DNA of 64,000 bases from Armatimonadota bacterium (GTDB lineage: Bacteria > Armatimonadota > Fimbriimonadia > Fimbriimonadales > Fimbriimonadaceae), in the NCBI GenBank assembly GCA_029781035.1, contig JAKOXK010000075.1:1-64000 (forward strand), written 5' to 3'. Shown one piece after another: positions 1-64,000 of this stretch. Position 1 is the stretch's first letter, and each line of letters starts with the position of its first letter. Below the pieces are notes generated by a model that ran no database searches, was not told the origin of the DNA, and saw only the letters and a program-made list of their open reading frames with translations. The translations under genes and the position numbers were made by a program.

Positions 1-138
1 GAGGTCGACAGGCTGATCGAGTCACTGCACCGGATCGTCAAAGGAGACTACTCGCGCGAATACGTCGTGGACACGAAGAGCGGCGAGTACTCGCCGAAAA
101 ACCACGTCGACGACTTCGCGGAATCCTTCACCGTCTGA
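1..138 (+). CDS. C-terminal end of an unidentified protein (partial)
   Basis: An open frame enters from the left edge and stops at TGA 136-138, giving the last 45 residues. It begins EVDRLIESLHRIVKGDY, an amphipathic helix of the kind that closes many fold-type I PLP enzymes such as class V aminotransferases and cysteine desulfurases, followed by a charged tail. The assignment is only a resemblance; the catalytic part lies outside the window. The next gene starts about 80-90 bases downstream on the same strand. Confidence 0.45.
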   Translation, partial: EVDRLIESLHRIVKGDYSREYVVDTKSGEYSPKNHVDDFAESFTV

Positions 139-226
139 GCTGATTGAGGCAAAGCTGTGGAAAACCCTGGAAGCTGATCCAGCGTCCTGGGGCATTGATG
201 ATCTACCCCTCTTCGTGGGCCCCATA

Positions 227-892
227 ATGAAGACACCGCCCACAGCGGTGAGGGCTGACAGCGTGAATCTGCGTCAACGGAAGGACTCCGCAATCTACGA
301 TCTGATGGAAGCACAAGCCAAGGTGGCAGTGCGGGCGGCCGAGGCCTTCTTGGTCATGGCTCAGGAGTTTGACAAGCTCAAGCTGCACGCTGAAATCCTC
401 GACAAGATCGAGGAAGAAGGCGACAACCTGACTCACGAACTTCAGGCCAAGATCGCGACCCTCTTTATCACCCCGCTGGACAAGGAGGACCTGCGGGAGT
501 TGAGCCAAGCACTTGACGATGTGACCGACCTGATCGAGGCGGCGGCAGCACGGGCTGAGCTTTACTCGCTCAAAGGCCCTCGGGTGGATCTGATTCCGTT
601 GGTCGAGCAACTGGTTCAGCTGACCCGCCTGACCGAGATGGCTGTGGCCGAACTCCGCAACGGATTCCAGAAGTCAAAATCGCTCAGAAACACCCTTAAG
701 GAAATCCACACTGCCGAGAACCTCAACGACCGCGCCTTTAGAAACGCGTTGCGCTCACTCTTCGGGGAACACGGGATCGACCCACTTGAAGTCATGAAGT
801 GGAAGGAGATGTTCGACCGCATCGAGCAAGCCTCTGACAAGTGTGAGCACATAGCGGCGATCATCGGGACGATCATCGACAAGTACGCCTGA
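227..892 (+). CDS. DUF47 family protein, PiT accessory (PhoU-like)
   Basis: About 221 residues, almost entirely helical and charged, with the DUF47/PhoU-like pattern: a DLMEAQA segment near the N-terminus, EEEGDNLTHEL around residue 65, TPLDKEDLRELSQALDDVTD around 85-105 and a closing EQASDKCEHIAAIIGTII helix. DUF47 proteins are cytoplasmic partners of PiT phosphate transporters and are thought to modulate uptake. The pit gene follows after one base, so the two are surely co-transcribed. The start is uncertain: ATG at 227 is used, GTG at 215 or 245 is possible, and none has a clear Shine-Dalgarno sequence. Confidence 0.9.
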   Translation: MKTPPTAVRADSVNLRQRKDSAIYDLMEAQAKVAVRAAEAFLVMAQEFDKLKLHAEILDKIEEEGDNLTHELQAKIATLFITPLDKEDLRELSQALDDVTDLIEAAAARAELYSLKGPRVDLIPLVEQLVQLTRLTEMAVAELRNGFQKSKSLRNTLKEIHTAENLNDRAFRNALRSLFGEHGIDPLEVMKWKEMFDRIEQASDKCEHIAAIIGTIIDKYA

Positions 893-893
893 C

Positions 894-1886
894 ATGACGG
901 CCATTATCATCCTGATTGTCGTAGGCGCACTCCTCTTCGACTACATCAACGGTTTCCACGACACGGCGAATGCGATCGCTACGGTTGTCTCGACGCGCGT
1001 CCTGACTCCGACGCTCGCAATCATCATGGCGGCGGTGCTGAACATCGTAGGAGCCCTTTGGGCGACCCACGTGGCTTCGACGATCGCCAAGGGAATCGTG
1101 ATGCCAGCCTATGCGACGGACGTGCTGATCCTTTCGGCGATTCTCGGGGCTATTGTGTGGAACATCGTCACGTGGGCCTTTGGCATCCCTTCGAGTTCTT
1201 CACACGCACTCATCGGGGCCCTTGTGGGAGCAGGAATGGCCGAGGGTGGCACGTCGATCGTGCTCTGGAAAGGCCTCTTAGACAAGGTGATCATTCCGCT
1301 GTTCGCGTCACCGATTGTCGGGTTCATGGTCGCCTTTCTGCTCATGAGCCTGATCGCTTGGAAGTTCTCTCACTCAAACCCCGACAAGACGGGGAACCTG
1401 TTCAGGCGCATGCAGTTAGTGTCGTCGGCGCTCATGGCCCTGTCTCATGGGCTGAACGACGCGCAAAAGAGCATGGGAATCATCACTTTGGCCCTGTTTT
1501 CGGGAGGCCTGATCCACACCGCAGCTGTTCCCCTTTGGGTCAAGCTGGCCTGTGCCCTCACCATGGGGCTGGGCACGGCTGCTGGCGGATGGAGGATCAT
1601 CCAGACTTTGGGTCACAAGATCATCCGTCTGGAACCCGTCCACGGCTTCGCTGCCGAAACTGCGGGAGCGGTCGTCATCATGACGGCGAGCGCATTCGGC
1701 ATGCCGATCTCAACGACCCACGCGATTACGGCGTCCATTTTCGGCGTCGGGGCATCCCGCCGACTCTCGGCCGTCCGCTGGCAGGTAGCGCAGAATGTGG
1801 TGGTCGCTTGGGTGCTCACGATTCCCGCGACCGCCGCGTGTGGGGCTGCTTTCTTCTATCTGCTTCACTTGTTTGGGGTCAAGTGA
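894..1886 (+). CDS. pit: PiT family inorganic phosphate transporter
   Basis: A 330-residue polytopic membrane protein with the internal duplication of PiT carriers: the signature [17 protein letters not shown] near residue 17 and its mirror [17 protein letters not shown] near 185. It should import phosphate (as metal-phosphate with H+ or Na+) across the inner membrane. The length matches the short bacterial PiT form. It starts one base after the DUF47 stop, and its last 8 bases overlap the 3' end of galT on the other strand, leaving no room for an ordinary terminator. Confidence 0.95.
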
Positions 1887-2919
1887 CGTTCGAACGATAG
1901 TGGGTCGTGGGTACTGACTTCAGTCTTTCCGCTGCCTGTTCGGGCGTTATGTCCCGTTGAGGTTCGGCGAGCATCTCGTAGCCAACCATGAACTTTCGGA
2001 CGGTCGCGGAGCGCAACAAGGGCGGATAGAAGTGTGCGTGAAGCTGCCAATGAGTATCAGACGCGCCGTTAAAGGGCGCGCCGTGCCAGCCCATCGAGTA
2101 GGGAAAACTCGTTTCAAACAAGTTATCGTAGCGGACGAGGCCCAGACTCAGGATTACTGCAAGCGACCGGCGCTCGGCATCGTTGAGGTCCGTCAGCCGT
2201 GTCACGTGCCGCCTGGGAAGCAAGAGGTATTCGAAAGGCCAGGTAGCCCAATAAGGAACGAGCAGCACCCAGTGATCGTTTTGCTCCACGATCCGCTCGC
2301 CCTCTTGGATCTCCAACTCGAGATAGTCCAACAGCATGTTGTGGCCCCCCCAAGCGCGTTGGCGTTCGTCTTCATGTCCGGGAAGAGTCGGCAAGAAGTC
2401 GCCTGCCCAGATCTGTCCGTGGGGATGTGGATTGGAGCACCCCATGGCTGCCCCTTTGTTCTCAAAAACCTGCACCCACTGGTAATACGCGGCAAGTTCC
2501 TCGGTCTGGTCGACCCACATCGTGACCACGCTTTCAATGTCGTCCGGCTCCATTTCGGCAAGACTGAGGTCGTGGCGAGGTGAAAAACAGAGGACCCGTG
2601 ACGTGCCGGATACAGGTGCTATGGGTTGGAGACACAGATCTGGCGACTGGCGGCCTGAGTCGGGAATGTCGGGAAGAAGGGCGGGGAAGTCGTTTGTAAA
2701 GGCGTAAGTGGAGGTGTAACTCGGGTTCTTCTCACCGCTCGCTCGCACATTGGCCGGGCACAAATAGCATTGAGGGTCATAAGCCGGACGAACATCTTCG
2801 ACGGCTCTTTCAACTTGTCCCTGCCACGGCCTCAGAGCCCGGTGCGGCGAAACGAGCACCCAGTCGCCCGTGAGGAGGTTTTGGCGGCGGTGAGGGTGCT
2901 GGGCCGGGTCGAATTCCAC
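1879..2919 (-). CDS. galT: Galactose-1-phosphate uridylyltransferase
   Basis: A 346-residue HIT-superfamily transferase of the Leloir pathway that exchanges UMP between UDP-glucose and galactose-1-phosphate. Visible marks are the N-terminal [17 protein letters not shown], the active-site [11 protein letters not shown] (nucleophilic His in the HPH triplet) near residue 165, two CxxC-like cysteines in PQCYLCPAN for metal binding, and the C-terminal [11 protein letters not shown]. Length is normal for bacterial GalT. No galK or galE lies nearby, so it may serve sugar-nucleotide supply rather than a local catabolic operon. It is convergent with and overlaps the end of pit. Confidence 0.95.
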
Positions 2920-2981
2920 ATTGCAAGCGTAGCATCCGGTACGTGCAGCGCCCCACTGGTCTCAGCAGTTGTCCCTATTGG

Positions 2982-3371
2982 CTACACGTACCAGTCGGGA
3001 CGTGGCGGATTTTCCGCCTGTGTGCCGATCAGGAGGGGTGATCGAGGCATTCGGGGCTCCCTTACCCCAGTGTCTTCAGGATCTTCAGGGCCACTCTGCC
3101 GGTGCCGGCCGCGGATCCACCCCGCGAGCCACGCGACAAGCATTGCCAAGGCGAGGGAAACGAGGGCTGCCTGGGGTTCCAGTGCCAGTTGCTTCAGGAC
3201 GAAGGCGGCGCCAACAAGCGGCGTGAGCACAAGCAGGCTGACGGCGAGCAAGACTGCGAGCCGAGCAGGGCCCGTCAAGACACGCTGTGAAATGGGATTC
3301 CCGTTCTCCGGGCCACGCCACCGCCGCCGGAGCGACTGTTCCGCTTGCCAAAACGACATGTATGACTCCAT
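2982..3371 (-). CDS. Small hypothetical membrane protein
   Basis: A 129-residue protein with two hydrophobic segments (about residues 38-60, LAVLLAVSLLVLTPLVGAAF, and 67-86, AALVSLALAMLVAWLAGWI), a basic N-terminus and a hydrophilic Pro/Arg-rich tail. This predicts a two-helix membrane hairpin. I do not recognise a family. It lies upstream of galT on the same strand, 62 bases before the galT start, and may share its transcript. The hydrophobic pattern supports coding in this frame over the overlapping frames. Confidence 0.6.
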   Translation of the reverse strand: MESYMSFWQAEQSLRRRWRGPENGNPISQRVLTGPARLAVLLAVSLLVLTPLVGAAFVLKQLALEPQAALVSLALAMLVAWLAGWIRGRHRQSGPEDPEDTGVREPRMPRSPLLIGTQAENPPRPDWYV

Positions 3372-3521
3372 GGTACGAGACAGTTCGGGTTTTCGTTGCC
3401 GTGGTTTTTGGCGATTGATCGACCCGTCGCCAACTCCAGCCGTTGCCCGTCAAGTAAGGCAACCGTCAAGATGGCCAGCGCCGTCACGCTCCCATTCTCT
3501 GTCGTCTTCGATTCCAACTGC

Positions 3522-4109
3522 TCATGCGTGCAGAGGCGTGGTTCGGGAGTTGTGCCAGGAACGCTCTGCCGCGTGCCGGACGGCACGCAAGAGCAGGTAC
3601 GGCACCATGCGAATCCCGAGGTTCGACCGACCCCAATACCGGCGCAACTCAGCTTTGGCTTGGTCGTCTATTGCGGCGAACCTCAGCTCAGAGGCAAGCT
3701 TGGTCGTCTCGCTGCCGCGGGATTGCGTTTCCAAGCTCCAAGCGATCTTGACGAATCCCGGGTTGTCGGCCGAACGAAAAGTCTCAGCACTGACCGGAAC
3801 AACTTCCGAGTCGTCCAGCCAAGGTTTGCAGACAGCTCCGACAACGCAGATCTGGCCGTGCCGCTCTTCCAAGATCTTCCAGCGCGGTTCGGGCGCCTCG
3901 ATACCCAGTCCTCGAAAGCCGCGAAGCGGCAGGTTGCTGGCTTGGATCAGCCTGGACCGTAGGCGAAAGATCGAGTGATCGGTCGGCATCGTGAGGAGGT
4001 CGAAGCTCAAGGCTGTGTCATAGACGATGTCCAAGGGAGCTTGAACCAAGGTCTCGTGACGCAATCGCTCGTCAGGGACGAGGATGTAGTTGTCGAGCAA
4101 AGTGCTCAT
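3522..4109 (-). CDS. SRPBCC (START-like) family protein
   Basis: About 195 residues from the ATG at 4109, chosen because a strong GGAGGAGGAGGG lies 5 bases upstream; a longer frame to 4157 exists but is less likely. The pattern fits a polyketide-cyclase/SRPBCC ligand-binding fold: ETLVQAPLDIVYDTALSFDL at the N-terminus, a WKILEE...VVGAVCKPW middle, then a KIAWSLET strand and a C-terminal RYWGRSNLGIRMVPYLLLRAV helix. Proteins of this type are often annotated only as SRPBCC family; the ligand is unknown. It is a cytoplasmic single gene between two other minus-strand genes. Confidence 0.8.
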   Translation of the reverse strand: MSTLLDNYILVPDERLRHETLVQAPLDIVYDTALSFDLLTMPTDHSIFRLRSRLIQASNLPLRGFRGLGIEAPEPRWKILEERHGQICVVGAVCKPWLDDSEVVPVSAETFRSADNPGFVKIAWSLETQSRGSETTKLASELRFAAIDDQAKAELRRYWGRSNLGIRMVPYLLLRAVRHAAERSWHNSRTTPLHA

Positions 4110-4168
4110 GGAACCCTCCTCCTCCATGATACAGCCGCTTGCCCAGAGTCGACCCAACGATATTCGGT

Positions 4169-4726
4169 CTACCCAGCTGATTCAAACGCTATCGTGAGCC
4201 ACGAGGTCAGCTCGGCGTCCACATCGTCGACCGACCCAAGCCGAACCTTGTGGGAGCACATCCCGCCTGGCGCTTGCTCCTTGAGCCTGTCTGTACCCGT
4301 GGCACCCTTCATGTTCAGACCGATCTCGATCTGTGTGTTCGTCGCCGGGCCCACCATCGCGAACTGCTTCCTTCGCCGAAGGCTCACATAACCTTTCTTC
4401 GGAGCCGTCTCGAACTCGCCCAGTCTGCTGACCTGAGCCATGACAGCATCGTGTATCGGCCGCAACACCGCCTTGGCGCCGCTGTACATCTCGTCCACAG
4501 CGTCTGCCTCGCCCTTCGGCCCGCCCGCAGCCTGGCTCAAGTGGTGCTTGACCACGGCGTTTGCGTCACCATGACCCATCCCCAAGGTCTCCTTGAGGTG
4601 CGCGACTAGCTCACCGTGCTTGGTCTTGCCGCTGTCCTCAAGGTGCCTGCCAAGTTCCTGCAAGCTCTTGCCGACACGTTTCTCGATGTTCTTGAGCTGG
4701 TTTTCGACCGCTTTGGCGATATCCAT
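4169..4726 (-). CDS. DUF4287 and DUF5655 domain protein
   Basis: A 185-residue cytoplasmic protein with two recognisable parts: an N-terminal DUF4287-like helical region (KRVGKSLQELGRHLEDSG then KHGELVAHLKETLGMGHGDA, residues about 16-60) and a C-terminal DUF5655-like domain (PKKGYVSLRRRKQFAM, IEIGLNMKG, GGMCSHKVRLGS). Both are conserved without a known function. The start at 4726 is supported by TAGAAT eight bases upstream with no Shine-Dalgarno, which suggests a leaderless message. The spacer to the SRPBCC gene downstream is 59 bases. Confidence 0.85.
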   Translation of the reverse strand: MDIAKAVENQLKNIEKRVGKSLQELGRHLEDSGKTKHGELVAHLKETLGMGHGDANAVVKHHLSQAAGGPKGEADAVDEMYSGAKAVLRPIHDAVMAQVSRLGEFETAPKKGYVSLRRRKQFAMVGPATNTQIEIGLNMKGATGTDRLKEQAPGGMCSHKVRLGSVDDVDAELTSWLTIAFESAG

Positions 4727-4827
4727 GGAGAACGATTCTAGCCTCTTGCAGACAAGGGCCGACCGAAGGGCGATCGCAATCCCTCGGTCGGCGCTGCCCT
4801 TTCAGCCGTGACTGCTTCCTTGAGCCG

Positions 4828-5754
4828 TCAGTTCTTGGTCGGCCCCGAATATGACGGCGGCATGGATCCGCTTGGCACCTTGTACACGACGAAGTGGAAA
4901 GTGGCCGTGTCTCGGTTGCCCAGGCTGTTGTAAGCCACGATCGCGAGCTGTCCACTCGAAGCTCCCGCAAAGAAGTCCCAACTACCGGTCGTGCCCGTGA
5001 CGACAGTCACATAGTTGGTGTCGTTCACGGTCTCGCCGCTAATCGTGAACAAGTACCGCTTGGTACCCGAGTCATAGGTGCATGTGAAGTTGCCCGTGCC
5101 GCCGAGGATCGTTCCGTCGAACGTGATGTTCCCCATGGCGATAGGTAGAGTCTCAACCGCGTTGCTGTCGTAGCTTTTGACGACCTGGCCCGTCCCGACA
5201 TTGACGGCGCCGTGTGGCCCGGCGAGTTCGACTGATTGCCCCAGTTTGGGGTTGAGGGCGGTGATGCCAATGCCGGTCGAGGATGAGGCTGCGCCCGTGA
5301 CCCCGACCCCTGTTCCGCTCGTCGCCGAAGACAGCCCATAGCAGCCGACGCCCGTCGTGCTGGCGCTCTGGAACAAACCTCCACGGGTTGAGCCGGTCGT
5401 ACTGGTCGATGTGCCAAGGACGCCACGCCCGGACGTGCTCGAGGAAGCAAACTTGCCGCCGGCGTAGGCGCCGGACGTCGACGTGTTGCCACCGTAGATC
5501 GCATCGGCAGTGCTCGAGGAGGACACGCCTCCCACCGCGCCCGTGTCTGAGACTTTCACGAGCGCACCGATCGAAGAGGTCAGGCCAGCCCGCAGTTTGC
5601 CTACGATGGCCGTGCCGTTGATGTTGAGGTGCCCCGTTTGCGCCGTACCAGGGGTTGCCGCCTGCAGTTGGACGTAATCGACAAACGTCGTGACGGTGGC
5701 TGCGGTAGCAGCCGATACGGCGCAACACAAGGCAAGGGTCTGAAAGTTCGTCAT
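4828..5754 (-). CDS. Exported Ser/Thr/Gly repeat protein, function unknown
   Basis: A 308-residue protein with an N-terminal signal-like helix (ALCCAVSAATAATVTTFV) and then about 130 residues of short degenerate repeats rich in S, T and G, with echoes such as STTGSTRGG, STTGVGCYGLSS, SGTGVGVTGA and STGIGITAL spaced about 14-18 residues. This resembles beta-solenoid or phage-tail-like surface repeats. The last third (IAMGNITFDGTILGG onward) is a beta-rich domain with regular strands. GTAGAAGGAACC just before the ATG is a good ribosome site. No enzymatic motif is visible; a surface structural role is inferred. Confidence 0.7.
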   Translation of the reverse strand: MTNFQTLALCCAVSAATAATVTTFVDYVQLQAATPGTAQTGHLNINGTAIVGKLRAGLTSSIGALVKVSDTGAVGGVSSSSTADAIYGGNTSTSGAYAGGKFASSSTSGRGVLGTSTSTTGSTRGGLFQSASTTGVGCYGLSSATSGTGVGVTGAASSSTGIGITALNPKLGQSVELAGPHGAVNVGTGQVVKSYDSNAVETLPIAMGNITFDGTILGGTGNFTCTYDSGTKRYLFTISGETVNDTNYVTVVTGTTGSWDFFAGASSGQLAIVAYNSLGNRDTATFHFVVYKVPSGSMPPSYSGPTKN

Positions 5755-5920
5755 GGTTCCTTCTACTCCGATGGAAACTCGATTGGATGACGGCTGAGCC
5801 TGCCTGTCTGCACCGCGTTGTGAGCACCCTGAAAGAAGGGATATCCGTACAGATTGGCTCTGAGCGCGAGCCCGTCGTCACGGCTTTCTGAAGTGAAGTG
5901 CACACCGGCCAAACGAAGCG

Positions 5921-5934
5921 GCTATGCTTGCGCC
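5921..5934 (+). promoter_or_regulatory. -10-like box, putative leaderless start
   Basis: TATGCT at 5923-5928 ends six bases before the ATG at 5935 and no Shine-Dalgarno is present. Transcription would begin at or next to the start codon. No convincing -35 hexamer is visible. Confidence 0.4.
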
Positions 5935-7566
5935 ATGAGGAAAGCGCTCGCTCTCATGGTCTGTTTCGCAGCGGTCTGCGCACCCGCCCAGGACACAGGG
6001 CCCCTCGGCAACTTGACCAAGCCACAAGAAGGGGTCAGCAAGCGGGAAAGCAGCAGCTTCCGGATGGGCAAGGACGGCAAGTACGACCCCAACGCTCCGT
6101 TCACCCATGACCAGAGCGAACACAGCAACCGCGACAACTTCAACGTTCCGCCCGGGCACACCCACGTGCTCATGGACGCCAAGGGCCCGGGTGTGATCAC
6201 CCACATTTGGATCACCTTCCTCGGCCCCGAGAAGCAGGACTGGGCGCCCCGCGGCAGTGCCACCCACCAAGACATGCTCCTGCGCATCTATTGGGACGGC
6301 AGCGACCGTCCCGGCGTCGAAGCCCCCGTCGGTGACTTCTTCGCCAACTGCTTCGGCAAACGCGCCCCTGTCGTCAGTCTGCCTATCATGGTCGAGGACG
6401 GCGACAGCTACAACTGCTTCTGGCAGATGCCCTTCCGCAAGTCGGCCCGTATCGAGATCGTGAACCAGGGCACGGAGAGCATCAATCTGCTCTACTACAA
6501 CGTCGACTGGATCCAAAAGCCCGTCGCCAAGGACGCGCCCTACTTCTACGCCCAGTACAGGCAGGAGTACCCCGCCGTCAGCGGCAAGGACTACACGATC
6601 TTGGAGACCAAGGGCAAGGGCCACTATGTCGGCACCGTGATGGCCGTCCGGACGCGCAGCCCCATGTGGTTCGGCGAGGGCGACGAGCGCATCTACATCG
6701 ACGGCGAGAAAGAACCCTCGATCCAGGGCACTGGCACCGAGGACTACTTCCTGAGCGCCTGGGGCCTCAAGACCACCAGCACGCCCTACAGCGGCACGCC
6801 GTACTTCGACCAGTGGGGCATTGTCGGCGGGCACACCAGCGCCTATCGCTGGCACATCAACGACCCCATCGTCTTCCAAAAGGAGATCAAAGTCACCATC
6901 GAGCACTACGGCTGGATCAGTCCCGACGAAAACCCCAAGGGCCTGACCAACAGCTGGAACGAGCGCGAGGACGACTACTCGAGCGTCGCCTTCTGGTACC
7001 AGCAAGGCACGCCGACCTTTGAGGCCCGCGCTCCCAGCGGGGCCGAGCGGCGCCTGCCCTCACTGGCACGCATAGTGGTCAAAGGCACCGACGTCACGAC
7101 CCACGGCGTGGGCGACATCGGCCCGCAACAGCTCGACATCTACATGGATCCGCAACTGCTCTACAAGCCCTCCACCGAGCAGGGCGCCTACATCGACATC
7201 CCGTTCGACGTGGCGAAGAAGGAGCCGCTGCGGCTGCTGCTGAACATGACGACCAGCTACGACTTCGGCACCTACCAGGCGTACCTGGTCCCGCCCGGGG
7301 GCACCACCGCAGACGGCGTCAAGCTCCAAGGGCCGATGGACTTCTACTCGGCCGATGTCGCCAACCGCGAGTTCCACCTGCTCGACTTCTGGCCCGAACC
7401 GGGGCACTATGTGCTGCACGTGGTCTGCACCGGCAAAAACCCCTCCTCGCACGGCTACTACCTCGGCCTGGAGTCGCTGCGCCTGCGCGAGCGGCGGCCC
7501 AGGGTGACCCAGTACGGCTACGACAAGGATCAGGACTGGAAGAAGAACCCGAAGCTCTACGGATAG
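5935..7566 (+). CDS. Exported DUF2961 (GH172-like) glycoside hydrolase
   Basis: A 543-residue protein from the ATG at 5935, chosen because it opens a signal peptide (RKALALMVCFAAVCAPAQ). A frame extending upstream to 5854 lacks this. The body has DUF2961 hallmarks: GPGVITHIWITF near residue 85, a central GTGTEDYFLSAWG, DQWGIVGGHTSAYRWH and the repeated jelly-roll strands. DUF2961 founded family GH172, where characterised members act on fructofuranose or arabinofuranose linkages; the substrate here cannot be read. It probably works in the periplasm or outside the cell. The spacer downstream carries inverted and tandem repeats. Confidence 0.9.
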   Translation: MRKALALMVCFAAVCAPAQDTGPLGNLTKPQEGVSKRESSSFRMGKDGKYDPNAPFTHDQSEHSNRDNFNVPPGHTHVLMDAKGPGVITHIWITFLGPEKQDWAPRGSATHQDMLLRIYWDGSDRPGVEAPVGDFFANCFGKRAPVVSLPIMVEDGDSYNCFWQMPFRKSARIEIVNQGTESINLLYYNVDWIQKPVAKDAPYFYAQYRQEYPAVSGKDYTILETKGKGHYVGTVMAVRTRSPMWFGEGDERIYIDGEKEPSIQGTGTEDYFLSAWGLKTTSTPYSGTPYFDQWGIVGGHTSAYRWHINDPIVFQKEIKVTIEHYGWISPDENPKGLTNSWNEREDDYSSVAFWYQQGTPTFEARAPSGAERRLPSLARIVVKGTDVTTHGVGDIGPQQLDIYMDPQLLYKPSTEQGAYIDIPFDVAKKEPLRLLLNMTTSYDFGTYQAYLVPPGGTTADGVKLQGPMDFYSADVANREFHLLDFWPEPGHYVLHVVCTGKNPSSHGYYLGLESLRLRERRPRVTQYGYDKDQDWKKNPKLYG

Positions 7567-7577
7567 GTTCCGGCGCT

Positions 7578-7648
7578 CCCCTTCCTCGTGTCGACATCCC
7601 GAAGGGGTCTGCCCTGGGCGATGCCGAGGGTGCGACATGAGGAAGGGG
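7578..7648. repeat. Long inverted repeat after the DUF2961 gene
   Basis: A 16-bp arm (7578-7593, CCCCTTCCTCGTGTCG) is repeated inverted at 7633-7648 with one G-U tolerable mismatch, enclosing 39 bases. It begins 12 bases after the stop codon of the DUF2961 gene and could act as a terminator or processing hairpin, though no T-run follows. A third related copy (GACACGAGGAA) lies near 7730. Confidence 0.6.
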
Positions 7649-7837
7649 CAGGGGGATGGAGATCCGGGCCTGGCCTTCTCTTTAGCCACGCTTCGACCTC
7701 GTTCCGGGACTGGCACCTCCTCGACGTCGGGACACGAGGAACCGCCGAGGACGAGGCGTAGGCTTCTGCCTTGTGTACCGGCGCCGAGGGTCGTTCCGAT
7801 CTGCCCGCACAAGCATCGGCTGGACGATCTCCGCTGT

Positions 7838-8026
7838 CCATGGAAGATGCTCCCCCGACCACGGAAGATGCTCCTCCGACCATAGGAAATGCTCTACCGA
7901 CCATGGAAGATGCTCCTCCGACCATAGGAAATGCTCTTCCGACCATGGAAGATGCTCTTCCGACCATGGAAGATGCTCTTCCGACCATGGTAAATGCTCT
8001 TCCGACCATGGAAGATGCTCCGTCTT
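7838..8026. repeat. Nine tandem 21-bp repeats, each containing a dyad
   Basis: Units begin at 7838, 7859, 7880, 7901, 7922, 7943, 7964, 7985 and 8006 (the last diverges at its end). The best copies read CCAT, then GGAAGA-TGC-TCTTCC, then GA, so each holds a 6+6 bp perfect dyad. Variants in units 3 and 5 read CCATAGGAAATGC. The period is exactly two DNA helical turns, placing all dyads on one face. Confidence 0.9.
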
Positions 8027-8144
8027 CAAGGGATGACGCCTCGCCGCGGGCCCGCTCCGCTCGACTTCCTCGGCCATCTGCGTCGCCGAAGCCAAGACCA
8101 ACCTGTTCTCCGATCTGGGGCGCAAGTCGGTACAACCATCTGCC

Positions 8145-8174
8145 TTCACTACGGCCACGGGCCCCGGCTAGAAT
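8145..8174 (+). promoter_or_regulatory. Candidate sigma-70-like promoter for the beta-propeller gene
   Basis: TTCACT (8145-8150) and TAGAAT (8169-8174) are separated by 18 bases and lie about 60 bases before the GTG start. The match to TTGACA/TATAAT is four of six and five of six. It is a reading of consensus only. Confidence 0.4.
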
Positions 8175-8235
8175 CGAAGCCGTGAACGCGCACCTCGATT
8201 CATCTGCCCTGGCACAGCGGGAGGAGGCGTAATCT

Positions 8236-9207
8236 GTGCTCGGGCTGCTCGCCTGTCTGTTGCAGGTCTCGTCGGCGCCACTGAGGGTGGTGGCGAAGGT
8301 GCCATTGCCGGGCGGAGCGTCGCGGTTCGACTATCAGAGCCTCGACCCTACGACTGGCTTGCTCTACGTCTCACACATGGGCGCGGGGAGGCTCGTGGTC
8401 TTCGACACCAAAACTGACCGGGTCGCTGCCGACCTGCCGGGTTTCGCTAACGTGACGGGCGTGCTCGCCGTGCCGGAGGAAGGAAGGGTCTACGCCTCCG
8501 CCGCCGGGAGCCACGAGGTCTTCGTGCTCGACGCCAAGACACGGAATGTCCTTGCGAGGGTCGTGGGCCCGCGCTTTCCCGATGGCATCGCGTACGTGCC
8601 GTCGCTACGCAGGGTGTTCGTCTCGGACGAGTCGGGCCGGCAGGTGCTCGTGATCGACGCGAAAACGAACAAGGCAATCAAGACGATCGCGCTTGGTGGG
8701 GAAGCGGGAAACAGCCACTTCGACAGCGCCGACGGGCACGTGTGGGTGACAGTCCAGACCCGGAACCGGATGGTGGAAATCGACCCCAAGACGTTGCAGA
8801 TCGTCGGGCGATACGACCTCAATGGGAGTGGCGGGCCGCACGGGTTCCTCATTGACGCGAACGACGGTCTCGCGTTCGTTTCCTGCGAGGAGAACAACAA
8901 GCTAATCGTCGAGCGGATGCCCTCGATGGCGGCTTTGCAGAGCTTCGACGTGACGCGCGGGCCGGACGTACTCGAGTTCGACAAGGGCCTGCACCGGCTC
9001 TACGTCGGCAGCGAAGGGGGTGCGATCGACGTCTTCGAGCTGACGGGTGGCAGGCTAAGGTCACTTGGGAAGTTCGAGGGGCCGAACCCACACTCGGTCG
9101 CGGTAGACCAGAAGACGCACAAGGTGTACGTGCCGATCCGAAGCGACAACGGCAAGCCGGAGATGTGGATACTCGAACCGACAGGCAAGGAAACAGCGCA
9201 TGGGTAG
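8236..9207 (+). CDS. Exported YncE-like beta-propeller protein
   Basis: A 323-residue protein starting at GTG 8236, supported by GGGAGGAGG 8-10 bases upstream and a short signal-like N-terminus (LGLLACLLQVSS). The rest is a string of 40-45 residue blades with YVTN/YncE-type motifs: GLLYVSHMGAGRLVVFDTKT, EGRVYASAAGSHEVFVLDAKT, RRVFVSDESGRQVLVIDAKT, and a C-terminal HSVAVDQKTHKVYVPI. Such propellers serve as extracytoplasmic binding scaffolds; no catalytic residues are evident. The gene overlaps the next by 8 bases, implying translational coupling with the Cj0069-type protein. Confidence 0.85.
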   Translation: MLGLLACLLQVSSAPLRVVAKVPLPGGASRFDYQSLDPTTGLLYVSHMGAGRLVVFDTKTDRVAADLPGFANVTGVLAVPEEGRVYASAAGSHEVFVLDAKTRNVLARVVGPRFPDGIAYVPSLRRVFVSDESGRQVLVIDAKTNKAIKTIALGGEAGNSHFDSADGHVWVTVQTRNRMVEIDPKTLQIVGRYDLNGSGGPHGFLIDANDGLAFVSCEENNKLIVERMPSMAALQSFDVTRGPDVLEFDKGLHRLYVGSEGGAIDVFELTGGRLRSLGKFEGPNPHSVAVDQKTHKVYVPIRSDNGKPEMWILEPTGKETAHG

Positions 9208-10204
9208 GAAAGTCGCGATCGTCTGGCACGGGGACCGGGAGGCGCGAGAGGGCGCGGACCTCGCCGCGCACCGGCTGGGACCCACGGCCGAGGCTCTGCG
9301 CAACGTTGGCCTTGAACCAGAGCCGTGCGTCTACAACGACGACTTCGCGGACGAGGCTCTCGCGCAGTTGCGGAAGTGCGACGCCGCGCTCGTGTGGGTC
9401 AACCCGATCGAGGGCGAGCGCGACCGGACAGTTCTCGACAAGACGCTAGAGGAGGCCGCTGACCACGGCACATTCGTCAGCGCTCACCCGCGCACGATCC
9501 GCAAGATGGGCACGAAGGACGCGCTCTATGACAGTCGGGAGATGGGTTGGGGCTCTGATGTGCGGCTCTACGCGACGTTCGAGGAGTTCTGCCGGGAGTT
9601 TCCCAAGACCCTCAACGCAGGAAGTGCGCGCGTGGTTAAGCAATGGCGCGGGCACAGCGGCAATGGCGTCTGGAAGGTCACTCCGCTCAGAGAGAGCCGG
9701 GTACTGGCGCGGCACGCTAAACGAGGCGAGGTCGAGGAGGAGGTTTCCCTTGAGGCGTTCCTCGAGTCATGCAGGCCGTACTTCTCGGGCGAGGGTCACG
9801 TGGTCGACCAGGTGTACAACGAGCGCATCGGCGAGGGGATGGTGCGGTGCTACTTCGTGCAAGACCGCGTGCAGGGGTTCGGGCACCAGGAGGTGAACGC
9901 GCTGGTCGACACCGAGCCTGCGCCGGGCCAGCGGATCTACTTCCCGCATGACGACCAGCGGTGGCAAGCTTTGCGCAGGCGCTTGGAAGGAGAGTGGTTG
10001 GAGGAAATGCGCTCTCTGCTCGGCGTCTCGTACGAGGAACTGCCGATGCTTTGGGACGCGGACTTCATGTTCGGCCCGCCGACGCACGAGTGGATCTTGT
10101 GCGAGATCAACGTCAGCTCTGTGTACCCCTATCCCGAGTCGGCAATGGCGCCGCTCGCGCAGGCATTGGCTGCCAGGCTTTCAAGCCGCCCCTCGCTCTC
10201 ATAA
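9200..10204 (+). CDS. Cj0069 family protein (ATP-grasp-like)
   Basis: A 334-residue cytoplasmic protein. It opens KVAIVWHGDREARE, continues with ALVWVNPIEGERDRTVLD, HPRTIRKMGTKDALYDSR, then VVKQWRGHSGNGVWKV and ends with ILCEINVSSVYPYPESA, a layout like ATP-grasp ligases, where a C-terminal E-x-N segment coordinates Mg-ATP. I recognise it as the conserved Cj0069 type, whose reaction is unknown. It starts inside the last 8 bases of the propeller gene, so the two are coupled. Confidence 0.75.
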   Translation: MGRKVAIVWHGDREAREGADLAAHRLGPTAEALRNVGLEPEPCVYNDDFADEALAQLRKCDAALVWVNPIEGERDRTVLDKTLEEAADHGTFVSAHPRTIRKMGTKDALYDSREMGWGSDVRLYATFEEFCREFPKTLNAGSARVVKQWRGHSGNGVWKVTPLRESRVLARHAKRGEVEEEVSLEAFLESCRPYFSGEGHVVDQVYNERIGEGMVRCYFVQDRVQGFGHQEVNALVDTEPAPGQRIYFPHDDQRWQALRRRLEGEWLEEMRSLLGVSYEELPMLWDADFMFGPPTHEWILCEINVSSVYPYPESAMAPLAQALAARLSSRPSLS

Positions 10205-10510
10205 ACGCCTGGCTGCCTCCGCCCATGATCCTCCGCTCGTGAACTCCTGACGCGGCCCATGCGTGGAGGTTTGTTACGATGTTTGGGGCCCATAGCCTCC
10301 ACACACCTGCTGTGGTGGACAGAACGGAGTGACAATCGATTGCGGATGCATCTGGGCCTCGAGCACACCCAGGCGCCGTCTAACCTGCGGATTGCACGGA
10401 AACCTCGAGCCGTTGCACTCCATAGCACAGTCAAGTCGGTGCACTTCGGGTTCTCGAGGCACACATGGCGATCCGCAGCCTAGTGCGGCTAAACTCCGCG
10501 CGAGGGACAC
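10205..10510. other. Spacer, 306 bases, no gene seen
   Basis: No open frame here has protein character. Near its end CCGCA-GCCTA-GTGCGG (10473-10487) can fold, and TAAACT at 10490-10495 is a possible -10 box about 15 bases before the oxidoreductase ATG. Nothing else is evident. Confidence 0.5.
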
Positions 10511-11821
10511 ATGGAAAGCAAGCCGACGCGTAGGGACGTGCTGAAGACGACCGCTGGGATCTCGATGGGGATGATCCTGACCCGGGTCGCGGGGGCGGAG
10601 ACGCCAAGGCAGACGAAGAGCGACAGAGTTCGGTTCGCCTGCGTCGGCGTGGGAGGCAAGGGCGAGAGCGACACCGCCGACGCGGCCAAGTACGGCGAGG
10701 TCGTGGCCATCTGCGACCCCGACCTGGAAACCCGGATCAAGGCCATGCGCCTCTATCCGATGGCCGCAGCGTTCTCCGACTACCGCGTGATGCTCGATGC
10801 CATGCACGGCAGCATCGACGCCGTGACCGTCAGCACGCCTGACCACAACCACGCGCCTGCCGCCGCGATGGCGATGCACCTGGGCAAGCACGTTTACTGC
10901 CAGAAGCCACTGACCCACACGATTCACGAAGCGCGGGTTTTGGCGAAGCTGGCCCGCGACAAAAAGGTGGCGACGCAGATGGGCAACCAAGGCACGGCCA
11001 GCGACGACCTGAGACGTGTCGCGGCAGCGATCAAGTCGGGAGCGTTCGGAGCCGTGAAGGAGGTCCACTGCTGGACCGACCGGGCCAAGGGCTGGTGGCC
11101 GCAAGGTGTCAGCCGTCCCGAGAGCAAGCCAGTGCCCGCGACGCTTGATTGGGACGTGTGGCTCGGCCCCGCCCCGATGCGCGAGTACGCCGAGGGATAC
11201 CACCCCTTTGCCTGGCGCGGGTTCTGGGACTTCGGTTGTGGCGCGCTGGGCGACATGGGTTGCCACATCATGAACCTCTCGTTCATGGCCCTGGACTTGC
11301 GCGACCCGATCGCGGTCAGGGCGGACAGTTCCGGCAACAACAAAGAGACGTACCCTGAGTGGTCGGTGGTCCGTTACGAGTTTGGTGCTCGCGGAGCGCG
11401 CGGCCCTGTGACTCTGACGTGGTACGACGGCGGGCAAAAGCCCTCCCAAGATCTCGTGGCTGGTGCCGAGCTCTCGCCAGGCGGAAGCATCATCGTCTGT
11501 GAAAAAGGCACCTTGTTCTGCCCGAACGACTACGGTGCGGGCACCAAGGTGATCGGCGGTGGTGAGATCCCGGACGTGCCATTTGACAAGTCCCCGGGCC
11601 ATTTCGCGGAGTTTGTGGACGCGGTCAAGGACGGCAAGCCGGCGGTCTCGAACTTCCCGAACTACGCCTCGGCTCTGACCGAGACGGTGTTGCTGGGGAA
11701 CTTGGCGGTGTGGGCAAGCGGCGAACGCTTGGAGTGGGACGCCAAAGGGATGAAGGTGAAGGGCCGTCCGGACCTCGACCCGCTGCTCACGCCAACCTAT
11801 CGGAAGGGGTGGACCCTCTAG
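10511..11821 (+). CDS. Tat-exported Gfo/Idh/MocA family oxidoreductase
   Basis: A 436-residue protein with a twin-arginine signal (TRRDVLKTTAGISMG) at residues about 6-20, then a Rossmann NAD(P)-binding region (RFACVGVGGKGESDTADA, AICDPDLE) and the family motif VSTPDHNHAPAAAMAMHLGKHVYCQKPLTHT, in which the Lys-Pro pair is catalytic. The C-terminal domain follows with WDVWLGPAP and DFGCGALGDMGCHIMN. Members oxidise or rearrange sugars and inositols; Tat-signal forms bind cofactor before export and act in the periplasm. GAGGGACAC before the ATG is the ribosome site. The substrate cannot be inferred. Confidence 0.92.
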   Translation: MESKPTRRDVLKTTAGISMGMILTRVAGAETPRQTKSDRVRFACVGVGGKGESDTADAAKYGEVVAICDPDLETRIKAMRLYPMAAAFSDYRVMLDAMHGSIDAVTVSTPDHNHAPAAAMAMHLGKHVYCQKPLTHTIHEARVLAKLARDKKVATQMGNQGTASDDLRRVAAAIKSGAFGAVKEVHCWTDRAKGWWPQGVSRPESKPVPATLDWDVWLGPAPMREYAEGYHPFAWRGFWDFGCGALGDMGCHIMNLSFMALDLRDPIAVRADSSGNNKETYPEWSVVRYEFGARGARGPVTLTWYDGGQKPSQDLVAGAELSPGGSIIVCEKGTLFCPNDYGAGTKVIGGGEIPDVPFDKSPGHFAEFVDAVKDGKPAVSNFPNYASALTETVLLGNLAVWASGERLEWDAKGMKVKGRPDLDPLLTPTYRKGWTL

Positions 11822-11826
11822 GGAGC

Positions 11827-11926
11827 AGCGCGCGTCCCCGCGCGCCGAAAGAACACGCGGCGTCCCCGCGCGCCTCAAAACACGCGCTTCCTCGCGCGCC
11901 AGGGACACGGGGCGTCCCTGCGTGAC
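11827..11926. repeat. Four degenerate GC-rich hairpin repeats
   Basis: About four copies of a 25-27-base unit, each with a core like GCGTCCCCGCGCGCC followed by an A-rich AAAACACG-type linker. The first copy can form GCGCGCG-TCCC-CGCGCGC. They fill the spacer between the oxidoreductase and the 3' end of hisA, which converge, so they may act as a two-way terminator or a REP-like element. Confidence 0.65.
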
Positions 11927-12630
11927 TAACGCGAGTTCTCTATGTCCGCCAACTCGGCAAGATTCAACCTTCTGGTGTAGACGGCCATGCCCAGGGCGAC
12001 CTCAATGTCGGCGCTGACGAGGGTGCGGACCTCGTCGACCGTGGCGATGCCCCCGGCAGCGATCAGTGACTTCGTCGTGCGCTTGCGGAGGCGGAGGAAC
12101 AGGTCGAGGTCGGTGCCCTCCATCGTGCCCTCGCGGTCGACGTACGTGCACAGGAACCCCGCGCAGTAGGGCTTAAGCTCGCTGACGGCTTGCTCGGGCG
12201 TCAGCGCGACGCTCTCGTGCCATCCCTTGACTGCGACATGGCCCCTCTTGCTGTCGATCGCGAGGATGAGCCGATCCGGAGGCACCACTTGGTTGAGGGC
12301 CCGAAGGAACTCGTGGTTGATGCCGTCCGCCTGGAATGCCCTTGTGCCGACAATCACCTGCTCCGCACCGAGGTCGAGAAGCTCCTTGGCCCGGTCGACT
12401 GAGCGCACGCCTCCACCGACCCGCACGCGCTTTGCCTTCACGACATCAAGGATCATGGGTCCATTCGAACCCTGGCCCAATGCGGCGTCCAAGTCGATCA
12501 CATGGATCAAGGGAAAAGCCTCGAACAGGGCAAGCGCCTCGGCGACCGAGTCAAGTTCTAGCGCCTTGTCTCTGCCCCTGACGAGCTGAACGACCTTGCC
12601 ACCCATGAGGTCGAGGCAGGGGATGATCAC
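11926..12630 (-). CDS. hisA: Phosphoribosylformimino-AICAR-P isomerase
   Basis: A 234-residue (beta/alpha)8 barrel that isomerises ProFAR to PRFAR in histidine synthesis. The first catalytic Asp sits in [15 protein letters not shown], the second in [17 protein letters not shown]; phosphate-binding VGGGVRS and [11 protein letters not shown] are present. The stretch normally reading like TDI-RDGTLTG is [10 protein letters not shown] here, so the protein is a somewhat divergent HisA. It is last in the operon and its start overlaps the hisF stop by 4 bases (ATGA-type). Confidence 0.93.
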
Positions 12631-13388
12631 AGCGTGTGCCTCACGGTCACGCCAGCGTGGGCAAGATAATCCTTGAGGTCTGGTATGGGAATCTCACCGA
12701 AATGGAAGACGGATGCGGCTAGAGCCGCGTGACAACCTGTCTCAGCGAACACTTGCAGGAAATGCTCGCGGCTCCCCGCACCGCCTGACGCGACGACTGG
12801 GATGGTGACGGCTTCGACGACTGCTTTCGTCAGGGCGAGGTCAAAGCCTGCTTGCACACCGTCGGTGTCCATTGAAGTCAGCAGGATCTCACCGGCCCCA
12901 AGCCGCTCGGCTTCTTGAGCCCAAGCGATCGCGTCTTTTCCCGTCTGGACCCTGCCGCCTTGCACGGTCGTACGCCAGCAGTCGTCCTGTCGCTGAGCGT
13001 CTATCGCCACCACGACTGCCTGACTCCCGAACTCCGACGCCATCTCTGAGACGAGCGCTGGGCGGTTGACGGCGGCGCTGTTCACGCTCACTTTGTCCGC
13101 GCCGTTGTGGAGGAGGAGACGGGCTTGTTCCACGGATCCAATGCCGCCTCCCACTGTGAGCGGGACGAAGACGGAGCTGGCAGTCCTGGCGACGACCTCG
13201 ACCATCGTTGTGCGGCCCTCGAGAGTCGCGCTGATATCCAGGAAGACGATCTCGTCAGCGCCCTCTTCGTTGTAGCGCTGAGCGAGTTCGACAGGATCTC
13301 CCGTATCTCTAAGGTGCACGAAATTGACGCCTTTCACAACGCGACCGTCGGCGACGTCCAGACAAGGAATAATGCGCCTAGCCAGCAC
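12627..13388 (-). CDS. hisF: Imidazole glycerol phosphate synthase, cyclase subunit
   Basis: A 253-residue barrel. It matches HisF closely: [23 protein letters not shown] with the first catalytic Asp, [36 protein letters not shown] with the second acid, LLTSMDTDG and VVASGGAGS. It uses ammonia channelled from HisH to convert PRFAR into IGP and AICAR. It lies 9 bases after hisH and overlaps hisA by 4. Confidence 0.97.
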
Positions 13389-13397
13389 GGTTCCACC

Positions 13398-13982
13398 TCA
13401 TGGTGTGCCTCCGGAAAACCGATTCAGGAGTTCAAGCCCAAGCGCACCGGACTTCTCTGGATGGAACTGGACTCCTACCGCGTTTCCACTCCTGACGGCG
13501 GCGGCAAAAGCGGTTTCATAGCGGCAGCTTGCCACGGCCTCTAGACCACTGGGGACATAGTAGCTGTGTGCGAACGTGTACCAACCATTGGGTATGAGCG
13601 GGCATCCAGAGTCCACTTCGTTCCAACCCATGTGGGGCACGGCGAGGCCGACCCGGAATCGCTTGACTTCTCCCTCGATCACGCCGAGCCCAGCTGGGCC
13701 CTCGATTGCTTCCTCGCTCGCGTCGAACAGGGCGTGCATTCCTAGGCAGATACCAAGGAACGGACGGCCATCACTTGCGGCCTCGTAGAGGCTTTCCGTG
13801 AGGCCGAGGTCGTTGAGAGCTTGCATCATTTGGCCGAAGTGCCCGACCCCAGGCAAGATCACGCGATCGGCGCGCTCGACCAGCTTGGGGTCGTTAGTGA
13901 TCACGGGCCGATGGCCGAGGAACCTCACCGCGTTCTCGACGGAACGGAGGTTCCCTGCCCCGTAGTCGACAATGACGATCAT
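13398..13982 (-). CDS. hisH: Imidazole glycerol phosphate synthase, glutaminase subunit
   Basis: From ATG 13982 (194 residues), which overlaps the hisB stop as ATGA; the open frame continues upstream to 14063 but the family begins [15 protein letters not shown]. It is a class I glutamine amidotransferase: the nucleophile Cys is in [12 protein letters not shown] and the His/Glu pair in [10 protein letters not shown]. It supplies ammonia to HisF. The spacing and order (B-H-F-A) are those of many compact his operons. Confidence 0.96.
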
Positions 13983-14572
13983 AGAAGCCCCTTGGTCGAT
14001 GGGAGCCAGTCTTTCAGGCGCTCGTCGCGGGACACAGCATAGCTCAGGGCCCGGCCAAAACACTTAAAGACAGCTTCCACCTTATGGTGGTTCGAACGCC
14101 CATAGAGGACCTTCACATGGACGTTCGCCCGCGCACTCCGGGCAAACCCTTCGAAGAAGTCTGGCAAGAGCTCAGTGACCAACCCTCCGATCTGCCTGGC
14201 CCGAACCTGGTCGTTGTAGACCAGGGCTGCGCGGCCGCCTAGGTCAAGGGCGACGACGGCCAGCGTCTCGTCCATCGTCTGGACAAAGTACCCCGCACGG
14301 TTGATTCCCTTTCTATCCGCTAGAGCTTTGTCGACAAGCTCGCCCAAAACGATCCCTACATCCTCTACCGTATGATGTTGGTCGACATCGAGGTCTCCTT
14401 TAGCCCGCAGCACGAGGTCGAACTTGCCGTGCTTGGCAAAGAGGGTCAACATGTGGTCGAGGAACCCGATACCGGTTTCGATCTCTGACGCTCCAGTGCC
14501 GTCGAGCCCGAGGCTCGCCTCGACCTCCGTTTCGGCTGTGTGCCGGATGATACGAGCTACGCGGTCTTCCAC
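13979..14572 (-). CDS. hisB: Imidazoleglycerol-phosphate dehydratase
   Basis: A 197-residue monofunctional HisB (no phosphatase domain). The manganese ligands lie in [28 protein letters not shown] and the C-terminal [17 protein letters not shown]. It dehydrates imidazole glycerol phosphate to imidazole acetol phosphate. It overlaps hisC upstream by 16 bases and hisH downstream by 4, so translation is coupled along the message. Histidinol phosphatase must be encoded elsewhere. Confidence 0.97.
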
Positions 14573-15612
14573 AGTTCCTCCAGAATCTCAAGGAATCGGT
14601 CCATTTGGGTCTTGGTACCAATGGTGACACGCACGGTGCCAGGGATCTCATGGCTTCGGTCTCTCAAGAGGACTCCTTGCTGATTACATGCTCTTAGCAA
14701 CGGCTCATTCATGGCTCCTGCCCAAAACAGGACGAAGTTGCCTTGACTTGAAACGTACCGTATCTCCATCTCGGCGAACCTCTTCTCCACCCGCGAGCGC
14801 TGAATCCTGACCTCCTCGGCGAAGGCCCGGACACGGTCCTGCTCGTCGACCGCGGCAACAGCCGCCATGGCTGCGACGATGTTGACGCTATAGGGCGACT
14901 GGACGCGCTTCAGCAGAGTGGTGTTGGCTGGGTTTGAGAACAGGAACCCACACCGCAATCCTGCGAGCCCGTAGGCCTTGGACATGGTGCGACTGACCAA
15001 AAGGTTGGGGAACTCGTCGATCCAAGGAAGGGCCGTTGTCCCGCTGAACTCAAAGTAAGCTTCGTCGACCAGTACTGCCGAATGAGGGAACCGCTGCAGA
15101 ATGGCCCGGATCTGATCCAAGGGTGTCAGGGTGCCAGTTGGATTGTTCGGATTGGAAAGAAACAATGCCTTGGGCTCTGCCTGAGTGCTCAGTACGCGGT
15201 CGATGGGAAAAGAAAGCTCCTCTCCCGAATAAGGTGCGTCGTCAACGATGGCGCCCGCTACCTCGCAGTAGAACCGGTACATGGCATATGTAGGGGTGGG
15301 GATCAGGACAGTTTCGCCTGCGTCGACAAACGTGTTGACGATGATCTGAATCGCCTCGTCTGTGCCATTGGTCATGACCATATGGTCAGGCGAAACACCG
15401 AAGTGCTCGGCCAATCGGTCAAGCGATGGCTCGTAGTCGGGGTAAGTGGCCAGCAACTCCCCGTTCAATCCCAGCTGGAACAAGGCAAGCACTGAGGACG
15501 GGCACCCGACCGTGTTCTCGTTGAAGTCGAGGCGCAACTTGCCACGACGCTGGCCCGTCGGAGGCGAGTACGGCCGCATGAACTGGACTGCGCGGCGCGG
15601 GCTAAGGGACAA
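14557..15612 (-). CDS. hisC: Histidinol-phosphate aminotransferase
   Basis: A fold-type I PLP transaminase of about 351 residues making histidinol phosphate. It shows [12 protein letters not shown] at the N-terminus, [21 protein letters not shown] and the cofactor-lysine segment [18 protein letters not shown] place the start at TTG 15612: GGAGG lies 6 bases upstream and the protein then opens LSPRRAV, typical of HisC. ATG at 15579 is the alternative; the open frame to 15702 runs into hisD and is unlikely. The chosen start overlaps the hisD stop by 11 bases. Confidence 0.94.
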
Positions 15613-16846
15613 AGCGTGCCTCCAACGCCCGGGCGTGCGCTTCCAGCCCCTCGGATCGCGCAAGGGTCGTGACCGCCGGGCCAATAGCCGCCAGCGCTTC
15701 ACGACTGAGCTCTTGGAAGGTGATCACTTTGACGAAGTCGGCCGCAGAAAGCCCACCGCGCACCCTCGCGACCCCGCCGGTCGGCAAGACATGGTTGGGC
15801 CCACTCGCGTAGTCGCCGGCGGACTCACAACTCATGGGCCCGAGGAAGACGCTTCCGGCGCACGTGATCTCCCCGAGAAGCGTACTGTCGTGAAGGCACA
15901 AGTGCTCGGCGGCGAAGTCGTTCGCTATGGCGATGGCTTGCGAACGGGACTCGGCCAAAACCACTGCGCTGTTCCTGTCGATGGCGACGCGGGCAACGCC
16001 CGAGGTCGGCAAAATGTCAAGTTGACGCTCGATTTCTCCCAGGACTTGCTCGGCAAATCCTCGTGACGTCGTGATCAGAATGGCGGACGCATCGAAATCA
16101 TGTTCTGCCTGAGCCAGCATGTCGGCCGCGATCCATCGCGGATCGCCCGATTCTGCGACGATCACCACCTCCGTTGGACCCGCAACAAAGTCAATGCCGA
16201 CCTCACCTGCCAGCAGCTTCTTGGCAGCCGCAACATAGATGTTGCCGGGGCCGACAATGCGGTCGACTTTGGGGACCGTCTCCGTTCCGAACGCGAACGC
16301 TGCCAAGGCTTGGGCCCCTCCGATCTGAGCCATTCTCTGGACTCCGGAAAGTGACGCGGCCGCAAGAGTCTCGGGAGTGGGCTTGGGAGTGGTGGCCCAG
16401 ACTTCCTGGACCCCGGCAGCCTTCGCGGGAACGGCCGTCATGACGACGGTCGAAGGCAGGGGATATCGCCCTCCCGGAACATAGGCTGCAACGCGCGAAA
16501 GGGGTCGCACGATTTGGCCCACGACGTGGCCAGGTGCCAACTCAGCCCGAAACTCGCGCGGAACCTGGAGTTCCGCGAATGCTTTGACGTGCTGGATCGC
16601 TGTCACGACCGCCCTTCGAAAGTCGGAAGTGACAGTGTCCAATGCCCTGTCCAAGTCGGCAGAGTCAATCAACACTCGGTCACCCTCAAGACCGTCAAGA
16701 CGCCTCGCATGGTCCATGACGGCGGCATCGCCGCGCCGTCGCACGTCATCGATGATCGGTGCTACGACCGCTTCGGCTTCGCACAGCCTGTCGTCCTTCG
16801 TTCTCGACAGTGCGTCGGCTTGGTCAGGAGTCAGGATTCGGATCAT
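15602..16846 (-). CDS. hisD: Histidinol dehydrogenase
   Basis: A 414-residue NAD-dependent enzyme performing the last two oxidations to histidine. Family marks include GQIVRPLSRVAAYVPGGRYP, STVVMTAVPAKAAGV, GPGNIYVAAAKKLL, AGPTEVVIVAESG and the zinc-binding AEHDFDASA and GPNHVLPTGG segments. The length is normal. It starts 3 bases after hisG ends. Confidence 0.97.
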   Translation of the reverse strand: MIRILTPDQADALSRTKDDRLCEAEAVVAPIIDDVRRRGDAAVMDHARRLDGLEGDRVLIDSADLDRALDTVTSDFRRAVVTAIQHVKAFAELQVPREFRAELAPGHVVGQIVRPLSRVAAYVPGGRYPLPSTVVMTAVPAKAAGVQEVWATTPKPTPETLAAASLSGVQRMAQIGGAQALAAFAFGTETVPKVDRIVGPGNIYVAAAKKLLAGEVGIDFVAGPTEVVIVAESGDPRWIAADMLAQAEHDFDASAILITTSRGFAEQVLGEIERQLDILPTSGVARVAIDRNSAVVLAESRSQAIAIANDFAAEHLCLHDSTLLGEITCAGSVFLGPMSCESAGDYASGPNHVLPTGGVARVRGGLSAADFVKVITFQELSREALAAIGPAVTTLARSEGLEAHARALEARFVP

Positions 16847-16849
16847 CTC

Positions 16850-17719
16850 TCACACCACGATCTTGTTGAGCGGATACTCGACGATCCCAGTCGCGCCGAC
16901 CGCCTTGAGTTTGGGGATGATGGCTCGCACCAGGGACTCGGGCAGCACCGTGTTCACGGCGACCCACGTCCCATCGGCCAGAGGCGACACGGTTGGGCTG
17001 TTGAGTGACGGCAAAACGTCCAATACTTGGGGCAGCGCGGCCGATGTCACGTTGAGCATCATGCCGACCCGCCCGACTGCCGCGATCGCCCCTTCAAGCA
17101 GCAGCTTCATGTCCTCGAGCTTGCCCCGCTTCCAGTCGTCTCCCCAAGAAGCCTTGTTGGCGATCAACTGCGTGTTCGACTCCATGACCGTCTCGACGAT
17201 GCGCAACTTGTTGGCGCGCAGCGAAGAGCCGGTTTCTGTCACCTCGACGATGGCGTCCGCCAAGACTGGCGGTTTGACCTCCGTAGCGCCCCAACTGAAC
17301 TCAACTTTGGCGCTCACCCCGTTGGCGGCCAAGTACCGCCGCGTCGCACCGACCAACTCGGTCGCAATGACCTTTCCTTCCAGATCCTGGACTGAACGGA
17401 TCTTTGAGTCCTCAGGAACAGCCAAGACCCACTTGACCTTGCCGAAGCTCTGCCGGGCGTAGACCAGGTCGGCCACGGGCACGATGTCGGCGTCGGTCTC
17501 GGCGATCCAGTCCATCCCCGTAAGGCCGGCGTCCAGGATCCCGTTCTCCACGTATCGGGCCATCTCTTGGGCCCGGATCAACATGCACTCGATTTCGGGA
17601 TCGTCGATGGCGGGGAAATAGGAACGGCTGCTGACCGTCACGACCCAGCCGGCACGGCGAAAAAGCTCGATCGTGGCCGACTCAAGGCTTCCCTTCGGGA
17701 TTCCAAGGCGGAGTTTCAC
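16850..17719 (-). CDS. hisG: ATP phosphoribosyltransferase, long form
   Basis: A 289-residue long-form HisG: the periplasmic-binding-like catalytic domain ([50 protein letters not shown] for PRPP) is followed by a C-terminal ACT-like regulatory domain of about 75 residues ([20 protein letters not shown] onward). The long form needs no HisZ and is feedback inhibited by histidine. It catalyses the first, committed step. The start overlaps the hisI stop by 4 bases. Confidence 0.96.
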
Positions 17720-18096
17720 GCAAGCCCCCCATAGACGGCCGATGGGTCAAAGCGACGTTCTTCGCGAACAGCCCAATCGTCGCCATCAAGCACGCGGAAG
17801 AAGCAGCTTTCGAATCCTTCGTGACACACTCCCGGGCCGATCGGGTTTACGCGCAGGAGCACCGCGTCGTGATCACAGTCTGTCCTGGCCTCGACGACTT
17901 TGAGCACATGCCCACTGCTCTCGCCCTTTACCCACAGCTTTCCTCTTGACCGGCTGAAGAACGTAGCGAGTCCGGTCTCCACTGTCTTGCTCCACGCCTC
18001 TTGGTTCATCATGGCGAGCATCAGCACGCGCCCGGTCTCGGCATCTTGGACGATCGCCGGCACCAGACCTTCTGTCTTGTCAAAGTCGATGTTCAT
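17716..18096 (-). CDS. hisI: Phosphoribosyl-AMP cyclohydrolase
   Basis: A 126-residue monofunctional cyclohydrolase (no HisE domain). The zinc site is visible in [14 protein letters not shown] and [32 protein letters not shown] is the family core. As the first gene of the operon it has a clear GGAG seven bases before ATG. A terminator hairpin ends just upstream of that site, so expression of the whole operon passes through it. HisE must be encoded elsewhere. Confidence 0.96.
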
Positions 18097-18109
18097 ATCG
18101 GGGCTCCTG

Positions 18110-18151
18110 AAAAACGGAGCGAGCCCACCGCTTGAATGCGGTGGGCTCGCT
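18110..18151 (-). terminator. Intrinsic terminator in the his leader (attenuator)
   Basis: On the minus strand AGCGAGCCCACCGC (18151-18138) pairs perfectly with 18131-18118 over 14 bp around a six-base loop; CCG and then TTTTT (18114-18110) follow. The hisI ribosome site begins three bases later. It sits between the candidate leader peptide and hisI, so it would control entry into the operon. Reading it simply as the terminator of the upstream TIGR03790 gene is possible but it is 260 bases from that stop. Confidence 0.85.
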
Positions 18152-18171
18152 TGGTGATCTAGCAGGGATCC

Positions 18172-18237
18172 TTACGCGCGGCAACACCGCAACCCATTGG
18201 TCGCGTGATGGTGCTGCGCGGAATGGAACCGAGCCAT
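18172..18237 (-). CDS. Candidate his operon leader peptide
   Basis: A 21-codon frame MARFHSAQHHHATNGLRCCR plus A, then TAA, with four His codons including CAC CAT CAC in a row (18213-18205). It stops 21 bases before the terminator's first arm. Codons 16-18 contain TGCGGTG (18191-18185), complementary to CACCGCA at the loop end of the terminator's 5' arm. A ribosome stalled at the His run would leave it free to form an antiterminator. A weak spot is the ribosome site: only CAGG close to the ATG. TATAAG at 18282-18277 is a possible -10 box. Confidence 0.65.
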   Translation of the reverse strand: MARFHSAQHHHATNGLRCCRA

Positions 18238-18411
18238 TGGCCTGAGAAGATACCCGCTCAGGCTCGCTCCGGGGGACTTATAGGACGACTTCGTCCAATA
18301 TCTCGTCTAACTACGGGATCTGGCATGGAAGCTGAGTTCCCTTGTGAACTCCGAGAAAGCCGCAACGAGCCTCGACGCGATACGAGGAACCTAGGGTCAG
18401 CACTTGTCCAG

Positions 18412-20814
18412 CTAGTGGACCGCACAGCGAAATTGGCCCTGCGCCAAGTGGTAGCAGCCATTAGAACCTAGGCGGATGTCCAAAACAGCCTCTGCAGGTG
18501 CTGTCCCGTGGACAGTCAACCGGTGGGGACCCTTGCCCAACGGGACGCAGACGAAGCGCTGGCTCTCGTCACGAGCGGCGCAGACAGTTGAACCGCTGAT
18601 CTCGATCGTAGCCTTCGTGTTCGTTTTGAGCTGGAGTTGGTACAGGTCGTCTTTGGGAGCGTCGAAGTAGCCGGTCAGTACGAACGTCTGGTTCGGCCCT
18701 TTGGCCAGGTTCTGGAGCCAGTTACCGTTGATCGTGTCCTGGACAACGGTACTGCCACCCCCGGCGATCGTCAACGCAAGGCCCGGCTGCGTCGGTCCCG
18801 TTGGGGGTTGAACCGGAGCGATAAAGGCACGTGGATTGACCTGGAGCCGAACGGGAGGTCCGGTGACCGTCCGGTCTCCCACATGGGCAACCGGCATCAA
18901 AAGGGCTTGACCAAGTCCGAGCCGGGAAGTGTCCACATCGATCGTCCCTTTGTCCGCTGCGATTTGACCTACGGACTGACCCAAGCTGACAAGCTCAATC
19001 GACTTGGCTCCAGGGCACGCGACGGTCACTGAGGCCGACTCTCCCATCGTGGCCGTATTGGGTTGGCTGACTGTAACACGCTGAGCCCCAGACACAAAGG
19101 GGACCACAACGTGGGAACGGGCCTCAAGGGATCCTTTTTCGACTGCGACGATCTCTAGATCGTGCGATCCGTCTGCCAGCATGGTCGTATCGAGAGGGAG
19201 GCTCGTTCCAGTCGACATGAACTTCCCGTCGACATAGAGCTCATACTGGGCGACGTCCAATGGCCTCGACGCGGTCGGCTTCAGCGTGACTTTGCCCTTC
19301 AAGAGCGCTCCAGGGGTGACGCCAGATACCGACACCTCAAGGGGCTTTCCCCAGGGCCGGCACAGAGGGTCGCCGATCACAAGAAGCTGATAGGGGCCGT
19401 ATACGGACTGGTAGAACGACTCCGCTAGGGTGAAGCCCTTGGCATATTGCACGTGCATGAACGGCGTCGGGAACTTCTCCTGGAGGGCAAAGGGTTCCAT
19501 GACCGTTCCCGAAGATCCGGCCGCTCCCGCCCGAATGAAGTCGGTGCAGGGCGTCTGGCCCGCCCGCTCAGTAATGATGCCGCCAAAGCTCGTCAGGTGC
19601 TCTAGGATCGCGCCGGCAACGACCGTGCTGCCACTTGACGACCAATTGAAGTCCGAAGTGCCGATCATGGCTCCTGCGACGTCGTTCCGGTTCATTGGCA
19701 GGACGCCGTTTTCGACTATCGCGTTGACGCCTAGTGCCTTGAGCGCGTCTACGGCTGGTTGGAACCCCCATTCGCGCGTTGTCGAGCGCACGTCGCCGTT
19801 TTTCGGGAAATAGATGGTGCCTTTCGGGGCGGAAAAGTCGGCCGACGCGTCTCGCCTGAGACATTCGAGAACCTCGTTCACCGAATTACCTCTTCCGCAG
19901 GTCACACCGAGAAAGGTCGAGAGTAGGTAATGCGCGCCCGAGGTGCCTGCTGTTCCTTCGTCGCTCCATCCGTATCGTGATCGGAACGCGGCACCTGGCT
20001 GGACTTCAATATGGACCGACTTCAGAAGACGCATAACCTGCTGAAAGTCCTCCCGGTTTGCCAGCGGCTTCAGATCAGGGTCACTCGCTGCATGGTTGTA
20101 GTCGCGCCAGCCGGCCGCGACCGCCTTCCTGAGTGCTGCTACGGCCTCGTCGGGACGGCTTGCGAGAGACAATGAACACGCTGTGTTGTAGGCGATGTTG
20201 GAGTCCCTCCGCTTGACCGCGAGCAACGGTAGAAGCGTGTCGGACGATTCGTTGTACTTCTTCTCCATGTAGAGGTTGACCCCTTTGGCGTAGGCGGCTT
20301 GCTCGTCCTTGTTGAGGGGAACCCCAGTGGGCAACGGTACTTGGCGTCGGTCGTAGAGGTTGACGTCCAGATTCAGGTAGTCCGTGTCTTTCTTCTCGAC
20401 GAGTTCGTAGAGGTAGGTAAGGCCATTCGTAGAAGCGACGGGTGTCATGACCTGGGGATACTGCTTGCCCGCCATGTCCGGGCTGGTCACAGCCGCATAG
20501 GGGATATCAGGGCAGTAGGCGACGCAATCGATCTGTTGCCGGAGACCCCGTGCGTCCAACGCAGCCAAAACTGGCCCAAGGATTTCGGTTCGGAAGTGGT
20601 CAACGTCCGTGACCTCGTAGCTTGACAGGCCGTGAAGCACGACAAAGTTAGAGGCGGGAACACCCCGCAACTTGGCGTACTCGTTCGCCACCGTCATCGA
20701 GACCCAACTGTCGCCGTTGACAATGACCGCTGTGTTCTCAGGTCCGAGCCCGGCGAAAGCGGAAGAAGCCAGGATCCCCGAGGCGCAAAAGGACAGAAGA
20801 CGGCCATGTGGCAT
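18412..20814 (-). CDS. TIGR03790-type exported protein with TPR-like insert
   Basis: About 800 residues from ATG 20814; a TTG six bases upstream is possible, but TAGCCT seven bases before the ATG suggests a leaderless start. There is a signal peptide (LLSFCASGILASSAFA). The N-terminal region (GPENTAVIVNGDSWVSMTVA, YAKLRGVPASNFV) and SGAHYLLSTFLG fit TIGR03790, known from several phyla without a proven function. Residues about 160-265 form a TPR-like insert ending in a W-x-D-Y and DPDLKPL signature. The C-terminal third has Ig-like strands and a PA14-like end. Probably surface or periplasmic. Confidence 0.8.
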   Translation of the reverse strand: MPHGRLLSFCASGILASSAFAGLGPENTAVIVNGDSWVSMTVANEYAKLRGVPASNFVVLHGLSSYEVTDVDHFRTEILGPVLAALDARGLRQQIDCVAYCPDIPYAAVTSPDMAGKQYPQVMTPVASTNGLTYLYELVEKKDTDYLNLDVNLYDRRQVPLPTGVPLNKDEQAAYAKGVNLYMEKKYNESSDTLLPLLAVKRRDSNIAYNTACSLSLASRPDEAVAALRKAVAAGWRDYNHAASDPDLKPLANREDFQQVMRLLKSVHIEVQPGAAFRSRYGWSDEGTAGTSGAHYLLSTFLGVTCGRGNSVNEVLECLRRDASADFSAPKGTIYFPKNGDVRSTTREWGFQPAVDALKALGVNAIVENGVLPMNRNDVAGAMIGTSDFNWSSSGSTVVAGAILEHLTSFGGIITERAGQTPCTDFIRAGAAGSSGTVMEPFALQEKFPTPFMHVQYAKGFTLAESFYQSVYGPYQLLVIGDPLCRPWGKPLEVSVSGVTPGALLKGKVTLKPTASRPLDVAQYELYVDGKFMSTGTSLPLDTTMLADGSHDLEIVAVEKGSLEARSHVVVPFVSGAQRVTVSQPNTATMGESASVTVACPGAKSIELVSLGQSVGQIAADKGTIDVDTSRLGLGQALLMPVAHVGDRTVTGPPVRLQVNPRAFIAPVQPPTGPTQPGLALTIAGGGSTVVQDTINGNWLQNLAKGPNQTFVLTGYFDAPKDDLYQLQLKTNTKATIEISGSTVCAARDESQRFVCVPLGKGPHRLTVHGTAPAEAVLDIRLGSNGCYHLAQGQFRCAVH

Positions 20815-21216
20815 GAACAAAAGGCTACCCGTCGCTGCGGGTCTGGCTCAATGATCGACGCTATTCGTGGCCCGCCTGCTGTTGACCCTGGCGCGAGGCG
20901 GCTCTGCAAGGGTTCAGCCGGACCGGCAGGCACCTGATAGTCGCCACGAAGACGGCCGGCGCTTCCATCTTGGGTTTGCGCGTATGCTGCGGAAGGGGTC
21001 CTTGCGCAACACTTCCTGACTATCCGCGACAGACCTGTTTGGTCGCTGGCCCAAAGGTTGCGGCTTCGACCCGCGTTGCCTCGAAGCAGTCTCCAATCAG
21101 CGCATGTAGAACGCAGGGCGTCGCCGGAAGAGCAACGAAATCCCCGTCCGAACGAACTGCAAAAGGAAGGCAAGATCCTTTCGACAAGCGCCCGGTCGTA
21201 TACTGAGGCTAAGGCA
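20815..21216. other. Divergent spacer, about 400 bases
   Basis: Lies between the TIGR03790 gene (minus) and the iron-sulfur subunit gene (plus). The left end holds TAGCCT (minus strand) close to the TIGR03790 ATG; the right end holds TATACT at 21199-21204, twelve bases before the plus-strand ATG. An open frame running from 21058 into the downstream gene has no protein character before the true start. Nothing else recognised. Confidence 0.5.
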
Positions 21217-21684
21217 ATGGGCGGAGCGGTCGAGCTTGTCGTCAACGGGGAGAAACACCAGGTCAAGGCTGATCCTCAGACCACACTTCTTGAAGTCCTC
21301 AGGGACGAGATCGGTCTCACTGGAACGAAATATGGATGCGGTGAGTCTCAGTGCGGAGCGTGCACGGTCCTGCTGGGCAACGAACATGTCCACGCGTGCG
21401 TGACCCTCGTTGAGGAAGCGGTCGGCAAGCCGGTCACCACCATCGAAGGGCTTGAGCAAGACGGCAATTTGCACCCGCTCCAACAGGCCTTCTTGGATGA
21501 AGATGCCATGCAGTGCGCTTACTGCGTGCCAGGGATGATCATGTCTGCCTACGCCTTGCTCAGGCGGATCCCGCACCCGACTGACGAAGACATCCTCCAA
21601 CATATGCACGGCAACATCTGCCGTTGCGGAGGCTATCCGCGTATGGTGAACGCCATTAAACGAGCCGCAGGAGGTAAGCCGTGA
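21217..21684 (+). CDS. [2Fe-2S] subunit of a molybdenum hydroxylase (IorA-like)
   Basis: 155 residues from ATG 21217 (GAGG and AAGG upstream; a longer frame to 21058 is rejected because the family begins with the ferredoxin fold). Two cysteine sets are complete: YGCGESQCGACTVLL for the plant-type cluster and QCAYCVPGMI with GNICRCGGYPRM for the second cluster. It passes electrons from the molybdenum site in the next protein. The two genes overlap by 4 bases. No FAD subunit is adjacent, the arrangement of isoquinoline-1-oxidoreductase-type enzymes that donate to cytochrome c. Confidence 0.93.
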   Translation: MGGAVELVVNGEKHQVKADPQTTLLEVLRDEIGLTGTKYGCGESQCGACTVLLGNEHVHACVTLVEEAVGKPVTTIEGLEQDGNLHPLQQAFLDEDAMQCAYCVPGMIMSAYALLRRIPHPTDEDILQHMHGNICRCGGYPRMVNAIKRAAGGKP

Positions 21685-23687
21685 CCACTCGTCAAGTCAC
21701 GCTGTCACGGAGGAGCTTGCTGAAAGCACTAGGGGGAGGGGTCATTGTTTTCGCTACCACGCCAGACGTGATCGCCAAGGCTTGGGCTCAACGCGGCCAG
21801 AACATTCCACAAGTAATCAGCGCCTGGGTTCATGTTGGAGCAGACGGACAAGTGACTGTCTTCACGGGGAAGGCTGAAGTTGGACAGAACGCCCGCACCT
21901 CGTTGACACAAGGGGTGGCGGAGGAACTCAGGGTGCCAGTTAAAGACGTGAGGGTCACCATGGCGGACACCGACCTTGTTCCCTACGACATGGGCACCTT
22001 TGGAAGCCGGACGACACCGACCATGCTTCCCCAGGTTCGGCGTGCGGCCGCGAGTGCGAGAGAGGCTCTGATCGATTTGGCCGCCGATCTGTGGCAGATT
22101 GATCGGGCCAAGCTGGTTGCGGTGGACGGAAGAATCGTCGGCCCCAAGCAGACGGCACGCTATGGCGAGCTTGTCAAGGACAAGTTCTTGGACAAGGCGA
22201 TCGACGAGTCTATCGCCCTTACCGCCCACAAGGACTGGAAAGTGCTTGGCAAGCCGTTGCACAAGGTGGACGGCCGCGAGTTTGTGACGGGCCGACACAA
22301 ATATGCATCGGACATCGCTCTTCCGGGCATGGTACACGCCAAGATACTCCGACCTCCGAGCTACCATGCCAAGCTGGTTACGCTGGACACGAAGGAAGTT
22401 GAAGCGCTCGGGGGAGTCCGAGTCGTTCACGACGGCGACTTCGTCGCGGTCGCCGCACCGACAGTTCGTGAAGCCGAAGCGGCCCTGATAAAAATACGGG
22501 CTGAATGGACGGAGTCGTCTCAACCCTCGAACAAAGAGCTCTTCGCCCTTTTGAAAACGTCAGAGCCTCAAACGACGCTTCCTGCGGGCCAACATCGAGG
22601 ACGGTACACGTGTGAGTACATCGCGCACGTACCACTCGAGCCCCGAGCCGCGGTCGCCAACTGGAGCGATGGCAAACTCACTGTCTACACCGGCTCACAG
22701 CGGCCCTTCGGTGTCAAGAGTGAACTTGTCGAGGCATTGGGACTGCCCGAGAGCAAAGTGCGTGTCATCGTTCCGGACACGGGGAGCGGATATGGGGGCA
22801 AGCACACGGGAGAGGCGGCGGTCGAGGCCGCCCGTGTGTCATTCAAACTCGGCGTGCCCGTCAAGCTCGTGTGGTCACGGACAGAGGAGTTTACGTGGGC
22901 GTATTTCCGGCCCGCCGGCGTGGTCGAGGTCCAGAGCTCGGTGGACGACCAGGGAAAGCTCCAAAGCTGGATCTTTGACAACTACAACTCGGGTGGGGCC
23001 GGGATCGGTATGCCATACGATGTGAACGATCCTCACACCGAGTTCCACGAGGTCGAGTCGCCATTGCGCCAAGGGTCTTACCGGGCGCTGGCGGCCACGT
23101 TCAACAACTTCGCCCGCGAGACCCACCTAGACGAGGTCGCCTGTGCCCTGGGCATGGATACCCTGCAATTCCGGCTCCACAACCTAACCAACTCCAGGAT
23201 TCAGGGCGTCCTGACCACCGCCGCCCAAAAGTTCGGTTGGGCGCCGATGGAAGGAGGAAGGGGGCACGGCCAGGGGATTGCTTGCGGCATCGAGAAGAAC
23301 AGCGTTGTCGCAACCGCGGTGGAGGTTTTCGTCAACAACGGTGAACTGACCATTATCCGGGTTGTCACAGCGTTCGAGTGCGGGAGCATCGTCAATCCTG
23401 AGCAGCTCCAGAACCAGGTTGTCGGGTCGCTGATCATGGGCCTCGGCGGTGCCCTTTGGGAGGAAGTGCTGTTCGCTGACGGCAAGATCAAGAACGCGCA
23501 CCTTTCGCGGTACCGCGTTCCCCGGTTTACCGACATACCCAAGATCGATTGCGTGTTGATCGACAACGCCAACCCGTCGGCGGGAGCCGGGGAGACCCCG
23601 ATCATTGCGATCGCACCCGCGCTTGGCAATGCGATCTTCCACGCTACGGGCAAGAGGCTCCGTGACCTTCCGTTCAAGCTGTCTTAG
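21681..23687 (+). CDS. Molybdopterin-binding subunit, xanthine oxidase family (IorB-like)
   Basis: 668 residues starting at GTG 21681 with GGAGG five bases upstream. The N-terminus carries a twin-arginine-like signal (LSRRSLLKALGGGVIVFA), so the assembled enzyme is probably periplasmic. Domain marks are ASDIALPGMVHAKILRPPSY, a GSGYGGKHTGEAAVEAARV pterin loop and the C-terminal SAGAGETPIIAIAPALGNAI, whose Glu is the catalytic base in this family. It hydroxylates an aldehyde or N-heterocycle; the substrate is not evident. At 668 residues it is somewhat shorter than many IorB proteins. Confidence 0.92.
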   Translation: MTTRQVTLSRRSLLKALGGGVIVFATTPDVIAKAWAQRGQNIPQVISAWVHVGADGQVTVFTGKAEVGQNARTSLTQGVAEELRVPVKDVRVTMADTDLVPYDMGTFGSRTTPTMLPQVRRAAASAREALIDLAADLWQIDRAKLVAVDGRIVGPKQTARYGELVKDKFLDKAIDESIALTAHKDWKVLGKPLHKVDGREFVTGRHKYASDIALPGMVHAKILRPPSYHAKLVTLDTKEVEALGGVRVVHDGDFVAVAAPTVREAEAALIKIRAEWTESSQPSNKELFALLKTSEPQTTLPAGQHRGRYTCEYIAHVPLEPRAAVANWSDGKLTVYTGSQRPFGVKSELVEALGLPESKVRVIVPDTGSGYGGKHTGEAAVEAARVSFKLGVPVKLVWSRTEEFTWAYFRPAGVVEVQSSVDDQGKLQSWIFDNYNSGGAGIGMPYDVNDPHTEFHEVESPLRQGSYRALAATFNNFARETHLDEVACALGMDTLQFRLHNLTNSRIQGVLTTAAQKFGWAPMEGGRGHGQGIACGIEKNSVVATAVEVFVNNGELTIIRVVTAFECGSIVNPEQLQNQVVGSLIMGLGGALWEEVLFADGKIKNAHLSRYRVPRFTDIPKIDCVLIDNANPSAGAGETPIIAIAPALGNAIFHATGKRLRDLPFKLS

Positions 23688-23774
23688 CCTCCAACGACTC
23701 TGATCCTGAGCCGCTCTCTGTCCGAAAACAAAAGGGTGGGCGCCTCTCCTATGAGGTGACCGTGGGAAGAAGTC

Positions 23775-24281
23775 ATGAACCTCATCAAACCGTTTGTGCG
23801 TACCGCTCTTCTGGCCCTCTTGGTCGCGGTGAGCGGGTTGGCCATTGCCCAGAACAAAGAAACCGAAGCAGTCCAGACCCGAGTGCAGCAGCTCTTCACC
23901 GTCCTCAAAGGCAAAGACTGGAAGGGCCTCTACCACGTGACCGAGTTCTCGTCCACAGTCAAGAAGTCATTGACGACCGACGAGGCGTTCGCCAAAGACG
24001 TCGAGACTGGGATCAAAGAATCAGACCCCGATGACCAGGTCACCAAGCTCTTCAGCGAACTGAACGAGTTCGTCGTCGGACAAGTGATTGTCGAAGGATC
24101 GACCGCCTATGCCGCCACGTCGTGCAAGCTGACCGTCGAGGGGCAGACGGTGACGCTTTTGGGTGTGGCCAAGATGGTTCGATCCGGCGGCGAGTGGCGG
24201 TGGGACTTGTCCTTCACCGACGACGTGAGCAAGGCTACGGAGACACGGCTCGTCGAACTGCTCGGCAAGCCCGGGAAGTAG
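23775..24281 (+). CDS. Small exported protein of unknown function
   Basis: 168 residues with a clear signal peptide (LLALLVAVSGLAIAQ) and a mature part of about 145 residues. KETEAVQTRVQQLFTVLKGK and the later GEWRWDLSF strand recall NTF2/SnoaL-like folds, but no defining motif is present. GGGAAGAAG just before ATG is an adequate ribosome site. It follows the Mo-hydroxylase by 87 bases and may or may not share its transcript. A GC-rich hairpin lies after the stop. Confidence 0.7.
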   Translation: MNLIKPFVRTALLALLVAVSGLAIAQNKETEAVQTRVQQLFTVLKGKDWKGLYHVTEFSSTVKKSLTTDEAFAKDVETGIKESDPDDQVTKLFSELNEFVVGQVIVEGSTAYAATSCKLTVEGQTVTLLGVAKMVRSGGEWRWDLSFTDDVSKATETRLVELLGKPGK

Positions 24282-24295
24282 CGGTGGATCGATCT

Positions 24296-24333
24296 CAGGC
24301 GCCATCACAGGTCGGACCTTGTGGAGGCGCCTG
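24296..24333. terminator. Inverted repeat between convergent genes
   Basis: CAGGCGCC (24296-24303) pairs perfectly with GGCGCCTG (24326-24333); inside it CACAGG and CCTTGTG extend the stem with a one-base bulge. It lies between the stop of the small exported protein (24281) and the stop of fbaB (24344). No T-run follows on either strand, so a bidirectional terminator is plausible, not certain. Confidence 0.6.
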
Positions 24334-24343
24334 AAAGCTCTGT

Positions 24344-25429
24344 CTAGGCTACGGTGACGTCGGGGCAGAGGTAGACGTCCTGAATGGCGTTCAGAAGTGC
24401 GACGCCGTCCTTCATCGGCTTTTGGAACGCTTTTCGACCACTAATGAGGCCCATGCCTCCCGCCCGCTTGTTGATCACGGCCGTCGTCACGGCGTCTTGC
24501 AGGTCGTTCGATCCGGAAGCTCCCCCTGAGTTGATGAGCCCAGCGCGACCCATGTAGCTGTTCAGAACCTGGTATCGGCACAGGTCGATCGGGTTGTCAC
24601 TGGTCAACTGGGTGTAGATGCGCTCATCGAGCTTGCCGTAGCTGCTGCCACCCGTGTTGAGCGCTTTGTAGCCCCCGTTGCACTCGGGCAACTTCTGCTT
24701 TACGATGTCCGCTTCGATCGTAACGCCGAGGTGGTTGGCCTGTCCGGTAAGGTCGGCCGAAAGGTGATAGTCGACGCCGTCCTTTTTGAAGGCGTTGTTC
24801 CGGAGGTAGCACCAGAGGACTGTGGCCATCCCCAGCTCGTGGGCATGGGCGAAACACTGGCTGACCTCGACGATCTCTCGGCCCGCATCATCACTCCCGA
24901 AGTAGATTGTTGCTCCGATCGCGGTGGCACCGAGGTTCCAGGCTTGTTCAACTTGCGCGAACAGGATCTGTTCGGCCTTGTTCGGATAGGTGAGCAGCTC
25001 GTTGTGGTTGATCTTCACCATGAAAGGAATCTTGTGAGCGTACTTCCGGCTACAGGATCCCAGGACACCAAGTGTGCTGGCGACGGCATTGCATCCGCCT
25101 TCGATGGCGAGCCTGACGATGTTCTCAGGGTCGAAGTACTCCGGGTTCTTCGCAAAACTAGCGCCCGCACTGTGTTCAATTCCTTGGTCCACCGGCAAGA
25201 TGCTCAGGAAGCCAGAGCCACCAAGCCGCCCGTGATCGAACATTGATTGCAGGCTCCGAAGGACCTGGGGATTCCGGTCGGTCTGAGCAAAGACCCGATC
25301 GATGAAGTCAGGGCCAGGCAAATGAAGCATCGACTTGTCCACGGTCTTGGACTGGTGCTTCAGCAGATCGTCGCTACCGAGGATCTGACGAATGTTGTCG
25401 ATCCCAGTGCGGGGAAGGGTGGCGGCCAT
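24344..25429 (-). CDS. fbaB: Class I fructose-bisphosphate aldolase, FbaB/DhnA type
   Basis: A 361-residue Schiff-base aldolase: [20 protein letters not shown] near residue 95, then [31 protein letters not shown] and the C-terminal phosphate-binding INSGGASG with [14 protein letters not shown]. It splits fructose-1,6-bisphosphate in glycolysis and gluconeogenesis in the cytoplasm. The start has TACAAT exactly six bases upstream and no proper Shine-Dalgarno, a likely leaderless message. Confidence 0.95.
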
Positions 25430-25638
25430 GACCTTATTGTAGCCATGACGACTGCGGTTGCACAGGGATGTGCACTGCAGTGGTCTGGAGCCACTGTCTT
25501 GACTTCTTTCTCCAGTTTGAAAGGACGCAATTGACGGGGCTTCCTGGGGCCAGTCCTGAGGCTTCGGAACGCAGCCGCGTATTGTCCAGGTAAGTAGAGG
25601 CGGGCAGGCGACTGGCCCGCTTCCATTTAGGTGTCCGG

Positions 25639-26925
25639 ATGAGTAAGGCTCTACTACTGTCTTTAGGGGCTCTGTTGTCTGCGACGGCGTTAGGTCAAGA
25701 CAAGCTGACCCTTCAAGACGCCCTCAAGGCGGCGAATGCGAACAACGGAACGGTCATGGCTGCCCGCCTGAGCTATGAGGCCGCCCAGGCTAGCACCAAG
25801 GCAGCCTACTCGGCTTTTCTGCCAACGTTGACTCCTTCGTACCAACGCGAAGACGGCTACGTTGACAATTTGACCGGCTCGGGCAAAGGGCGCTCTGACA
25901 TCGATTCGTCGAGCTCCCAACTGACGGCCAGTTGGCTACTCTTCGACAATGGTGGCCGTTCTGCCACCTACTCACGTGCCCGCCTCGAGCAAGAACAGAC
26001 GCTCTTCCAGTCGTTGGACACCTATCGCTCGGTCCTGTTCACCGTACATTCGAGTTTCTACGACGCTCTTCGGGCTCAGCAGTTGCTCAAGGTCTCACAG
26101 TCGTCACTCGAGCGGGCGCTGAAACTGCAGGATGCGGCGGAGAAGCGTGAGGAAGTCGGGGCAGGCCCTAAGAAGGACATCCTTCAGGCTCGGGCAGACG
26201 CCCTCAACGCCCAAGTCAGCGTGCTTACGGCAACCAACCAAGTTTCGACGTCACTCGCCAATCTGCGAGCTGTCCTAGGGTGGCCCAACCAGCAACTCCC
26301 CGTATTGGACGACAGCCAAATGGAGCAGCCGGCGATGGTCGACTACACGCTGGAACAGGCCCTCAAGGACGGACTAGCCGCGCGTCCGAGCCTCCTTGCC
26401 GCGCGGAAACAGGTCGACTTGTCCAAGGTTAGTGTCCAACTCGCCAAACTGGACACGTCAGTCTCGTTCCAGGCAAAAGCCAACTACATCAAGTCGTTCA
26501 GTGACAGCCAGTTCGACCGACCGACCCTGTCCTTCGTCGCGAGTTTCCCGCTTTTCGACGGGTTCAACTCGAAGGAGAACCTGCGGGTCGCAGAGCTGAG
26601 CCTGAAAGCTCAAGAAGCGACCTACACTCAGACGGAGCGCGACGTGACGGCGGAGATCGAAGCCGCCTACAAAGCGTTTAAGCAGGACTTCGACCTCTTG
26701 TCCGCTGCAAAACTTGCCCGAGACGCCGCCCAGGAGAACTACAACGCTGCGAGCGGCGCCTACAAGGAGGGGGCAGGAACGATTCTCGATCAACTGACCG
26801 CCCAGGTCAGCCTGGCAACGGCCGAGTCCAACTACGTTCAAGCCTACTACGACCTGCAAATAGCCGAGGTCAAGCTGAGACAGGTGACGGGCAAGTCGCT
26901 TCCCGGCGAGGTCGACGGTGAATAA
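25639..26925 (+). CDS. TolC family outer membrane efflux protein
   Basis: 428 residues: signal peptide ([17 protein letters not shown]), then the duplicated helical-hairpin architecture of TolC with [17 protein letters not shown] at the start, the outer-membrane strands around [12 protein letters not shown] and [13 protein letters not shown], and a long [22 protein letters not shown] coiled coil near the end. It forms the trimeric outer membrane exit duct. The stop overlaps the adaptor gene by 8 bases, making this the first gene of a four-gene exporter operon. A GC stem (GCGGGC with GCCCGC) lies just upstream. Confidence 0.94.
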
Positions 26926-28765
26926 GTGGGCCATTGGAATCGGTGTCCTCGCGCTGATCGCGGCCGCGGTCTTCGCCGTCATCAATGGCTCGAAATCGAG
27001 CTCACAAATTGAATACAAGTACACTCCCGTGACAATTGGCGAAGTGATCCGCTCGACTTCAGCGACAGGAACGCTCGTGCCGTTGACGCAAGTCGACGTG
27101 AAGTCCAAAGCTGGAGGAATCGTCACCAAGTTGTTTGTCGAGGAGGGGTCCGTCGTCAAAGAGGGCGACAAGATTGCCCTGATCGATCCCCGCGACACTC
27201 AAGCCGCCTACGACCAAGCCTCTGCGGACCTCAGTGCCGCAGAAGCCAAGGTTCAGCAATCCCGGACCACGGCGTCCATCGAAGAGCAGAACGCGATCCA
27301 GCGCGTTGCCGATGCTGAGAACAACCTGGCCCTGGCCAAGACGAAGCTGGCTCAGGTCGAGGAAACCTACAAGGCTCAGCCTGTCCTTGCCAAAGCTGAC
27401 CTCGGGTCTGCCCTGGCGAACCTAGCCACCGCCAAGGAAGCGCTCCGCTCGCTCCAGGAGATCCAGATTCCCCAGACTCGCAAAGACGCCCAGGGGCAGT
27501 TTGAGAAGGCCAAAGCCGACTTCGCGGCGCAACAGGCTGAACTACAGCGACAACAAACGCTCCTAAAGGAAGGTTATGTCGCACAGAGCGCAGTAGACCA
27601 GCAGAAGACATCCCTTGAGTCGTCGCGGGCAACGTTTCTTGTGGCACAACAACGGCTCCAAACCATTGAGACGGAGATCGACTCCGATCTCAAGACGGCC
27701 CGCGCCAAGGTCGACCAAGCCCAGCAAGCTCTCAACCAGGCCAAAGCAAACCAGAACCGGGTGCCGCTTTCGGCGGCCGACCTCAAAGCGGCCCGTGAAA
27801 GCGTCCGGTCGGCTGAGATCGCCTTGGACCAGGCCCGCACGGCGAGACTGAACGTATCGCTCAGGCGCGAGGACATCAAGAGCGCCCAGGCCTCGGCAGT
27901 TCGGAGCCGGGTCGCCATGGACAATGCGCGTGTTCAACTCAACAGCACGACAGTTGTGGCTCCGCGAGCCGGCATCGTCACCACAAAGTACCTTGAGGAA
28001 GGGACGATCATTCCCCCTGGCACTTCGACGTTTTCGCAAGGAACCAGCCTTGTCCAGATCTCGGACACGACGCAGATGGAGGTGGAGTGCTTGGTGGACG
28101 AAGCCGACATTGCCAGCGTCAAAGTTGGCCAGAAAGTCCGGACAATCTTGGACGCTTATCCGGGCGACGTGTTCGACGGTGAAGTCAAGCGGGTTTTCCC
28201 TTCTGCCGCGACCGCATCCTCTGTCACGACGATCAAAGTCCGGGTCAGCATCAAGGGCCGTACGCCAGAGTCACGAAGCCAAAGCAGCGGTAACGGTGGG
28301 GGCCGGCGTGAGGGAGCAGGTGCCCGACAGGAAGCGGGCAACGGCTCGAATGGCGACACTTCAAGTGCAGACCGGGGCGCGACAGGGGAGCACAAGCGCC
28401 CTCCGATCCTCCGGCCCGGCATGAACGCCACCTGCGAGTTCATCCAGTTCGCTAAGGAAAACGTCGTGACGGTGCCTCAGCAGGCAGTCCAACATGAAGG
28501 CGACAAAGCCTATGTTCGGGTCGAGACTGCGGATCCGCTCAAGCCCGAGAAGCGTGAGGTCAAGGTCGGAGCGACGGGCAACGACAATGTCGAGATCGTC
28601 GAGGGCCTCAAAGAGGGCGACAAGGTGGTCGTGGCCGAAATCGACCTCAGGGCCATGCGCGACCGACAGGCCAAGATGGAGCAGGCCCAGAACAGTCAGG
28701 GAACGCTCGGATCATTCAACACGAAGGGCCCGAGCAAGTCGCGGGCATCGGGCAAGGGCGGATAG
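26918..28765 (+). CDS. Periplasmic adaptor, MacA/HlyD-like
   Basis: 615 residues with an N-terminal membrane anchor (WAIGIGVLALIAAAVFAVI) and a lipoyl half-motif (TGTLVPLTQVDVKSKAGGIV). There is then about 250 residues of Ala/Gln-rich coiled coil in several helices (residues roughly 85-335), the second lipoyl half (TTVVAPRAGIVTTKYLEEGT), and barrel and membrane-proximal domains. It is clearly longer than typical MacA, both in the coiled coil and through a Ser/Gly/Arg-rich insert of about 50 residues (around 450-500). It should bridge the permease to TolC. Confidence 0.92.
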   Translation: MNKWAIGIGVLALIAAAVFAVINGSKSSSQIEYKYTPVTIGEVIRSTSATGTLVPLTQVDVKSKAGGIVTKLFVEEGSVVKEGDKIALIDPRDTQAAYDQASADLSAAEAKVQQSRTTASIEEQNAIQRVADAENNLALAKTKLAQVEETYKAQPVLAKADLGSALANLATAKEALRSLQEIQIPQTRKDAQGQFEKAKADFAAQQAELQRQQTLLKEGYVAQSAVDQQKTSLESSRATFLVAQQRLQTIETEIDSDLKTARAKVDQAQQALNQAKANQNRVPLSAADLKAARESVRSAEIALDQARTARLNVSLRREDIKSAQASAVRSRVAMDNARVQLNSTTVVAPRAGIVTTKYLEEGTIIPPGTSTFSQGTSLVQISDTTQMEVECLVDEADIASVKVGQKVRTILDAYPGDVFDGEVKRVFPSAATASSVTTIKVRVSIKGRTPESRSQSSGNGGGRREGAGARQEAGNGSNGDTSSADRGATGEHKRPPILRPGMNATCEFIQFAKENVVTVPQQAVQHEGDKAYVRVETADPLKPEKREVKVGATGNDNVEIVEGLKEGDKVVVAEIDLRAMRDRQAKMEQAQNSQGTLGSFNTKGPSKSRASGKGG

Positions 28766-28855
28766 CCGTGGGACCTTCCCGACTCGGATGTTTACTGGAC
28801 TCCGGGCCCCCGCACGGTCTGGACAGCGAACGGTGTTGAACACGGTGAGGAAACG

Positions 28856-30079
<1,224 letters not shown>

Positions 30080-30132
30080 ACCTAAATGTCCCAATAGAAG
30101 CGGTCGGCGAGTCTTCCGCCAAGTAGATCCCA

Positions 30133-30882
30133 ATGAGTAACCCCGTCATCCAAGTCAAGGGCCTATCGAAAGACTACGTCATGGGTACGACTGTCGTGCA
30201 CGCCTTGCGCGAGGTCGACCTGACGATCAACGAAGGCGAATTTGTCGCCATCATGGGCCCGAGCGGAAGCGGTAAGTCCACCTTCATGAACATGATTGGA
30301 TGTCTGGACAGACCCACCGCTGGCCAGTACTGGCTGAATCAGAAGGAAGTCTCTGGACTCACCGACTCCGAGTTGGCTCGGGTTCGCAACAAACTGATAG
30401 GGTTCGTCTTTCAGACTTTCAACCTGTTACCACGGACTTCGGCCCTCAAAAACGTCGAATTGCCGCTCATGTACGCCGGTGTCAAAGACCGCACCGAGAA
30501 CGCAAAGCAGGCCCTGGGCCGAGTGGGTTTAGAGCAACGGATGCACCACCGTCCGAATGAACTGTCGGGGGGCCAACAGCAACGCGTGGCGATCGCTCGA
30601 GCGATCGTCAACGACCCCGTCATGATCCTGGGCGACGAACCAACCGGAAACCTCGACTCTCGGACTGGCGAGGAGATCATGGCTCTGTTCCAAGAGCTGA
30701 ATCGGGCAGGAAAGACGGTGATCATCGTGACTCACGAGGACGATATCGCGCATCACTGCAAGCGGATCATTCACTTTCGTGATGGCAGGGTCAAAAGTGA
30801 CGAAGTCGTCGAGAACCCCATCGAGGCTCGCGCGACTCTGGAACACATGCCGATAGAAAACGGAGACCTTGAGAAGAACTGA
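30133..30882 (+). CDS. ABC transporter ATPase (MacB/LolD type)
   Basis: 249 residues with a complete nucleotide-binding site: Walker [12 protein letters not shown]-loop [11 protein letters not shown], signature [14 protein letters not shown], Walker [18 protein letters not shown] and the switch His in IIVTHEDD. It energises the split MacB-like exporter. An in-frame ATG at 30076, overlapping the permease stop, reads 16 codons and then stops at TAG 30124-30126, so the true start is ATG 30133. Confidence 0.96.
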
Positions 30883-30961
30883 CGTCCATCATCTATCCTG
30901 ACTCAATTCTCCATAAGGATTAAGGGCAAGACCCTATGAATTGTTAGACTGGGCCCGACAA

Positions 30962-30980
30962 TCCTCAATGTCGTTGAGGA
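30962..30980 (+). promoter_or_regulatory. Hairpin enclosing the ribosome site of the first globin-coupled sensor
   Basis: TCCTCAA (30962-30968), loop TGTCG, TTGAGGA (30974-30980) form a perfect 7-bp stem. Its second arm contains GAGG, the probable Shine-Dalgarno four bases before the ATG at 30985. TAGACT at 30944-30949 is a possible -10 box. Confidence 0.5.
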
Positions 30981-30984
30981 CTTC

Positions 30985-32586
30985 ATGTCGAACAGCAGGC
31001 ACCACGTTGTCAGGCAAATGCCACCAGACAAGCTCGCAGCGGCCCTTCGGGCCAACCGGATTGACGAGCTAGAAGTTGAAATGCTCAGGGAGCTTGGTCA
31101 GTTTCTGACCAAGCACATGTCCCAGATCGTGGACAGATTCTACGAGCACGCCTTGACGATACGGGGGACGAGTGAGACGATCGACAGAGCTGGCAGCTCG
31201 ATCGAAAGGCTCAAAAAGACCAACCCTCACTATTTTGCCCAGATCTTCGCCGCCAAGTTCGACGAGGAGTACTTCGCTCATCGCGAAAAAATCGGCAAGA
31301 TTCACGCTGAGATTGGTCTTGAGGCGCCCGTCTTCTTTGCGTCGATGACGGCTTACTTTGACACGATATTCCCCTTGATAGTTGACCACTACAAGCGCAA
31401 TCCGAAGAAGCTCAAGCTTGCGCTCGTCGCCATGCAGAAGGCCCTCAACCTCGATCAGGCGCTGATCATTGACGCCTATATCGAGTACGGGTTTGTCAAC
31501 GAACTTCGGTCCGTTCTCTCGCAAACGACAGGCGTGGCTTCCATCCTGGCGCAGAACAGCGCTTCTCTAAGATCCGCGAGCGAGCATGCTGGGACGGCAG
31601 TCCACGAAATGTCGGAGGTGACCGAAGAAATCGCCCGATCGGCCACGTCTCAGGCCGCTTCGGCGCAAGAGTCGGCCGAGAGCACGCTCAAACTGGCTGC
31701 ATCCAGCCAGGAGATCGGGGAGGGCGCAGTGAAGCAAGGCGACGCTGTCACCAAGGCCCAGACCGCCATCGGCGACGTGAGTGACAGCATTAGCGAGATT
31801 CATCAACTTGCCTCGATCTGGGAACAAATCAAAGAACGGCTTTCTGCTATCGAAAGGGTGAAGTCGGCAGTCAAGGTGACGGCTGACAAGGTGGAGGAGA
31901 TGAACGAGAGTTCAGACCAGATCGGTCGGATCGTCCAAACCATTGAAGACATTGCCTCGCAGACAAACCTCCTGGCCCTGAACGCCGCGATCGAGGCGGC
32001 CAGGGCCGGGGAAGCTGGCCGAGGGTTCGCGGTTGTTGCCGACGAAGTCCGAAAGCTCGCCGAACACTCCGCCGTGGCCACCAAAGAGATCACGATGCTC
32101 ATCACTGCCGTTCAACAAGGCAGTCGAGACGCTGCCGACTCGATGAAAGGCACAATGCAGGACGTCGAGGGTGCCTCTGAAGTGACTTTGGAGGCAGCCA
32201 AGTGTCTCGAGGCCATTTCACGCTCGGCTGAAGGGGCCGTGCAGACAGGCAAACGGGCCAAAGACGCGATGACCGTCGTCAGCGACGTGACGATGCAGAA
32301 CGCCCAACTCGTCCAGACCATCAATAAGGCCATTGATGGGATGAATGCGATGATCGAACAAGCCGCCGCTTCGGCCGAAGAGAACTCGGCGGCCACCGAG
32401 GAGATGAGCGCGTCGTCACAAGTCCTGACGAACCAGATCGGAGAGCTTGTGGCCAGTGTTCTGAAGCTCGATGAGAACGCCAAGCAATTGACCGTGATCA
32501 ATGACAATGCCGAAGTGATCCTGTCAAAGTCCAAGCGAAAGGTCTATGGCACGGACTTGATTGCGGAATATCGGGCGGCTGCCTAG
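30985..32586 (+). CDS. Globin-coupled soluble chemoreceptor 1
   Basis: 533 residues, no membrane segment. Residues about 20-180 are a protoglobin-type sensor: [33 protein letters not shown], and [20 protein letters not shown], whose His matches the heme-binding proximal His of HemAT-type sensors. The C-terminal half is a methyl-accepting signalling domain with the conserved hairpin tip [20 protein letters not shown] and [19 protein letters not shown]; no HAMP domain separates them. It should sense oxygen or another gas and feed CheA, which is not in this window. A paralogue follows. Confidence 0.93.
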
Positions 32587-33012
32587 AACGGTTTCCACCG
32601 CCGACTCTGTTCGGTGCCATGCGGGGTGCTCAGATCTACGGGCACCCCTTTCCTTTGGCATCCCCTTGGTACTTCCGATCACCGGGGGGATCAGGCCGAT
32701 GGGGCGAACGGCCCACCGTCGCTCTGGAATCGTTGAGTCTTGCTCGGCAAAGTTGGGCATATCGCAAACAGGGGCGACGCCTCACTTCCAGAGGCTTTCC
32801 GCGGGGTACGCGTTGAGTCTGTTATGCGCACCCGTCCGTTGTGAGGCAGTTTGATCAGTTTTCAACCCATGGGCCGGATCGGGCGGCTCCCGGGGATCCT
32901 CGTCTCGCGATTGCGTACTTTATTGGTGGTTTTGTCTATCTTTTGGGAGACAGTCCGTCGTCCGATGAATTGCTTGGCGGGCTGCGGGTGGTGCCTCGGC
33001 CCGGAAAACCAT
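32587..33012. other. Spacer of 426 bases between the two sensor genes
   Basis: Holds a probable terminator at 32623-32655 and an A/T-rich patch at about 32911-32950 that may contain the promoter of the second sensor (TTGCGT at 32911 is a weak -35). Open frames here show no protein character. Confidence 0.5.
32623..32655 (+). terminator. Probable terminator of globin-coupled sensor 1
   Basis: GGGGTGC (32623-32629) pairs perfectly with GCACCCC (32642-32648), followed by TTTCCTTT. It lies 36 bases after the stop codon. Confidence 0.6.
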
Positions 33013-34584
33013 ATGTTGACAACACGACTGGGCATAGACGCGAGGACGCGTGCTCAACGGCTCGAAGTGTGCCGGATCACTGAAAGTGACCGAGTCGTCT
33101 TGAAGTCACTTGGGCCGGTCTTCAGGCCGTCCATGGGCAAGATCGTCGACGCGTTTTACGAGCACGTCGGCAGGATTCCCGGAGCTTTGGCCGTCATCAG
33201 TTCAGCTGGCAGTTCGGTGGACAGGCTCAAAAAGACGAATCCAACTTACTTTGAGACGATGTTCAGAGGGGAGTTTGACGACGACTACTTTGAGAGTCGC
33301 TTGGTGATCGGCAAAGTCCATGCGATGATTGGCCTTGAACCACGGTTCTACTACGCAGCCATGTCGACCTACATCGACGAAATGCTCCCCTTGCTGTCAC
33401 AACACTTTCGGCTGAGCCCCAAGAAGGCGACCGAGGCTGCGGTCTGTCTGATGAAGGCTTTCAATTTGGATCAGTCCCTGATCATGGAGGCGTACATCGA
33501 GTTCGTTTTCTCGGCGGAACTCAAAGAGGTCATTTCAGCCTCGTCCGAGATCGCCGAGAGCCTTGCGAGGAGCAGTTCTCAGTTGAGCGGAGCGAGTGAG
33601 GCGTCTGGACGGTCGGTTGCGGAACTGGCGTCAGTGAGCGAACAGATCGCGATGGCTGCGACGAGTCAGGCAGAAGCCGGCCAGCAGGCAGCTCAGAGCA
33701 CGTCGCACTTGTCGGACGCGAGCGAGTCGATCGGGCAAGGCTCCGAGCGACAGGCAGCAGCCGTGACCGACGCTCATCGAGCGATCACCCAGGTGCTCCA
33801 GAGCGTGAACGACATGAGTGGCGACGCAGGAGCGTGGGAGGAGATCCGGGAGCAGATCGTCGTGATCGACCGCGTGCGCAAGACGGTCCAATCGACGGCT
33901 GACCGGGTCGAACAGATGAACTCAAGCTCGGATCAGATTGGACGGATCGTCCAGACGATCGAGGACATAGCGGCCCAAACGAACCTCTTGGCCCTCAACG
34001 CTGCCATCGAAGCCGCGCGGGCTGGAGAGGCTGGCCGGGGTTTTGCCGTTGTGGCGGACGAGGTCAGGAAGCTCGCTGAACACTCGGCTTCTGCGACCAA
34101 GGAGATCACGAGTCTGATCGTGGCCGTCCAGGCTGGAAGTCGGGACGTTGCGGAAGCGATGAGGACAACACTGAGCGATGTCGAGGACGCGGCATCGGTG
34201 ACTCTCCAGGCGACAGGCTGCCTCGAGAAGATCGCGGGCAGTTCCAGTGTCGCCGCCCGGGCCAGCACAGAGGTGACACGGGCCATGGAGGTTGTGGAAG
34301 ACGTCACCCTTTCGAACGACGGTATCGTCCGGTCCATTAAGACTGCTGTGGCGGAAATGGACCACATGATCGATCAGATCGCGGCGATTTCGGAGGAGAA
34401 CTCAGCTTCTGCCGAAGAGATGAGCGCGTCAGCTCAGCAGATGAGCGCTCAAGTCGAGGAACTGGTCGCCGGCGTGCAAGACCTTGACGCACAGATCATG
34501 AGTTTGCTCGCGGTCGTTCGTCGGGGAGAAGCGTTCCTGGCAAAGTTCAATCAGGCCGAACCAGGCGCATCCAAGGCGGCGTAG
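33013..34584 (+). CDS. Globin-coupled soluble chemoreceptor 2
   Basis: 523 residues from ATG 33013, chosen because it places the globin FYEH motif at residue 51, as in the neighbouring paralogue (55); a TTG at 32851 would add a Trp/Cys-rich stretch without a counterpart. The sensor domain has [20 protein letters not shown] and [20 protein letters not shown] with the proximal His. The signalling domain has [20 protein letters not shown] and [19 protein letters not shown]. Like its paralogue it lacks HAMP and membrane segments. The pair is a tandem duplication with divergence concentrated in the sensor. Confidence 0.92.
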
Positions 34585-34586
34585 AG

Positions 34587-35219
34587 TCATTGTGGTCGGG
34601 GTCGTGACACCCATGCGACCCTTTCCGCGTCGATGTAGCGCCACAGCTTGTCGTCTCCTCGCCCGGGCGCGAGTCCGACACGGACGGTTTGGAGTATCGC
34701 GGCCACCGGTTCGCCGGGGCTCAGATGGATGGGAGACTCGGGATCGAGCAGGTCGATGCCATAGTGGCGACGGTCGAGTCCAAGGGCAGCAGCCAGCTTG
34801 CCTGGTCCAGAACAGAGGTCTTCGGGCTTCTTGGCTTTTGGCCGTCGGATCCACAGGGAGTCCGTGCCTGAAACTGGCATCGCAGCCCTGAGCAAGACGG
34901 CGGACGCTTGCCCCTCGGGACAGCAGACGACGTTGGCCATCCAGTGGTTTCCATAGTTAAAGTACATGTAGAGGAGTCCAGGGCGTCCGTACATGACTTG
35001 GTTGCGGTCGGTTCGTCCGCGGTGAGCGTGACTGGCAGGATCGTCCGCATTCGAGTAGGCCTCGGTCTCGACGATCTGGACGGTGCAGTGAGGAGTGACG
35101 AAGCGGCATCCGAGGAGCGACTGGGCCGCTACGGCAGGGGATGGTTGGGACAAACTTGCTCGAAGATCGTCCTTAGTGTAGACAGAATACAGGGTTGAAT
35201 CACCTATAATAGTAGACAT
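34587..35219 (-). CDS. DNA-3-methyladenine glycosylase (AAG/MPG family)
   Basis: 210 residues: AAQSLLGCRFV, catalytic QIVETEAYSNADDPASHAH (Glu activates water), DRNQVMYGRPGLLYMYFNYG and DLCSGPGKLAAALGL. It removes alkylated purines, starting base excision repair. The ATG at 35219 lies only 2 bases from the divergent imuB ATG; TAAAGT six bases upstream suggests a leaderless message, while a TTG start about 23 codons in is an alternative. Pairing with imuB-dnaE2 points to a joint DNA-damage response. Confidence 0.94.
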   Translation of the reverse strand: MSTIIGDSTLYSVYTKDDLRASLSQPSPAVAAQSLLGCRFVTPHCTVQIVETEAYSNADDPASHAHRGRTDRNQVMYGRPGLLYMYFNYGNHWMANVVCCPEGQASAVLLRAAMPVSGTDSLWIRRPKAKKPEDLCSGPGKLAAALGLDRRHYGIDLLDPESPIHLSPGEPVAAILQTVRVGLAPGRGDDKLWRYIDAERVAWVSRPRPQ

Positions 35220-35220
35220 A
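35205..35220 (+). promoter_or_regulatory. Consensus -10 box and repeated motif before imuB
   Basis: TATAAT at 35205-35210 is a perfect -10 hexamer 11 bases before the imuB ATG, giving a leader of a few bases at most. It overlaps AATAGTAGACATA (35208-35220), repeated exactly, inverted, at 45044-45056. A related GTGTAGACA lies at 35176-35184. Confidence 0.5.
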
Positions 35221-35221
35221 G

Positions 35222-36415
35222 ATGAACTTTATTCTCTATGTCGGTCTGACGCGATTCTACTCGAGTGTCGTGAAGGCGCAGGCTGAGGACACTCGGCGCG
35301 CCATCGTCGTACACGCTCAAGGGCGTGTTCTCGACTGCTGCGAAAACGCGTCCGTCAGGGGGGTGGCGTGTGGCGCACAGTTGAGCGAAGCGAAAGCTGT
35401 CCTGCGCGAAGACGGGCACTTCGTTGTGTACCAAGAGGACGATTACATCGCTCGCCGCAACGAATGGCTTGACCAATGCCTCGCGTTCTGTGACGGACTG
35501 GAGACGGGCATGCCCCACGAGGCGTTCATCGATCTGACCCCGCATCCTGATCCGGGAGAGATCGCTGCGATCCTGTTGCGGTCGTTGCCAGGACCTGGTG
35601 TGACAGCCGCTATTGGCCCAGCAAAGTGGATCGCCCGATTGGCCGCACAACCTCTCGACCACCGCGCCTTGGCCATCGGGGTGGACACAGTACCTTGTGT
35701 CACTGATGCGAAGAGGCTCCTCAAATCGGTTCCGACCGCGCTGTTGTCACCGTTGCCCCTCGAACACAGGGCTAGGCTTGAATTCCTAGGATATCGTTGG
35801 GCGCGCGAGGTGGCGCAAGCTCCCCATTCGGCACTGCTGGAGCAGTTTGGGAGAGGCGCGTTTCTCATCGTTGAGACTGCAAACGGGCGTGCACTGGATC
35901 CCCCTTCACCGAACTACCCGCAATCCGCAGTCTCGGAAAGGGTGCTGTTTGGAGGCCCAGTCAACGACTCCTTACTGGTCGAAGCGGCCGTGGACGAGAT
36001 CACCGCGAGCCTTGCCATCGAACTGTGCACACGAGACATGACAGCTTCTGCGGTCACGGTCTACTTCGAGCGAGAGTCTGCCGTACCGTTGTCTTTGGAG
36101 AGGAACTTTGCCAAGCCTGTGGCAGCAGCAACGCCGTTGCGCGTCGCGGTGAAGTCCTTGTGGTCAAAAGCGCACTTGTCCTTTGCCCCAACGGGAATCC
36201 GTGTCCTCTTGCGTGGGCTCAAAAGGGCACCCCGTGGGCAAAAGAGCCTGCTGGGCATGATCGGGCAAGCCGAGAAAGAGCGTTCCTGTGACGCCTCGGT
36301 GAGGACTCTCCAGTGCGCATTCGGTGAAAGGTCGGTGATGCGGGCAGTCGACCTGGCTGTCCCCCGGCGCGAACTGGTTTTGAGGGCATGGCGACGTGCG
36401 ACAGGATGGCATTGA
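35222..36415 (+). CDS. imuB: ImuB-like, probably inactive Y-family polymerase
   Basis: 397 residues related to Y-family polymerases. The first catalytic acid is gone: the segment normally V-x-x-D-x-x-F reads YVGLTRFYSSV, with Thr for Asp, while EAFIDLTPHPDP keeps the D-L-T strand. This is typical of ImuB, a scaffold that bridges DnaE2 and the sliding clamp. Near the C-terminus QKSLLGM may be the clamp-binding motif and the tail LAVPRRELVLRAW follows the ImuB pattern. No ImuA is present. It overlaps dnaE2 by 20 bases, so the two are coupled. Confidence 0.85.
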   Translation: MNFILYVGLTRFYSSVVKAQAEDTRRAIVVHAQGRVLDCCENASVRGVACGAQLSEAKAVLREDGHFVVYQEDDYIARRNEWLDQCLAFCDGLETGMPHEAFIDLTPHPDPGEIAAILLRSLPGPGVTAAIGPAKWIARLAAQPLDHRALAIGVDTVPCVTDAKRLLKSVPTALLSPLPLEHRARLEFLGYRWAREVAQAPHSALLEQFGRGAFLIVETANGRALDPPSPNYPQSAVSERVLFGGPVNDSLLVEAAVDEITASLAIELCTRDMTASAVTVYFERESAVPLSLERNFAKPVAAATPLRVAVKSLWSKAHLSFAPTGIRVLLRGLKRAPRGQKSLLGMIGQAEKERSCDASVRTLQCAFGERSVMRAVDLAVPRRELVLRAWRRATGWH

Positions 36416-39400
36416 GGTACTTGCCCGTTGGCGCGAAGCGGGAGCATGGTGGAGTGGAGAGCGTCCCCTTGAGATCGCGCAGTGGCGCGACCGGAACGGA
36501 GTCCGACGCGAGAAGTCGCGGGTTCTGCCAGCGCTCGATGTGGCGCCTGAGTCCATCGAGTGGCGAGAAGACCTTTCGGTCGAGATCACGCTCAGACCGC
36601 GCAAGACCCGTGATGAAAAGGTAGCGAAGGCTTGTGGGGGTTTCACGAGCACGTTTGAGGCCCCGGCCGCCTCGCGGAGCAGTAGTGGGAACTCCCGGGG
36701 ATACGTTCCCCTGCACTTGCTTTCGGGATACTCGTTTGGGCGCAGTGTCCTGCTGGCAAGCGAACTCCCCAGACGGGTGTCCACGCACGGGCTTCCCGCA
36801 GCTGCGCTTGTCGACCGTATGTCCTTGACAGGTGTGGTCGAATTTGCCCGTGAATGCCGCGGTCTCGGGGTCAAACCGCTCATTGGTGCCAGCTTTGAAA
36901 TGGACGAGGGCGGTGAACTGACCCTGATCGCACGTGACAAAACGGGCTATGTCTCTCTGTCACAGTTAGTCACCGCGTGCCACATCGAGGAGCCTCGGTT
37001 GCACCCCCTCTGCACCCGACGGAGGTTAGAGCGCTACTCACGGGGGCTCTTGTGTCTGACCGGTGGCGATGTCGGAAGGCTCGACAGGCTCGTGGTCAAG
37101 GGAGCTTGGGCCGAAGCCGAGGAATGGCTCGATTTCCTTTGTGGAAACTATGGCCGAGACAACGTCTTCATCGAGGTAGAGCGGTCATGGCTGCCATGGA
37201 GCCTCACGGTCGAACGGGGGTTGGAAATACTGGCAGAACGAAAATCAATCCCTTTGGTGGCTGGCGGCGTCGTGACGCACGCGACACCTGGCGACTTTCC
37301 CGCCCAGGACACCGCGCTCTGCGCCGAGACACTTTGCATGGTCGAAGAGGTCATCGGGCGCAAGCCCCTCCGCGCGGAAGGTCAGAGACAATCACCGGAG
37401 CGCCCCGTCCGTTCCCTCAATGCAGAGCGGTATCTGCGAACACCGCAGGACATGCACGAACTGTTCCGTGACCGTCAAGACCTGCTCGACAACACGATCG
37501 TTCTGTCAGATCGCTGTGACGACGATGTTCTTCCCGCACGAACCAGGCTCCCCTCGGTCTTTGGCGACACCGCGACCGCTTTGCGCGAGGCCACCTATGC
37601 CGGTGCAAGCCTCCTGCACCGCACGATGACGCCTGCGCTACAGAAGCGGATTGATCACGAACTTGAAAGAATCGTCCGGCTCAACTTCTCTGACCACTTT
37701 CTGGTCGTGTGGGACGCATGCCGCTGGGCTTCAGAACAGGGAATCCACTTGAGTGGGAGAGGATCTGTCGTCGACTCTGCCGTGGCCTATTGCTTGGGTT
37801 TGAGCCGCATCGATGCTTTCCAGCACAAGCTCCACTTCGACCGTTTTCTTCCTGAGGATGGCAGCAAACGACCTGACATCGACATCGACTTCGAAGCGCA
37901 GCACCGTGACGACGTCCGAGACTACTTTGTGCGGAAGTACGGTCGTGACCGCGTCGCGACAGTCGCTGCCGTCGGTGCGTACAACACGCGGGGGATTGTG
38001 CGTGAGGTGGGAAAGGCGCTTGGGCTCAGCGCAGCAGCCATTGGCTTCTTGGCGAAGAGGATCCACGGTGGTGTTGTGCCTGAGCAGTTGGCCAACGCAC
38101 TCGACAAGCGGCCTGAGTTGCGCGACAGCGGCATCGATCGTGAACGTCTTCACTGGCTCTTTGTCCTTGCACGAAAACTCGCCGATGTTCCTCGCAACAT
38201 GCGAGCCCATTCGTCCGGTGTGGTCATCTCTGACCAGCCGTTGGCCGAGACCGTACCTGTCCAATGGGCTGGCGAAGTGCCGGCGTCTCGGCTGGAAGGC
38301 GACGGCACTACCGAAAAGGGTGAAAGCGAACCGCTCAGGATCATCCAATGGGACAAGCGTAGCGCCAAGCACTACTTCGACAAGTTCGACCTGCTGTGTC
38401 TCAGAGGACAAGATGTCTTGTCAGGCACTGAGGAACGAGTTCGCGTTCATGACCTTGACTTCAATGTGGAACGGCTTCCTGTCGAGGATCCGGAGAGCCT
38501 CCGGGCGATGCGGTCAGGCGAGTTGATCGGTGTCCCACAGTCAGCCTCGCCAGCCATGCGTCAGGCGCATATGCGGCTCCGGACAGAGAACCTGCACGAC
38601 GCGAGCTTGGTCCAAGCCGGCATTCGTCCTGGTGTCGGTGGTGCAGTGAAGTTGAACGAACTCATCGCGAGAAGAAGAGGATTGAAGCCGTTCACATTCG
38701 AGCACCCGGATTTCGAGGCTATTTTGGGGCACACCTACGGGATTGTGGTCTTCCAAGAGCAGATCGACCAGTTGTTGCAGGTGTTCGCCGGTTACGGTAG
38801 CGGCGAGGCGGAGGACATCCGCGATGAGATTCATAAGAGAAGGCGTGAGGACTATGGGCAAGTGATCAGGGATGAAGTCGTCGCACGAGTAGTCCAGAAC
38901 GGTTATTCGCGTCAGATAGCTGAACAGGTTTTTGACTACGTCGCCGGCTTCAAGGGGTATGGGTTTGCGCAAGGGCACGCACTCGCGTTCGCTGAAATCT
39001 CCCTACGCTCGATTCACTGCCAGCAGAACTACCCTGCGGAATACTTTGCAGCGCTCCTTGACGCGCAACCCGCTGGATACTATGGACCGTGCACTCTGGC
39101 CAACGAGGCGCGGATCCGTGGGGTGGCGGTTCTGCCTGTCGATGTGAACAAGAGCGGAGTCAGGCACCAAGTCGAAGACGTGCGCTCACCCTTGGCTCCA
39201 TACTTGGTGCTGCCCAATGGCGGCATCCGGCTGTCGCTAAGGTGCGTAGACGGTTTGTCGAAAGAGACTGCGGCCCGGATCGTTTCAGAACGTGGACGCG
39301 GATACGGCACGTTCCATGACTTCGTCCGGTGCGTCCATCCAGATCGCGACGAGTTGGAGCGTCTTGTGCTCGTTGGAGCGTTCGACTCGTTGTGCCCGAA

Positions 39401-39989
39401 TCGGAGAGCTCTGCTATGGGGCGTTGCGAAGGCTGTCGAATGGGCACACATCGCCGAGGACGGTTTGTTCTCAGCGATCAACGGAGACGAAGGACGTCCA
39501 CCTGCGCCGCACATCGATCAGGAAATCGCTGACTTCACAGTCGCGGAGAAATCGATACGCGAGCGTGCCCTCCTGGGGCTTGACACCGAGCGACACCTGA
39601 TGAGTTATGAGCGCGAGCGGGTTCAAAGCAAAGGTGGGATCACTTGCGCACAGGCTAAATCGCTCAAGCCTGGTACGACTGCGATCGTGGTCGGTAACCC
39701 TATTCGGCTACGGTTTCCCCCGACTCCAAGTGGAAAAAGGGTCGTCTTCTTCGACTTAGAGGACGAAACCGGACTGCTTAACGTGACCTGCTTTGACTCG
39801 GCCTATCAACGCGACGGACACTCGATCGTCACATCGCCGTATGTGACCTTGATCGGAGTCAGCCAGTGGAGGGACGGGCACACAGCATTTCTCGTGAAGA
39901 GGGCGTTCCCGTACGCACCGCTGATCACCCAGTTAGTTGACCTGAACGACGGTCTTCCTGTCACGACTGCTGATTTCCTAGTCGGCTAA
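36396..39989 (+). CDS. dnaE2: Error-prone DNA polymerase III alpha, DnaE2 type
   Basis: Up to 1197 residues from GTG 36396. Residues about 1-95 precede the PHP domain and contain a W-rich unit (ARWREAGAWWSGERPLE, QWRDRNGVRRE) like the small DUF6504-type domain found near ImuB genes. The PHP region is degraded: YVPLHLLSGYSF lacks the second His of H-x-H, and ALVDRMSLTG has Arg for the metal-binding His. The polymerase site is intact: LSGRGSVVDSAVAYCLG, KRPDIDIDFEAQ and KFDLLCLRG carry the three carboxylates. FKGYGFAQGHALAF and a C-terminal OB domain follow. It performs translesion synthesis with ImuB. Confidence 0.9.
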   Translation: MRQDGIEVLARWREAGAWWSGERPLEIAQWRDRNGVRREKSRVLPALDVAPESIEWREDLSVEITLRPRKTRDEKVAKACGGFTSTFEAPAASRSSSGNSRGYVPLHLLSGYSFGRSVLLASELPRRVSTHGLPAAALVDRMSLTGVVEFARECRGLGVKPLIGASFEMDEGGELTLIARDKTGYVSLSQLVTACHIEEPRLHPLCTRRRLERYSRGLLCLTGGDVGRLDRLVVKGAWAEAEEWLDFLCGNYGRDNVFIEVERSWLPWSLTVERGLEILAERKSIPLVAGGVVTHATPGDFPAQDTALCAETLCMVEEVIGRKPLRAEGQRQSPERPVRSLNAERYLRTPQDMHELFRDRQDLLDNTIVLSDRCDDDVLPARTRLPSVFGDTATALREATYAGASLLHRTMTPALQKRIDHELERIVRLNFSDHFLVVWDACRWASEQGIHLSGRGSVVDSAVAYCLGLSRIDAFQHKLHFDRFLPEDGSKRPDIDIDFEAQHRDDVRDYFVRKYGRDRVATVAAVGAYNTRGIVREVGKALGLSAAAIGFLAKRIHGGVVPEQLANALDKRPELRDSGIDRERLHWLFVLARKLADVPRNMRAHSSGVVISDQPLAETVPVQWAGEVPASRLEGDGTTEKGESEPLRIIQWDKRSAKHYFDKFDLLCLRGQDVLSGTEERVRVHDLDFNVERLPVEDPESLRAMRSGELIGVPQSASPAMRQAHMRLRTENLHDASLVQAGIRPGVGGAVKLNELIARRRGLKPFTFEHPDFEAILGHTYGIVVFQEQIDQLLQVFAGYGSGEAEDIRDEIHKRRREDYGQVIRDEVVARVVQNGYSRQIAEQVFDYVAGFKGYGFAQGHALAFAEISLRSIHCQQNYPAEYFAALLDAQPAGYYGPCTLANEARIRGVAVLPVDVNKSGVRHQVEDVRSPLAPYLVLPNGGIRLSLRCVDGLSKETAARIVSERGRGYGTFHDFVRCVHPDRDELERLVLVGAFDSLCPNRRALLWGVAKAVEWAHIAEDGLFSAINGDEGRPPAPHIDQEIADFTVAEKSIRERALLGLDTERHLMSYERERVQSKGGITCAQAKSLKPGTTAIVVGNPIRLRFPPTPSGKRVVFFDLEDETGLLNVTCFDSAYQRDGHSIVTSPYVTLIGVSQWRDGHTAFLVKRAFPYAPLITQLVDLNDGLPVTTADFLVG

Positions 39990-40014
39990 GGCAGGAAAAA
40001 GAAGGGGAGAGGCC

Positions 40015-40824
40015 ATGACTGTACTTGCGACGCTTGCGCTTGCCTTCACTCTGGCCACACCCCCAGGCCGCACCACAGACGATCTGCTGGGCTTGGTCAA
40101 CCAGTACCGCTTGGATCACGGCCTCCAGGCGCTCCGCATCGACAGCGCTCTGACAGCCGCCGCCCAAGCCCATGCAGACTACATGTCGCTCAACCGTACA
40201 CTCACCCACAATGAGAAGGCTGACCATCCTGGGTTCAAGGGGGAAGACCTTCAACAACGGGTCGGCCGAGTTGGATGGACCGACGAGTGTAGTGAGTTGG
40301 TTGGGTTCGCCACTCTAGGTACTGCAGCCAGCGTTCAAGCGATCTTCGACTCGCCTTGCCACCGTTCCCGGTTCCTCAAGCCTGGGAGTCTGCTTCTTGG
40401 AGTCGGCGAGAACAGCGGCTTCGTGTGCTTATTGATCGGAGGAGAGCCAGTTAAAGGCACTGTCGTTTCGCCTGCCGACGGCGAAACAAACGTCCCCACG
40501 ACTTGGAAAGCAGCAGCGAACCTGGCCGGTACGTCGAACGGGCCGGGATTTCGATTACTCGGCTATCCCCTTGTCTTTACCGATACGACAGTCGGGGAAA
40601 ACCCCCTCACTGTGAAATCTGCAAAGTTACTAGAAACTAACGGACCGATCGTGTCCACAATCTTGAGGGATCCGACCAACGATCCGCACTACACGAGTTC
40701 GCTCGCCCTCATACCTGTGGCGCCGTTGAAGGCGAATACTGAGTACACCGTAGAAATCGCCGTCAGGCTGTCGCAGGGCCAGACCGTCGAACGCACGTGG
40801 CGGTTCACAACAGGATCTCGCTGA
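40015..40824 (+). CDS. Exported CAP-domain protein 1
   Basis: 269 residues: signal peptide (LATLALAFTLATPPG), a SCP/PR1/CAP-like domain (VNQYRLDHGLQALRIDSALTAAAQAHADYM with HAD for the usual metal-site His, residues about 25-140) and an Ig-like C-terminal domain starting VVSPADGETNVPTTWK. GGGGAGAGG before ATG is a strong ribosome site. It starts 25 bases after dnaE2 and so may be read from the same promoter, although no functional link is evident. The role of bacterial CAP proteins is mostly unknown. Confidence 0.85.
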   Translation: MTVLATLALAFTLATPPGRTTDDLLGLVNQYRLDHGLQALRIDSALTAAAQAHADYMSLNRTLTHNEKADHPGFKGEDLQQRVGRVGWTDECSELVGFATLGTAASVQAIFDSPCHRSRFLKPGSLLLGVGENSGFVCLLIGGEPVKGTVVSPADGETNVPTTWKAAANLAGTSNGPGFRLLGYPLVFTDTTVGENPLTVKSAKLLETNGPIVSTILRDPTNDPHYTSSLALIPVAPLKANTEYTVEIAVRLSQGQTVERTWRFTTGSR

Positions 40825-40884
40825 GCGGGAGTGCCATGGTACAATGAACAGGTCTCTCGTGCTTTTGCTTGCCTGGTGTGGCCC

Positions 40885-41736
40885 ATGTCTTCTCGATTCG
40901 GCTCTTCATTCTTCCCGTTAGCGTGCTTTATCGGTGCGTCCCTACAGCAGACATCGGGCAGCCTTTCCAAGGACGTGCCAGCGCTTCCAAAGCCAACTGC
41001 GGAACAAAATGCTGCTCTCGAAGCCCTCAATGGTTTTCGGAGCCTCCATGGATTGAAAGAGGTTCGTATCGACAGACGCCTTCTGGCGGCAGCCGCAGAG
41101 CATGCCGCCGCCATGGCTCACAAGGAAGTACTGGCGCACAAGGAGGACAAGTCAGAACGTTCGGACGCCAAGAAGCGGTCGGAAGCGTTCGGTTACAGTG
41201 GCCCGATCGCCGAACTCGTCGCATCAGGCATTCCCGACGCACCGTCCGCAGTCGTCAATTTCATCGACGCGCCCTACCACCGCCGACTGCTCCTGAAACC
41301 AGGCGGCCTGGATTTTGGATGCTCTGCAGACAAGGGATACGTGTGCTTTGTACTGGGTGGCACCGCCGAGAAAGGGATCGTTTGCTCTCCGCCCACAGGT
41401 GCGGACGGTGTACCCACGTCGTGGGACGGTCAAGAGGAGCCCAACCCCGCGCGTGGCACCGGTCTCAAGCCTCCCTTTGGCTATCCGATCTTGGTGGCCG
41501 CTTATGGTGGCGGCCAGAACCTGACGATGACCTCCGCGGCCGTGGCAGCGACCGCAGGTGGGGCCGTTCCTTGTATTGTGCGGAACCCAGGCAACGATCC
41601 CGAATGCACTGACTGCATCATCATCGTCCCCCAGAGTCCACTCCAACCACGAACGTCGTACACCGTCACCGTCGCCTTTCGGGCCGGTGGCGTCGAACAC
41701 AAAGAGAGTTGGAGCTTTCGTACAGGCTCTGAGTAG
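40885..41736 (+). CDS. Exported CAP-domain protein 2
   Basis: 283 residues from ATG 40885, which begins a signal peptide (FFPLACFIGASLQQ); the frame is open to ATG 40831, where a -10-like TACAAT (40840-40845) makes translation from that ATG unlikely. The CAP-like part (EALNGFRSLHGLKEVRIDRRLLAAAAEHAAAMA) and the Ig-like tail (SPPTGADGVPTSW to ESWSFRTGSE) follow the layout of the preceding gene, so the two are tandem paralogues. Both end in a W-x-F-x-TGS strand. It converges with the ThuA-like gene, 4 bases apart. Confidence 0.8.
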   Translation: MSSRFGSSFFPLACFIGASLQQTSGSLSKDVPALPKPTAEQNAALEALNGFRSLHGLKEVRIDRRLLAAAAEHAAAMAHKEVLAHKEDKSERSDAKKRSEAFGYSGPIAELVASGIPDAPSAVVNFIDAPYHRRLLLKPGGLDFGCSADKGYVCFVLGGTAEKGIVCSPPTGADGVPTSWDGQEEPNPARGTGLKPPFGYPILVAAYGGGQNLTMTSAAVAATAGGAVPCIVRNPGNDPECTDCIIIVPQSPLQPRTSYTVTVAFRAGGVEHKESWSFRTGSE

Positions 41737-41740
41737 CGGC

Positions 41741-42409
41741 CTACTTCGTCGACCAAAGAAGTCCGCGCCTGCAGATTTCCTTAGGTACTTCCGCTTCCAA
41801 TACGTCGCGGTGGTGTCCTAGCGCCGTGTAAAAGACCTTGCCCTGGCCGTAATGACGGGTCCAAACGGTAGGCATGTCACACGGGCTGACGAGGAGACCT
41901 TCTGCCCCCGTGACCGACGGGTTCGGAAACTTGCATGTCGCCAGCACGTTGTTCGCCGGATCTGTGTGCAGGTAATACTGCTCACTGACGACGTCGAAGT
42001 CAGGCAGACCATCGGTGATCGGATGCGGATTGGAGCGGTCGATTACGACTGTGTACGGTACGCCGTCATTGCCCGGATGGGCTACCCATTGACCACCGGT
42101 CATGAACTGCCAGTCCGTACTTCCGCGGAATGCGTCACACATGGCACCATGGCATCCCGCCAATCCGACTCCGTGCTGGGACACCGCTCGACAGACGTTT
42201 TGGCACTGGTCCCAGGTGATCTCTCCCATCGTCCATACGGGCACGATCAAATCAAGCCCCGCCAGTTTGTCGCCGTCGAGAAATGCGTCGAGGGTGTCAT
42301 TGACCTCAGTCGCAAATCCCTCGGCACGGAGCAGGCCGTCAAGGAAATCAGCCACTTTGTCCGGTTCGTGCCCGTCCCATCCACCCCAAACGATCAAAGC
42401 GCTCTTCAT
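41741..42409 (-). CDS. ThuA-like protein (class I glutamine amidotransferase fold)
   Basis: 222 residues beginning KSALIVWGGWDGHEPDKVADFL, with VGLAGCHGAMCDAFRG at the nucleophile-elbow position and RSNPHPITDGLPDF and QGKVFYTALGHHRD farther on, all typical of ThuA/trehalose-utilisation proteins. These share the amidotransferase fold and are linked to sugar metabolism, with no firm reaction. It is a lone minus-strand gene of normal length in the cytoplasm; no signal peptide is seen. Confidence 0.88.
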   Translation of the reverse strand: MKSALIVWGGWDGHEPDKVADFLDGLLRAEGFATEVNDTLDAFLDGDKLAGLDLIVPVWTMGEITWDQCQNVCRAVSQHGVGLAGCHGAMCDAFRGSTDWQFMTGGQWVAHPGNDGVPYTVVIDRSNPHPITDGLPDFDVVSEQYYLHTDPANNVLATCKFPNPSVTGAEGLLVSPCDMPTVWTRHYGQGKVFYTALGHHRDVLEAEVPKEICRRGLLWSTK

Positions 42410-42507
42410 CAGTCCGAATTGTGCGGTCCGGCCGGGCCGGGACTAGGGACTGGAGTCCACACTCTCGCCGCTCCGTCATTACGGCGCTATGCCAAACTGC
42501 CCTTTGC

Positions 42508-43971
42508 ATGGAGGCCGTCCGCAAGCGAATCCCCGACTGGGCGTTGGTCGTCGCCTGCGTGTTGCCGTTCCTTGGCTTCTGGACATACGGTCTCTTCGAC
42601 CTTGACGAGGGGTTCTACGGTGCTGTCGTCGCCGACATGATCCGGCGGCACGACTGGATCACACCGACCTATCACGGAGTCCCGTGGTTTGAGAAACCAG
42701 TCCTCGCCTACTGGCTGGCGATACCGTCTGTACAGGTTTTTGGCGACCTGGTCGGTCCGCGCCTGCCCAGCGTGCTCTGTACGCTCGCCACTGGTTGGGT
42801 GTTGTTCCGCTTCGCCAAGCGGCACTTCGACGGCACCACCGCCAGGCTTGGTGTCGTCGTGTTCTCGACGAATCTGCTGGTCGTCGGTATTGGGCGTATG
42901 ATGATGACAGACGCCCCGCTGGTCTTGTGTTTGACCCTTGCCGTCACGACTCTCTTTGACTCACTCTGCGGCAAACCCAAGTTGCGCTTGTGGTCGGCGT
43001 TCTTCGTGGGCCTCGGAGTCTTGGCCAAGGGGCCAGTGGCAGCCGTGCTCTTCTTGGTCGTCGCCGGCGTCGCTTTGTGGCGAATGCCTGATAAGAGGTC
43101 GAGCTTCCGAGGCTACTGGTTGCTCGGGACGCTTGTCTGCTTCATGACGCTCGCCGTGTGGTACCTGCCCTGCTACTTGGCGAACGGCCGCTTGTTCGTC
43201 CAGGACTTCCTGATCGAGCAGAACCTTGGCCGGTTCACGGGCGGGGACAAAGCTCACGCGGTTCCGTGGTGGGCGCACCTTGTCTACTATCCCCTGATCC
43301 TCCTCGTCTCCTTCCTGCCTTGGACGTGTTTACCGGGCTGGACTGCGCTCAAAAGCGTTTGGCCCCTACGCAGGCCAGTGAGCCAGGCTGCGCCCGACGA
43401 GGGAGTCGAGGTCGCCGTTCAGACCTACCTGTGGGCTTGGGCGCTGGTCCCGCTTGCGTTCTTCACCATCAGTGGCACCAAACTGCCCCACTATATCCTT
43501 CCCTCGGTGCCACCTCTTGCCCTGCTCTTGGCGCGTGCCCTGTCCCGATCCGGGCGTAAGTTCAGTTGGGAGCAGATTGGACTTGCCTGGGCCGCATTTC
43601 TCTTAGTCGTCGTTCAGTTTGGCTCGCACGTCTACTGGGAGAGAACCATGCGCGAGGTTCAGTCTCTCGCCAGGAGCGTTCCCACACCGCGTGCCCCCCT
43701 CGCGGTGTACAAAGTCGGGGGATCAGGCGACACATCGATATCAATGACTTTGAGACCGACGAGTCATCCCTCAGTCTTTTTCTACCGAGATCAGAACACG
43801 TACATGACGGATGACTTTCGTGCGCTATTGCCAGGGTTCGTGTTGACGACCCGGGACGTGTACCTGTCCGATCTCGACTTGAGACAGCTTCATCCGAGAC
43901 TGGTTCCTGTCCCAGGGGTCGAGCAGCGCGACTACGTGCTTCTCCAGGTCGGCGAGTCCACTGCTGAATGA
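42508..43971 (+). CDS. Family 39 glycosyltransferase (ArnT-like), membrane-embedded
   Basis: 487 residues from ATG 42508 (the frame extends to 42421 without support). First helix DWALVVACVLPFLGFW, then FDLDEGFYGAVVADM, the Asp-Glu pair of GT-C enzymes, and THE segment WITPTYHGVPWFEKPVLAYWL shared by ArnT/PMT-type proteins. About ten hydrophobic segments follow and LGVLAKGPVAAVLFLVV is typical. It should transfer a sugar from a polyprenyl-phosphate carrier to lipid A, lipid or protein on the periplasmic side. Confidence 0.9.
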   Translation: MEAVRKRIPDWALVVACVLPFLGFWTYGLFDLDEGFYGAVVADMIRRHDWITPTYHGVPWFEKPVLAYWLAIPSVQVFGDLVGPRLPSVLCTLATGWVLFRFAKRHFDGTTARLGVVVFSTNLLVVGIGRMMMTDAPLVLCLTLAVTTLFDSLCGKPKLRLWSAFFVGLGVLAKGPVAAVLFLVVAGVALWRMPDKRSSFRGYWLLGTLVCFMTLAVWYLPCYLANGRLFVQDFLIEQNLGRFTGGDKAHAVPWWAHLVYYPLILLVSFLPWTCLPGWTALKSVWPLRRPVSQAAPDEGVEVAVQTYLWAWALVPLAFFTISGTKLPHYILPSVPPLALLLARALSRSGRKFSWEQIGLAWAAFLLVVVQFGSHVYWERTMREVQSLARSVPTPRAPLAVYKVGGSGDTSISMTLRPTSHPSVFFYRDQNTYMTDDFRALLPGFVLTTRDVYLSDLDLRQLHPRLVPVPGVEQRDYVLLQVGESTAE

Positions 43972-43994
43972 CGGGTTATAAGACGCCGTCGGCC

Positions 43995-44567
43995 TTACTT
44001 GCGCCGAGCAATGATGTGGTGGACGTGCCACATCTTGGGCTTTCCCATGGCGGTATGGCCGTCGCGTTGAGCTTCCTCCCAGTGGAGTACGTCCCAGCCG
44101 GAAAGCAGTGACTCGACCTCGGATCGGTTGTGCACGCTCAGCGTGCCGTCGGCCCAGTCGTCTCCAGGGCCAAGCAACTGACCAGCGAACAATCCACCTA
44201 GCCTGACAGAAGCCATGATGTTCGCCCATACACTGCCGAAGTCCTCTGGTTTCGTGAAGAACAGAGAGAAGACCGACAGAACGAGGTCGGACGGCTCCAA
44301 TTCTGCTGTCTCAAACGCCGACCGAGAAAGGGTGAGACCAGGTGGATCACCCAGGCGCTCATGGAGCCTCGCAAGTCCCTCGGGCTCGCTGTCGATCGCA
44401 TGGACAGTAAAGCCGCGTTTGAGCAACCACTCGGTTCCTCTCCCCGAGCCACATCCCAGGTCGATGGCGTGGCCTCCAGCCGGCAAGTGAGGCTCGAGAA
44501 TCATGAAGAACGGGTTGAGAGGCTTGCCCTCTACCGCATCGTAGTACTCGGACCAGTCGGCTGACAC
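43995..44567 (-). CDS. Class I SAM-dependent methyltransferase
   Basis: 190 residues from GTG 44567. Motif I GGHAIDLGCGSGRGTEWLLKRG binds SAM, then VHAIDSEPEGL (acidic ribose contact) and DLVLSVFSLFFTKPE (motif IV region). No substrate-specific domain can be identified; small tellurite-resistance-like (TehB) methyltransferases look similar. It ends 23 bases from the glycosyltransferase stop (convergent). Confidence 0.87.
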   Translation of the reverse strand: MSADWSEYYDAVEGKPLNPFFMILEPHLPAGGHAIDLGCGSGRGTEWLLKRGFTVHAIDSEPEGLARLHERLGDPPGLTLSRSAFETAELEPSDLVLSVFSLFFTKPEDFGSVWANIMASVRLGGLFAGQLLGPGDDWADGTLSVHNRSEVESLLSGWDVLHWEEAQRDGHTAMGKPKMWHVHHIIARRK

Positions 44568-44579
44568 AGCCCAGTATGG

Positions 44580-44990
44580 CTATATGCGGCAGTAAGGCCG
44601 TATGTTCGCCAACTTCTTAGGTCCGATGCCCTTCACGTTGTCGAGTTCGTCGATCGATTGGAACGATCCGTGGGAAGAACGATATTGGATGATCTGGGAA
44701 GCGGTCGTCGGCCCGACACCCGGCAGTTCACAAAGCTCCTGTTCGTTGGCAGTGTTGATGTTCACCGATCCCAGGGCGGGCAGTGCCTTCGAGTGACGAG
44801 AACTGGACTGTTTCTTCCGATTAGCCTTGGGTTGGTCGGGAACCGTATTGGGTGCCGAACGGGGGGCCTGGTGTGTCTGTGTGCCGCGGATGTAAGCGTT
44901 TCCGATTGTCCCAAGCCCAAAGAGGCCAACAACGCCAAGTCCAATGGCCGCCATCTGCTGGCGGCGGCTGTTTCCTTTTAAGAAGCCCAT
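44580..44990 (-). CDS. ComEA-like helix-hairpin-helix protein
   Basis: 136 residues: an N-terminal membrane helix (AAIGLGVVGLFGLGTIGNAYI), a Pro/Lys/Ser linker, and a tandem helix-hairpin-helix unit VNINTANEQELCELPGVG followed by IDELDNVKGIGPKKLANI. Such anchored proteins bind DNA in the periplasm during natural transformation. TGAGGA five bases before ATG is a good ribosome site. Other competence genes are not in the window. A 13-base motif shared with the imuB promoter lies 54-66 bases upstream. Confidence 0.88.
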   Translation of the reverse strand: MGFLKGNSRRQQMAAIGLGVVGLFGLGTIGNAYIRGTQTHQAPRSAPNTVPDQPKANRKKQSSSRHSKALPALGSVNINTANEQELCELPGVGPTTASQIIQYRSSHGSFQSIDELDNVKGIGPKKLANIRPYCRI

Positions 44991-45043
44991 CGATTTCCTC
45001 AGGGAAAATCATACAAAAAAGTCTATCATGAATAAACGAGAAG

Positions 45044-45056
45044 TATGTCTACTATT
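45044..45056 (-). promoter_or_regulatory. Second copy of the AATAGTAGACATA motif
   Basis: Identical over 13 bases to 35208-35220. It straddles the stop codon of the Ppx/GppA gene and lies upstream of the comEA-like gene on the minus strand, pointing the same way relative to that gene as the other copy does to imuB. A protein-binding site is inferred, not shown. Confidence 0.35.
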
Positions 45057-45963
45057 CTGATTCCAGAAGAGCGTGCCTCCAGCCACGCACACTGACCGTG
45101 CAGCCAGACGATCCCAGGGCGAAGAGACACCTTTCCAAGATCAAGGCTCCAGCGTGGATAGTGTGCTCACGACCCTTTTCGATCCCCTTCAAACGAGCTC
45201 GCCCTGCATCGTCGAAAGCACTGAGCCAGGCTACGGACAAACTGATTTCGTCATATCCCAACCACGCTCCGTGAACCCTGTCAGGTTGCCATTCGTCCAT
45301 CTTCTCGCGAAGGGTGACCAGGTTCGTTCCGGTCGCACCAAGGGTCACTACCTGTCCACATGGCAGCGGCCAATTCTGACCGGACAGCTTGTCGTCAATA
45401 ACAACTACAGAACGAAGAATATCTTGTGGCGTAGGGCTGTCCGGCTCGAGCGAATCCTCCCTCAAGCCTAAAGCACCCAAAGGGAAACTCCATCGGAACA
45501 AGGTGTTCCAGCCCATGTTCGACCTGTCGGCGACGACGATCTCGGTCGAGTGCCCGCCAACGTCAACGATGGAGAGCCGGTCCGCATCGGCGAAAAGCGG
45601 GTCCTTGGCTACGGCCCGAAACCCAAGGTCGGCTTCGTCAGTACCTGACAAGACTCTGACGGGCGTTCCTTGACTATCTGCACGAGCAAGAAAGTCAGAC
45701 GTGTTCGATGCAATGCGGGCTGCCATGGTGGCAGCCGCGATCGGCGGGTCGGAGCCCAGATTTGAGGCTCTGTCGAACGCAGTCTTGATCGCAGCTAACG
45801 TCGAAGCCATGCCGGATTCCGACAACAGTCCCGATGTCTTGGTGCCCTTGCCAAGTCCCGTGACTGCTGATGTCTCCTCGATTGTCCGCCAAGATCCATC
45901 TTGCTTTTCGGCGACGACCAGCAACACAGAGTTGGAGCCGACGTCGATGACAGACTTGATCAC
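45052..45963 (-). CDS. Ppx/GppA family phosphatase-like protein
   Basis: 303 residues starting at GTG 45963. SVIDVGSNSVLLVVAEKQ is the first phosphate loop of the ASKHA fold, SGTDEADLGFRAV and SIVDVGGHSTEIVVAD the second, as in exopolyphosphatase and pppGpp phosphohydrolase. Only the catalytic double domain is present, without the HD domain of long Ppx, so it is a short form of the GppA type. It should hydrolyse polyphosphate or pppGpp. TACACT seven bases upstream, shared with xylB in a palindrome, suggests leaderless transcription. Confidence 0.9.
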   Translation of the reverse strand: MIKSVIDVGSNSVLLVVAEKQDGSWRTIEETSAVTGLGKGTKTSGLLSESGMASTLAAIKTAFDRASNLGSDPPIAAATMAARIASNTSDFLARADSQGTPVRVLSGTDEADLGFRAVAKDPLFADADRLSIVDVGGHSTEIVVADRSNMGWNTLFRWSFPLGALGLREDSLEPDSPTPQDILRSVVVIDDKLSGQNWPLPCGQVVTLGATGTNLVTLREKMDEWQPDRVHGAWLGYDEISLSVAWLSAFDDAGRARLKGIEKGREHTIHAGALILERCLFALGSSGCTVSVRGWRHALLESE

Positions 45964-45970
45964 GGGGGCC

Positions 45971-45980
45971 AGTGTACACT
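45971..45980. promoter_or_regulatory. Palindromic two-way -10 element between ppx and xylB
   Basis: AGTGTACACT is a perfect 10-bp palindrome giving TACACT on each strand. It ends 7 bases before the GTG of the Ppx/GppA gene and 6 bases before the GTG at 45987 of xylulokinase. No Shine-Dalgarno is present between it and either of these starts. Confidence 0.5.
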
Positions 45981-45986
45981 CGCCTC

Positions 45987-47420
45987 GTGGTCAGGCTCCT
46001 TGGCATCGACATTGGAACGACCGGCACCAAAGCCATCGTTGTGGACGAGGCCGGGAAAGTCCTTGCCTCGGCTAGCGCCCGATACCCATTGATGACTCCG
46101 CAGCCAGGCTGGGCGGAGCAAGACCCCGACGACTGGGTCAGATCGGTTCATGCGTGCCTTACTGAGTTGGATGGTGGCTGGGACGCCATCGGCTTGACCG
46201 GCCAGATGCACGGATCGGTGTTCTTGGACTCGCAGGACAGCGTTGTGAGGCCCGCCCTTCTGTGGTGCGACCAACGCACTGAAGCTGAATGTAGGGAGAT
46301 TGAGGAAACGGTGGGAAGCGAGCGGATCCGGACGCTCACATGTAACCCTCCGCTGACGGGTTTTCAGCTGCCCAAAGTGTTGTGGCTGAGGAAGCATGAG
46401 CCGGAAGCATTTGGCCGAGTGAGGAGCGTCTTGCTTCCCAAGGACTATGTCGCGTACAGGTTGACCGGCGTCAAAGCGACGGATGTCAGTGACGCGTCGG
46501 GAACCGGCTGCCTGGACGTGCCCCGTCGTGTATGGAGCGAAGACGTGATCGGTGCGATCGGCCTGGATCCCCGTCTGTACCCCGAAGTCCACGAGTCGTG
46601 GGAGGTGACCGGCAAGACGTCGGTAGGTATCCCGGTCGTTGCGGGCGCTGGCGACCAGGCCGCAGGCGCAGTGGGGGTTGGGGCCGTGGGCCCTGGTGTC
46701 GTCAGCCTGAGCCTCGGGACAAGCGGCGTCGCGTTCAGCGCGATCGATGCGGCGGTTCCCGGTGCGGACGCTTCTGTCCACGTGTTCTGCCACGCGAATG
46801 GCGGCTGGCACGCCATGGGAGTGATGCTGAGTTGTGGTGGGGCTGTGCGCTGGGCCCGTGACCTGCTCTATCCTGACATGACCTTCGAAGAGATGGCTGA
46901 AGAGGCGTCACACGTGCGGCCAGGGGCTGAAGGTGTCCGGTTCTTGCCGTACCTTGCCGGTGAAAGGTGCCCCGTCGTGGATCCCGCGGCGCGAGGCGCC
47001 TTCGCCGGCTTGAGCCTCGCGCACGAGCGCGCGCACGTGGCGCGCGCGGTTTTTGAAGGGGTGACGTCAGGGCTGGCAGCTTGTCTCCGCAAGTTGGAAG
47101 CCTTTGGAGCGTCGACGCGACGGTTGAGGCTGACCGGCGGCGGAGCCGCCAGTCCGTTCTGGAGGCAGCTCATCGCCGACGCCACACAGTGCGACTGCGT
47201 CGCGATGGAGACGGACGAGGGCCCTGCGTTCGGCGCGGCGTTGCTGGCGGGCGTCGGTATCGGCGTCTGGCCCGATGTCCGGTCGGCGGTGGGCCAGACC
47301 GTCAGGGAAAAGGCCGCCTGTAAACCGGTGGGAAAGGACCTGGGAAACGGGATAGAGGACCAATCCAGGCTCTACACTCATCTAAAGGACTGGGCCAGGA
47401 CAAGCGATAGGCTAGAATAG
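45987..47420 (+). CDS. xylB: Xylulokinase (FGGY family)
   Basis: About 477 residues: LLGIDIGTTGTKAIVVDEAG (ATP phosphate loop), the substrate-binding GLTGQMHGSVFLD, LLWCDQRTEAE, DASGTGCLDVPRRVW, VVAGAGDQAAGAVGVG and the C-terminal LTGGGAASPFWRQLIAD, close to xylulose kinases. It phosphorylates D-xylulose for the pentose phosphate pathway. GTG 45987 is preferred because of the promoter spacing; GTG 45972 (GGGGG upstream) adds five residues. No xylose isomerase is nearby. Confidence 0.92.
   Translation: MVRLLGIDIGTTGTKAIVVDEAGKVLASASARYPLMTPQPGWAEQDPDDWVRSVHACLTELDGGWDAIGLTGQMHGSVFLDSQDSVVRPALLWCDQRTEAECREIEETVGSERIRTLTCNPPLTGFQLPKVLWLRKHEPEAFGRVRSVLLPKDYVAYRLTGVKATDVSDASGTGCLDVPRRVWSEDVIGAIGLDPRLYPEVHESWEVTGKTSVGIPVVAGAGDQAAGAVGVGAVGPGVVSLSLGTSGVAFSAIDAAVPGADASVHVFCHANGGWHAMGVMLSCGGAVRWARDLLYPDMTFEEMAEEASHVRPGAEGVRFLPYLAGERCPVVDPAARGAFAGLSLAHERAHVARAVFEGVTSGLAACLRKLEAFGASTRRLRLTGGGAASPFWRQLIADATQCDCVAMETDEGPAFGAALLAGVGIGVWPDVRSAVGQTVREKAACKPVGKDLGNGIEDQSRLYTHLKDWARTSDRLE
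47413..47418 (+). promoter_or_regulatory. -10-like box for rpsA
   Basis: TAGAAT, 63 bases before the rpsA ATG, overlaps the end of xylB. It has no good -35 partner. It would give a leader of about 55 bases that contains the hairpin described next. Confidence 0.35.
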
Positions 47421-47433
47421 CACCTGAGACGCA

Positions 47434-47455
47434 CGAAGTCCAAGGGTAGACTTCG
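47434..47455 (+). promoter_or_regulatory. Leader hairpin of rpsA
   Basis: CGAAGTC (47434-47440) pairs with GACTTCG (47449-47455) around an eight-base loop in the rpsA leader. CCCTCC follows directly. There is no clear Shine-Dalgarno before ATG 47482. This fits the autogenous control known for rpsA elsewhere, but is an inference. Confidence 0.4.
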
Positions 47456-47481
47456 CCCTCCTTTCATCTAGGACTCACGAC

Positions 47482-48966
47482 ATGACAGAAGAGAATCTGA
47501 CGACCACCGTCACGGCTACTGAGGCTACGGAGCCATCCCAGCCTCAAGTAGAAGAAACCGCCGTGGCAGAAAGTGGCGTCGCGCCCAGTCCCGAGGCCGC
47601 TGCTCCTGAGGCGGAGGCCGGTGTCCAGGCCGCGACTCCTCCCATGCCGGCGGCCGGCACAAGCGTAAAGAACGACGAAGACCTTTTCGAGCAGGCGATG
47701 GCAGCCCTCGAGTCTGACGACTCTGGCAGAGAGACGTCGAGCGGCATAAGTCGCGGTGACCGTATCGAAGCCAAGGTCATCCAAGTCGAAAAGGACCGCG
47801 TTTTCGTCGATCTGGGGACCAAGGCAGAAGGGGTTGTGCCCCTGAGCGAGTTGACCGACCTCAACGTGGACAGTGCGGTGGGGATCGTCAAGCCGGGCGA
47901 CACTTTTGAAGTCATCGTCCTGAAGACGGGCAGCGCGGAAGGCAACCCGATCGTTTCGAAACGAAAAGCGGACTTTGACCAGACCTGGCAAAGGATCCTC
48001 GACTCGTTCGAGGAGGCGCGCGTGTTCGAGGCTCAGGTCGTTGACCGGGTCAAAGGCGGGCTCGTGGTCGACATCGGTGTACGCGGCTTTGTGCCTGCGA
48101 CCCACGTCGGCAGCGGGAAGCTCCGCAACATCGAGAAGTTCGTCGGCCAGACATTGATGGTCAAGATCATCGAAGTCGACCGCGAGCGGAAGAAGGTCGT
48201 CCTCAGCAACCGGGCCGCCGAAGGCGAACGAAAGGACGAACTCAAGAAGGAGATCTTTGACAAGGTCAAGACTGGCGACGTCTTGCCGGGCGTGGTCCGC
48301 CGCTTGACGGACTACGGCGCGTTCGTCGACCTCGGCGGCATCGACGGTCTGCTCCATATCAGCGAGATGAGCTGGTATCGGATCGAGCATCCGCGAGAGG
48401 TCCTTCACGAGGGCGATGAGATCAACGTACAGGTGTTGCGCCTCGACCCGAACTCGGGACGTGTGAGCCTCGGCCTGCGCCAGGTTTTGCCTGATCCATG
48501 GAACCTGATCCGAGAAAACTACAAGCAGGGCCAAAAGATCAGCTGCAAGGTCAGCCGGATCGTCCAGAGTGGTGCCTTTGTCAGGCTCCCGGAGGGCGCC
48601 GAGGCGTTCCTTCCGCTCAGTGAGTGCAGCAACAAGCGCATCAAGAAGCCGAACGAGGTGTTGACCGAAGGTCAGGAGATCGAACCGACGGTCATCGACT
48701 TGCGACCCGACGACCGGCGCATGGTGCTCAGCCTCCGCGAGGGCGCGCAACCGGGAAGCGACTACAGCTATGACCGAGGCGGAAAACGCAAGCCTGGAGC
48801 CCGACGGCCCGGTCGACCGGAGCAAAGCTTCGATCCGCCAGCTGCGACGATGCGCGCCCCGTCCGGTGGTGCGACCATTGGCGAGCGGCTGGGAATGCTC
48901 AAGGGCATCCTCCGTCAAGAGAACGAGGACGCGCCCGAGGCGACAGAAGAACAGAAGTCGGAGTGA
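47482..48966 (+). CDS. rpsA: 30S ribosomal protein S1
   Basis: 494 residues with a Glu/Ala/Pro-rich N-terminal tail (about 85 residues) and four S1 OB-fold repeats: [60 protein letters not shown] with [12 protein letters not shown], and [20 protein letters not shown]. The C-terminus is basic and then acidic. It binds mRNA on the small subunit and helps initiation, mainly on messages with leaders. Four repeats is the form common outside Proteobacteria. Confidence 0.95.
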
Positions 48967-48983
48967 CTTTCACCGACGGACAC

Positions 48984-49025
48984 GACGGGGGCGGCTTGAC
49001 GGATCAGGCCGCCCCCGTCCATTTT
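48984..49025 (+). terminator. Intrinsic terminator after rpsA
   Basis: GACGGGGGCGGC (48984-48995) pairs perfectly with 49008-49019 over 12 bp around a 12-base loop; CATTTT follows. It lies 17 bases after the rpsA stop and argues that the coaE open frame beginning at 48963 is not the true start. Confidence 0.75.
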
Positions 49026-49043
49026 CCTGCTCCAGGTGCGGTC

Positions 49044-49589
49044 ATGCCACTGGCCGTCACAGGCGGACCGGGACAAGGGAAGAGCACGGTTCTAGTCCAT
49101 CTCGCTTCATTGGGTGTTCAGACGCTCTCGGCCGACGAGGTGGTTCGGAGCGCTTGGAGTGACCGGGGCGTGCAGTCCCGGATCGCAGAAAGACTTGGAC
49201 TTCAGCTGCCGATCGACAAGGGCGCCGTCCGAGAGGCCGTGCTCTCGGACCCCCAGGCACGAAGGGCGCTGAACGCAGTCCTTCACCCTGAAACAACGGC
49301 GAGGATCATCGCGTCAGGTGCCCAAGCCGTGGAAGTACCGCTCCTCATTGAAACGTGTCTCCAGGGTCTGTTCCGGCGCGTCTGGGTCGTCGTATGCGAA
49401 AAAGAAATCCAGATTGCAAGGTTGGCTGAGCGACTCGGCGACCGTAATCAGGCGGAAGCGTTTTTGAGTACGCAACTGGCTCCTGAAGTGAAAGTCGTGT
49501 TTGCAGACGCGATTATTCGAACCGACATCCCACTGAACAACGTCCAGAGTGCTGTAGAGTCCCTGGCCCGAAGACACGGACTGACATGA
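49044..49589 (+). CDS. coaE: Dephospho-CoA kinase
   Basis: 181 residues from ATG 49044; a GTG at 48963 overlapping the rpsA stop would add 27 residues, but that stretch is the rpsA terminator. P-loop LAVTGGPGQGKSTVLVHL, LSADEVVRSAW (the catalytic Asp), RRALNAVLHPETTARI and VPLLIETCLQGLFRRVWVVVC are CoaE features. It phosphorylates the ribose 3' position, the final step to CoA. It is a little shorter than usual (about 200), mainly at the lid. Confidence 0.88.
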   Translation: MPLAVTGGPGQGKSTVLVHLASLGVQTLSADEVVRSAWSDRGVQSRIAERLGLQLPIDKGAVREAVLSDPQARRALNAVLHPETTARIIASGAQAVEVPLLIETCLQGLFRRVWVVVCEKEIQIARLAERLGDRNQAEAFLSTQLAPEVKVVFADAIIRTDIPLNNVQSAVESLARRHGLT

Positions 49590-49610
49590 GTGTGTCGGAC
49601 CGAAACCTCG

Positions 49611-49619
49611 TGCTATACT
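49611..49619 (+). promoter_or_regulatory. Extended -10 promoter of the CsgG-like gene
   Basis: TGC-TATACT forms an extended -10 element (TATACT 49614-49619). Together with the structured 200-base leader that follows, this fits a promoter for the gene starting at 49822. Confidence 0.45.
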
Positions 49620-49651
49620 CGGACGCTTTGCCCAGAATGGGCGGGTTTCGA

Positions 49652-49694
49652 AGCAGGGGCGCTTTTCGGTGAAGACCGGAAGCCCTCTGTTGCT
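49652..49694 (+). promoter_or_regulatory. Stable hairpin in a 200-base leader
   Basis: AGCA/TGCT, GGGG/CCTC, GCTT/AAGC and CGGT/ACCG stack (52-55 with 91-94; 56-59 with 84-87; 61-64 with 80-83; 67-70 with 75-78 of 49600s) under a GAAG loop. A second small hairpin GGC-GAAA-GCC lies near 49736. I match it to no riboswitch class I know. Confidence 0.45.
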
Positions 49695-49821
49695 TCTAGC
49701 GGCCCGTTTCAGCTATGCTGGGCACTTGTCGGATGGCGAAAGCCTGACGACAGGCATGGAAGTGCTCGCAACACGCAAGAATTCAGACAGACCGGAAGAT
49801 TCGCATGGAGGACGCGCGATA

Positions 49822-51747
49822 GTGACACGCGACGGAACGAGGCGGCAGAGGGCATCTCTGGCCCTCAAGATTTTCGCCATTGCCCTGGCGGCAGTGCCTG
49901 CATTAGCAGGCCGGCCGGCATCGGCCCAGATTGAAGCCAGGCCCCAATGGGCGGTACTGGAGTTCGCCAACAAAGGCCCGAAGTCCATGACTGTGGGCAA
50001 GATGGCGACAGACGCCTTTTCGGCGGAACTGACTCGACTCGACAAGGTCGATGTGGCTCCCGCTGAGTCAGTTGACCGCCAGACAGCGGACTTGGGTTAC
50101 CAGCCGCCTGTCACGAAGCCAGCCGACATTCAACGGCTTGGTCAAGCGTTGCAGGTGGTGACGGTGATCTCCGGCGAGGTCGTCAACTGGCGGATCGTCA
50201 CGACTCCCCAGGGCCGACAGGCGCAAGTCCTGTTGCGAACCATGGTTTGGGACGTCGCATCGGGTCTGACCGTCAATGGAGCGGCGATAGGCGCCCAGTC
50301 CGACGTCCGCAGTGGTGACATTTCTGACGAAGACCTTATTAAGAGCGCTTTGTCGCAAGGGGCCTATGAGGCCATGTCGCAGATATCCAGCCGGACTCTG
50401 CCGACGGCGACCGTGCTCAACACGCTGAACAACCGCGCCTTGATCAACCGTGGCAACCGTGCCGGGTTCGCAAAGGATCAGCGCGTTATCGTCAACCGTG
50501 GCAAGAGCCAGGTTGCCGAAGGCGTGGTCCGCGATGTTGACCCAGACTCCAGCTTCATGGAAGTCACGCGGAGCTACCGTGGCATTCAGCCAGGCGACCA
50601 GGTCCGCGTCATCTTCGACGTGCCGAACATCAAGGATTCCTTCGGGAAGGACGGGAGCGTTCAACCCAAGCGTTCCACCGGTGGCGGCAACAACTCGGGT
50701 CTTGTGTCGCTCGTAATCGTCTTGCTCATCCTGGGCTTCCTCCTTTCAGGCGGACACGCCACCAACCAGGACGGCGTCGCCAACGTGACCGCAGAAGCTC
50801 TCGTTCTGTCGAACGATGTTCCGGCAGTCAAGATCAGTTGGACACGCGACTCGTTCTTCCGGGGCACCGATCTAGGTCCCTATCAGTTCCAAGTCTGGCG
50901 CAACGATTACAACACGGCGCCTGCTGTCGTGGCGACGGCCAACCAGTCGTTCGCCTACAACGACAGGGACGGCAATTCGCCGACCACTTGGTATGACTTT
51001 GGCGGGATCATCGGCGGGGACACCTGCGACAACACGACGCCGCCTGCTGGCGGGGGCAATGCTGGCGCGACCTCGTCACCAGGCACGCCCTACTACTATT
51101 CGGTTGAAGTCGTGTACCGCGTGAGCTGCCTGGACCTTCCCGGAGGCTGTACGGGTGGCACGACGGGCGGTACGACCGGCACGACCGGTGGCACGACTGG
51201 CACGACGGGGGGCACGACCGGCCTGACGACTGGCGGCACGACCGGTGGCACGACAGGCACGACGGGTGGCACAACTGGCACGACCGGTACGACGTCGGGC
51301 ACGACGGGCACAGTCTCATACTGCTACTTCGTCACTGCCAAGGTGGCTGCGGTCGGGCAAGCGACTCCGCTGTCCCGTTCCAATCTGCGGTCTCCTGACG
51401 ACAACGCGATCGTTTCGGCTCCGACGACCTTCACGTTCACTTCGGTGCGTGGTGCTGTCGCCAGTGTGCCCCTCGAGTATGTCGTCCAGTTCTCCGACCT
51501 GCCGAGTTTCCCGCGTGGATCACGAACTTTCACGACGGATTCGTTCGTCGAACTAGTGCTGCCAGGCGGCCAGCCGGTGAGTTCGCCGACGATCGATACG
51601 TCGACGGTCGACCCGACGGCCACGGTGATCTACTGGAGAGTCGGCGTTCGGAACCCAGAAGACGTGCCGGGCCCGGTGGCGGATGCGAATGGTCAAAGGT
51701 ACGTGTGGAGTTCAGTCCGACACTTCCGGAGGCCTTCGAACCCATAA
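49822..51747 (+). CDS. CsgG/TolB-N-like exported protein with Thr-Gly linker
   Basis: 641 residues from GTG 49822 (GGAGG ten bases upstream, start of a signal peptide FAIALAAVPALAGRPASAQ). Residues about 36-200 resemble the nucleotide-binding-like domain of CsgG/FlgO/LpoB proteins (WAVLEFANKG, MATDAFSAELTRLDKVDV, ISGEVVNWRI). Then a membrane segment LVSLVIVLLILGFLL, fibronectin-like strands, a 55-residue linker made almost only of T and G (TGGTTG units, 51148-51312) and another beta-rich domain with EYVVQFSDLPSFPRG. A role in envelope assembly or secretion is inferred. Confidence 0.75.
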   Translation: MTRDGTRRQRASLALKIFAIALAAVPALAGRPASAQIEARPQWAVLEFANKGPKSMTVGKMATDAFSAELTRLDKVDVAPAESVDRQTADLGYQPPVTKPADIQRLGQALQVVTVISGEVVNWRIVTTPQGRQAQVLLRTMVWDVASGLTVNGAAIGAQSDVRSGDISDEDLIKSALSQGAYEAMSQISSRTLPTATVLNTLNNRALINRGNRAGFAKDQRVIVNRGKSQVAEGVVRDVDPDSSFMEVTRSYRGIQPGDQVRVIFDVPNIKDSFGKDGSVQPKRSTGGGNNSGLVSLVIVLLILGFLLSGGHATNQDGVANVTAEALVLSNDVPAVKISWTRDSFFRGTDLGPYQFQVWRNDYNTAPAVVATANQSFAYNDRDGNSPTTWYDFGGIIGGDTCDNTTPPAGGGNAGATSSPGTPYYYSVEVVYRVSCLDLPGGCTGGTTGGTTGTTGGTTGTTGGTTGLTTGGTTGGTTGTTGGTTGTTGTTSGTTGTVSYCYFVTAKVAAVGQATPLSRSNLRSPDDNAIVSAPTTFTFTSVRGAVASVPLEYVVQFSDLPSFPRGSRTFTTDSFVELVLPGGQPVSSPTIDTSTVDPTATVIYWRVGVRNPEDVPGPVADANGQRYVWSSVRHFRRPSNP

Positions 51748-51756
51748 AGTAGGGAT

Positions 51757-51786
51757 GCGGGCCTGGGGTAATCGCCCCGGGCCCGC
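51757..51786 (+). terminator. Strong hairpin after the CsgG-like gene
   Basis: GCGGGCCTGGGG (51757-51768) pairs with 51775-51786 over 12 bp with one G-U, loop TAATCG, 10 bases after the stop. No T-run follows. Confidence 0.6.
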
Positions 51787-51869
51787 ACAGGCCCCTCCGA
51801 GGCAAGTGATCCTTGGAAAAACGGCATCGTGATAATCGACTCGGACTCGTCTGAAAGAATCAAAGCACC

Positions 51870-54701
51870 ATGAGCAAACTGTTGAGGACCGTGATCGGCA
51901 CCGGACTCGTTTTCGGCGCCTGTTCAAGCAGCTTCGGCCAGGGGACGAACGGATGGTTCGCCGAATGTCTTGACCCGGCCAACACGCAACCCTATTCCAC
52001 CGACTACGGCACTCTTGGCCTCAGGGACGCACTAATCGGCGTTTCCCTTGGTGTGAGTGGAACGGTCACCTATGGAGGTGGCACTGCCCCTGCGATCTAT
52101 TGCTACCTGACCGCGACCACTTTTGACGCGGTCGGACGCTTCGCCTTCTACGCAGGCTCCCAGGGCTCGGTGCAGTCGAATTTCGATGATCAGTTGGCGT
52201 TCACCACTGGTGCTCCGACCGACCCGGTCGGCGACTTTTGCTACGCCAAAGTCCTCAAGGACGGCGACCAGGACGCTAACTCGGTCCTCTATGGGACGGG
52301 TGGTCTGCGGACCGCTTATGTCGGTGCCAGCAAGCGGTATGCCATCACCGCGTGGAGCGATGCCGATGTGGATGTCGAACTCCAAACGAAAGTCATTGGC
52401 GACGCCGTCCGCTTGCGCTGGCGCATGAGGAACCTCAAGGCCGATCCCCAGACTCTCGGCCTGCTGTGGGGCGCCTGGACTGGCCAACGGACTCACAACG
52501 CTTCGACCGTGGATCCGTCTGTCCCGCCGTCAAACCAGGTCAGCCACTTCCCGTTGCCGACTGTCACGGGCGTTGTCAAAGGTTGGGACGTACCGGACGA
52601 CAATTACTATCAGTTTGTGAAACTGCCGTCAGGCAAGCCCGTCCGGAACGAACGGCGCTATGACATCAACAACCCGAAGTTCCCGGCCTACGCCGAGTTC
52701 GTGTTCGGACAGACTGTGCCATACGGCGTCCGCATCGAGAACTTGCCTGGGCCGTCGACTCCTGACGCGACGAGTGCAGACCTGATCGTGATCGGTAACC
52801 GGGAAGACATCTTGGCCGGGAACACGATGACGCTCCACGTTTTCGGCGACGCGACAGGTGTTGCAGAGGAGGCGGACGTTTACATTTCGAACCCCAGTTT
52901 CATTCAGAGGTTCCCGCCGGCGACAGTCGCACCTGGTGAGAGCCGCGACGTCATCCACTATGTCCGGTCCTCATGGGGTGTTTCCGACTACGAGGATCCC
53001 TATACGGTGGTCTTGGACGCGCCGAAGCTCATCTCTACGGACAGCAGCGGCCTGAACAGCCTCTCGCCGAACCCGATGACGATCCGAGCGTACGTAGACA
53101 ACCAGTATGCGACTTTGGACAAAGAAGTGCCGCTGAACGACGTGCGCTTCACCATCTTCCTGCCCAAGGGCTTGACTTTGGCATCCGGCGAAACGGCACA
53201 AAAGACACTGACCGTCGTGCAGCCTAACGCCGTTTCCTATGTGGAATGGAGGGTCGTGGCCGATGGCAAAGTCTACGGAAACCTGCCCTTCCAAGTCACC
53301 GTACACCCAACCCCGGGCCCAGAGAAGACCCTTAGCGGAAGCGTGGCGGTTTCTGCGACACCCAAACTCCTGTTGCCGTCCGGTCCCAACATGGTCACGA
53401 TTCCCTACGGATTCAACGACACGTCGATGGAAGACATCCTTGGCCTTCAGTACGGTGTCGACTATGTGGCTTACAAGTGGGACGCAGACCAAGCCAGCTA
53501 CGTGCCGGCGTTGACCGTCGACCGAGGCATCGGTTACTGGATCATCCCGACAAGCGACCTGGGATATCACACGCTCCAGGGCGCCCAGTTGCCAACGGAC
53601 ACCGGCAACGGGGGCCTTCTCGTCAACCTGAAGCAGGGCTGGAACATGATCGGGAATCCGTATAGCTTCCCGGTTCCTCTCAGCCAACTCATCATGGTCG
53701 TGGAAGACAGCCCGCAGGACAGCTACACCTGGCTGGACGCCGTGGCGAACAACTTCGTCCAATCGAGCATGGTGTACTATGATCGCACGACGGGTGCTTA
53801 CGGCTATACGCAGGGCGGAGACGACCTTTTGCAGCCGCACTTCGGCTACTGGGTCTACGTCTCCACCTACAAACCGATCCGCATGATCTGGCCAGCCGTC
53901 TTCGCAGAAGGCCTGCCTAACGCGGGAAGGTCGGCTTCCAACGGATGGGTTCAGAACGACCGCCAATGGCGGCTCCAACTCTCGGCCCGCACCGTGAACG
54001 GAATCGACTCGCAGAACTACGTCGGCGTGCTGCCTGACAAGAAGAAGATCGCCCAGTTCCAGACGCGCAAGGCTCCTGCCGCCCCGAACCAGGCCGTCGA
54101 GCTCTACATCGACGACACAGTCAACGGGCAAGCCGCGCGGATGGCCCAGACGCTCACCGATCGGGCCGTCAAGAAGGAATGGACGGTCAACGTCAAAGTC
54201 CCGCAGGCCGGAGACGTCACGGTTACGTGGCCTAACCTTCCGTCTTGTCCGCGGAACATGCGGTACCGCATCACGGACAGTGCGAGCAACGAGTCTCACG
54301 ACCTGCGGTCCGTTTCCGGTTACACGTTCCACATGAACGCTGCCGGCGTCCGCAAGCTGACACTTTCGATGGAGCCGGGCGGTTCAAGCCGGCCCGTCAT
54401 CGGAAACGTCATCGTGACCCGGGATGGCCGCGGCGGTGGTTACAACGCGCCGGTGACGGTGAACTACGCACTCTCTACCGACGCGCTCGTCACAGTCCGA
54501 GTCCTCAACAACCAGGGCAAGGAAGTCTATACGGTCACTCGTGGCCGCTCCGACGGCGCTGGACAGAACAGCGTCACCTGGACGATGCATGACAACGCGA
54601 ACCGCACGGTCGCACCGGGCGTCTACCGAGTCGAAATTCTGGCGGAGACCCCGTCCGGTGACCGAGTCAGACGCATGGTTCCGATCAACGTGACGCGCTG
54701 A
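51870..54701 (+). CDS. Large exported protein with C-terminal FlgD-Ig-like domain
   Basis: 943 residues: signal peptide (GTGLVFGACSSSFGQ), about 800 residues of beta-rich sequence (Ig-like region with PLNDVRFTIFLPKGLTL near 425; two aromatic-rich GWNMIGNPYSFPV and FGYWVYVST units), and a C-terminal FlgD-Ig-type module (VTVRVLNNQGKEVYTVTRG, then APGVYRVEILAETPSGDRV). Such modules are common at the ends of secreted proteins in this kind of genome. No catalytic motif is seen. TGATAAT lies about 40 bases before the ATG. Confidence 0.72.
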   Translation: MSKLLRTVIGTGLVFGACSSSFGQGTNGWFAECLDPANTQPYSTDYGTLGLRDALIGVSLGVSGTVTYGGGTAPAIYCYLTATTFDAVGRFAFYAGSQGSVQSNFDDQLAFTTGAPTDPVGDFCYAKVLKDGDQDANSVLYGTGGLRTAYVGASKRYAITAWSDADVDVELQTKVIGDAVRLRWRMRNLKADPQTLGLLWGAWTGQRTHNASTVDPSVPPSNQVSHFPLPTVTGVVKGWDVPDDNYYQFVKLPSGKPVRNERRYDINNPKFPAYAEFVFGQTVPYGVRIENLPGPSTPDATSADLIVIGNREDILAGNTMTLHVFGDATGVAEEADVYISNPSFIQRFPPATVAPGESRDVIHYVRSSWGVSDYEDPYTVVLDAPKLISTDSSGLNSLSPNPMTIRAYVDNQYATLDKEVPLNDVRFTIFLPKGLTLASGETAQKTLTVVQPNAVSYVEWRVVADGKVYGNLPFQVTVHPTPGPEKTLSGSVAVSATPKLLLPSGPNMVTIPYGFNDTSMEDILGLQYGVDYVAYKWDADQASYVPALTVDRGIGYWIIPTSDLGYHTLQGAQLPTDTGNGGLLVNLKQGWNMIGNPYSFPVPLSQLIMVVEDSPQDSYTWLDAVANNFVQSSMVYYDRTTGAYGYTQGGDDLLQPHFGYWVYVSTYKPIRMIWPAVFAEGLPNAGRSASNGWVQNDRQWRLQLSARTVNGIDSQNYVGVLPDKKKIAQFQTRKAPAAPNQAVELYIDDTVNGQAARMAQTLTDRAVKKEWTVNVKVPQAGDVTVTWPNLPSCPRNMRYRITDSASNESHDLRSVSGYTFHMNAAGVRKLTLSMEPGGSSRPVIGNVIVTRDGRGGGYNAPVTVNYALSTDALVTVRVLNNQGKEVYTVTRGRSDGAGQNSVTWTMHDNANRTVAPGVYRVEILAETPSGDRVRRMVPINVTR

Positions 54702-54709
54702 CGCGACCA

Positions 54710-54742
54710 GGGCCCCTGGCTCTCGTGTAGAGCCAGGGGCCC
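54710..54742 (+). terminator. Strong hairpin after the FlgD-Ig gene
   Basis: GGGCCCCTGGCTC (54710-54722) pairs perfectly with 54730-54742 over 13 bp around TCGTGTA, 8 bases after the stop. No T-run follows. Confidence 0.65.
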
Positions 54743-54759
54743 CCTGACCGCAACGACCG

Positions 54760-56763
54760 ATGCTCCGCAACTCCGCCCGCTGGATAGCCCTCTTCGCCAT
54801 TGCGTTCCTGTCTGCCAGCGCAGCAGTCGCCCAAAAGGCCTCACTGACCCTCTCTTGCTTCCCGGCGATCAGCGTTGCTGACGGCCGGAGTCCGGTTACC
54901 GTGACCGCCGAAGTCCGAGACCTCAATGGATCCTTCGTCAGAGACGGCACGCCCGTCGTCTTTGAATCAGACAAAGGGACTTTCCGGGCCAAGAATGTTG
55001 TCCAGACCCAGAACGGATTCGCTCGAGCGATCTTGATCGCGCCGGGAATTGCAGGTACGGCCAAAGTCCGAGCCAACGTCTTCAGCCTCAACGCTTCCGC
55101 TTCACTCGACATCGACTTCGTCAACGACCGTTCGATGCTGGACAGCGCCAAGGAGTACGTAGAGGTCACGTCCAACGAGTCCGTCGTCTACGACACGCAA
55201 GATCGGATTCTTGATGCGACGGGCAAGGACAAGGGAGTCAGTCTCCGCTACCGGGACATCACGGTCAAGGCCGACCAAATCCAACTCCGTGCGACGACGT
55301 ATGAACTGCGGGCTCGCGGTGCCCACGTCACGATTGGCAAATTCACAGGCGACTTTCGCGAGTTCGCGATCAAGTTGAACCTACACAAGGGGTTCGGGCT
55401 CGTTACGACCGAGAAGAAGATCCCCGTCGTTGTCCGCGCCGGCATGGGAGCAGCCGTCATACTTCAGGACTCGACCTCTCTCGAGGCGTACGATGTCTCG
55501 CTGAGCGGAATCACGCCACACGTTGGCGAAATCAACCTGTCACCGCTCACTTTCACCGACACGTCGTCGGCCCTGTCGACTGTCGAAGCTAAGCGCGCGG
55601 TCGTCTTCCCCAGTCGTGGCGTGCAGTTTCAGAAGGCAAACGTCAGGGTCGGCGGCCAGTCGGTGATGAGCTTGCCTCTCTTCCAGGTCGATCTGAACAC
55701 GTCCAGTCCCATCATTACCGAGCAGTTCGTCGACGTCTCCAACAGCGCCCTGTCGGTCAACTATCCCTACTACCTCTCGCTCAAGCCTGGTGAGACGAGC
55801 CTGCTCCGGTTCCGGTACGGCAACCGCTATTCCTCTGGCCTCGGGGCAACCGGCGGAACTTACCTGGACTACGAGTACAACTGGAACCGTGGAGCCAAGA
55901 TGGAGGGCGGCCTTGCCGTGACGGGCCTGGCCCGGGACGACTGGGGGCTCGGCTTGAGGCAGATTTGGACCCCCGATCCGAGTTCATCGGTCACGGCTCA
56001 AATTGACTTGCCTGCACACAAGAGCCTCTTTTCAAACTTCGGCTGGTCCAAGCATTATTCAGGCTTCCAAAGCACGGTCACAGCTCAACAAGGGCGCAAC
56101 TTGGACGGCCCACGGTTCCAAAGCGACCTCGTCAGCCTTAATCTCGACACCGATCCGATCCCCATGGGGAAGACTCCGTTCAACCTCAGCATGGGGCTCA
56201 CGGCGCAGCAGCGACGGATCACGGGCGACGCGAGCGAGTCTCAGGCCGGAGAGGGCCTGATGGCCAGGATCGACAGCAAGACGTTGTTCCTTGATCCGCG
56301 GGACACCCTCACGGTCAGCTACACCGCTACCCATTGGGCAGGGAGCGACATCACGTCGCCCTTCACGCAAGACGCGACGATCAACCTCGCCTCGAACTGG
56401 GCACAGGGCCTCTATCTGCAGACTTCGTACGAATACGCTCAGGACGGGTTCAGCGAAGACGTCTTGGGTCGCCACCGGCTCATGTTGGACGGCCTCTACA
56501 ATCTGGGCCGGGCCAACTTCCGTGCGTTCGTCTCAAAGAGCCTCGACCTTGACCGCCTGACCCTCAACCTCGGCCTTGATTACAAGGTCAGTCCACTCTG
56601 GCGCGTCAGCACGGGCTACTGGCTCGACCGCTACAGTGGCGACGATTTCCTCGAACAGACCCTTGTCCTCGGCTATCGACTAGGCTATCGCGAAATCGGT
56701 CTCAGTTACTCGACTCGAACCAACAGGATAGGTTTCGAACTACTTGGCACGCGCTTCGATTAG
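54760..56763 (+). CDS. LptD/OstA-like outer membrane barrel with Ig-like N-terminus
   Basis: 667 residues: signal peptide (IALFAIAFLSASAAVAQ); an invasin/Big-1-like Ig domain (SVADGRSPVTVTAEVRDLNG, GTPVVFESDKGTF; residues about 28-125); an OstA/LptA-like beta-jelly-roll (SNESVVYDTQDRILDATG, ITVKADQIQLRATTYELRA); then LptD-like FQKANVRVGGQSVMSLPLFQ and alternating amphipathic strands typical of a barrel (from about 340). LptD inserts LPS into the outer leaflet. The paired cysteines of LptD are absent, so this may be a relative with another cargo. Confidence 0.7.
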   Translation: MLRNSARWIALFAIAFLSASAAVAQKASLTLSCFPAISVADGRSPVTVTAEVRDLNGSFVRDGTPVVFESDKGTFRAKNVVQTQNGFARAILIAPGIAGTAKVRANVFSLNASASLDIDFVNDRSMLDSAKEYVEVTSNESVVYDTQDRILDATGKDKGVSLRYRDITVKADQIQLRATTYELRARGAHVTIGKFTGDFREFAIKLNLHKGFGLVTTEKKIPVVVRAGMGAAVILQDSTSLEAYDVSLSGITPHVGEINLSPLTFTDTSSALSTVEAKRAVVFPSRGVQFQKANVRVGGQSVMSLPLFQVDLNTSSPIITEQFVDVSNSALSVNYPYYLSLKPGETSLLRFRYGNRYSSGLGATGGTYLDYEYNWNRGAKMEGGLAVTGLARDDWGLGLRQIWTPDPSSSVTAQIDLPAHKSLFSNFGWSKHYSGFQSTVTAQQGRNLDGPRFQSDLVSLNLDTDPIPMGKTPFNLSMGLTAQQRRITGDASESQAGEGLMARIDSKTLFLDPRDTLTVSYTATHWAGSDITSPFTQDATINLASNWAQGLYLQTSYEYAQDGFSEDVLGRHRLMLDGLYNLGRANFRAFVSKSLDLDRLTLNLGLDYKVSPLWRVSTGYWLDRYSGDDFLEQTLVLGYRLGYREIGLSYSTRTNRIGFELLGTRFD

Positions 56764-58522
56764 CCTGATGGTGGTGCTGGCGGCGGCGAACGCCCAGCCT
56801 CAGGCCTTCGGACGCTTTGGGTTCTCCGAAACGCCAAAGGCTCCTGGTTTCCTGATCGATGGACAGGGTTTTCGTGCCGTTCAGTCGGGTGCCGACACCT
56901 TTCGATTCGCCAAACCCGTGCGGTTCCACCGGGATCGTTCCTCGGCCGAGTCGGCAGGCTATTCGTGTGATCTGTTCGCTGGCGACCCCCAGGATGTGAC
57001 CGTCAACCTTAGGGCTCCGGGTTTTGAAATGGTGTTCCCCTACGGAGTCGACCTCCACCTGGCATCACTCAACGGCCCGAACCTGACCGCCGGAGACGCC
57101 ACCTATGGGCCCGGCACCCCGGCCCCTGAATCCAAGTGGATCCTCGTCACGTTCGCGGACCGGCAGCCTCCCATCCTGTTCGTCTTTATCGACGGCGCCC
57201 AGGAGCTGCAAGTTACGGGGTCGAGTGGCCAGTGGCGGCTCAAGACCTCAACCGTCAGACCTGTCCGACTCAGGATCTGTCTCCCGTTTGGCCTCGACGC
57301 ATCGACATCCAACGACGTGGCCTCACTGGGGAAGCTGGCTGGGGAGATCAAGGGTCATGAGGACGTCTGGACTCGACCGGCACCCGTACTGCAGTCGACC
57401 TCGTACCAGGCTGATGACAAGGGCGTCAAGGTTGTCTGGAGGTTTGACAAGCCGGGTGCCATCGTGCCGCCGGCAGCCATCCTTGCTAAGGCAGCTGGAT
57501 ATGCGGTCGAGCTAACATCGCCCGTTTTGGACATTGGTCATGGCACCGAAGAGGGGCCCCTCGTCTTCTCGCAATCCGCTGAGTTTTCCATGCACCTCCC
57601 GGTGCGAGCGGTTCCAATGGGCAGGTCGATCGTCCAAGGTCGGCTCGAGTTCAAGCCGGCTTCGGTCTCGCCTCTACCAACCTCCGACACGGTGGAGCTG
57701 GCTCTGGCCTCCCTTGTGGGTTGTCGGTCCGACGCTTCGGCGACCGCTGCTTCTCGCGCCCTTGAGGAGTTCTTCTCCAAGACGGCCATGGCGCTCGAGC
57801 CCCAATCGCCGGGCCGCCTCACGTATGCGGGCGATGGAGGAGGAATGGAATCCACTGCGGCGAGCGCTCTGCTCTTACAGGCTACGTCGACAGGGATGCC
57901 GACTGAGAGGCGGACACCAGCCCTTTTGACCAGCCTTCTGTTGCGCTTTGACCCCATGGATTGGCGGCTCTGGGTGGACGGGACAGCGAGAAGCCGGGCC
58001 GACGCTATCGCCGGACTCGCCGCGGCCCTCGATGGGGATTGGGCGACGCGAGCCGCAGGGGCCATGTTGCACGCCGGCCTCGCCGCGCGACAAGTGCTGG
58101 GCCGGTACCTCAAAGGACATGGCTATCCCGGAGCCAGCGACACCCTTCCCGACCCCTGTGGCGACTTCAGCGGCGACCTGTTCTCTGTCGATGCACCCAA
58201 AGGTGCGTTCTTTCGGTCGCTCCTGAGCGATGTCCGAATCCTGTCCTCACAAGAGCTGACCGTGACCGGCCCTCCCGAACGGCTAGAACTCGCTTGGCCC
58301 TATCATCGGGGCGACGAAAAGGAACTGATCCTTATGGTGGGCACAGGCTCTAGGCTGATCCCTGGCCCGAACCTCGGCAGGTCTGCCATCTCTGAAGTGC
58401 AAGGTGTCGTCAAACTCCGTTTCGAACCAAAAGGCGACGGAATCTGTTCGGCGACCCTTATCCGATCGGGGCGCCCGGCACCACTCCCAGGGGCTGCCCC
58501 AGTCCCGAAGTACTCTGAGTGA
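56744..58522 (+). CDS. Exported protein of unknown function
   Basis: About 592 residues from TTG 56744 (overlapping the barrel gene by 20 bases) or from ATG 56768. A short hydrophobic stretch (ISLMVVLAAANAQPQ) looks like a signal. The first half is beta-rich with FVFIDGAQELQVTGSSGQW; the second has Ala-rich helices (SRADAIAGLAAALDGDWATRA) around GMESTAASALLLQA, reminiscent of alpha-toroid glycan-active proteins but without a clear motif. Tight coupling to the barrel protein suggests they act together. The last 65 bases overlap the 3' end of nadB. Confidence 0.65.
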   Translation: MARASISLMVVLAAANAQPQAFGRFGFSETPKAPGFLIDGQGFRAVQSGADTFRFAKPVRFHRDRSSAESAGYSCDLFAGDPQDVTVNLRAPGFEMVFPYGVDLHLASLNGPNLTAGDATYGPGTPAPESKWILVTFADRQPPILFVFIDGAQELQVTGSSGQWRLKTSTVRPVRLRICLPFGLDASTSNDVASLGKLAGEIKGHEDVWTRPAPVLQSTSYQADDKGVKVVWRFDKPGAIVPPAAILAKAAGYAVELTSPVLDIGHGTEEGPLVFSQSAEFSMHLPVRAVPMGRSIVQGRLEFKPASVSPLPTSDTVELALASLVGCRSDASATAASRALEEFFSKTAMALEPQSPGRLTYAGDGGGMESTAASALLLQATSTGMPTERRTPALLTSLLLRFDPMDWRLWVDGTARSRADAIAGLAAALDGDWATRAAGAMLHAGLAARQVLGRYLKGHGYPGASDTLPDPCGDFSGDLFSVDAPKGAFFRSLLSDVRILSSQELTVTGPPERLELAWPYHRGDEKELILMVGTGSRLIPGPNLGRSAISEVQGVVKLRFEPKGDGICSATLIRSGRPAPLPGAAPVPKYSE

Positions 58523-60005
58523 TCAGGTCGGCATTGTAGTGAAGCCCGATGTTCTCCCGCCGAGACAGTGCGCCATCGACGACATACCGAGCCGCGATTA
58601 GCAGATTGTACGTTTCTCGGGAATAGGTGGAGAACGGTGCGGAGTCCAAGCTGTCATAGTCCCCGCGGAGTTCTGACAGCGTCCGTTCCGCCTCACGCAA
58701 CCCGCGGGTCGTGCGGAAGACGCCGACGTTTTCCGTCATCACCTTTTGGATCGCGTGGCGTATGCGCACGGCCTCGCTTTCGACGATGCACTTCGGTTGA
58801 TGGACATCGCCGGTTGGGTCGGGGCTTTTTGGCTCTGACTTGACCGAGTCGGCGGCAGCGGCGGCAAAGACCATAGCCTCCAAGAGGCTGTTGCTGGCCA
58901 GGCGGTTCGCGCCATGGACGCCCGTCCGTGTGACTTCTCCTGCCGCGTAGAGGCCCGGCACCGAAGACTGTCCCTTCAGGTTCGTGACGACTCCGCCGCA
59001 CGAGTAATGCTGGGCGGGAGCGACGGGAATCCAGTCCTTGTCGATCTCGATGCCGATCCCGCGCAACGTTGACCAGATCATTGGGAACTCCTCTTGCAGC
59101 CTCTCGGGAGTCACGTGGGTCGTGTCGAGGTAGACGCACCAGGTGCGCAAGCGCTGCATTTCACGCTCGATCGAGCGAGCGACAACGTCGCGCGGAGCCA
59201 GTTCAAGGCGAGGATCGTAGTCGTACATGAATCGCCGGCCCATGTGGTTGCGCAGCGTCCCGCCCGCCCCGCGCACGGCCTCGCTGATGAGGAACCCGCG
59301 CAGTTGGCTGTGGTAAAGCACGGTCGGATGGAACTGCATGAACTCCATGTCCCGGATTTCCGCGCCAATGTCGTGGGCCAGTCCGATGCCGTCGGCTGTG
59401 GCGACGCGCGGATTGGTCGTGCGAACGTACAGCATGCCGGCGCCGCCTGTGGCAAGTAGCGTGGCCCTGCCGAGAAAGGTCTTGAGGCCCCGGTCTCCGA
59501 CGTTGGCCGTGAGACCGAAGGCCCGGTGCTCGGATTGGTCGGTGACCAACAGCTTGGTGACGAACGCGTTCTCGTAGACGGTGATGTTCTTGTTCCGACG
59601 CACGGCCGCACTTACGACCTTCTCGACCTCGTGCCCCGTGTTGTCTCCCCGGTGCACGATCCGGTTGCGGCTGTGTCCGCCCTCGCGCCCCAAGCTCAAA
59701 TCGAACTGGGCTCCCAAGGAGCGCAACCAGTCGATCGAGGCAGGTGCCTGTTGCACCAAGTAGCGAACGGCCTCCTTGTCGCAGAGACCGGCACCGGCGA
59801 CAAGCGTGTCCTCTTCGTGGAGCTTCCAGTCGTCAGCTTCGCCGACCGCAGCCGCGATGCCGCCCTGTGCCCAGTCAGTGTTGGAATCGGTGATCTCGCC
59901 TTTGGTCAAAATGCAGACACTGCCGTGCTCGCTGGCCCGCAGGGCAAAGGTCAAACCGGCCAGGCCGCTCCCCACGACCAGGTAGTCGAACCGTTCGAAG
60001 GACAT
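58458..60005 (-). CDS. nadB: L-aspartate oxidase
   Basis: 515 residues: FAD-binding DYLVVGSGLAGLTFALRA, the catalytic region DWAQGGIAAAVGEADD and AGLCDKEAVRYL, GGHSRNRIVHRGDNTGHEV, FMQFHPTVLYH and the C-terminal YSCGGVVTNLKGQS with LYAAGEVTRTGVHGANRLASNSLLEA. It oxidises aspartate to iminoaspartate, the first step of de novo NAD synthesis; nadA and nadC are not nearby. TAAACT seven bases before ATG with no Shine-Dalgarno suggests a leaderless start. Confidence 0.95.
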   Translation of the reverse strand: MSFERFDYLVVGSGLAGLTFALRASEHGSVCILTKGEITDSNTDWAQGGIAAAVGEADDWKLHEEDTLVAGAGLCDKEAVRYLVQQAPASIDWLRSLGAQFDLSLGREGGHSRNRIVHRGDNTGHEVEKVVSAAVRRNKNITVYENAFVTKLLVTDQSEHRAFGLTANVGDRGLKTFLGRATLLATGGAGMLYVRTTNPRVATADGIGLAHDIGAEIRDMEFMQFHPTVLYHSQLRGFLISEAVRGAGGTLRNHMGRRFMYDYDPRLELAPRDVVARSIEREMQRLRTWCVYLDTTHVTPERLQEEFPMIWSTLRGIGIEIDKDWIPVAPAQHYSCGGVVTNLKGQSSVPGLYAAGEVTRTGVHGANRLASNSLLEAMVFAAAAADSVKSEPKSPDPTGDVHQPKCIVESEAVRIRHAIQKVMTENVGVFRTTRGLREAERTLSELRGDYDSLDSAPFSTYSRETYNLLIAARYVVDGALSRRENIGLHYNADLITQSTSGLGQPLGVVPGAPIG

Positions 60006-60100
60006 GGGCTTGAGTTTAGCGGGAATCGGGGTATTGGGTCTGGGGGCTGGGCCGAGAAAGAATCGACGTCAAGTGGTCGAAGTGCCCACTTTGGAACGCC

Positions 60101-60301
60101 TCAGGCGTGTTTCGGCGCGAGCCGCGCGTCTTTTGCCGCAAACGACGCGGGTTTTGGCCCATGAGCCGCGACAGGGCGGGCTGCGGGCGCGGGTTTTGCC
60201 GTGCCGTTGGCGCGCTTTCGCACTTTGTCCTCCAGATTGGAGGCGATCCAGTACACCCAGTCGCTGCAGAAGGCGGCGTGAGTCCTAGTCCCTTTCGTCA
60301 T
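60101..60301 (-). CDS. Possible small basic Ala/Lys/Pro-rich protein
   Basis: 66 residues starting 10 bases after AAGGAG that lies inside the end of the preceding beta-helix gene (17-base overlap). The first half (FCSDWVYWIASNLEDKVRKR) can form a helix; the second is low-complexity (TAKPAPAARPVAAHGPKPA, AAKDARLAPKH), like histone H1-type tails. It could be a nucleic-acid-binding peptide or a chance frame in a GC-rich spacer. Confidence 0.35.
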   Translation of the reverse strand: MTKGTRTHAAFCSDWVYWIASNLEDKVRKRANGTAKPAPAARPVAAHGPKPASFAAKDARLAPKHA

Positions 60302-61481
60302 TCACGCGCATCTCCTTTGGCGCGATGTTGTCGCTCAAGACCGCCTTCTGGACTCCCTTCCCAATGAACACGTGCTGTTTGTCCTCGCGGAACTCGCAGC
60401 CGCGGACGAGGACGTTACCGCCCAGCGCCTGCACCGCCGCCTTGCCCTTGTTGCCGCGGTCCCACTGGACGAACGTGCAGTCGCTGAACCCGACCGTGCC
60501 GCGCCCATCGACCACCGCGTTCTGCTCGCACGGGCCCCAGAAGGCGCAGTTGGTGAACCGCACGACGCCCGTGTTCGAAGCTGAGACTCGCACCATGGTC
60601 GGGTCGCCGCCCTCGAACGCCACGAACTCGCCGTTGGTGATGAGCAGGCCGTAGGGCGCGGACTGGTCCACCTGCACCGAGGTCTGGCACAGGTCCGCGC
60701 CGATGCCCAGGAAGTTGCCGTTGCAGAAGCCGTTCTTGGTGGCGATGAAGCGGTAACCGACCCCGTAACCGAAGCAGAACGTGTTGGTGCAGTATTGCCA
60801 GTCGGTGCGCCCAAAGACGAACCCCTCGCCGTGCGACTTCTGCCACTCGATGAGCTTGGGCTTCATGCTCCACCACGGGTTCCAATGGACGTTTTCGATG
60901 CGGCCGATGTCGTAGACGGCGTCGACATAGACACCCATCCGTAGCGGCTGGCCCTGGATGTTGCGCAGCAAGTGACGTCCTGCGCCGGTGCAGTCGATGC
61001 CCTTATAGGGGTTCAGAAGCTCGACGTCTTGCACGCTCGCGTTGTCCCCATGGATGGCGACCGCGAAGGGGTAGGGCGTGGGGACGTCGTCTGTCTTTTG
61101 GTCGGGGTAGTAGACCACCACGCCTTTCAGACTGGAGTTGGTGCCGAGGGTGAGGAAGGCGGCGACAGCCTCTTGGCCCTTGTCGGCGGTGACAAGGAAG
61201 GTGGTGCCGTCGTCGGTCGGCTTGGGGCGGCCCGCATCGCGGATGCCAGCATGGCTGGGCACGGCTAGCCAGACACCCTGGAGCGTGACGCCCTGAGGAA
61301 CGTTGATGCGGCCCTTGAACAAGTAATTGCCGCGTGGGGCTTCCACGATCTGGCCCTGATCCTTGGCGGAGTCGAGGGCGCGCTGGAAGGACGCGGTGTC
61401 GTCGGTCACGCCGTCTCCTTTGGCTCCGTAATCGCGGACGTTGATGGCGGGCAGGACGAGGAGGGCAAGCAAGGACGTCAT
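60285..61481 (-). CDS. Right-handed beta-helix protein (pectate lyase 3-like)
   Basis: 398 residues: short signal-like start (TSLLALLVLPAI), then INVRDYGAKGDGVTDDTASFQRAL, the classic N-terminal cap of pectate-lyase-superfamily proteins, and repeated short strands (NGEFVAFEGG, VRFTNCAFWGP, VGFSDCTFVQWD, VLVRGCEFRED) of a parallel beta-helix. It may cleave or bind a polysaccharide; catalytic residues cannot be assigned. CATAAT six bases before ATG and no Shine-Dalgarno again suggest a leaderless start. Confidence 0.85.
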   Translation of the reverse strand: MTSLLALLVLPAINVRDYGAKGDGVTDDTASFQRALDSAKDQGQIVEAPRGNYLFKGRINVPQGVTLQGVWLAVPSHAGIRDAGRPKPTDDGTTFLVTADKGQEAVAAFLTLGTNSSLKGVVVYYPDQKTDDVPTPYPFAVAIHGDNASVQDVELLNPYKGIDCTGAGRHLLRNIQGQPLRMGVYVDAVYDIGRIENVHWNPWWSMKPKLIEWQKSHGEGFVFGRTDWQYCTNTFCFGYGVGYRFIATKNGFCNGNFLGIGADLCQTSVQVDQSAPYGLLITNGEFVAFEGGDPTMVRVSASNTGVVRFTNCAFWGPCEQNAVVDGRGTVGFSDCTFVQWDRGNKGKAAVQALGGNVLVRGCEFREDKQHVFIGKGVQKAVLSDNIAPKEMRVNDERD

Positions 61482-61523
61482 GCCCGGATTATGGGGCCAT
61501 CGGAAGGAGCGGGTTGAACGCGC

Positions 61524-63197
61524 TCAGGCTGGGCGCTGAGTCGCTGCGAGCTCCCTTGCCCGGGCAAGAGCAGCATCGACGTTCGGGCAGATGTTCTCCG
61601 CCCCGACGTGCTTGGCGAACTCGGCCCGCTCGAGGAACTGCTGTGGCTGTTTTTGGGCGCCGCAGAAAAGAACGTCGCGCCCCGATTCGTGGCACGTTGT
61701 AGCAAAGTCCTCGAGCGCCTGCATCCCAGTCGCGTCGATGGCCGTCATGTTCCGCAAGCGGACGACGACGATCGGTGGCATCTCCTCTATCTTCTCAGCG
61801 TAGTCATCGAGCTTCGAGGTCGAGCCGAAAAGGAACGGCCCTTGGATGCGGATGATGCGGAGACCATCGGGAATGTCCTTGCCCTGGAGCACGTGCTCCT
61901 CACCTGCCACCAAATAACCCTCGTCCACTTCACTGACCACGGTCGTTGCCGAAACCCGCGTGATGAACAGCAGGGCAGCGAGGATCATGCCAGCTTGGAC
62001 TGCGACGGTGAGGTCAGCGAACACGGTGAGCAGGAACGTCACGGCCCAGACTGCCGAGTCGGCCTTACTCAGCCTGAGGATGCCAGGAATTTCGCGCCAT
62101 TCGCCCATGTTGTAGGCGACGACAAGCAGGATGCCGGCGAGCACCGTCATCGGGATGAACTTGGCCAGTGGTGCGGCTAGCAGCACGATCACGAGAAGCG
62201 TGACGGCGTGGATCATGCCGGCTACCGGGGTTTTCGCTCCGCTTCTGATGCTCGTCGCGGTGCGCGCGATGGCCCCAGTGCTGGGAATCCCGCCGAACAA
62301 AGGCGACACGATGTTCGCTATGCCTTGAGCCGCCAATTCGACGTTGGAGTTGTGCTTGTCCTTGGTCATTCGGTCGGCGACGACGGCGGACATCAAAGAT
62401 TCGAGTGAACCGAGCAGGGCCACGGTCATCGCTGGCCCGATCAGTCGGCCCATGAGGTCGAGCCTGAGGGGAGGTACGGAGACAGGTGGCAAGCCTCGAG
62501 GAATCTCTCCAAACCGGGCTCCAACCGTGTCGACGGGCAACTTGAGTGCCATGGCAAAGGCCGTACCGCCCACAAGAGCCAGAATCGCGCCCGGGATCTT
62601 TGGCGTGAAGACACGCATCAGGGCAATGAGCGTGACCGCAGCGATGCCAAGCCAGAACGCGGGCCAGGTGACAGACCAGCGGGCGTCCCACAGACTGATC
62701 ATTCGGGCGAGGAACTCGCCTGGAGGTTTGGCCAAGTCGAGGCCGAAGAAGTCACGGAGCTGGGTGCTGGCGATGAGGATCGCTATCCCGTTCGTGAACC
62801 CCACGACAACGGGGCGAGGAATGAACTCGACCGCCTTGCCCAGGCCTGTCACACCGAGAACGAGGATGATGAGCCCGGCGAGCAGGGTGACCTGATGCAG
62901 CCCTTGCTCGCCGTATTTGCCGACAATGCCCGCGACGACGACCACAAAGGCGCCAGTCGGCCCACTCACCTGCGTCTTGGATCCGCCAAGAAGGGCGGCC
63001 AGAAAGCCAGCCACGATCGCCGTGGCCAGTCCGGCTTGGGGAGGTACCCCGGAGCTGATGGCAAACGCCATGGCCAACGGAAGTGCGACGAGTCCGACTG
63101 TCAGGCCGGCTACAAGGTCTTTGCCAAACAGGTGAGGCGAGTAAGACTTGAAGCTCGCGATAGACTTAGGGAGCCAGGCTTCAGCGTTGATAGCCAT
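61524..63197 (-). CDS. SulP family anion transporter with STAS domain
   Basis: 557 residues: about ten to twelve membrane segments beginning DLVAGLTVGLVALPLAMAFAISSGVPPQAGL, the SulP signature, with QGIANIVSPLFGGIPSTGAIARTA in the middle, and a cytoplasmic STAS domain (residues about 440-555, RIIRIQGPFLFGS and VVVRLRNMTAIDATGMQALE). Members move sulfate, bicarbonate or dicarboxylates; the substrate is not evident. It starts 2 bases after the heptose kinase gene and is probably co-transcribed with it. Confidence 0.94.
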   Translation of the reverse strand: MAINAEAWLPKSIASFKSYSPHLFGKDLVAGLTVGLVALPLAMAFAISSGVPPQAGLATAIVAGFLAALLGGSKTQVSGPTGAFVVVVAGIVGKYGEQGLHQVTLLAGLIILVLGVTGLGKAVEFIPRPVVVGFTNGIAILIASTQLRDFFGLDLAKPPGEFLARMISLWDARWSVTWPAFWLGIAAVTLIALMRVFTPKIPGAILALVGGTAFAMALKLPVDTVGARFGEIPRGLPPVSVPPLRLDLMGRLIGPAMTVALLGSLESLMSAVVADRMTKDKHNSNVELAAQGIANIVSPLFGGIPSTGAIARTATSIRSGAKTPVAGMIHAVTLLVIVLLAAPLAKFIPMTVLAGILLVVAYNMGEWREIPGILRLSKADSAVWAVTFLLTVFADLTVAVQAGMILAALLFITRVSATTVVSEVDEGYLVAGEEHVLQGKDIPDGLRIIRIQGPFLFGSTSKLDDYAEKIEEMPPIVVVRLRNMTAIDATGMQALEDFATTCHESGRDVLFCGAQKQPQQFLERAEFAKHVGAENICPNVDAALARARELAATQRPA

Positions 63198-63199
63198 GC

Positions 63200-64000
63200 T
63201 CAGGACCCAGAAAGGAGCTCAGAAGCGCTCACCGTCGCCACGCCGACTTTGCTCACGACGATCGCCGCTGCGCGGACGGCCAACCGGGCAGCTTGTGCCA
63301 TGTCGGCACCGGCCGCCAAAGCAAGGGTGAGGGTCGAGACCACAGTGTCTCCTGCACCCGCGACGTCGTAGACTTCGGCCGGGTGTGCAGGAACGATCAC
63401 GGTTTCGCCCTCGCGGTTCCAGACGCAGAGTCCTTTGGCTCCGCGGGTGACCACGAGAGCCTCGACGTCGAGGGCGTCCCGGAGGCTCTCACCAGCCTCA
63501 TGGATGTCGTCTGTCTTGAAACGTTTGTCTCCACTGGTCGCTAGGGCCTCACTGACGTTCAATGTGACGACGGTGGCGCCCGAAAGCAACGCCGCGTTGT
63601 CGGGCTTTCCATTGGCGAGGAACGGGACGTGCCGGTCCCGACACTGGGCGATGACAGGCGGGATTGTCAGATCGTTGACCACGCCTTTCGCGTAATCGGA
63701 GACCAGGACTGCCGAAACCGAACCGAGAGAGCTCTTGAGGCGGGCTGCCAGTTCCTGGGAGGGCCCGTCGGGCATGGCGTGCGTACTTTCGCGGTCCACA
63801 CGGAGCACCTGCTGGCTCTGGGCGACAACGCGGGTCTTGCGGGTGGTCGGTCGGCTGGAGTCTGTAACAATGCCTGCCACATCGGCACCTTGGCTGGCGA
63901 GGACCGTCTTGAGTTCGACACCTTTCGAGTCGTCGCCGACCGCGCCAAAAACCCGAACCCTGGCTCCTAGGGCCATCAAGTTGGCGGCGACGTTCGCAGC
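63200..64000 (-). CDS. D-glycero-beta-D-manno-heptose-7-phosphate kinase (partial)
   Basis: The 267 C-terminal residues of a PfkB-type kinase; the frame runs in from the right edge (AANVAANLMALGARVRVFGAVG). VLVSDYAKGVVND, TLNVSEALA and the anion-hole and catalytic-base segment VYDVAGAGDTVVSTLTLALAAG match the HldE/RfaE kinase domain. The protein stops right after the kinase, with no cytidylyltransferase-like domain, so it is the one-domain HldA arrangement with the adenylyltransferase elsewhere. It makes the heptose precursor of LPS core or of surface glycans. Confidence 0.9.
   Translation of the reverse strand, partial: AANVAANLMALGARVRVFGAVGDDSKGVELKTVLASQGADVAGIVTDSSRPTTRKTRVVAQSQQVLRVDRESTHAMPDGPSQELAARLKSSLGSVSAVLVSDYAKGVVNDLTIPPVIAQCRDRHVPFLANGKPDNAALLSGATVVTLNVSEALATSGDKRFKTDDIHEAGESLRDALDVEALVVTRGAKGLCVWNREGETVIVPAHPAEVYDVAGAGDTVVSTLTLALAAGADMAQAARLAVRAAAIVVSKVGVATVSASELLSGS

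Follow-up and report, generated by a model that had tools for sequence, protein, structure and literature searches.

A very probable ribosome-mediated attenuator before the histidine operon of an Armatimonadota bacterium, with similar leaders in Acidobacteriota

Introduction

The window analyzed here, a stretch of 64,000 nucleotides from a contig of an Armatimonadota bacterium, carries on its minus strand a tight eight-gene histidine operon (hisI-G-D-C-B-H-F and a probable hisA). Between hisI (18096-17716) and the TIGR03790-family gene upstream of it (20820-18412) lies a leader, in which an intrinsic terminator separates a short histidine-rich frame from this first structural gene. How would transcription pass this terminator, and could the supply of histidine decide it? 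A sequence-only reading of the locus had proposed a ribosome-mediated attenuator and had named a T-box as the main alternative. The analysis described below leaves little doubt in our minds that the leader controls the hisIGDCBHFA operon as a ribosome-mediated transcription attenuator. The computed support comes from the frame, the stems, their conservation, the covariation of the terminator, the specificity of the antiterminator, the contrast between stall and stop in folding, and the position of the operon in a tree. Beyond the earlier proposal, the data point to a probably leaderless frame, to the same leaders in Acidobacteriota, and to a probable horizontal origin.

Results

The operon and its leader

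The genes of the operon were assigned as follows, all on the minus strand.

17716..18096, minus: hisI, phosphoribosyl-AMP cyclohydrolase, first gene (NCBIfam NF000768, 148.1 bits, cut-off 126)
16850..17719, minus: hisG with C-terminal domain (TIGR00070 and TIGR03455, above cut-off)
15602..16846, minus: hisD (TIGR00069, above cut-off)
14557..15702, minus: hisC (TIGR01141, above cut-off); true start probably downstream of 15702, with less hisD overlap
13979..14572, minus: hisB, dehydratase (NF002111, above cut-off)
13398..14063, minus: hisH (TIGR01855, above cut-off); true start probably downstream of 14063
12627..13388, minus: hisF (TIGR00735, above cut-off)
11926..12630, minus: probable hisA, last gene (position and HisA/HisF-like frame; second hisF-like match there in relatives)

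The elements of the leader are given in the order in which RNA polymerase would meet them.

18247..18252, minus: -10-like box TATCTT; predicted transcription start at about 18240, some 3 nt before the leader ATG (box position over 20 leaders)
18172..18237, minus: leader peptide frame MARFHSAQHHHATNGLRCCRA with its stop (sequence; His-rich frames in the same place in relatives)
18205..18213, minus: regulatory codons CAC CAT CAC, His-His-His (sequence; His run in all relatives)
18188..18205, minus: 1:2 hairpin CGCGACC-AATG-GGTTGCG (minimum-energy fold; covariation)
18185..18195, minus: antiterminator 5′ half GGGTTGCGGTG, core TGCGGTG at 18191-18185 (duplex energy; native versus swapped pairing)
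18151-18138, minus: terminator first arm, which with the loop is the antiterminator 3′ half (pairing with GGGTTGCGGTG)
18118..18151, minus: intrinsic terminator stem-loop of 14 perfect pairs (sequence; covariation)
18110..18114, minus: terminator T-run TTTTT (sequence)
18104..18108, minus: Shine-Dalgarno AGGAG of hisI (sequence)

The 21 codons of the frame run from ATG 18237-18235 to TAA 18174-18172 and contain, besides the run at codons 9-11 (18213-18205), one further histidine at codon 5 (CAT 18225-18223); His-rich frames are kept in relatives. In the minimum-energy fold, the antiterminator segment is paired with the tail of the His run and the codons that follow. The terminator joins 18151-18138 to 18131-18118 in uninterrupted pairs closed by the loop ATTCAA, and is followed by CCG and the T-run; the complement of TGCGGTG, CACCGCA, spans the inner end of its first arm. 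The frame, the 14-bp terminator and this complementarity, as described in the sequence-only reading, were confirmed base for base. The 134-nt leader has a folding energy of -70.3 kcal/mol, which relative to dinucleotide shuffles corresponds to z = -7.95, and the ribosome site of hisI, which starts with the ATG at 18096, lies outside the terminator stem.

No attenuator was seen before trpE or leuA of the window genome. The ilvB gene (large acetolactate synthase, TIGR00118) had no match in this genome (G000, assembly 96% complete) and had one in 14 of 14 control genomes; the usual pathway to branched-chain amino acids may be missing from the species, or the assembly may not contain the gene. Elsewhere in the window, a tandem array of 8.8 copies of the 21-base unit CCATGGAAGATGCTCCTCCGA occupies 7838-8021, with open frames on both strands (7771-8232 plus, 8158-7682 minus). 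Units of the GGCACGACGGGC type form overlapping tandem repeats at 51151-51311, in a Gly-Thr-rich, linker-like stretch of a long open frame (49669-51747).

Conservation of the leader in two phyla

HisI was searched for in relatives, and the regions upstream of its gene were scanned for a short His-rich frame together with a terminator. The hisI-first type of operon was present in seven genomes of the Armatimonadota family (the window genome, G008, G015, G082, G105, G106 and G108, the last with a contig end after hisI). In all seven, the 200 bases before hisI contain a short frame rich in His codons together with a strong terminator, with diverged sequences, such as MFSIHAIHHHHATNWQRCLSV (G106), VKFSLNALHHHHVNAIHPRRGSRL (G008), MAIRTVHHRHHHHAGLFRRARR (G015) and VRNFSHRHLHHNAHPLRQFGTTE (G082). 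The phylum assignment is confirmed by a named record of the family (L127), the HisG of which is identical to that of G082 (L108). G105 and G106 have, ahead of the leader frame, a second terminator-like stem that could end transcription of the upstream gene. No such combination of frame and terminator was found at the other, scattered hisI genes tested in Armatimonadota, 20 from the same family, 16 from the same order and 22 from the same phylum. The closest named relatives of this HisI belong to Bryobacterales and other Acidobacteriota, where 10 of the 12 hisI loci tested have a His-rich frame and a terminator, for example MTLVHVARHHHHSHAILRRALS (L124), MALQTQRQHHHHHGHNPRLLRCA (L138) and MIRTHHTHGHHHHGETPRAVECA (L136). 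A run of two to six His codons is present in all the relatives' leaders. The conserved His-rich frame that the sequence-only reading had asked for in relatives was thus found in both phyla.

Of 141 non-identical regions upstream of hisI, a relaxed scan scored 18 as positive, one of which (L185) is chance-like; the scan recovered four acidobacterial leaders with imperfect terminators (L123, L136, L138 and L183) and overlooked one leader (L125), which was picked up by a separate scan. The real cases are the seven hisI-first operons of the family, the 10 of Acidobacteriota, and one record labeled Ferrithrix (Actinomycetota). Among 2820 shuffled upstream regions, a His-rich frame with a terminator before hisI occurred in two, and a His-rich frame alone in six. 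Chance is excluded because frame and terminator together are common to real hisI upstream regions across relatives.

Covariation, antiterminator pairing and folding under a ribosome

Covariation was counted in an alignment of seven sequences. In the terminator stem 9 of the 14 pairs were changed on both sides, which none of 500 shuffles reached, and slid versions of the stem collapsed. The covariation of the 1:2 hairpin was modest, with both sides changed in 4 of 7 pairs, a count that 15 of 500 shuffles also reached. The 7-bp antiterminator core was kept as pairs at 75%, versus 25-53% when slid, but its column-wise covariation among these seven sequences was not above that of shuffles. Hence, the stem covariation expected by the sequence-only reading was borne out for the terminator and did not reach significance for the antiterminator core.

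As the alignment columns are poor in the antiterminator region, three tests were made that do not depend on alignment. In the window, the duplex of GGGTTGCGGTG with the terminator arm has an energy of -21.2 kcal/mol (shuffle p = 0.02), and the corresponding duplex of the post-His segment with the arm beat shuffles at p ≤ 0.05 in 11 of 18 leaders. When the segments were swapped between 17 leaders, the mean pairing weakened from -17.8 kcal/mol (native) to -13.7 kcal/mol (swapped; p = 5e-5), and swaps within three groups gave p = 0.02, 0.015 and 0.04. G008 forms only a weak simple duplex, which at -9.0 kcal/mol ranks last among the 17 arms. These data show that antiterminator pairing has been retained and that it is leader-specific.

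The nascent RNA was also folded under a ribosome mask. For the window leader, the folding predicted that the terminator arm pairs with RNA upstream of it at 0.78 when the ribosome sits on the His codons, at 0.00 when it sits at the stop codon, and at 0.42 when no ribosome is present. The mean contrast between stall and stop over 18 leaders was 0.67, versus 0.18 in shuffles (combined p ~2e-12, uncorrected for kinship); such combined p-values are optimistic because the leaders are partly related. By this modeling, terminator and antiterminator would exclude each other, and the antiterminator would be released by a stall on the His codons and hidden by a ribosome at the stop, which supports the switching logic proposed in the sequence-only reading.

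A probable leaderless start

A sigma-70 promoter scan of the window leader returned no promoter because its -35 region is poor, and no -35 box was recognizable upstream of it; the -10 box was therefore tested by its position over all leaders. A TANNNT motif 6-10 nt before the leader start was present in 17 of 20 leaders, compared with a mean of 1.2 at shifted positions (maximum 6, 121 shifts) and of 4.5 in shuffles (maximum 10, 2000 shuffles). In the window, the box at 18252-18247 lies 9 nt before the leader ATG, and several Bryobacterales have an extended -10 box, TGTTATACT or TGTTATAAT, 8-9 nt before the ATG. Across the window at large, the same signal before candidate starts is only mildly enriched (4.0% versus 2.0%). 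No Shine-Dalgarno sequence was found at the likely start of any leader except those of G073 and G075. These observations suggest that the transcript is probably leaderless, or nearly so, with respect to the leader frame, and we infer its start from the -10 boxes. The start predicted in this way is upstream of the frame, and not downstream of 18151, a placement that the sequence-only reading had considered contrary to its proposal.

A second type of his operon in Armatimonadota

Armatimonadota also have a hisG-first type of his operon, which is unrelated (HisG identity 30-36%) and is likewise preceded by His leaders, such as MFVLGHHHHAHSPAG (G025), MRSMVGFVHHHHSDLRPV (G046), VTKSRFANQHHHHHHV (G107) and MTGFFRHHHHSHHHHA (G067), with starts picked by the -10 box where one is present; no His leader was seen in G010 and G090. 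In three of these genomes the terminator itself takes in the end of the frame, its first arm and loop containing the final His codons together with the stop codon (CATCATTGCG-CCTAAGTTGC-CGCAATGATG-TTTTTT).

L111 5420-5524, plus: his leader of G021, His codons inside the terminator
L116 5026-5091, plus: his leader of G073, His codons inside the terminator
L120 4799-4864, plus: his leader of G075, His codons inside the terminator

With the codons so placed, a stalled ribosome would block the terminator directly, without a separate antiterminator, and this is the likely mode in these three leaders.

Origin of the operon

In a tree of HisG, the hisI-first operons of Armatimonadota form one set with Bryobacterales (support 96), which itself belongs to a larger group of mostly acidobacterial sequences, while 27 HisG sequences of the scattered type from the same order form a separate group (support 91). 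Because the tree nests the operon among Bryobacterales, the simplest reading is a joint transfer from Acidobacteriota: operon and attenuator are of an acidobacterial (Bryobacterales) type and probably entered the Armatimonadota family together by horizontal transfer, presumably in that direction. Three other genomes of the window genus (G001, G002 and G003; G001 is 99% complete) gave no match to HisI, HisG or HisD; they may be histidine auxotrophs, and the window species may have acquired its operon. G001 has an ortholog of the gene upstream of the his operon (57% identity, L235 6240-8660) among different neighbors and without his genes, so that a clean insertion junction was not found at this locus. 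The record titled Ferrithrix thermotolerans (L130, CAMCUE010000054.1), both HisG and leader of which group with Bryobacterales, may be wrongly labeled, since its HisG falls among theirs, or its operon may have been transferred again.

Discussion

Could the leader work without translation, or its terminator without the leader? A histidine T-box riboswitch, in which uncharged tRNA-His would bind the leader directly and stabilize an antiterminator, was brought up in the sequence-only reading by the similarity of GGTGTTGCCGCG (18188-18177) to the T-box core with two mismatches. This string is lost in the nearest relatives (GCGGTGTTTGAGCG in G106), which keep the His codon runs, and T-box models matched neither the window nor any of 20 related loci, even when E values up to 10 were admitted near the leader. 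Moreover, the leader is only about 130 nt long, and known T-box leaders are longer than that. We regard a T-box as extremely improbable. The presence of a strong terminator between two genes of the same strand would also agree with an ordinary terminator, for instance of the upstream gene (20820-18412), next to a coincidental His-rich frame, with hisI having its own promoter or constitutive read-through. However, the frame, the His run, the antiterminator complementarity and the terminator recur jointly before hisI in two phyla, the terminator stands between the predicted promoter and hisI, and the second stem in G105 and G106 could serve the upstream gene there; a coincidence of this kind is very unlikely.

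The ribosome could also act at another step, either by controlling hisI translation through reinitiation or access to the ribosome site, or by blocking the terminator arm when stalled, without an antiterminator. The layout of the leaders of G021, G073 and G075 and the ilvB precedent in Actinobacteria (PMC1262725) lend some weight to direct blocking, but in the window leader over 50 nt separate the last His codon from the terminator arm downstream, too great a distance for such blocking. The hisI ribosome site lies off the stem, and the antiterminator pairing is leader-specific, which makes us give this explanation, too, only a slight chance.

Under ribosome-mediated attenuation with an antiterminator, RNA polymerase would start a few bases before the 21-codon frame, with a ribosome trailing it. 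When charged tRNA-His is scarce, the ribosome would stall at CAC CAT CAC and disrupt the 1:2 hairpin, and the freed GGGTTGCGGTG would pair with the terminator's first arm and loop while the second arm is still to be transcribed, allowing the polymerase to read into hisI. When histidine is plentiful, the ribosome would reach the UAA at 18174-18172 and cover GGGTTGCGGTG, and the 14-bp terminator would form and end transcription just before hisI. Such switching must be kinetic, because the terminator is far stronger than the antiterminator.

As to the history of these leaders, we lean toward the view that leaderless His attenuators are ancestral in the his operons of Acidobacteriota and spread to Armatimonadota as one unit with the operon, while the second his operon of Armatimonadota evolved or acquired leaderless attenuators of its own in two layouts. 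If this is true, attenuators would be a portable form of cis-regulation, able to function in a new phylum since only the ribosome and polymerase of the recipient are needed. The data suggest that such switches move with their operons between phyla, and that translation and transcription in the little-studied Armatimonadota and Acidobacteriota are coupled tightly enough for an attenuator.

In the literature searched, coverage of which is incomplete and leaves priority uncertain, no His attenuator was described in Armatimonadota or Acidobacteriota. As far as this search goes, classical ribosome-mediated attenuation is new to both phyla, and the leaders extend its amino-acid-specific form to them. 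A 2005 survey of Actinobacteria reported no attenuator before his operons (PMC1262725). In the ilvB leaders of that phylum the regulatory codons overlap the terminator (PMC1262725), so that codons of the regulated amino acid lie in its first arm as they do in G021, G073 and G075; these leaders respond to branched-chain amino acids, belong to another phylum, and have a layout unlike that of the window leader. Among Firmicutes, His leaders have been predicted before hisS and hisZ in bacilli (PMC2965389) and before his operons in the Bacillus cereus group, Peptostreptococcaceae and Erysipelotrichales, one of which was proposed to have moved horizontally with its operon (PMC9413887). Like the window leader, they combine a His-rich peptide, a terminator and an antiterminator outside Proteobacteria, while their phyla and operon layout differ, and the likeness does not imply common descent. 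A leaderless leader peptide has precedents in trpL of S. meliloti (PMC7298713) and in the mycobacterial polycysteine short ORFs, the Cys leaders (Canestrari et al. 2020, as cited in PMC13236596). There, as probably in the window, the transcript opens directly with the regulatory frame, while the amino acid sensed is Trp or Cys and the start in the window is deduced from -10 boxes only.

No Rfam family, including His_leader (RF00514) and T-box, matched in the window or in the 20 related loci. His_leader gave nothing at its gathering score and, like T-box, nothing near the leader when E values as high as 10 were allowed. Rfam-based annotation pipelines would overlook these leaders because the Rfam models do not match them. 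The E. coli his leader has seven consecutive His codons. The window leader has three, precedes an operon that starts with hisI and not hisG, is read from an apparently leaderless frame, and belongs to a type found in Armatimonadota and Acidobacteriota. It would thus work like the enterobacterial leader, the logic of which the sequence-only reading had recognized here, yet stands outside the Rfam His_leader family. With the enterobacterial hisL it shares a short frame holding several His codons in a row, the 1:2, 2:3 and 3:4 pairings, and a terminator just before the first his gene.
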